DNA of 23,934 nt, taken from positions 1-23,934 of the IMG/VR virus record IMGVR_UViG_3300045135_002160. One strand, 5' to 3'. This DNA comes from a virus. This document shows positions 1 through 23,934 of this stretch, one piece after another; the first letter of the stretch is position 1, and each line of letters begins with the position of its first letter. The notes under the pieces are model-generated. The model searched no databases, was not told the origin of the DNA, and saw nothing but the letters and a program-made list of their open reading frames with translations. Position numbers and translations under genes: made by a program.

Positions 1-1043
1 TGCAACCACACTTATCAAACGCAGAAGTAACAACAGGCGTAAGTGTGCTTGACATAACCTCAACAGGCTTTCATCTGCCATATAGTGGAACGGGTTATAA
101 CGCATCTAGCTCTACCTACATCTACATAGCCATCCGCCGTGGCCCCCTTGCTCCACCTGAGAGTGGGACTGAGGTGTTTGATGTAGACGCTCAAGCCGGA
201 GGATCATTTGTAACCACAAACTTCCCTGTTGATATGCAAATCAACAGAAATAGAACATTTGCTTCTGGCGCTGTTGCTATATCACGACTTACTGGTGGGC
301 GTGCGCTTGATACAAGTTCAACTGGCACAGAAGGCGGTGCATCCTACTTTGAGTTCGACCATCAAAACGGCATTGAAGACAATTACCAAGGCATAGATGG
401 ATGTATCTACTGGTCATTCAAACGTGCGCCCGGCTTCTTCGATGTTGTGGCATACACGGGTAACGGAACAGCAGGACGTACTGTAAGCCATAACCTTGGT
501 GTTGCGCCTGAGATGATGTGGGTGAAGAGTAGGGATGGCGCTAGGCTTTGGGCTATCTACAACGAAGACCTTGGCGGCGGCAAGTGGCTGCGGTTGGATT
601 CTACTAATGCGGTCACAACGAACAACTTAATGTGGAACGACACTGCTCCTTCTGACACGTCCTTTACTGTTGGATCGTCCACAGCGGTTAATAACTCAAG
701 TGAAGACTACATCGCCTACCTCTTCGCAAGCCTTGATGGTGTGTCGAAGGTGGGTAGCTACACGGGTAACGGCACAAGTCAGACTATAGACTGTGGCTTT
801 ACGTCAGGTGCTAGGTTCATCCTCATCAAGAGCACTGACAGCACAGGCGACTGGTATGTTTGGGACACAGAACGTGGTATTGTCGCTGGCAATGACCCAC
901 ACCTGAGCCTCAACACTACGGCAGCAGAGGTAACGTCTGACGATAGCATCGACCCTGACAACAGTGGCTTCATTGTTAATCAGGTAGGTGCAACCAACAT
1001 CAACGTCTCAAGCGCAGAGTATATCTTCTACGCGGTCGCATAA
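1..1043 (+). CDS. Tail fibre-like protein with DUF7483-type repeats (5' partial)
   Basis: The frame is open from base 3 to the stop at 1041-1043, so the gene enters from the left. A GTG at 45 is possible as a start but has no clear ribosome site, and the codons before it read on in frame, so I treat this as a C-terminal fragment. The protein is beta-rich and Thr/Ser/Gly-rich. Two related units follow each other: one from about base 450 (VAYTGNGTAGRTVSHNLG...) and one from about 750 (GSYTGNGTSQTIDCGF...). Each has a YTGNGT opening and a W-x-(I/V)-(Y/W)-(N/D) strand. An earlier YIYIAIRRGP segment is typical of the same marine phage fibre family. Such proteins are distal virion parts, probably host-binding. 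The family call rests on motif recall; the receptor role is inference. Confidence 0.75.
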   Translation, partial: QPHLSNAEVTTGVSVLDITSTGFHLPYSGTGYNASSSTYIYIAIRRGPLAPPESGTEVFDVDAQAGGSFVTTNFPVDMQINRNRTFASGAVAISRLTGGRALDTSSTGTEGGASYFEFDHQNGIEDNYQGIDGCIYWSFKRAPGFFDVVAYTGNGTAGRTVSHNLGVAPEMMWVKSRDGARLWAIYNEDLGGGKWLRLDSTNAVTTNNLMWNDTAPSDTSFTVGSSTAVNNSSEDYIAYLFASLDGVSKVGSYTGNGTSQTIDCGFTSGARFILIKSTDSTGDWYVWDTERGIVAGNDPHLSLNTTAAEVTSDDSIDPDNSGFIVNQVGATNINVSSAEYIFYAVA

Positions 1044-1054
1044 AGGAAACCGAT

Positions 1055-1579
1055 ATGGCACTAATTAGAATCCGCGAAACAGGTGAGCTACTCACTGAAA
1101 TCAGTTTTCGCACACGCCACAAGAAAACACGCCCTGTGGTAACTACTCCCATCTCTAGGGAGCGCCTGGACCAACTAGGTGCGGACCCAGTGTTCGAGGG
1201 CCCAGCCGCTACAATCACGACGCCCTATGAGTTCAGCTACCGCTCTGGTGTGGAGCAGAACGAAGACGGTCAGTGGTTTACGGTCTACTCTGTCGGCCCC
1301 AACTTCTCCGAATACACGGACGATGACGGCGTAACACACACAGTGGCAGACCAGACAGCTGCGTACCGTGCGCGTATTGACGACAAGACGGCAGACAGCA
1401 TGCGCGCTACCCGAAACAAGCTGTTGGATGAGTCTGATTGGACCCAAATGAACGACAGCCCGCTGGACACTGCGGGGAAGACCTCTTGGGCCACATATAG
1501 GCAGGCGCTTCGAGATGTCTCAGACCATGCAAACTGGCCTCACTTGGCAGAAGAGGATTGGCCTATCAAGCCTAGTTGA
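1055..1579 (+). CDS. Tail fibre assembly / tail assembly chaperone-like protein
   Basis: This 174-residue protein starts at ATG 1055 behind AAAGGAAA, 11 bases after the fibre gene stop. The last 60 residues (about 116-174) have the layout of the phage tail assembly chaperone family: R-x-x-R-(N/D)-x-L-L-x-x-S-D-W-T-Q, then WATYRQALRD, then a closing WPIKP. The N-terminal part (RIRETGELLTE...) is a beta-rich region I do not recognise. Position directly after a tail fibre gene fits a fibre-specific chaperone or a small virion-associated partner. No membrane segment or signal is seen. Function is inferred from the C-terminal signature and the neighbour. Confidence 0.7.
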   Translation: MALIRIRETGELLTEISFRTRHKKTRPVVTTPISRERLDQLGADPVFEGPAATITTPYEFSYRSGVEQNEDGQWFTVYSVGPNFSEYTDDDGVTHTVADQTAAYRARIDDKTADSMRATRNKLLDESDWTQMNDSPLDTAGKTSWATYRQALRDVSDHANWPHLAEEDWPIKPS

Positions 1580-1610
1580 TGTATGGTGCTGATAACTAGG
1601 AGTTCCCTGA

Positions 1611-3509
1611 ATGCCCCTAACCAAGCTTCAGTTTAAACCGGGCGTGAACCGAGAAACCACTTCGTACTCCAACGAAGGCGGTTGGTTTGACGTGGACAAA
1701 GTTCGGTTTCGTTTCGGGTACCCAGAGAAGATTGGTGGTTGGACCAAGTTCCAAGGTGCGTCATTCTTGGGATCCTGCCGCGCGATGCACCCGTGGACGG
1801 ATCTGAGCAACAGCCGCTTTATTGGACTTGGCACAAGCCTCAAGTATTACCTCAACCAAGATGGCGGTTTGTTTAACGACATCACTCCGATTCGCGAGAC
1901 GACTGCTGCAGGGGATGTGACATTCTCTGCAACCGACGGATCATCCACCATTACTGTGACCGACACTGACCACGGTGCGGTGAGCGGGGATTTTGTTACG
2001 TTCACAGGTGCTGCAGATCTAGGTGGAAACATTACTGCTGGTGTCTTGAATCAAGAATATGAGATTTCCAGTATTCTCGGGGAGAACACTTATACCTTCG
2101 AGGCCCGAGAAGCGGAAACCACGATCCAAGACATAACGGTTGACGGAGCCCTTGTCCCCACCCCTGTGCTGGCGAACGCATCTGACACAGGTGACGGCGG
2201 CGCGGCATGTATTGGCGCATATCAGATCAGTATCGGCCTTGACACATCCACATTCGGCGCCGGCTGGGGAGTTGGGTTCTGGGGCCGAGGAGCGTGGGGA
2301 TCGGCGGCTGAGACACCGATTATCACCTCGACCCTTCGTCTTTGGACGCATGATAACTTTGGCGAGGATCTACTGATCAACCCGCGCAACGGTGGGATCT
2401 ACTATTGGGACCGGACCTCATCGCTTGCCGCTCGTGCCGTGGACCTCGGTTCTTTGCCGGGCGCAAACGCAACACCGACTATCGCCAAGCAGATTCTAGT
2501 GTCCGATCGTGACCGTCACGTTATTGCGTTTGGGTGTGACCCAGAGTCAACGCCCGGTGTGCAGGATCCACTGGCTATTCGATTCTCATCACAGGAGTCT
2601 CTGACTGACTGGGCATCAACAGCAACCAATACCGCTGGGGAATTGCGTCTTGGTTCTGGGTCCGAGATTATCACCGCAGTCGAAACTCGTCAGCAGATCT
2701 TGGTTTTTACGGACGCGTCGCTTTACGCCATGCAGTACTTGGGGCCTCCGTTCACATTCGGCATCAACCTGGTTTCTGAAAACATCACAACCATGAGCCC
2801 GCTTTCGGCGGTTGCGGTTGAGGACAACGTGTTCTGGATGGGGAATAGTGAGTTCTATGTGTACGGTGGTACCGTACAGCGCCTGCCTTGTACGGTTCGG
2901 GACTACGTGTTTAACAACTTCAACTACAACCAGCGTGAGAAGGTCGTGGCTGCGACCAACACATCCTTCTCGGAGGTTTGGTGGTTCTACCCGTCAGAAG
3001 ACAGTGACGTAAACGACCGCTACGTGGTTTATAACTACCTCGAGAAAGCTTGGTATTACGGTACGATGGAGCGCACGTTTTGGATGGATCGTAGTATCTA
3101 CGATAACCCGATTGCGGCAGGAACGGACAACTACCTATACACACACGAGGTAGGTTTCGACGACGGCAGCACCTCCCCTGTTTCCGCAATCAATGCCTAC
3201 ATTCGCTCTAGTCCGATTGACATCGGGGACGGCGAGAAGTTTGCGTTTATCAGTCGGATGATCCCTGACGTTGGGTTTAGAGATTCGACGGCTGTAACGC
3301 CCAGCATCGACGTGACTACTCGTGTGAGAAACCACAGCGGCGGTGGTTACTTTCGTAGCACGACCAGTACTGTCACGGACAGCACCGAGCTTGTACACCT
3401 CCGATTGCGGGGGCGTCAGTTTAGTCTTCTGGTTGAGTCTGACGACGTGGGGGTCAACTGGCGCTTGGGAACCATGCGCTACGACTTACGACCTGACGGG
3501 AGGCGCTAA
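1611..3509 (+). CDS. Large tail / packaged-DNA stabilisation-like structural protein
   Basis: This is 632 residues from ATG 1611, which sits behind AGGAG. It begins with a short conserved opening (PGVNRE, then KVRFRFGYPEKIGGW), followed by a beta-strand-rich body. Residues about 98-175 look like an inserted beta domain (SSTITVTDTDHGAVSGDFVTF, then a Gly/Asn stretch). The region near 354-385 (ILVFTDASLYAMQYLGPPF, then SENI) recurs in podovirus tail proteins compared with the P22 gp10 stabilisation protein or the tail nozzle. No enzyme motif is seen. Its place between fibre genes and internal virion genes fits a head-to-tail or tail tube component. The exact role (nozzle, hub or gp10 analogue) cannot be settled from sequence reading alone. 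Confidence 0.65.
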   Translation: MPLTKLQFKPGVNRETTSYSNEGGWFDVDKVRFRFGYPEKIGGWTKFQGASFLGSCRAMHPWTDLSNSRFIGLGTSLKYYLNQDGGLFNDITPIRETTAAGDVTFSATDGSSTITVTDTDHGAVSGDFVTFTGAADLGGNITAGVLNQEYEISSILGENTYTFEAREAETTIQDITVDGALVPTPVLANASDTGDGGAACIGAYQISIGLDTSTFGAGWGVGFWGRGAWGSAAETPIITSTLRLWTHDNFGEDLLINPRNGGIYYWDRTSSLAARAVDLGSLPGANATPTIAKQILVSDRDRHVIAFGCDPESTPGVQDPLAIRFSSQESLTDWASTATNTAGELRLGSGSEIITAVETRQQILVFTDASLYAMQYLGPPFTFGINLVSENITTMSPLSAVAVEDNVFWMGNSEFYVYGGTVQRLPCTVRDYVFNNFNYNQREKVVAATNTSFSEVWWFYPSEDSDVNDRYVVYNYLEKAWYYGTMERTFWMDRSIYDNPIAAGTDNYLYTHEVGFDDGSTSPVSAINAYIRSSPIDIGDGEKFAFISRMIPDVGFRDSTAVTPSIDVTTRVRNHSGGGYFRSTTSTVTDSTELVHLRLRGRQFSLLVESDDVGVNWRLGTMRYDLRPDGRR

Positions 3510-3803
3510 GTGTCCCGTAACCTTATTCTTCCGTTCTTTGCTGTGCCTCCGGCGCAGTATGATCCAGTTTACTTTGCAAACCTGGCTCGTAGCTTTGCTA
3601 CCTACATGGAGCAGCAGCAAAACCCCGGTGAAGAACGGGCCACTCGAATAACATTGACGGACTTACAAACGGACGATTCCGGCTTAGAAACAGGGGCATT
3701 GTTTCAACAGGGCGGGTTTGTTAAGATCGCACTAATTAACAGTCCACATGTACGCGGTTTATCTGGGACATGTGGGGTTGGAACGGTTACGGTGATAGCA
3801 TGA
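3510..3803 (+). CDS. Small conserved phage structural-module protein
   Basis: This 97-residue protein starts with GTG 3510 directly after the TAA of the tail gene, with GGGAGG six bases upstream, so translation is probably coupled. It opens with PFFAVPPAQYDPVYFANLARSF, an amphipathic helix region. It ends in beta strands (TRITLTDLQTDDSGLETGALFQQGGFVKIAL, then SGTCGVGTVTV). This helix-then-beta arrangement is common in short proteins encoded next to podovirus tail genes, and I know of no assigned function. A minor virion or assembly role is inferred from position only. Confidence 0.65.
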   Translation: MSRNLILPFFAVPPAQYDPVYFANLARSFATYMEQQQNPGEERATRITLTDLQTDDSGLETGALFQQGGFVKIALINSPHVRGLSGTCGVGTVTVIA

Positions 3804-4027
3804 CGAAAACTATTATAACTATGTCAGATGGTTCGAAGTGGAAACCTTCTACCAGTTCTGATACAGTGCATTGTGTAGACTGTGGAAACGCCGTCAATAC
3901 GCCAGAAGAGATTGCAAGCTACCCGGATGGCAACTGTCCAGACTGCGGTGAACCTTGGAAGGGCTCTGAGAAGCGCAGCACAAGTATTACTGTAACCGCG
4001 CCAGAAGCGGTAAAAGGAGAAGCATAA
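3800..4027 (+). CDS. Zinc-ribbon small protein
   Basis: The ATG at 3800 overlaps the TGA of the previous gene (ATGA), giving 75 residues. An upstream ATG at 3770 would add ten residues inside the previous gene and looks less likely. Four cysteines form two CxxC knuckles: C25-x-x-C28 (CVDCGN) and C46-x-x-C49 (CPDCGEPW), 17 residues apart. That is the geometry of a small zinc ribbon. Nothing else in the protein is recognisable. Such ribbons may bind nucleic acid or protein. Its place among virion genes does not tell which, and the start lacks a strong ribosome site, so translational coupling is likely. Confidence 0.6.
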   Translation: MTKTIITMSDGSKWKPSTSSDTVHCVDCGNAVNTPEEIASYPDGNCPDCGEPWKGSEKRSTSITVTAPEAVKGEA

Positions 4028-4776
4028 TGGGACTGGTTTCCTCAATCGGCGGCTTGATCGGCATGGCAGTAGGTGGGCCTGCTGGTGCCGCCATAGGTTC
4101 AGGTATCGGCAGTCTTGCTTCTGGGGGTAACCTACAAGACGCCATCATGTCAGGTATCGGCAGTCTTGCCAATCCGGTTGGTGGGAAACTTGGCGCCGGA
4201 CTTGATGTGCTAGGTGCTCTTGGTGGAGGCAACTTTAGTCAGGCTGCTCGAGGGCAGGGTCTGGCAGATGCCTTCGGGAAGATCTCTCAGGGTGGAAACC
4301 CAGCTGAGGCATTGGCCAGCGCTCGAGGTCAGGGGCAATACGGCGGTATCACACAAGGTATCGGCAGCATCCTAGACATTACAGGCATTACACAAAACGG
4401 GAAGATTAACGACCCCATTCTTGCTGCCATTGTAATGGATCAAATCTCAAAACCAAAACCTGCCATGACGCCTCTACAGCAGCGCCAGTATGACACAGGT
4501 GAACGAGTGCCCGACTACCGAGGAACGGCTGTCCCTAACGTGCCGCGTGTTCGTTATGCGGCTAAGGGTGGATACATCCAAGGTCCAGGGACGGGGACCA
4601 GCGACTCAATACCAGCGATGATCTATCAGGACGGCGGCCCTGTCCAAGAGGCTCGACTCTCGGATGGTGAGTTTGTCATGACTGAAGAGGCTGTTCGTGG
4701 TGCTGGCCAAGGCGATCGCAACCGTGGTGCGGCTGAGATGTATCGCATGATGAATCAGTTTGAGCGGAGAGCATAA
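4027..4776 (+). CDS. Gly/Ala-rich internal virion-type protein
   Basis: This 249-residue protein starts at ATG 4027, sharing its A with the TAA of the zinc-ribbon gene, behind AAAGGAG. The N-terminal 70 residues are Gly/Ala/Ile-rich and hydrophobic (GLIGMAVGGPAGAAIGSGIGSLASGG), and could insert in a membrane or pack as glycine-zipper helices. The segment SGIGSLA occurs twice and a GIGS variant a third time. The C-terminal 70 residues carry a module I have seen in phage virion proteins: GGYIQGPGTGTSDSIPA, then LSDGEFVMTEEAV, then a short helix. By composition and position it may be ejected with the DNA or line the internal core. That role is inference. Confidence 0.6.
   Translation: MGLVSSIGGLIGMAVGGPAGAAIGSGIGSLASGGNLQDAIMSGIGSLANPVGGKLGAGLDVLGALGGGNFSQAARGQGLADAFGKISQGGNPAEALASARGQGQYGGITQGIGSILDITGITQNGKINDPILAAIVMDQISKPKPAMTPLQQRQYDTGERVPDYRGTAVPNVPRVRYAAKGGYIQGPGTGTSDSIPAMIYQDGGPVQEARLSDGEFVMTEEAVRGAGQGDRNRGAAEMYRMMNQFERRA
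4099..4169 (+). repeat. In-frame 20-bp direct repeat inside the Gly-rich virion gene
   Basis: The 20-mer TCAGGTATCGGCAGTCTTGC occurs at 4099-4118 and again at 4150-4169, 51 bp (17 codons) apart and in the same frame, encoding SGIGSLA both times. A shorter copy (AGGTATCGGCAG) lies near 4356. The nucleotide identity is exact despite synonymous freedom, which points to a recent short duplication or gene conversion. Confidence 0.8.
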
Positions 4777-5885
4777 TGGCTGAAGAGGTAATCCAAAAGT
4801 CTATGACGCTGCTTCCTGAGTATCAGGAGCGGTTTCTAAAAGACCTACTCGCCAACGTCTATCAAGTTGACGAAGAAACTGGGATGATCAGCGGTTTTGC
4901 GGCGGCCTCTCCTCTGGAGGGTCGCGGTGTCTTTGACGCGCAGGGGCAACCTGTTTATCAGACAGATGAGGAAGGCAACCCAGTCCTCGATCAGTACGGG
5001 GACCCTGTGCAGGTGGTTGAAGGCGGCGTTCCGCGGCCTGACATCATTCGCTTCACAGACCCGCAGCGAGAAGCTCTTGAAATGGGGCGCGGCCAAACTG
5101 GTGCGTACCAACCATTTCTGGACACAGCAAAACAAACCCTTGGTGCGGGACAGACAGCTTACGAGTCTGGTATTGCTCAGCTCGGTAGCACTACTGGTGC
5201 TTACGATCCGACATCGTACAGACAGTTTTACGACCCCTTTGTGGAAGACGTAATCGACGTCACACAGCAGGACATTCAGCGGCAAGCAGACATTGAGCGG
5301 CAACGCATTGGCGGAGCCGCGGTACAAGCCGGGGCGTTTGGTGGGTCACGACAGGCCGTCGCTGAACAAGAGCTGCAGCGTGCTGCTGACGACCGTGCTG
5401 CACAAATGGGTGCACAGCTTCGTTCGGCCGCGTTCACAGGTGCACAGCAGCAAGCTCAATCGGCTTTTGAAAACCAGATGAACCGCGGTCAAACTGCCGC
5501 GCAGGCGTTTGGTCAGCTGGGACAAGGCCTTGGCTCACTTGGAACACAGCAAGGAGCTTTGGGCGAAGCCACACAGGCGCTTGGCCAGCAGGATGTGAAT
5601 GCGCTGTTCAACGTAGGATCTTTGGAGCAGGCTCAGCTGCAGGCCGAGTACGACATCGGTCGCCAAGGCGCGCTCGAAGAGGCGTACGAACCATTCGGTC
5701 GCTTCGCGTACATGAGAGACATTCTTTCCGGGCTACCTAGTGGGCAGTCTACACTGGGTACTGCGGCTACACCGCAAACAAATCCAGTCGGCAACATCTT
5801 CTCCATTGCAAACACTCTGAGTGGCGGCACTGGTGGAGGAGGGTTGTTCGGATTGGGCAGTCTTACAAACACAAGCGGGTCATAA
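4776..5885 (+). CDS. Gln/Ala-rich virion structural protein
   Basis: This 369-residue protein starts at ATG 4776, sharing its A with the previous TAA. After a short acidic N-terminus it has a turn-rich stretch (about 60-85, DAQGQPVYQTDEEGNPVLDQ). A conserved helix block follows around 150-240 (YDPFVEDVIDVTQQDI, RQRIGGAAVQAGAFGGSRQAVAEQEL, then repeated AAQ segments). The C-terminus is Gly-rich. This pattern recurs beside the Gly-rich protein in many marine phage genomes, where it is annotated only as a structural protein. No signal peptide or enzymatic motif is seen. It probably belongs to the internal or ejected protein set with its neighbours, judged by coupling and composition. Confidence 0.6.
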   Translation: MAEEVIQKSMTLLPEYQERFLKDLLANVYQVDEETGMISGFAAASPLEGRGVFDAQGQPVYQTDEEGNPVLDQYGDPVQVVEGGVPRPDIIRFTDPQREALEMGRGQTGAYQPFLDTAKQTLGAGQTAYESGIAQLGSTTGAYDPTSYRQFYDPFVEDVIDVTQQDIQRQADIERQRIGGAAVQAGAFGGSRQAVAEQELQRAADDRAAQMGAQLRSAAFTGAQQQAQSAFENQMNRGQTAAQAFGQLGQGLGSLGTQQGALGEATQALGQQDVNALFNVGSLEQAQLQAEYDIGRQGALEEAYEPFGRFAYMRDILSGLPSGQSTLGTAATPQTNPVGNIFSIANTLSGGTGGGGLFGLGSLTNTSGS

Positions 5886-5886
5886 A

Positions 5887-6924
5887 ATGAGCGGCATCTA
5901 TAACAGCAGTCTTTTTGAAGCAAAGTCTCGTCCGGCGCGAAACAAACTGGCGCGAATGGGCGGTATCATGGCGTCTTCTACCGAGCTGATGGAAGCTGCG
6001 ATGCCTCAGCAACAACAGCCAACGGCAATGACGCCTCGCCAGCCCATGCCTATGATGCAACAGATGCCTATGACGCCGCAGCCTATGCAGCAACAAATGC
6101 CACCCGTTCAACCAATGCCGACAGCACCTGTACCACAACCTGTACCACAACCTGCACAGCAGGCTGCTCCTGTCCGCATGGCTGAAGGTGGTTCTGTGTC
6201 TGCAGCATACCAGAATTACGACCCCAGACTTGCGGGTCGCGTGGATATCGGGCAAGACCCCATGCAGTTTATGCAAGGGCTACAGCAATCCGCTGAGCAG
6301 ATCCAAGAAGGCGGCGGCGCTGTCGTGTCCGGCAAGGTGAAGTCTATTCAGCAGGCCGCAAACTCCGGTGATAAGGAGCAGGTCCAAGCTGCAATCACCT
6401 CGGCTGTTGGTACAAGCAACGACAAGAAGGGTCTTGAAGAGGCTTACGAAGCAGCTGTTGGGCAGCCCGCACCTAAGAACGCATCAATTGACGAGCTCAA
6501 CGACCGCATTATGACGGTTGCTATGGGTGGCGCCTTGGCGCAGCCAGGGAGCACCGCGGACCGTTTTGCGAAAGCTATGATCTTCGGTCTGCAGCAGAAG
6601 CGTGATACGGCCGTGGCTCGTGCTGCGGGTGCCGCAGGAGCTGGCGGTCAAAGTATTTCGCCACTTGAACCTTTCCCCGATGCCGTTCGAGACCTAGCTG
6701 GGAAGCTGATTGCAAATCAAGGCATGAATGCGTCCGAGGCCATGGCCGCAGCACAAGCTGCACTAGCGCCTCTGTACCAACAACAGATGGATGGCGCCCC
6801 TGTGGCCCCGCCGCCATCAGGTAAACCTACGCTTGAACAATTCTTGGCAGCTGCCGTTCAACAAAACCCAGGCGCCACAACCGAGCAACTGACTGAGTAC
6901 TACCAAAAAACCTACGGGGGATAA
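5887..6924 (+). CDS. Pro/Gln/Met-rich internal virion-type protein
   Basis: I place the start at ATG 5887, one base after the upstream TAA, giving 345 residues. An in-frame ATG at 5821 lies inside the previous gene and is less plausible. Residues about 38-90 are a low-complexity PQM-rich linker (MPQQQQPTAMTPRQPMPMM and further PQPM repeats). This is followed by a short APVRMAEGGSV motif and then mostly helical sequence. The C-terminal 40 residues (PTLEQFLAAAVQQNPGATTEQLTEYYQKT) look like a small helical domain. Disordered linkers of this type are common in proteins that leave the capsid with the genome. I do not recognise a family with known biochemical activity. Confidence 0.6.
   Translation: MSGIYNSSLFEAKSRPARNKLARMGGIMASSTELMEAAMPQQQQPTAMTPRQPMPMMQQMPMTPQPMQQQMPPVQPMPTAPVPQPVPQPAQQAAPVRMAEGGSVSAAYQNYDPRLAGRVDIGQDPMQFMQGLQQSAEQIQEGGGAVVSGKVKSIQQAANSGDKEQVQAAITSAVGTSNDKKGLEEAYEAAVGQPAPKNASIDELNDRIMTVAMGGALAQPGSTADRFAKAMIFGLQQKRDTAVARAAGAAGAGGQSISPLEPFPDAVRDLAGKLIANQGMNASEAMAAAQAALAPLYQQQMDGAPVAPPPSGKPTLEQFLAAAVQQNPGATTEQLTEYYQKTYGG
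6127..6150 (+). repeat. Tandem 12-mer in the Pro/Gln-rich linker
   Basis: CCTGTACCACAA is present twice head to tail (6127-6138, 6139-6150), followed by a degenerate third CCTGCACAG. It encodes PVPQ repeats. The flanking 6000-6125 region is rich in CCTATG and CAACAG hexamers, so the linker seems to have grown by short tandem duplications. Confidence 0.75.
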
Positions 6925-6927
6925 TCT

Positions 6928-9900
6928 GTGGCTGACATTGTAGATCCGTTCAAACCCACTGGAATCATAGACCCCTTTAAAACCAGCCCTGAACCTGTCG
7001 AAGACGACAAGCAGTTCTACGACGACACGCTCGTCGGGGAGCTTGGCGAGGGTGTTGTGTCTGGTGTCATTGGTATTGGTGAAGGCCTCGCAGGCCTCGG
7101 TGCAATGGCCGTGGACATCGCAGCTGGGACAGATTACGGCGATCAGGTGACCGCAGGGGCAGAAGCCCTTCGCGATGCCATGGGTCTGGACCCTGAAGGT
7201 TTCGTCGGTAAAGGCGCGGAGATCGTAACGCAGTTCGTGGTCCCCGGTCTCGGTGCTGCCAACGTCGTAGCAAAGGGTGCAAAGGCTGCGAGGATTGCTA
7301 AGGGCCTGGCGAACACTCCCCTCACCAAAGCTGAGCGTTTCGGTCTTGCTGCAAAGGAACTTGCAGCAGCTGGTCTTGTTGACGCGGCCGTATCCAACGA
7401 CAACACCACTACGATTGCAGACTGGGTTGGCATGGGTCCGACACAGACAGAGGACTTAATCGGACTGAAGGGGCGAGAGAAGGCCCTTGCTCGTCTGAAG
7501 AACAGGGTAGCTCTTGGCGCAGAAAGCGCCGCTTTAGGTGGTGTTATTCAGGCGGGCTTGACGCAGGCCGGCAAAACCATTGGTGACTTACAAGTTACCA
7601 AAGACCTCGCAGGTGCAACGCGTCAAAAGATTGACGATGTCGGCGCGGGTATTGATGACATGCTATACAAACGCATGACTGCCGCTCCTGGGTCCGCGGA
7701 CGAACTGGGCGTGTTCAAAAAAGGTCTGGCCGACGCGATTGCTTTCTCCCGCTATAGAGGGTTTCTTCCAGAAGACGTAGCCACACGCCGGCTGCTGATG
7801 GATGGCAAGACGCAAAACCAGCTCAAACGAGCCGATCGCATTTTGAAAGACCTTGAGACTGAGATAGATAGCGCTATCAAGAACACCCCAGAAACAGGGC
7901 AGATCGACCGTGTTGACGTCATGTCTAAGGTCGAAGAATACCTAACACAGCCAGACCCTAACGTGAAAAAAGCCATACTGGACACGCTTCCAAAAGGTGT
8001 GCGTCAGAACGCGATGCGTATGCGAAAGCACGTTGACGAGCTGAGCATGGATGTCTTGGACAGCAACTTTTTGCGAGACAACAACTTTGTCACCCAGAGT
8101 GGGCAGAAACTAGACGACCTCATCAAGACAAACCTGAACACATACCTTCGACGCCGGTATCGCATATTTGAAGATGCAAAGTACACGCCAACGGAAGAGT
8201 CTATAAAAACTGCAGACCGTTTCTTTCAAGGCAACAGGAAGTCTGTCGAGAAAGAACTCACAGACCTCTATCGTCGTGACGTTTTTAAGGATGAGTTCTC
8301 AGACGAGTTCTTGTCTAAGAACGGATTGTCGGTTGAGGGTCAAGGTGAAGACGCCAAGATTATAGTTGGTGCCAAGGTGACTGATGAGGCCGCCAAAAAA
8401 GCGCGCGAAGCATTCTTGGGACGCTACAGCATCAAGTCTCGAGAGAGCTTGGCCGGTGGTCGCGTTGCTGCAGATCGTCTGGACACCGGTATGTTTGTGT
8501 CCCGTGAGAATATCCCGAAACCCCTACGTCAACTGCTTGGCGAGATCGACGACCCCAGGGACGCGTACCTCGGAACTATTGCTGACCTAGCTCAGTTTAC
8601 TGCTGTGGACGACTACTTTGGAACAATCAAAGATCTGTCCAAGCAGAACTCAGGTATTGGTAAGCTCTTCATTGACGGCAACACGTTGTCCCCGGCGCAA
8701 GCCAAGGCACTACGCGATCGAGGGTATGTGAAACTCGGCGGTACTGACGGTGCTAGTAGCATGGTCGGCGTGGTCGGCAAGATACCAGATGAGGTAGACC
8801 AGATGGTAAACCGTGCGGGCTGGGGCAGCTTGGACGGCTTTTATGTGCCACAGTCCATTTACAAGGATTTGACAACTCAAGTTCTAGCAGAAGACAGCTT
8901 TGGTACGAAGGTCACGCAAGCCATCTTTGGAACGTGGCTCAAGGGTAAGGGTATTTCTCAATACAGCAAGACAGTGCTGTCCCCCATTACACAGGTGCGG
9001 AACTTCACGACCGCAGTATCTTTTGCTTTGGCTAACGGAAATATGCCTGTGATTGGTCGCGGTGGAAGCCTTAAAGACTCCGCCCGCCTCGTGTTTTCCA
9101 ACCTCACCAACAAGGGTGATGATGCAGTCTTTGACGCGCTAACAGACGCGTACAACCGAGGCGTGCTGGGGACAAACGCCGAGCTTCGAGAGGTGCAGGA
9201 CATCTTGAGTAAGGGCCTCAACCTCACCGCCGGTCGTGACCCAAAGGACTTCATTGAAGCTACTCTGGGAGAGACCGCATCTAAGGCCGCTGGCAAAGTA
9301 ACCAAGCCGCTCGAGGATATGTATCAAGCCTCGGATGACTTCTGGAAATTCTTCAGCTATCAAGCTGAGCAGGCGAAGATTAAACACGCTTTGCAGGGCG
9401 TAGACCCAGAGGCGCAAATCAAATACCTGACCAAGAACGGTGCCGACATATCGGATGAAGCTCGGATAGCTATGCAGAGCCAGAACGCTGATGCGATCGA
9501 CGTTTTGATCAAGGACCGCGCAGCTCAGATCGTGCGTGACACTGTGCCAAACTATAACAAAGGTGCGTCTGGTCTTGTTCGCTTTGCAAGAAAGTTGCCT
9601 GTGGGTAACTTCGTCACGTTCCCTGCTGAGATGTACCGCACCGGCTTCAATATCGTGAAGCAGTCACTGGACGACATGGCCTCTGACATCCCGGCGGTTC
9701 AGGCTCGTGGACGTCAGCGTCTACTTGGGTTCTCCTCGGCAACGGCCATCATCCCAGCTGGTGTCTTGGAGCTGGGTTACCAGGTCTCTGGCGTCAGCCG
9801 TGAAGAGATGGATGCGTACAAGCGTTCCTTTGCAGCACCGTGGGAAAAAGGCGCTGTTCTTGTACCTGTCGGTAAAACAGACGACGGGAAGATTCAGTAT

Positions 9901-11052
9901 ATTAACTTCAGTACATCAAACCCATACGACTCACTATCGCGTTTTGCAAACCGCGCGGTGAACGAAGCTGACGATGCCATCGCTGAAGGTAAAGATCCTG
10001 GGCAGGTTCTGGGTGATGTGGTCATCGGAACTCTGGGCGAGTTCTTTGCTCCCTTCCTAGACGAGGCCATGCTTACCGAGGCGCTGGTAGACATCAGTTT
10101 GCGCGGAGGCCGCACCGACACGGGGGCCGAAGTTTACAATCCAGAGGACAGCATTGGGACCAAGGGTTCTAAGATGTTCAATCACGTATTGGAAACACTG
10201 CTTCCGAACCTCGTTCCCGTGAACGTATCCGGCGGTGAGTTTGAACCGAGCCGCTTTGCTCGTGGTGTCGTAGGTCAAGTGGCTCCTGGTTTGATTGACC
10301 CCAAAGACAAGCTTGGTCGTGAGCGCACGCTGACAGGGGAGCTTTTCCGGCAGTTCTCTGGTGTGAGCGCCTTGGAGTTTGACCCGGCTAAGGGGCTTGA
10401 GTTCGGTGCCTACCGTCTACAACAGGCGCAGACAAATGCAAAACGGATATTCAACAGTCGTACCGATGACGCCAACGCCACCGCAAACAGCCTGTATGAC
10501 AGCTATGTCCAATCCAATGAAGCCAAGTTGCGCGTTGATCGGGAATACTATCAGTTCTTCCAAGACCTAGAAACCATGGGTCTGAGCAAAAGCGAAATCC
10601 GCAGACTGCTAAAGAAGAACAACATTGGTGGTGTAAACGCCGTGCTTCGCGGAGAGTTTGAGCCGTTCAAGGTGACGCCGAAGAACTACCAAGAGATGCG
10701 TGATGCGGGGACCATTGACCTCTTTCCACGGGAAGACATCCGTGCCGTACAGGACCAACTCCGCCGTAGGCCATTGAAAGAGATCAAGGAGATCGAAGCT
10801 CCTCGGTCCTCGGCACCGGATATTGTGGATCCGTTTGAGGGTATTATTGATCCGTTCAAGAGTGGTGGTCTGCCTCAGATGCAGGAAGGGCCAGCTTTCG
10901 CCGGCCCCGCTATCGCTCCAATGCCAGCGCCCGCGGTCCCACAGACTCCGCAAGCACCGGCAAGAAGTGCACCTCCGTCACCAACCCTTCTGGGCGGGAA
11001 TGTATTTGACCAAGCTCGTAATGCTGAGATCGCACAGCGAACCTCCGGTTAG
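6928..11052 (+). CDS. Giant internal virion (ejection-type) protein, 1374 aa
   Basis: The start is GTG 6928, three bases after the upstream TAA, with GGGGGA ahead of it. The N-terminal stretch is Gly/Ala-rich and hydrophobic (about residues 38-70 and 95-125), and the rest is largely helical. A segment around 676-705 (SKTVLSPITQVRNF, then ALANGN) recurs in large phage polyvalent or internal proteins. I see no lytic transglycosylase or protease motif. Unusually, the short motif DIVDPF...IIDPFK occurs at residues 3-18 and again at 1298-1311, and the last 60 residues are Pro/Ala-rich. Its size and last position in the virion operon resemble T7 gp16-type core proteins, but the homology is unproven. 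Its TAG interlocks with the convergent gene's stop. Confidence 0.65.
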   Translation: MADIVDPFKPTGIIDPFKTSPEPVEDDKQFYDDTLVGELGEGVVSGVIGIGEGLAGLGAMAVDIAAGTDYGDQVTAGAEALRDAMGLDPEGFVGKGAEIVTQFVVPGLGAANVVAKGAKAARIAKGLANTPLTKAERFGLAAKELAAAGLVDAAVSNDNTTTIADWVGMGPTQTEDLIGLKGREKALARLKNRVALGAESAALGGVIQAGLTQAGKTIGDLQVTKDLAGATRQKIDDVGAGIDDMLYKRMTAAPGSADELGVFKKGLADAIAFSRYRGFLPEDVATRRLLMDGKTQNQLKRADRILKDLETEIDSAIKNTPETGQIDRVDVMSKVEEYLTQPDPNVKKAILDTLPKGVRQNAMRMRKHVDELSMDVLDSNFLRDNNFVTQSGQKLDDLIKTNLNTYLRRRYRIFEDAKYTPTEESIKTADRFFQGNRKSVEKELTDLYRRDVFKDEFSDEFLSKNGLSVEGQGEDAKIIVGAKVTDEAAKKAREAFLGRYSIKSRESLAGGRVAADRLDTGMFVSRENIPKPLRQLLGEIDDPRDAYLGTIADLAQFTAVDDYFGTIKDLSKQNSGIGKLFIDGNTLSPAQAKALRDRGYVKLGGTDGASSMVGVVGKIPDEVDQMVNRAGWGSLDGFYVPQSIYKDLTTQVLAEDSFGTKVTQAIFGTWLKGKGISQYSKTVLSPITQVRNFTTAVSFALANGNMPVIGRGGSLKDSARLVFSNLTNKGDDAVFDALTDAYNRGVLGTNAELREVQDILSKGLNLTAGRDPKDFIEATLGETASKAAGKVTKPLEDMYQASDDFWKFFSYQAEQAKIKHALQGVDPEAQIKYLTKNGADISDEARIAMQSQNADAIDVLIKDRAAQIVRDTVPNYNKGASGLVRFARKLPVGNFVTFPAEMYRTGFNIVKQSLDDMASDIPAVQARGRQRLLGFSSATAIIPAGVLELGYQVSGVSREEMDAYKRSFAAPWEKGAVLVPVGKTDDGKIQYINFSTSNPYDSLSRFANRAVNEADDAIAEGKDPGQVLGDVVIGTLGEFFAPFLDEAMLTEALVDISLRGGRTDTGAEVYNPEDSIGTKGSKMFNHVLETLLPNLVPVNVSGGEFEPSRFARGVVGQVAPGLIDPKDKLGRERTLTGELFRQFSGVSALEFDPAKGLEFGAYRLQQAQTNAKRIFNSRTDDANATANSLYDSYVQSNEAKLRVDREYYQFFQDLETMGLSKSEIRRLLKKNNIGGVNAVLRGEFEPFKVTPKNYQEMRDAGTIDLFPREDIRAVQDQLRRRPLKEIKEIEAPRSSAPDIVDPFEGIIDPFKSGGLPQMQEGPAFAGPAIAPMPAPAVPQTPQAPARSAPPSPTLLGGNVFDQARNAEIAQRTSG

Positions 11053-11258
11053 TAGTCCGCAGCAAACTTGACGTCGATTCCGACACCTCCAAATATGATC
11101 ACAGCGTCCTCTGCGATGCTGTGCATCTCTTCGAACTCAGCTTCGCCAGCGGCTCCGGCCAGGTTTAACGCTGCGTCAACAAGTCGCATGAACACGTCGA
11201 TCTGCTCGTCGTGCATATCCTTAAACCCCAGTGTTTTGATGTCAGCGTTGAAGCTCAT
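11049..11258 (-). CDS. Small conserved protein after DNA polymerase
   Basis: This 69-residue protein starts at ATG 11258-11256 and overlaps the polymerase stop by four bases (ATGA), with GAGAGG upstream inside the polymerase gene. A longer reading from 11447 would run inside the polymerase gene and is rejected. The sequence is acidic and helical (MHDEQIDVFMRLVDAALNLAG), with a final hydrophobic stretch AVIIFGGVGIDVKF. Short proteins ending like this are often seen next to phage replication genes but have no known role. Its stop TAA shares bases with the TAG of the giant virion gene on the other strand. Confidence 0.6.
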   Translation of the reverse strand: MSFNADIKTLGFKDMHDEQIDVFMRLVDAALNLAGAAGEAEFEEMHSIAEDAVIIFGGVGIDVKFAADY

Positions 11259-13189
11259 TCGACCTCTCCCCAATTGTTTGGCAACCCACGCAGGGCTGGA
11301 ATATCGTCGTCGACCTTGGACGGGATCTTCAATGGAAGGCCTGTCTCCATGATCTCTTTTATCATAGCAGATTGTGCCTCGTTCTCCACGGAAAAACAGA
11401 GTTCGTCGTGAACTGTTAGCATGGGCGTGAGGCCCTCGGCAAAACAATCGGCCATCGCTTTCTTGGTTTGGTCGGCTGCCGAACCTTGGATCAGCTTGTT
11501 TAAGGCCTTGTAAGTAAAGGCTCTTTTCAGATTGTTGCCGACAGAGCCGTACTCTTTCTTAGCCTCCTCGAGCGGCAGCGGCTTGTTGTAACCAAACGTC
11601 CGAGGCTCCCACAGATGGAATCGGCAGAGTCTTCCGAGGACCGTGCGAATCTGTCCGTCCTTCTCGGCTTTCGTACTGGCAGCCGTGGCTAGCTGTTTCA
11701 CGAACGGAACTTTGTCCTGATGCTCCTCGATGATCCCCTTGGCTTCGGCGTCGGACACCCCCAGCTGGGCGGACAGCTTACCTACGCCCATGCCATACAT
11801 GATGCCAAGGTTCACAACCTTAGCCTGCTTTCTGGAAATACCCGCAATGTCCGCGACCATCTGGTGCAGATCCACGTCGTCCTTGTGGTATTCCTCGACG
11901 ATTGTATCGACCATAGGGCTGCGCATACGGTCTGGCATTGAGGCTGCGAAGTGAACCAGCAGTCGTGGTTCTTGAGACGAGTAGTCAAACGACCCCCACA
12001 TTTGCCCTTCCTCTGGAATAAACAAACCACGGATCAGTTTCTTGATGTCCGGATCGCGCGCTGGAATCTGCTGCAGGTTTGGAGACGAAGAAGAGAACCG
12101 TCCTGTGACCGTGCCACCGTCGTCACTGCGGAGTTGGTGGAACTCGGTGTGTATCCGACCCTTGTGCTCGTGCCGCAGGATGCTGTCAATAAAGGTGCTG
12201 TCCGCTTTGTCGAACTCACGCAGGCGCACAATCATCTGACACACCTCGTGCGGGTGCGCAGCCAGATACTGTTTGGTAAAAGACGGGGCGCCGGCCTCTG
12301 TCTTGGGGTACTGGAGATTGAGGGCCTCGAACACCTTTTGCACAGAGGCAGCCGCCCAAGGTTCGAGGTCCACGCCTGTCTTGTGTTTGATCTGGGACTT
12401 CAGCTCTTGGACCTTGGCCCTCAGACCGGTGCGTGCAATATCGGCTTTGTCGAGATCCACACGAACGCCGCGCATCCGCATGTCCACCATGCCGGGTATC
12501 AAGGAGGTTTCGAGGTTGAAGATGTGTGTCAGGTCTTGGCTGGAAATCTCCGTCTTGAGTCGACCCCAAAGCTTGAGGGTCATTATGGCGTCCTGTTCAC
12601 CATAGGCTCCGACATAGGCGGGAGGCAGCCGCCACATGTCCGCCTTCGGGTCGATGCCCCAGTCCTTCGCTGCGGCGCGGAGCATCTTTTCGTCCTTGCG
12701 CATGTCGATGTAGTCGCGACCCAAGTTGTTGAGGCTATAGGACCAGCGGTTCTCGTCCACAATGGCGCCGGTGATCATGGTGTCAATGATTCGCCCTTGA
12801 ACATTAACCCCCTCCGCGCGCAGCCAGCCCAAGTCGTAGGTGGCGTTGTGCATGATCTTGTCGATGTGCGGTGTGGCCATCTGTTTCTTGAGCCACTTCA
12901 TGGTCATCTTCGGGTCCAGATTGTGGCCGTTCTGGTGACGGATTGGGAAGTACCAAGCTTGGTCCCCCGCAGCGACAGCGATGCCTACGATAAACCCATC
13001 GTTTCGCGCCCAGCCTGGTCCGAGCTTTGTCAGGTTGGGATCACATGTCTCAAGGTCGACGGCGATCTGCGGATAAACCGTCAGATCTGGATATGAGGAT
13101 GGGATGTTCCAGTCGGGGACGAGTTTCTCCCCGAGGTCCAGTCTCTCGAAAAATGAAATGGTGCTCTTGTCGTTCCGGTCTCTTGCCAT
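11255..13189 (-). CDS. Family A DNA polymerase with 3'-5' exonuclease domain
   Basis: This 644-residue enzyme copies the phage genome. The proofreading domain is intact: Exo I D45-x-E47 (VDLETCD), Exo II N115...D119 (HNATYDLGW), and Exo III Y196-x-x-x-D200 (YGEQD). The polymerase domain shows T360-x-TGRFSSSSPNLQQIP, motif A at D402 (DYSSQEPR), motif B K457-VVNLGIMYG, and motif C HDE at 594-596. At the motif B position equivalent to E. coli Phe762 there is Leu461. In viral PolA surveys this substitution is linked to slower, more accurate synthesis and possibly temperate life. There is no 5'-3' exonuclease domain, as is usual in phages. The ATG at 13189 has AAGGA and GAGG upstream. It lies in the replication operon after a dNTP-metabolism pair. 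The polymerase call is near certain. Confidence 0.97.
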   Translation of the reverse strand: MARDRNDKSTISFFERLDLGEKLVPDWNIPSSYPDLTVYPQIAVDLETCDPNLTKLGPGWARNDGFIVGIAVAAGDQAWYFPIRHQNGHNLDPKMTMKWLKKQMATPHIDKIMHNATYDLGWLRAEGVNVQGRIIDTMITGAIVDENRWSYSLNNLGRDYIDMRKDEKMLRAAAKDWGIDPKADMWRLPPAYVGAYGEQDAIMTLKLWGRLKTEISSQDLTHIFNLETSLIPGMVDMRMRGVRVDLDKADIARTGLRAKVQELKSQIKHKTGVDLEPWAAASVQKVFEALNLQYPKTEAGAPSFTKQYLAAHPHEVCQMIVRLREFDKADSTFIDSILRHEHKGRIHTEFHQLRSDDGGTVTGRFSSSSPNLQQIPARDPDIKKLIRGLFIPEEGQMWGSFDYSSQEPRLLVHFAASMPDRMRSPMVDTIVEEYHKDDVDLHQMVADIAGISRKQAKVVNLGIMYGMGVGKLSAQLGVSDAEAKGIIEEHQDKVPFVKQLATAASTKAEKDGQIRTVLGRLCRFHLWEPRTFGYNKPLPLEEAKKEYGSVGNNLKRAFTYKALNKLIQGSAADQTKKAMADCFAEGLTPMLTVHDELCFSVENEAQSAMIKEIMETGLPLKIPSKVDDDIPALRGLPNNWGEVE

Positions 13190-13194
13190 GTGCC

Positions 13195-13536
13195 TCAGTC
13201 CTTTGTGGGTCGGTCATCCGTGCCGACGTTTCGTTCTTCGTAAGCTATCAGGAAGGCAATACAGCAACCTGCGTGCCATAGGTGCGAGCGGCCAGACTCA
13301 GGGTCCAGCTTTTCCCCCGCCCACCAAGCCCACATATGCCGCATCAATGCGCCAAATACTCGAGACCATTTCATGCCGGCCTCCCAGTTACGGTCTGCAT
13401 ATTTGGCAGCACCAAACGTCAGGATGTCACCAACACCATAGAGAAGCTCTGGCGGGATCAGCTCCATACGCACCTTGCTGGTGTCGTCTTTGTGCCCGCC
13501 CGCGGCGATCAGTTCTTCCCGTGTTTTATCTGACAT
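13195..13536 (-). CDS. dATP/dGTP diphosphohydrolase-like protein (DUF5664 / MazZ-like)
   Basis: This 113-residue protein starts at ATG 13536 with AGGAG upstream and overlaps the deaminase gene by 11 bases. It shows the family pattern: KDDTSKVRMELIPPE, LTFGAAKYADRNWEAGMKWSR, ALMRHMWAWW, GEKLDPESGRSHLWHA-C-C. This family, an all-alpha NTP pyrophosphatase relative, includes MazZ, which hydrolyses dGTP/dATP to the monophosphates in phages with 2-aminoadenine DNA. Most members occur in phages without that pathway, and no PurZ or DatZ is visible here. The likely role is dNTP pool adjustment together with the neighbouring dCMP deaminase. The activity is inferred from family only. Confidence 0.8.
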   Translation of the reverse strand: MSDKTREELIAAGGHKDDTSKVRMELIPPELLYGVGDILTFGAAKYADRNWEAGMKWSRVFGALMRHMWAWWAGEKLDPESGRSHLWHAGCCIAFLIAYEERNVGTDDRPTKD

Positions 13537-13972
13537 CTACCATCACTCCTGCTTCCGTAAACATTTCCATCGACAACGCAATGTCATCCTCCCAGCGCTC
13601 AGCAAACTCAACGTCAGGCTTAGGCCAGCACACGTTCGCTACGCCCATCTGGATAATCTGTGCCGCGCACTGGGTGCAGCACGGGTGTGTGCAGAAGAGC
13701 GTTGATCCGTGGACCGAGGTCGTAGCAAAACTCAGTGCGTTCCGCTCAGCGTGCAGCACCATCTTGTATTTAATGGAGCGATCATTCAACCGCTTATGGC
13801 TGTCGACCACACCACGAGGTAGGCCGTTGTAGCCGCCAGCTACAAGCCTCCGCTTGTCGTCGAAGATTACAGCTCCGACCTTGGTACTCGGATCTTTGCT
13901 CAGCTTTGACATGTGCTTGGCCATGTCGACCGCCCAATCCCAAAGACGTCCTTCTCTAAATGCGTATGTCAT
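13526..13972 (-). CDS. dCMP deaminase
   Basis: This 148-residue cytidine/deoxycytidylate deaminase-fold protein converts dCMP to dUMP, feeding dTTP synthesis. The catalytic H74-A-E76 and the second zinc motif P-C-C99-T-Q-C102 followed by AAQIIQ are present. The residue before C99 is Cys where Pro is usual. Upstream features of the family are also seen: SKDPSTKVGAVI and GYNGLPRG, then DRSIKYKMVLHAERNA. The ATG at 13972 overlaps the helicase stop by four bases. The ribosome site is weak (AGAGG about 13 bases away), suggesting coupled translation. I see no thymidylate synthase in the window. Confidence 0.93.
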   Translation of the reverse strand: MTYAFREGRLWDWAVDMAKHMSKLSKDPSTKVGAVIFDDKRRLVAGGYNGLPRGVVDSHKRLNDRSIKYKMVLHAERNALSFATTSVHGSTLFCTHPCCTQCAAQIIQMGVANVCWPKPDVEFAERWEDDIALSMEMFTEAGVMVDVR

Positions 13973-15504
13973 AGCGGATATTTATACCTCTTGTTGCTCT
14001 CCACAACGTGGAGCTCTTTCTTCGCTCGGGTCACGCCAACGTAAAAGGCGCGGTGCTCGTCGTCCGGATACCGGCTCTCCTCACACGTCTTGGTGGTCGC
14101 CAGATACACGGCGCAGTTGTCGTCCTCGCCGCCCTTCATGGCATGAAAAGTGGAAAGCTTAATCCGTGGTGGCTTGGTGATATCCTCTCCGGAGGCCTCA
14201 ACATGCTGCAGATACAAACGCATCTCGTCGCCGAGGTTGAGAACGCGGAAGGGGTCGTAGTAACCCATGAGGTCACGCTGCGGGATCATCCCGAACTCCG
14301 CCTCCAGTTCCTCCATGCAGAGAAGGCCCATAGGATCGGCAGCCTCCAGCAGCTTTTTGGAGCCCCGCTTCACCACTGCGCGGTCACCCTGCTTTGGCAC
14401 CACCTCATACAGCTCCTGAATCAAATGCAGCTGGACGCTGTTGCCGTTGGCCAAGGACCGCCACGTCTGGATCGCTCGAGCCTGCTCTTTGCTGATCGGC
14501 GCCTGACCCTTGACAGTGTAGTAGTAACCCATGTTGCGGACCACCTTGGCCAGCTCTGTGACATAGGCGTTGGTGCGTGCCATGATCGTCCAAGAACCAC
14601 GCTCCAAAGGCAGCGAGTCCATCTCATAGTGCCATGTCACCTTTCCCTCTTCTGGTGTCGGGCGGTAGGCTTTGGGAACTCGGTCCTTGATCCTTTTGAC
14701 AATCCGCTCTCCAACCTCGAACACACGTCGCGGCAGGCGGTAGGACTGGTCCAGAATGATGCGGTTTTCTGACATCCGGATGAATTGCTTTACATCAACG
14801 CCCGTCCAGCGGTGGATGGCTTGGTCGTCGTCCCCCGCGAGCCATACCACCTCGGAGTACTGTGCCATTTTTGCAACCATCTTCCACTGCAGCGGAGTGA
14901 GATCCTGTGCTTCGTCGACGATCAGGACATCGAGGTGCCGTGGTGTGCAGTTATTGATGAACATCTCGATCATGTCGACAAAGTCCACCTTCTCGATCTT
15001 GGCTTTGTACTCGGCCAGCTGACCTTGGATTTGCTTTGCCTTGAACAGGCTCAGGTCAAAGGTGTCGTGGTCCTTCCACTCCTCCTCCAGTCCAATCATG
15101 CGGTAGCGCGCTCTGTCAATGATAGCCAAGTAGCGGCTTCCGCGGCGCAGGTCGGTCGGCACCAGCAGCCCATCCTCCGGTTTGGTGTTCACGACAAATT
15201 CCTCGCCCAGCATACGACCCAGCTCGGTGTAGTCCGCCGTGGAGAGGACCATGTCTCTGGTGATCCCCAGCTCCATGTATCCTGTGGAGTGCAGCGTTCG
15301 GAAGTTGACCAGTTGCTTTGGGTTGAGGTTGAAGCGGGTCATGGCCCGCTCCCGCGCCTCCTCAATCGACTTGCGAGAAAACGAAACAAACGCAATGCGC
15401 TCTGGTTTGATACCGCTAGCCAAAGACTTGTCGATCTCCCGCATCAGGAACTCTGTCTTGCCGCAGCCGGGTGGGCCAAAGACTTGCGTGCTGTTCTCAA
15501 TCAT
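13969..15504 (-). CDS. UvrD/Rep-type superfamily 1 DNA helicase
   Basis: I place the start at ATG 15504 (511 residues), behind GGAGGAG at good spacing. A 23-residue upstream extension from 15573 would run through the HTH gene and is rejected. All SF1 motifs are visible: Walker A G10-PPGCGKT17, Ia SFSRKSIEEAR, TLH at 70-72, motif II D197-EAQD201, motif III GDDDQ 224-228, motif IV SYR 254-256, motif V TFHAMKGGE 452-460, and motif VI YVGVTRAKK 488-496. Such enzymes are ATP-driven 3'-5' translocases. It is shorter than cellular UvrD, with reduced 1B/2B regions. No hexameric helicase is seen in the window, so this protein or the SNF2 protein may serve fork unwinding. That role is inference. Confidence 0.93.
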   Translation of the reverse strand: MIENSTQVFGPPGCGKTEFLMREIDKSLASGIKPERIAFVSFSRKSIEEARERAMTRFNLNPKQLVNFRTLHSTGYMELGITRDMVLSTADYTELGRMLGEEFVVNTKPEDGLLVPTDLRRGSRYLAIIDRARYRMIGLEEEWKDHDTFDLSLFKAKQIQGQLAEYKAKIEKVDFVDMIEMFINNCTPRHLDVLIVDEAQDLTPLQWKMVAKMAQYSEVVWLAGDDDQAIHRWTGVDVKQFIRMSENRIILDQSYRLPRRVFEVGERIVKRIKDRVPKAYRPTPEEGKVTWHYEMDSLPLERGSWTIMARTNAYVTELAKVVRNMGYYYTVKGQAPISKEQARAIQTWRSLANGNSVQLHLIQELYEVVPKQGDRAVVKRGSKKLLEAADPMGLLCMEELEAEFGMIPQRDLMGYYDPFRVLNLGDEMRLYLQHVEASGEDITKPPRIKLSTFHAMKGGEDDNCAVYLATTKTCEESRYPDDEHRAFYVGVTRAKKELHVVESNKRYKYPL

Positions 15505-15691
15505 CTTTGCTCTCCTCCAACCAGGTGTTGATCTCCTCGAGGCGCCAGCGCAGCGTTCCCTTTTGCCCGCCAAGCCGGAGCGGCTTTGGCATACGGTCTT
15601 CCTTGATCCATTTGTAGAGAGCCGCCGGCGTCACATCCAGATACTCGGCCAGCTCCCGCACGGTAATAAGCTTTGCACTAGAATGGGACAT
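15497..15691 (-). CDS. AlpA/excisionase-like helix-turn-helix protein
   Basis: This 64-residue protein starts at ATG 15691 with GAGGAGA upstream, overlapping the primase end by 14 bases and the helicase start by 8. The sequence ITVRELAEYLDVTPAALYKWIKEDRMPKPLRLGG, then LRWRLEEINTWLEE, is the MerR-like winged HTH layout (HTH_17) of AlpA regulators and phage Xis proteins. It should bind DNA. Possible roles are excisionase or recombination directionality factor, transcription regulator, or replication initiator accessory. Its position inside the replication operon favours the latter two, but no integrase is visible to decide. Confidence 0.85.
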   Translation of the reverse strand: MSHSSAKLITVRELAEYLDVTPAALYKWIKEDRMPKPLRLGGQKGTLRWRLEEINTWLEESKDD

Positions 15692-17213
15692 TGTTGTCTA
15701 TCTCCTCTACACCCAAATCTATATCATCCTCCTCAAACTCCGGCACCCACCACACTCGAACCCCGGCCCACTGACCTTTGGCGTTCTTGTAGCGCTCACG
15801 GCCAGAGCAGGCTTCATTGCTGTTGAGGCGTTTGATCTCCTCTTGGATCTTGGCCCTGTTGTCCGACCACGGGTGGTTGCGGTTGCGCAGGAAGTTGGCC
15901 AGACCATCCATCTTGAACTTGACCTTGTGGTCGTCATGCCACGGCTTCCCTGTCTCAAGCTCTGCTGCATCGTAGGCCTGAGCGCTGCCGTTGCAGTAGC
16001 TCTTGAGTAGATCCTCGAACTGCCCTGTGATCGTCAGCTCGCGTGGCACCTCCTGATAGGTGGCTTGAGACAGGAGCTTGTTGACAGAGGACGTCCAGTC
16101 CTGCTGTTTCATAGTTGCAGGCATGAAGCTGATCTGCGCAAGGCAGGCCTTCTGCCACAGGGATTGGTTATGAAGCTGGTCGACGGTGAGCTCCACACGC
16201 TTCCCGTTCACCACCATGAAGAACAGACGCGGCTCGGACAACACAACAGTCAGTCCCCCTACCTGCGCCTTGTCTTCGCTGTCGCCTCCGATCCCAAACT
16301 TTTTGGTGCGGCACAGATCCTTGTCACACACTGAGCAGAAAGGTTCGATGTTGCACGTTGGACCATAGTCCTTTTTCTGCAGCTGCTTGATGATGCCCAG
16401 CATCTCTTTCGAGTCCAAGGCCGGCGCCATGAACGTGCGGTTATACTCCTCAACCACCTGCTCCCAGTTGTCGGGATACTTGCGGCGGGCATACCAGCCC
16501 ATTTGAAACATGGTGTTGTTGCGCATATCACCAACGGTGCCGGTGGCAACGAGGATACGAAGGCAGGGCGGACCGTCCAGGAAATGCTCCTTAGAGCCGG
16601 CCAGGTCCAACGCATCGAGGTCAACCTGCGACACGCGGCTCCGGTCCACTAGGTCCAAGAACTCCTCGAGCTCCAGCGCCTCGGCATTCTGATCGAACGC
16701 GTAACGCGTTGTCTGCTCCGCGTCGAAGTATGGCATGTTAATAAAGTTGCCGAGATCACCACGCTCAGCTAACAAACTGTCCTGTTTGGGAAATATCTCG
16801 CAACCCGAGAACCCCAAAGCAATGGACATCTCAATCAGGTGCTCACGCACGACAGCTGCCTCATACCATTCTGTCAGAAACAAGTAGAGGTGCGCGCCGC
16901 CAGACTTGGTGCGGCAGTGTATCAGCGGAAGCTTGAGCCTTCGGATCTTTTTCTGCAGCTCTTTGTGGTCGAGGTCATAGACGTCAATGTCCAACGCCCC
17001 GAACCGGCATGTGTTATCTGTGTTGATCGGTATTGACCCGACGCCTTGCTTGCCTTCGATGTGCCGCTGCACCATGTCCGTGGTCATCACACCGCGCTTC
17101 ACGAAGCTCTTGGCATCTGCCTTGCCCTTGCGGCCAATGGCGCCGACCGTAGTCTCACCGTAGCCCGCCTTCGATCCCTCAAAGGCAGCCAGTAATCTCT
17201 CTGCTAAAGACAT
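15678..17213 (-). CDS. Archaeo-eukaryotic-type primase (TOTE-like primase / primase-polymerase)
   Basis: This 511-residue protein starts at ATG 17213 behind AGGAG. The N-terminal AEP catalytic domain has motif I D75-I-D77 (ALDIDVYD), motif II S104-GGAH108-LYLF, and motif III around E139-IFPKQD145 followed by NFINMPYFD. This matches the TOTE conflict system primase family. A four-Cys cluster (C287, C293, C296, C301) leads into KKFGIGGD, a zinc element seen in phage primases. Residues 230-285 resemble the PriCT-type helical segment. The C-terminus is acidic and ends EEIDNNVPF, like the bacterial SSB tip. It should make RNA or DNA primers and may also extend them. It lies between the SSB-like protein and the HTH/helicase pair. 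Confidence 0.85.
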   Translation of the reverse strand: MSLAERLLAAFEGSKAGYGETTVGAIGRKGKADAKSFVKRGVMTTDMVQRHIEGKQGVGSIPINTDNTCRFGALDIDVYDLDHKELQKKIRRLKLPLIHCRTKSGGAHLYLFLTEWYEAAVVREHLIEMSIALGFSGCEIFPKQDSLLAERGDLGNFINMPYFDAEQTTRYAFDQNAEALELEEFLDLVDRSRVSQVDLDALDLAGSKEHFLDGPPCLRILVATGTVGDMRNNTMFQMGWYARRKYPDNWEQVVEEYNRTFMAPALDSKEMLGIIKQLQKKDYGPTCNIEPFCSVCDKDLCRTKKFGIGGDSEDKAQVGGLTVVLSEPRLFFMVVNGKRVELTVDQLHNQSLWQKACLAQISFMPATMKQQDWTSSVNKLLSQATYQEVPRELTITGQFEDLLKSYCNGSAQAYDAAELETGKPWHDDHKVKFKMDGLANFLRNRNHPWSDNRAKIQEEIKRLNSNEACSGRERYKNAKGQWAGVRVWWVPEFEEDDIDLGVEEIDNNVPF

Positions 17214-17238
17214 CTTGAACTCCTAGTGGATGGGGTGT

Positions 17239-17260
17239 GAGGGAGGCCGCAGCCTCCCTC
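17239..17260 (-). promoter_or_regulatory. Nine-bp stem-loop with UNCG-type loop between SSB and primase genes
   Basis: GAGGGAGGC (17239-17247) and GCCTCCCTC (17252-17260) are perfect inverted repeats around four bases. In the minus-strand transcript the loop reads UGCG closed by C-G, the extra-stable cUNCGg class. It lies between the stop of the SSB-like gene and the primase start. No U-run follows, so it is not a standard terminator. It may protect the 3' end of a processed SSB transcript or attenuate read-through. Confidence 0.6.
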
Positions 17261-17276
17261 GGTGACGCTGCCGCTC

Positions 17277-18077
17277 TTAGAACGGGATATCGTCGTCCCT
17301 GTCCACGGAAGACCCAGACGTCTGGGCTGGATCCTCTTCGGGTGCGGCTTTGACCTCACCCGCCGCGATACTGTCACGGAAGGCCTTGGCCTCAAGCATC
17401 AGGTCGCGATCTTCTACGAGGCCGAGCGCCTCGACTTGCCAGTTGCTCCACGAACCTTGGTCGTTGGACTCCTCGACGGAGTAGAGACGCCATGTTGTGG
17501 CGAAGACCGGTGGTGTGAACAGCTGCCCGGACTTCGGGTGCTTGATCTTTTTCATGGAGATCTGGGTCTTCCAGCGGCGGGACACCTTCAAGCCCGTGGA
17601 CTTCATGTCGATAACCACTGGCTGGAAGCTGCCGTCCTCCTCGACCACCAAGCAGAAGTGCTGATCAGACTTCACAAGCTCATTACCGTTGGGCAGAATC
17701 TCTTTTGATCCAGAGCGTGTTGTCTGCTGCAGCAGCGAGCTGTTGGAGGGTATCTCACCCTTGAAGCCACCACCCATGTCACGAGGAACAAACTCCAGGT
17801 ACTTTGTGGTCTGGAAGCAAGGAACCACTGTGATGCCTTTCTCCCCGTCCCAATACTGGCCGGTCACGTTATTGAACGCGTCCCCGCTGGAGGCACCCTC
17901 GATGAACTCGGATTTCTTTTTGTTGAGCTGCGGGCTCAACGGTTGCAGCAGACGCACAAACGGGATCTGCATCTCGCTGCTGTCAAAGGCTGTGCCTTCT
18001 CCAGCGTGCTCGAAGATGTCGTCCATGACCTCAGTTGAAATGGACGTGTCTTTTGCTTTGGTTACAGCGGTGCTCAT
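17277..18077 (-). CDS. Single-stranded DNA-binding protein (phage type, SSB-Ct tail)
   Basis: This 266-residue protein starts at ATG 18077, overlapping the previous TAA by one base (TAATG), with AAAGGAAA upstream. The centre is beta-rich (GITVVPCFQTTKYLEFVPRD, DQHFCLVVEEDGSFQPVVIDM, TWRLYSVEES). Residues about 225-260 are a disordered Pro/Ala/Ser linker, and the protein ends D-x-DDDIPF266, identical in its last six residues to the E. coli SSB tip. That tip recruits replication and repair partners. The OB fold is not obvious by eye, so the SSB call rests on the tail, the size and the replication operon. It is probably expressed at high level, as a stem-loop separates it from the primase gene. 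Confidence 0.75.
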   Translation of the reverse strand: MSTAVTKAKDTSISTEVMDDIFEHAGEGTAFDSSEMQIPFVRLLQPLSPQLNKKKSEFIEGASSGDAFNNVTGQYWDGEKGITVVPCFQTTKYLEFVPRDMGGGFKGEIPSNSSLLQQTTRSGSKEILPNGNELVKSDQHFCLVVEEDGSFQPVVIDMKSTGLKVSRRWKTQISMKKIKHPKSGQLFTPPVFATTWRLYSVEESNDQGSWSNWQVEALGLVEDRDLMLEAKAFRDSIAAGEVKAAPEEDPAQTSGSSVDRDDDIPF

Positions 18078-18637
18078 TATGCTTTCCTTTTAATTTCTGC
18101 AGCGTTTGCGATGAAGGCCCCGAACAGATCGAGGTCAATAGGCTTACCGTTCTCGATGCGCTCTTTCACGAACGCCTTGAGTGTGGATGGGTGGATATGG
18201 GTCTTGGTCTTGGGGTCGAACCCACGCTCCTGCAGCAGACCAACGACGTCGCCCGCCACGTTGTCTTCACCCCTGCCAAACGACACGGTGATGTCGTTCT
18301 TGATGATGTCATCAAGCCCGTTGTCACGCAGCCAGCTGAACGCTTCGTCCTTGTTGGCTGCTGGGATAGAGGCGTGAACCATCATCTTGCGAGAGACAGT
18401 CACACCGTCGACATCCAGCCGATCCACGCCCATCTCGTCCATCAATGCTGGGATGTTTTCAACGGAGAGCTTGTGCTTCTCCTGCTTCAAAGCTTTGACA
18501 TGGTCTTCGGCGTCGGCGATCTCTTTCTCGACCGAGCGAAGCTTCCTGACCAAATCGCTGAGGGTTTTTCCGGTGGCGGTATTCACATCACCGAGAGCAC
18601 CGGCCTCGTCGAAGATGTCGTCAAATAAGTCAGTCAT
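18077..18637 (-). CDS. Conserved coiled-coil phage protein, first gene of replication operon
   Basis: I choose ATG 18637 (186 residues), which has GGAG upstream and an acidic start MTDLFDDIFDEAG. An extension to 18712 would fill the divergent promoter gap. Residues about 25-65 form a heptad-like helix (LSDLVRKLRSVEKEIADAEDHVKALKQE). A beta-rich region follows (VDRLDVDGVTVSRKMMVHASIP). The end has a signature I have seen in other phages: HIHPSTLKAFVKERIENGKPIDLDLFGAFIANAAEIKRK. The role is not known to me. Leading the operon just ahead of the SSB suggests a DNA-binding or SSB/nuclease-modulating function, but no catalytic motif is seen. Confidence 0.65.
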   Translation of the reverse strand: MTDLFDDIFDEAGALGDVNTATGKTLSDLVRKLRSVEKEIADAEDHVKALKQEKHKLSVENIPALMDEMGVDRLDVDGVTVSRKMMVHASIPAANKDEAFSWLRDNGLDDIIKNDITVSFGRGEDNVAGDVVGLLQERGFDPKTKTHIHPSTLKAFVKERIENGKPIDLDLFGAFIANAAEIKRKA

Positions 18638-18715
18638 AAGTTTCTCCACTTCTGGGTTGCTTGTGGCCAGCTTGTTTGCTAACCATAAGGGGGAGACTAG
18701 AGAAAGGATCAACCA
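18638..18715. promoter_or_regulatory. Divergent intergenic region, probable back-to-back promoters
   Basis: These 78 bp separate the leftward replication operon from the rightward SNF2/lysis block, so both must start near here or read through from elsewhere. No consensus promoter is clear. The best rightward candidate is TTGTGG (18661-18666) with CATAAG (18684-18689) at 17-bp spacing, which is weak. The right end holds AAAGGA, the ribosome site for the GTG start at 18716. Confidence 0.35.
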
Positions 18716-20221
18716 GTGTCAACAGATTTCTTTAAGACTAAACCCTATCAACACCAGATGGAGGACTTTCCATTTAAGCTGCCGCCCTATGCACACCAAA
18801 TGGAAGCGGTGGCGAAAAGCTGGGACCGAGAGGGTTACGCTTTCTTGGCCGACATGGGAACAGGAAAAAGCAAGATGTTGATCGACACTCTCGGTATGCT
18901 TCACCTCAATGACTTGGTCGACTTCGCCTTAATCATTGCACCGAAAGGGGTGTTTCGGAACTGGCCTGAAAAGGAACTGCCTGAGCACATGTCGGATGCG
19001 GTGAACCATCGCGTGATTCGGTGGTCGTCAAACGCCGGCAAAAAGGCACGCGAGGAAATGTCTTCTGTTAAAGATAAATTTGACGGGCTGACGGTGTTTG
19101 TCATGAACGTCGAGGCTTTCTCTTCTGTGAAAGGTCGCAACGCCGGGGAGTGGATGGCAAAACACTTTGGTCCGCGCGGCTTGATCGCTATCGACGAGAG
19201 CACAACAATAAAAAACCCAAAGGCAAAACGAACCAAGGCGCTCACCAAGATCGCGGCAGGGTTCAAGTATCGTCGCGCACTTACGGGATCACCTGTGTCC
19301 AACAGTCCGATGGACGTCTATTCTCAGTTTGAGTTTCTCGGACCTCGGCTCTTGGGTTACGACTCTTTCTACGCCTTTCAGGGGCGATACGCTGTCACAC
19401 AGCGCCGTAAAATGGGGGCCCACAGCTTCGATCAGATTGTCGGCTACCGCAATATAGAGGAGCTGACATCCAGGATCGACCAGCACGCTTACCGCGTGCG
19501 GAAGGAGGACTGCCTCGACCTACCCGACCGGGTGTTCACCACACGCCTTGTCCCCCTGTCTCCAGATCAGTTTAAGATGTATGAGCAGCTTCGCACCATG
19601 GCAATGACGATGCTCGAAGGTGGGGAGCTGGTCACCGCTCCTGCCGTCATCACGCAGCTCCTGCGGATGCAGCAAGTTTTATGTGGCCACCTGCAGACAG
19701 ACGACGGTGAGCTGAAAACCTTTCCATGCCCGCGCTTAGATGCCGCGATTGAGATTGCTCAAGAATCAAGTGGGAAAGTAATCTACTTTGCACGGTTCCG
19801 CTACGACATCCAACAAATTGTGGAGCGTCTGAAAAAAGAGTTCGGTGAGCACTCAGCTGCAGCCTACTACGGCGACACAACTGCTGACGAACGCAGCCAG
19901 ATCATGAAGGACTTTCAAAACCCCGACCACCCCCTTCGTTTCTTTGTGGGCAATCCTGCTACAGCAGGGTACGGCCTCACACTCACGCAGGCCAAGACCA
20001 CTGTATTCTACAGCAATTCATTCTCCTTGGAGCAAAGGATACAAGCGCAGGACAGAAACTACCGTATCGGGCAGGATCAGAAAGTTCTCTACATTGACCT
20101 AATGAGTGATGGTACAATAGACGAGCATATTGTGCAGTCTCTGAAGAACAAAATCGACCTAAGCGCAAAAGTCTTGGGTGAAGAGGCCATGAAGTGGTTG
20201 AGCCTCAAGCCGTCGAAGTGA
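18716..20221 (+). CDS. SNF2-type superfamily 2 helicase/translocase
   Basis: The start is GTG 18716 with AAAGGA seven bases ahead, giving 501 residues. SF2 motifs are Walker A 46-DMGTGKS-52, motif Ia with LIIAPKGVFRNW, motif II D160-EST (DES in place of DEAH, common in phage SNF2 proteins), motif III TGSPV at 190-194, and motif VI QAQDRNYRIGQ at 443-453. It resembles small phage SNF2 enzymes that translocate on duplex DNA and may act in replication, recombination or anti-restriction. A Q-motif-like segment PYxHQME is duplicated at residues 10-16 and 24-30. It stands alone on the plus strand, divergent from the other replication genes. The helicase call is secure; the biological role is inference. 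Confidence 0.93.
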   Translation: MSTDFFKTKPYQHQMEDFPFKLPPYAHQMEAVAKSWDREGYAFLADMGTGKSKMLIDTLGMLHLNDLVDFALIIAPKGVFRNWPEKELPEHMSDAVNHRVIRWSSNAGKKAREEMSSVKDKFDGLTVFVMNVEAFSSVKGRNAGEWMAKHFGPRGLIAIDESTTIKNPKAKRTKALTKIAAGFKYRRALTGSPVSNSPMDVYSQFEFLGPRLLGYDSFYAFQGRYAVTQRRKMGAHSFDQIVGYRNIEELTSRIDQHAYRVRKEDCLDLPDRVFTTRLVPLSPDQFKMYEQLRTMAMTMLEGGELVTAPAVITQLLRMQQVLCGHLQTDDGELKTFPCPRLDAAIEIAQESSGKVIYFARFRYDIQQIVERLKKEFGEHSAAAYYGDTTADERSQIMKDFQNPDHPLRFFVGNPATAGYGLTLTQAKTTVFYSNSFSLEQRIQAQDRNYRIGQDQKVLYIDLMSDGTIDEHIVQSLKNKIDLSAKVLGEEAMKWLSLKPSK

Positions 20222-20241
20222 ACCCAAGGAAAGGAATTGAC

Positions 20242-20526
20242 ATGACTGACAACACATACGACCACGACGAGGTGATCGAGATCTTCGTGGAATACAAAAT
20301 GGGATTCTACTCCAAGCGCAACGCCATCAACCTGCTGGGGAAGTATGGGTTTGAACCCAATGTGGCGGAGGCGATGCTGGGTCCGATGAAGAAACACAAC
20401 GTCGTCGACATACGCGGCTATGTCAAAACACCTGAGCGTCTGAAAAAAGGACACGACAAGTGGCTGGCAGAGAAGAGAGGTTGCACCAAGGACACAGGTG
20501 GTGTAGAAACAGACAACAAGTCGTGA
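20242..20526 (+). CDS. Small helical protein of unknown function
   Basis: I choose ATG 20242 (94 residues) behind AAGGAAAGGA. An upstream reading from 20194 runs inside the helicase gene. The sequence is charged, with a helical core FVEYKMGFYSKRNAINLLGKYGF followed by EAMLGPMKKH, and a polar tail. The spacing of GF and L residues faintly recalls a UBA-like three-helix fold, but this is not convincing. No family recognised. It lies between the SNF2 helicase and the RHH protein and is likely cotranscribed with both. Confidence 0.6.
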   Translation: MTDNTYDHDEVIEIFVEYKMGFYSKRNAINLLGKYGFEPNVAEAMLGPMKKHNVVDIRGYVKTPERLKKGHDKWLAEKRGCTKDTGGVETDNKS

Positions 20527-20533
20527 GGACAAA

Positions 20534-20698
20534 ATGCCTAAAACAGCTAAAGACGATCCCAAATTCCGTAATGTCGGCCTCCTGCTCGAGGATCACGACA
20601 AACTTCGTGCGCTCGCGGACCTCGAACAACGGTCCATGGCCCGCCAGCTCTCGGTCCTGATCCGCAAAGCAATCGAAGAGGTCGAAGCCAATGCGTAA
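20534..20698 (+). CDS. Ribbon-helix-helix (Arc/CopG-like) mini-protein, 54 aa
   Basis: ATG 20534 has TGAGGA upstream and reads to TAA 20696-20698. A strand FRNVGLLLE is followed by helix EDHDKLRALADLEQ, a turn RSMARQ and helix LSVLIRKAIEEV. That is the Arc/CopG/MetJ fold pattern, in which a paired strand binds the DNA major groove as a dimer. It overlaps the amidase start by eight bases, so it may regulate its own block, including lysis. The fold is inferred from pattern only. Confidence 0.6.
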   Translation: MPKTAKDDPKFRNVGLLLEDHDKLRALADLEQRSMARQLSVLIRKAIEEVEANA

Positions 20699-21335
20699 AA
20701 TCGACGAGGTGATTGTGCATTGCACCGCGACCCGCCCAAACTGGTGGCAGGGTAAACCCACAGCCGAAAAAGTTGCAGAGGTAAAGCGGTGGCACCTTGA
20801 GCGAAACTTCTCGGACGTGGGCTACCACTGGCTCATCGACAGGGATGGCACGGTGGTTGCTGGCCGGCCCGAAGAGAAGGCAGGAGCCCATGCTCGCGGG
20901 CACAACGCTCACTCCATTGGTGTCTCCCTCTTTGGTGGACACGGATCCAATGCTGACGATGAGTTCGACGACCACTACACCCCAGAGCAAGAGATCGCAT
21001 TGCGCAAACTGCTCGACGACATCAAGCGGCGTCACCCCATCAAGAAGGTGACAGGGCATAACGCCTATTCCCCCAAGGCCTGCCCAGGCTTCCGCGTCGG
21101 TCCCTTCCTGGCCGACAAACCCACGCCCGCACCTCGGGTCTCTCCTGTGCAGTCCAAGACACTCCAAGCGAGCACCTTGGACATTGCGACTAAGGCCGGC
21201 GCCGGGGTCACCGCCCTATCAGCTCTCGACGGCAATGCCCAATACATTGTCTTGGGCTTCGTTGGGGTGAGCTGCCTGTTCACACTCTGGATCATGCGAG
21301 AGCGGCTCCAGAAGTGGGCTGCCGGGGTGCGTTGA
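20691..21335 (+). CDS. Endolysin: N-acetylmuramoyl-L-alanine amidase with C-terminal membrane segment
   Basis: This 214-residue Amidase_2 enzyme cuts the amide bond between muramic acid and the stem peptide. It aligns by eye with T7 lysozyme: zinc ligands H10 (IVHCTATRP), H123 (TGHNAYSP) and C131 (PKACPG), and catalytic Y45 (DVGYHW) and K129 (T7 H17, H122, C130, Y46, K128). GSHAxG-like (GAHARGHN) and HSIGVSLFGG segments are also present. After a Pro-rich hinge (about 140-160), residues 185-202 (YIVLGFVGVSCLFTLWIM) form a likely membrane helix that T7 lysozyme lacks. It could anchor the enzyme or act as a holin-like element. T7 lysozyme also inhibits the phage RNA polymerase. No such polymerase is seen here. 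Confidence 0.92.
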   Translation: MRKIDEVIVHCTATRPNWWQGKPTAEKVAEVKRWHLERNFSDVGYHWLIDRDGTVVAGRPEEKAGAHARGHNAHSIGVSLFGGHGSNADDEFDDHYTPEQEIALRKLLDDIKRRHPIKKVTGHNAYSPKACPGFRVGPFLADKPTPAPRVSPVQSKTLQASTLDIATKAGAGVTALSALDGNAQYIVLGFVGVSCLFTLWIMRERLQKWAAGVR

Positions 21336-21568
21336 TGTTCGGCAAGCTTCAGCTCTACGGATTGATTGCCCTCGCGTTTCTCGCGGGGGTCTTTGGTATT
21401 TACTCCAGCGGCGTGCAACGAGGCATCGACCGCACCAAACGAAAGATGGACGAGAAACGGATCTCGAACATGACGACTGCAAAGGGGATCGACGATGAAG
21501 TGGACAGTCTTGACGACATCGGCCTTGCTGATCGGGCTAACCAGTGGCTGCGCAAAGGTGACAAGTGA
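21335..21568 (+). CDS. Inner-membrane spanin (Rz-like)
   Basis: ATG 21335 shares its A with the amidase TGA (TGATG), giving 77 residues. A longer reading from 21314 is less likely. Residues 6-25 (QLYGLIALAFLAGVFGIYSS) are one N-terminal membrane helix. A short charged, helical periplasmic part follows (RGIDRTKRKMDEKRI to the end). This is the i-spanin layout, though it is shorter than lambda Rz. The lipoprotein spanin starts inside it in another frame, supporting the call. With its partner it should fuse inner and outer membranes at lysis, which implies a Gram-negative host. Confidence 0.75.
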   Translation: MFGKLQLYGLIALAFLAGVFGIYSSGVQRGIDRTKRKMDEKRISNMTTAKGIDDEVDSLDDIGLADRANQWLRKGDK

Positions 21569-21713
21569 CAGCTACTGTGACGTAGTTTCGCCGATGTACT
21601 TCGAATCCGAAAAAACCGTCTCGTGGTTGCTGCAAAATGATCGTACACTGTTAGTGGACATCACGAAGCACAATGAAACCACGAAGGCGATATGTGGCGC
21701 ATCAAACTCCTGA
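21495..21713 (+). CDS. Outer-membrane lipoprotein spanin (Rz1-like), partly nested
   Basis: ATG 21495 sits behind AAGGGG within the i-spanin gene, in the +1 frame, with 74 bases shared. The 72-residue product begins MKWTVLTTSALLIGLTSGC19. This is a lipoprotein signal with the lipobox ending T-S-G-C, where -3 is Thr rather than the common Leu. Mature residues include SYCDVVSPMYFE, TVSWLLQNDRTLL and a final HNETTKAIC, a pattern found in small phage lipoproteins near lysis genes. Lambda-type Rz1 is Pro-rich; this one is not. The call rests on the signal, the nesting and the cassette position. Confidence 0.75.
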   Translation: MKWTVLTTSALLIGLTSGCAKVTSDSYCDVVSPMYFESEKTVSWLLQNDRTLLVDITKHNETTKAICGASNS

Positions 21714-21910
21714 GCCGAATCATGCACGACGTATCATACAGTGATACGTCCGAGTCCCTGTGCTCGAGAGCGTGGCGTCTACAGGATCAATCGAACTTCT
21801 GGATGGCTTGGACCTATGTGTTTGGGAGGCGACACTGCGCCGCCTCCTATTGTCACTATTGGGTTACGCTTGATTTGTTTCATCAAACGGATCGACGTCA
21901 AAGTCGTTGA
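21692..21910 (+). CDS. Small conserved Trp/Arg/Cys-rich protein after spanins
   Basis: ATG 21692 overlaps the lipoprotein gene end by 22 bases and has GAAGG upstream, giving 72 residues. The core SLCSRAWRLQ, then FWMAWTYVFGRRHCAASY, resembles small proteins I have seen in other phage genomes near lysis or tail genes, with no known function. Its last 47 bases overlap the convergent gene on the other strand, and two inverted repeats lie inside it. These features leave some doubt that it is translated to the end. Confidence 0.5.
   Translation: MWRIKLLSRIMHDVSYSDTSESLCSRAWRLQDQSNFWMAWTYVFGRRHCAASYCHYWVTLDLFHQTDRRQSR
21728..21750. promoter_or_regulatory. 23-bp palindrome (9-bp arms), operator candidate
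   Basis: GACGTATCA (21728-21736) and TGATACGTC (21742-21750) are exact inverted repeats around TACAG. Odd-centred palindromes of this size suit a dimeric DNA-binding protein. It could also fold as a short hairpin in RNA, but no U-run follows. It sits just past the spanin stop, within the small ORF. The function is unknown. Confidence 0.5.
21823..21849. terminator. Hairpin at the convergent junction, possible bidirectional terminator
   Basis: TGGGAGGCG (21823-21831) pairs with CGCCTCCTA (21841-21849) as a nine-pair stem with one G-T pair, around a nine-base loop. It lies between the end of the lysis block and the stop of the leftward gene, where both transcripts should end. Neither side has a clear U-run, so intrinsic termination is uncertain. 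Confidence 0.4.
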
Positions 21911-22397
21911 TGTCTATCGCCCACACACGATGCGATGCCCGCTTGTTCGTCGGGTCGCTGTAGATGTCCGCCAAGGCGATCTTTCCCAAGGCAAACAGAC
22001 CGTGGCACAAGGTGCCCGCTTCGCCGCTGCTGATCCCCAGCAGACGGGCCAGTGTGGCATTGCGCAGTGGACCGTGCTTCTCCAACATCTCGACAATCTG
22101 TTCATCCTTGCTGGCCTGCACAACAAGCGGCGTCTCGTCGTCAGGCTCCCCTGAGATGTCCTCGAATACCGACTCTATGACCTCGGCCCTTACTGCCCGC
22201 CACGGAACCTTGGCGCGCTTGTCCTCGTAGTTTGGCAGCACCATGGCGCTGACGCAGTCGCCTGCCTTGATCTTTACAGCTTCGACGATGCGGGCGTTGA
22301 TGAACACCGACTCCCCCTCCGGCGTGGTTCCGAAGGCGCTCCCAACACTGGTCATGTCGTCTACGAAAACTGCGGCTCTCTTTGTCTCAATGAACAT
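21864..22397 (-). CDS. OB/cold-shock-like plus winged-helix protein
   Basis: I choose ATG 22397 (177 residues) with AAGGAGA upstream. A reading from 22439 runs into the neighbouring gene. Residues about 5-70 look like a small beta-barrel of cold-shock type (KRAAVFVDDM, GTTPEGESVFINARIV, AGDCVSAMVLPNYED). Residues 97-160 look like a winged helix (DEQIVEMLEKHGPLRNATLARLLGIS, then LCHGLFALGKI and HRVWAID). The end is acidic. Nucleic acid binding is likely, perhaps as an early transcription or translation regulator. Both folds are inferred from pattern, and I know no named member. It overlaps the upstream gene by 11 bases. Confidence 0.65.
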   Translation of the reverse strand: MFIETKRAAVFVDDMTSVGSAFGTTPEGESVFINARIVEAVKIKAGDCVSAMVLPNYEDKRAKVPWRAVRAEVIESVFEDISGEPDDETPLVVQASKDEQIVEMLEKHGPLRNATLARLLGISSGEAGTLCHGLFALGKIALADIYSDPTNKRASHRVWAIDINDFDVDPFDETNQA

Positions 22398-22635
22398 TAA
22401 TTGTCTCCTTCTGTGATTCTTCAAATGTCTGTAGGGCAAGGCGTCCCAGATCTTCTATACTCTCCAAAAATGACTCCTCCGATGGGTGTATATCCCTCAG
22501 ACACACCAGCAGGCGCACCAGTGTGAACGGGATGACAATACCCGGCTCTGCTCCTCTCATCCCCCAGTTAACAAGCAGCATCTGCACTTCGGTGTGTGCT
22601 GCTGTGAGTTCGTCCTGATAGCTCAGCTTATCCAT
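22387..22635 (-). CDS. Small hypothetical protein
   Basis: This 82-residue protein starts at ATG 22635 behind AAAGGAG. It overlaps the HTH gene by eight bases and the OB/winged-helix gene by 11, so it is part of a coupled operon. The sequence is mainly helical with a hydrophobic middle (VIPFTLVRLLVCLRDI) that is too short and charged on both sides to be a clear membrane segment. No family recognised. Confidence 0.6.
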   Translation of the reverse strand: MDKLSYQDELTAAHTEVQMLLVNWGMRGAEPGIVIPFTLVRLLVCLRDIHPSEESFLESIEDLGRLALQTFEESQKETINVH

Positions 22636-23002
22636 TCTTTTGCTCCTTTCTTACTTTAACCTCTTCGTATTGATCCCGGATCACCTCCGTCAGAAACTCG
22701 GCCAGTGTGTCGCATCCCAGATCCACAGCCTGTGTCACCAGCCAGTGACGTTGGCCCAGTGTCAGTCTGTCAGAAATCTCCGAAAAGGTGCCCATGTGGC
22801 GCCCCTCTCTTCGGATCAGGTAACCCAAGTCATGGTTGCGTTCCGGTGGTGCAATAATACCCTTCTGCCGGCCTCGCGCCAGTGCCGATGACACACGGGT
22901 TCGGTGCAGCGAAAGCTTTTCAGCAATCTCCACGTTCCCCAGACCCGCGTTGTGCAGATCCCAGATTGTCTTGGTTATCTCCTGTGTTGGTGTTCCTCGC
23001 AT
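22628..23002 (-). CDS. Helix-turn-helix DNA-binding protein
   Basis: I choose ATG 23002 (124 residues) with AAAGGAAA upstream. A reading from 23113 adds low-quality sequence. Residues 7-47 form an HTH (EITKTIWDLHNAGLGNVEIAEKL, then RTRVSSALARGR) like those in resolvase or sigma-region-4 type domains. The C-terminal part (LTLGQRHWLVTQAVDLGCDTLAEFLTEVIRDQYEE) is a helix pair often joined to such HTHs in small phage regulators. Its upstream gap holds repeated sequences that could be its own operator. It probably regulates early genes. Confidence 0.7.
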   Translation of the reverse strand: MRGTPTQEITKTIWDLHNAGLGNVEIAEKLSLHRTRVSSALARGRQKGIIAPPERNHDLGYLIRREGRHMGTFSEISDRLTLGQRHWLVTQAVDLGCDTLAEFLTEVIRDQYEEVKVRKEQKNG

Positions 23003-23026
23003 ATGTTTTCCTTTCTTTTTCAAAAA

Positions 23027-23049
23027 CGGTCCTTGAACCTCGGACCTTG
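23027..23049. promoter_or_regulatory. Paired direct/inverted repeats upstream of the HTH gene
   Basis: CGGTCCTTG (23027-23035) and CGGACCTTG (23041-23049) are 14 bp apart start to start with one mismatch. The inner GGTCC and GGACC are also inverted repeats of each other. They lie 25-47 bp before the HTH start, a place for autoregulation. This is an inference from position and symmetry. Confidence 0.35.
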
Positions 23050-23087
23050 GTTCTTGTAAACACCCAGCGCGGGGCTTGAGCTGACCT

Positions 23088-23150
23088 CTACTGAGATCCC
23101 TCGGGCTCCGCACGACAGTTCCTCAACACATCTTCATACTTGTTAAACAA
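23088..23150 (-). CDS. Possible 20-residue mini-ORF
   Basis: A TTG at 23150 reads MFNKYEDVLRNCRAEPEGSQ to TAG 23088-23090. GGAGG lies about 12 bases upstream, overlapping the previous gene's end. The frame is open further upstream without an ATG. The peptide composition looks protein-like, and it half fills the longest gap in this block, but support is thin and it may be chance. Confidence 0.25.
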   Translation of the reverse strand: MFNKYEDVLRNCRAEPEGSQ

Positions 23151-23154
23151 CTGC

Positions 23155-23526
23155 TCAAACTTCCTCCACGAATATCTCAGGGTTGCCGCCATCCTCGTCA
23201 CGTTCAATACGGTAGACGCAGAGGCGGCCCTGCCCGCAATAACTATCTACCTCAGCACGGTTATATATAGACCTAGACAATTGATTAGCATAAACATTGT
23301 GCCACGTTGCGATGCGCTTGGGGATGTCGTGGAGGTCCTCTGTGCTGGAAAGGCCTCTAGTGATTGTGCCATACTCGCTCCAAGAACGGGGGCAGCCTGT
23401 GTGGTCGAAACCGATTAACGGGTAGCCCTTATGATTAGACCTCCCCAAGATAACCACCTTGTTTCCGTAGCCGTCCACATACTCTGCGGGGAACTCTGTT
23501 GGAGGTGTGAATTTACGATCAGTCAC
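23155..23526 (-). CDS. Conserved phage protein of unknown function
   Basis: GTG 23526 overlaps the upstream gene's stop by four bases (GTGA), with AGAAGGAG ahead, giving 123 residues. It opens KFTPPTEFPAEYVDGYGNKVVILG and carries GYPLIGFDHTGCPRSW and a later RIATWHNVY segment. This beta-rich small protein type is frequent in phages of alpha- and gammaproteobacteria, but I know of no function. No transmembrane or enzymatic motif is seen. Confidence 0.65.
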   Translation of the reverse strand: MTDRKFTPPTEFPAEYVDGYGNKVVILGRSNHKGYPLIGFDHTGCPRSWSEYGTITRGLSSTEDLHDIPKRIATWHNVYANQLSRSIYNRAEVDSYCGQGRLCVYRIERDEDGGNPEIFVEEV

Positions 23527-23789
23527 TCTGTTTCTCCTTCTGGAAACTCAGGGAATGGCATCCATGCAATCGGCTTCTCTGTGGCGGCTAGTCCGTGCCA
23601 GCGACCATTCGGTCTGTCTTCTTGCGGTGGCATCCAGTATGACACCATCACCATGCGGCCAGATGCAGCGACTATCACCTTATCAGGAACAAAAGTGTGT
23701 CTGGTTGCCTCTATGCCTTTTGAGTTTGTTATAGTATTGCTCACGGTCTTTCCACGAGGCGCTGCATCTATGTCAAAATTCCAAGTCAT
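23523..23789 (-). CDS. Small conserved phage protein of unknown function
   Basis: I choose ATG 23789 (88 residues) with GAAGGAG upstream, overlapping the next upstream gene by four bases. A longer reading from 23927 is low-complexity and clashes with that gene. The sequence has beta strands (VIVAASGRMVMVSYWMPP), a GRWHGLAATEKPIAWMPFPE segment and an acidic end. It is a small single-domain protein with no recognised family. Confidence 0.6.
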   Translation of the reverse strand: MTWNFDIDAAPRGKTVSNTITNSKGIEATRHTFVPDKVIVAASGRMVMVSYWMPPQEDRPNGRWHGLAATEKPIAWMPFPEFPEGETE

Positions 23790-23934
23790 TCTATTTCTCC
23801 TTCCAGCTCCTTGACCCGCGCCACATAGCGCTGGATGCGTTCCTCTAGTGTTGCCAGATCGGTGCTGACATATGACGGGCGCACGCCCTGATACTTGGCA
23901 GATAGCTCCTCCCGCTGCTTGCACCATGAGGCGA
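23786..23934 (-). CDS. Partial coiled-coil protein (start beyond right edge)
   Basis: This minus-strand frame is open from the right edge to TGA at 23788-23786, with no start in the window. The last 49 residues read ASWCKQREELSAKYQGVR, then a heptad-like TDLATLEERIQRYVARVKELEGEIE. The stop overlaps the next start as ATGA, and that gene's ribosome site lies in its 3' end, typical of a real operon gene. No further identity can be given. Confidence 0.6.
   Translation of the reverse strand, partial: ASWCKQREELSAKYQGVRPSYVSTDLATLEERIQRYVARVKELEGEIE

Follow-up and report, generated by a model that had tools for sequence, protein, structure and literature searches.

The docking code formed by SSB tips has been studied in depth: SSB owns the tip, and primases such as DnaG read it. 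The window—the whole stretch of DNA analysed here, a 23.9-kb virus record of 23,934 nt—raises the question of what a primase might do with such a tip of its own: an SSB-like protein ends in DDDIPF, and the primase encoded next to it ends in NNVPF. Both ends had been reported in an initial annotation of this DNA, and both are encoded where it had placed them, on the minus strand.

Gene neighbourhood

The replication genes run along the minus strand in the order gp33-like protein, SSB-like protein, primase, small HTH protein, UvrD-like helicase, dCMP deaminase, and family-A polymerase, and an SNF2 helicase adjoins this run on the opposite strand. The SSB-like and primase genes are adjacent in most lineages. 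The genes surrounding the pair are as follows.

18716..20221, plus strand: SNF2-type helicase, beside the replication module (PF00176)
18077..18712, minus strand: Pam3 gp33-like protein, encoded immediately upstream of the SSB-like protein (PF23984)
15497..15691, minus strand: small HTH protein, between the primase and helicase genes (PF12728)
13969..15504, minus strand: UvrD-like SF1 helicase (PF00580 match); alternative candidate docking site, with a conserved end of its own, Y-x-[IL], unlike the SSB and primase tips
11255..13189, minus strand: family-A DNA polymerase, PolA (PF00476 match); co-occurs with the tips and is the preferred candidate docking site

The SSB-like protein

17277..18077, minus strand: SSB-like protein, 266 aa, Pam3_Gp34 family (PF23977, phrog_2402; AlphaFold2 pLDDT 90)
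17358..17972, minus strand: folded core, residues 36–240 (AlphaFold2 model, structure comparison)
17280..17357, minus strand: disordered hypervariable tail, residues 241–266 (pLDDT 52–71; alignment column statistics)
17280..17297, minus strand: SSB tip DDDIPF (...SSVDRDDDIPF)

Membership of the Pam3_Gp34 family follows from a score of 221 bits against PF23977 (cut-off 27), which was the sole profile to match at E up to 0.001. There was no match to PF00436, the bacterial-type SSB profile, and the protein is therefore not filed as a bacterial-type SSB; the bacterial-SSB feature that it does possess is an acidic Pro-Phe tip behind a flexible linker. A sequence search of the family against solved structures returned no match, and Foldseek alone, run with the model against the PDB, returned no significant one. 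Structure comparison gave as the best solved matches of the core the phiC31 RDF (Z 8.5) and the T4/RB69 gp32 core (Z 6.4–6.5, about 150 residues), with several SSBs at Z 3–4. The label "SSB-like" is reasonable but unproven; an OB-type fold is a candidate, and the protein is a putative binder of ssDNA.

The AEP primase

15678..17213, minus strand: AEP primase, 511 aa (PF22548 AEP-TOTE, phrog_21866 "primase"; AlphaFold2 pLDDT 90)
16593..17213, minus strand: AEP Prim-Pol domain, CAPP-like, residues 1–207 (AlphaFold2 model against 7nqf; profile match E 2.7e-13)
16311..16355, minus strand: cysteine cluster, residues 287–301
15741..16049, minus strand: probable winged-helix domain, residues about 389–491, just before the tail
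15681..15740, minus strand: acidic low-confidence tail, residues 492–511 (AlphaFold2 pLDDT 50–69)
15681..15695, minus strand: primase tip NNVPF

By profile search (PF22548, E 3.1e-15, above the cut-off) and by model, the 511-aa protein is placed in the AEP superfamily as an AEP-TOTE/CAPP-like member predicted to synthesise primers. Its model matches the CAPP Prim-Pol domain 7nqf with Z 20.5 across 190 residues, and D75, D77, and H108 are invariant catalytic residues in a 115-sequence alignment. The AEP catalytic fold is thus common to this protein, CAPP, and the AEP-TOTE families, whereas the remainder of the phage protein differs from CAPP. Invariant C287, C296, and C301 form a probable, putative zinc site, and weak structure matches to PadR/LmrR-type regulators (Z about 6) point to a probable winged helix ahead of the tail. 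The C-terminus in the window reads ...FEEDDIDLGVEEIDNNVPF, and its final residue, F511, is nearly invariant in the same alignment.

Conservation of the two tips

Conservation was scored in 73 distinct primase homologues of 50–82% identity, and 72 of these end in PF, nearly all as [DE][IV]PF. The lone exception, L112, is a frameshift, with NDDDKIPF found in another frame, and tip loss among close primase relatives is accordingly rejected. The initial annotation had held that a C-terminus varying among close homologues would speak against a functional tip; no such variation was found. In the SSB-like protein, 77 of 78 homologues end in IPF behind a hypervariable linker. The primase is thereby confirmed to carry a genuine, strongly conserved SSB-type tip.

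Wider sampling gave a paired set of 340 distinct genome pairs, each with an SSB-like protein and a primase, falling into 92 clusters at 70% primase identity. Across these clusters the primase tail is net acidic in 86%, and within the final 25 residues of each protein variability is lowest at positions −1 and −2. The pattern could in principle be an artefact, with PF ends arising by chance or with linked genes merely sharing descent. Chance or composition as the source is rejected by the background: 1221 non-homologous ORFs of at least 250 aa from the same loci have a terminal F in 2.0% of cases and PF in 0.16%, and none carries an acidic PF tip. A third tip-bearing protein was looked for in these loci and none was found, UvrD, PolA, SNF2, and gp33-like neighbours all being free of a PF-type tip.

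Joint variation of the tips across phage lineages

Distant relatives carry other ends, and these differ between lineages while tending to match within a genome, where the classes PF/PF, PY/PY, IV/IV, II/II, and EF/EF are found. Named examples (SSB-like protein first, primase second) are DSL-LC04 (ENIPF/KGSPF), ct3Et533 (DIPFA/PPPFV), Kokobel2 (HSEF/KAEF), and HTVC027P (QDIV/ENIV). Five further contigs have Y ends (KQPY/EAPY, EAPY/ETPY, EAPY/EDPY, KTPY/EEPY, and MPY/EPY), and two more have aliphatic ones (KSII/TDII and KDII/EDIV). The two proteins are identical at the last two residues in 46 of the 92 clusters and at the last residue in 61; the cross-table of these clusters is dominated by PF/PF (37), xF/xF (10), PY/PY (5), and aliphatic/aliphatic (4).

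Kinship was controlled for by shuffling primase tips within clades only, with strata at 40%–50% identity. Under this stratification the z of the match drops from about 9 to about 3, and much of the raw tip match is therefore shared ancestry, which is the point in favour of the artefact. The match nevertheless remains significant for the last two to four residues (z 2.7–3.8, p 0.0004–0.003). Pagel-type likelihood tests of correlated evolution, run on a 175-tip tree built with the tails left out, were significant for a proline-plus-aromatic end (p 7e-5), terminal Y (p 8e-5), and terminal F (p 0.002), the first version of the test having given p 0.003; aliphatic ends alone did not reach significance on this tree (p 0.09). 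When SSB or primase tips were set against the tails of UvrD, PolA, the gp33-like protein, and SNF2 in the same shuffle, no match appeared (z −1.1 to 1.1), so that linked neighbours do not share the pattern. With the rarity of PF in the background and with both the stratified and the tree-based tests still significant, an artefact of chance or common descent is highly improbable.

Strict parsimony places simultaneous changes of tip class on only 2 branches, where 0.7 would be expected; changes confined to the SSB number 23, and those confined to the primase 14. Co-change is weak by this measure, and the stratified and likelihood tests were hence relied on instead. The coupling of the tips is a statistical tendency and not a strict branch-by-branch co-change. 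As read from their sequences, the tails of the SSB-like protein and the primase are genuine and strongly conserved, and they co-evolve as a pair of putative docking tails.

Phage tips and the host SSB tip

In bacteria, DnaG primase is among the enzymes described as receptors of the SSB tip (PMC5872125). The phage SSB-like protein bears the same terminal motif as the bacterial SSB-Ct (DDDIPF) and the primase nearly the same one; in bacteria, however, the tip is owned by SSB, whereas here the primase bears it too and the tips drift from the host consensus. The initial annotation had suggested that both tips recruit host SSB partners, and one reading of the pair is indeed that both tails dock host SSB-interacting proteins—PriA, HolC chi, RecO, DnaG, and others—and bring them to phage forks. 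Tips in the window's clade lie near the bacterial consensus DDDIPF, and the window's own DDDIPF resembles a host tip and may yet have a host partner. In addition, alphaproteobacterial genomes contain five AEP primase-helicases that have no adjoining phage SSB; these end in DDEDIPF, DEDIPF, DEDLPF, DEIPF, and DDDVPF, and the SSBs of their hosts end similarly, in DDEIPF.

Five single-cell genomes (SAR11, alphaproteobacterial, and flavobacterial), each holding such a phage contig, allow a direct comparison, albeit one in which the assignment of contig to cell carries its own error. The host SSBs end in DDEIPF, DDDIPF, DEDIPF, or DDDLPF, while the phage pairs in the same assemblies read QPY/APY, APY/TPY, APY/DPY, VPY/DAF, and DII/DIV; the phage tips thus depart from an unchanged host tip yet still match each other. 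Phages of a single host strain, HTCC1062, also differ, the SSB-like protein ending in DIV in HTVC027P and in SVPF in HTVC023P. The phage tips track each other and not the host SSB tip, and the two of them fit a receptor evolving together with the phage. Recruitment of host SSB partners is consequently unsupported as a general function of these tips, and docking of both tails onto host proteins is improbable.

A proposed shared pocket and its likely owner

What is observed in these phages is a pair of tags that are conserved, co-evolve, and vary independently of the host SSB tip; on this a model with an inferred pocket, location, and hand-off may be built. The flexible acidic tail with its hydrophobic terminal residue (DDDIPF, NNVPF) would serve as an interchangeable docking tag on both the SSB-like protein and the primase, and either tag would fit a single pocket, sited on a replication protein that the phage itself encodes—most likely the family-A polymerase, in a T7-like manner. 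The many SSB copies bound to the template would hold the polymerase via this pocket; the primase, tethered by its like tag, would occupy the pocket once a primer is made and so pass the primer end to the polymerase, after which SSB would reoccupy it. Drift of the pocket within each phage lineage would oblige both tags to follow, and they would hence change together.

The precedent is phage T7, whose SSB, gp2.5, ends in ..DGDF and whose primase-helicase, gp4, ends in ..DTDF. The gp4 tails bind basic patches of the gp5 polymerase (PMC12593628), and the gp2.5 tail has been implicated in binding both polymerase and gp4 (PMC5686142). In T7 as in the phages studied here, the tails of the SSB and the primase of one phage are both acidic and end in an aromatic residue, and a family-A polymerase is encoded by the same phage: PolA is present in the window and in 17 of 18 AEP-primase records searched whole, the exception being a 29.7-kb fragment. 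A UvrD-type helicase is found in all 18. The systems differ in several respects. Here an AEP Prim-Pol that lacks a fused helicase serves as the primase, the SSB-like protein comes from a different family, and the tips end in Pro-Phe, as SSB-Ct tips do; tip co-evolution has, moreover, been measured here across a phage-wide sample. By analogy, the arrangement may be regarded as a variant in kind of the T7 paired tails, put together from unrelated proteins with bacterial-type tips.

The initial annotation had been aware of no account of this pairing. This holds insofar as no paper describing a phage primase that bears an SSB-type tip was found in the open-access literature, and the pairing of SSB-like and primase tips appears undescribed in the literature searched; it does not hold for paired tails as such, since in T7 the two proteins gp2.5 and gp4 each terminate in DF, and an interaction with gp5 is reported for each tail.

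The distribution of other replication proteins bears on the owner of the pocket. A clamp-loader subunit occurs in only 2 of the 18 records, Nanhaivirus R5C and Pan1, both with tipless primases. A link between tip loss and the clamp loader holds for these two and fails for HTVC023P, which has PolA and neither a recognisable primase tip nor a clamp loader, and it was rejected as a rule. The SSB-like proteins of Pbunavirus and Myosmarvirus retain a terminal F without PolA or UvrD; PolA is thus not the sole SSB partner in every lineage. On the T7 precedent and the distribution of PolA, UvrD, and the clamp loader, PolA is preferred as the site of the shared pocket with modest confidence, and the full reading, in which both tags share one phage-encoded pocket with primer hand-off, is put tentatively at just under an even chance. 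An earlier suggestion that the primase tip competes for, or bridges, the docking site of the SSB tip fits the co-evolution of the tips.

The main rival to PolA as the pocket site is the SSB-like core itself. The SSB tail would fold onto its own or a neighbour's DNA-binding groove, and the primase tail would mimic it and thereby be recruited to SSB-coated DNA. Such an arrangement would suit the adjacency of the two genes and tips that co-evolve solely with each other, and it has parallels: the tails of Enc34, DUF2815 proteins, and T7 gp2.5 occupy the groove of an adjacent molecule (PMC5686142), and human PrimPol, another AEP primase, has in its C-terminal region an acidic-hydrophobic motif, with a key Asp and Phe, that recruits it by binding the basic cleft of RPA70N (PMC5457501). 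In PrimPol the receptor is the SSB (RPA), and the motif is internal and helical rather than a terminal Pro-Phe. Against the SSB core, the primase has lost its tip and the SSB has kept its own in at least two lineages (R5C/Pan1, and HTVC023P with the L503/L507/L511 group); the SSB tip is therefore not there for the sake of the primase. By analogy with these systems a pocket on the SSB core is conceivable but rather unlikely.

A further alternative dispenses with a shared receptor: the acidic, hydrophobic primase tail would cover the primase's own DNA-binding cleft as a self-switch, and its likeness to the SSB tip would be convergence on an acidic-plus-aromatic design. The primase tail is acidic throughout, and a study cited in PMC5686142 reports competition between the T7 gp2.5 tail and DNA for the binding surface. 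Convergence gives no reason to expect joint change of the primase and SSB tips, rare Y ends included, and a self-switch is distinctly improbable.

Primases of integrating elements and a possible general rule

The five alphaproteobacterial primase-helicases described above hint that element primases may copy the host SSB tip. An integrase-like gene lies beside at least two of the five in the author's own reading of the ORFs. Few relatives emerged when element primases were sought class-wide; most of them are tipless, and beyond the query a single one, L539, has an acidic Pro-Phe end (GDDGSPF). A general rule may be framed in which AEP primases of viruses and mobile elements carry a copy of the working SSB's tip that evolves in step with it, directed at a phage pocket in phages and at host SSB partners in integrating elements. 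This rule, whose element-primase part is drawn from the five sequences and L539, is possible but doubtful. If it were true, phage primases would copy the tip type of the phage SSB (PF, PY, II/IV, or EF), primase-helicases of integrating elements, which would rely on host SSB, would copy the host tip (DDEDIPF), and the tip would be a shared key by which primase and SSB swap at one replisome site.

Significance

A primase family with its own co-evolving copy of the tip would allow short peptides to be used as probes of primer hand-off at phage forks, and the co-evolving tip would provide a signature in the sequence for matching primases to their SSB and for pointing out the pocket. It would also show that the paired-tail layout of T7 has been built from unrelated proteins in other phages. 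Across a large and diverse group of phages, the primase and a probable SSB share a short C-terminal tag, and the joint change of the two tags suggests that the proteins alternate in a single phage pocket.

Predicted fold and C-terminal ends

For the SSB-like protein (17277-18077, minus strand), the top solved-structure match of the predicted fold is 9teh, the recombination directionality factor of phiC31 (Z 8.5), with gp32 ranking behind it; no sequence similarity is detectable between the SSB-like protein and the phiC31 factor. The UvrD-like helicase (13969-15504, minus strand) and its homologues have a conserved C-terminal end of their own, Y-x-[IL], and 49 of 56 clusters have I or L as the final residue.

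The primases of the Nanhaivirus relatives (L141, L436, L542, and L543; R5C and Pan1) carry no tip, and these phages encode their own clamp-loader-like subunit; Pan1 additionally has an annotated clamp. A recognisable terminal tip is likewise absent from HTVC023P-like primases:

L437:1361-2926, HTVC023P-like primase
L507:6007-7575, HTVC023P-like primase

HTVC023P-like phages have a helicase gene whose start lies within the primase gene; their SSB, unlike their primase, retains a tip.

One primase frame overruns its tip:

L112:2788-4533, primase reading frame continuing beyond the tip into an HTH gene via a frameshift

The L112 tip, NDDDKIPF, is still present in a different frame, and the frameshift may be either an assembly error or a real fusion. 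A few ct3Et533-like contigs (L231, L247, and L278) encode an SSB-like protein with RRR or FRR as its last residues in place of an acidic tip.

Tips in alphaproteobacterial genomes

AEP primase-helicases with host-SSB-like tips are encoded in alphaproteobacterial genomes:

L491:5986-8244
L510:5950-8682
L515:5845-8043

L504 and L514 hold further examples, and integrase-like genes lie near the primase-helicase in L510 and L515. All five combine AEP-TOTE with PriCT_1 and/or DUF5906, and no phage-type SSB adjoins their genes. Their tips, among them DDEDIPF, DEDLPF, and DDDVPF, resemble host SSB ends, a likeness that possibly reflects host SSB mimicry.
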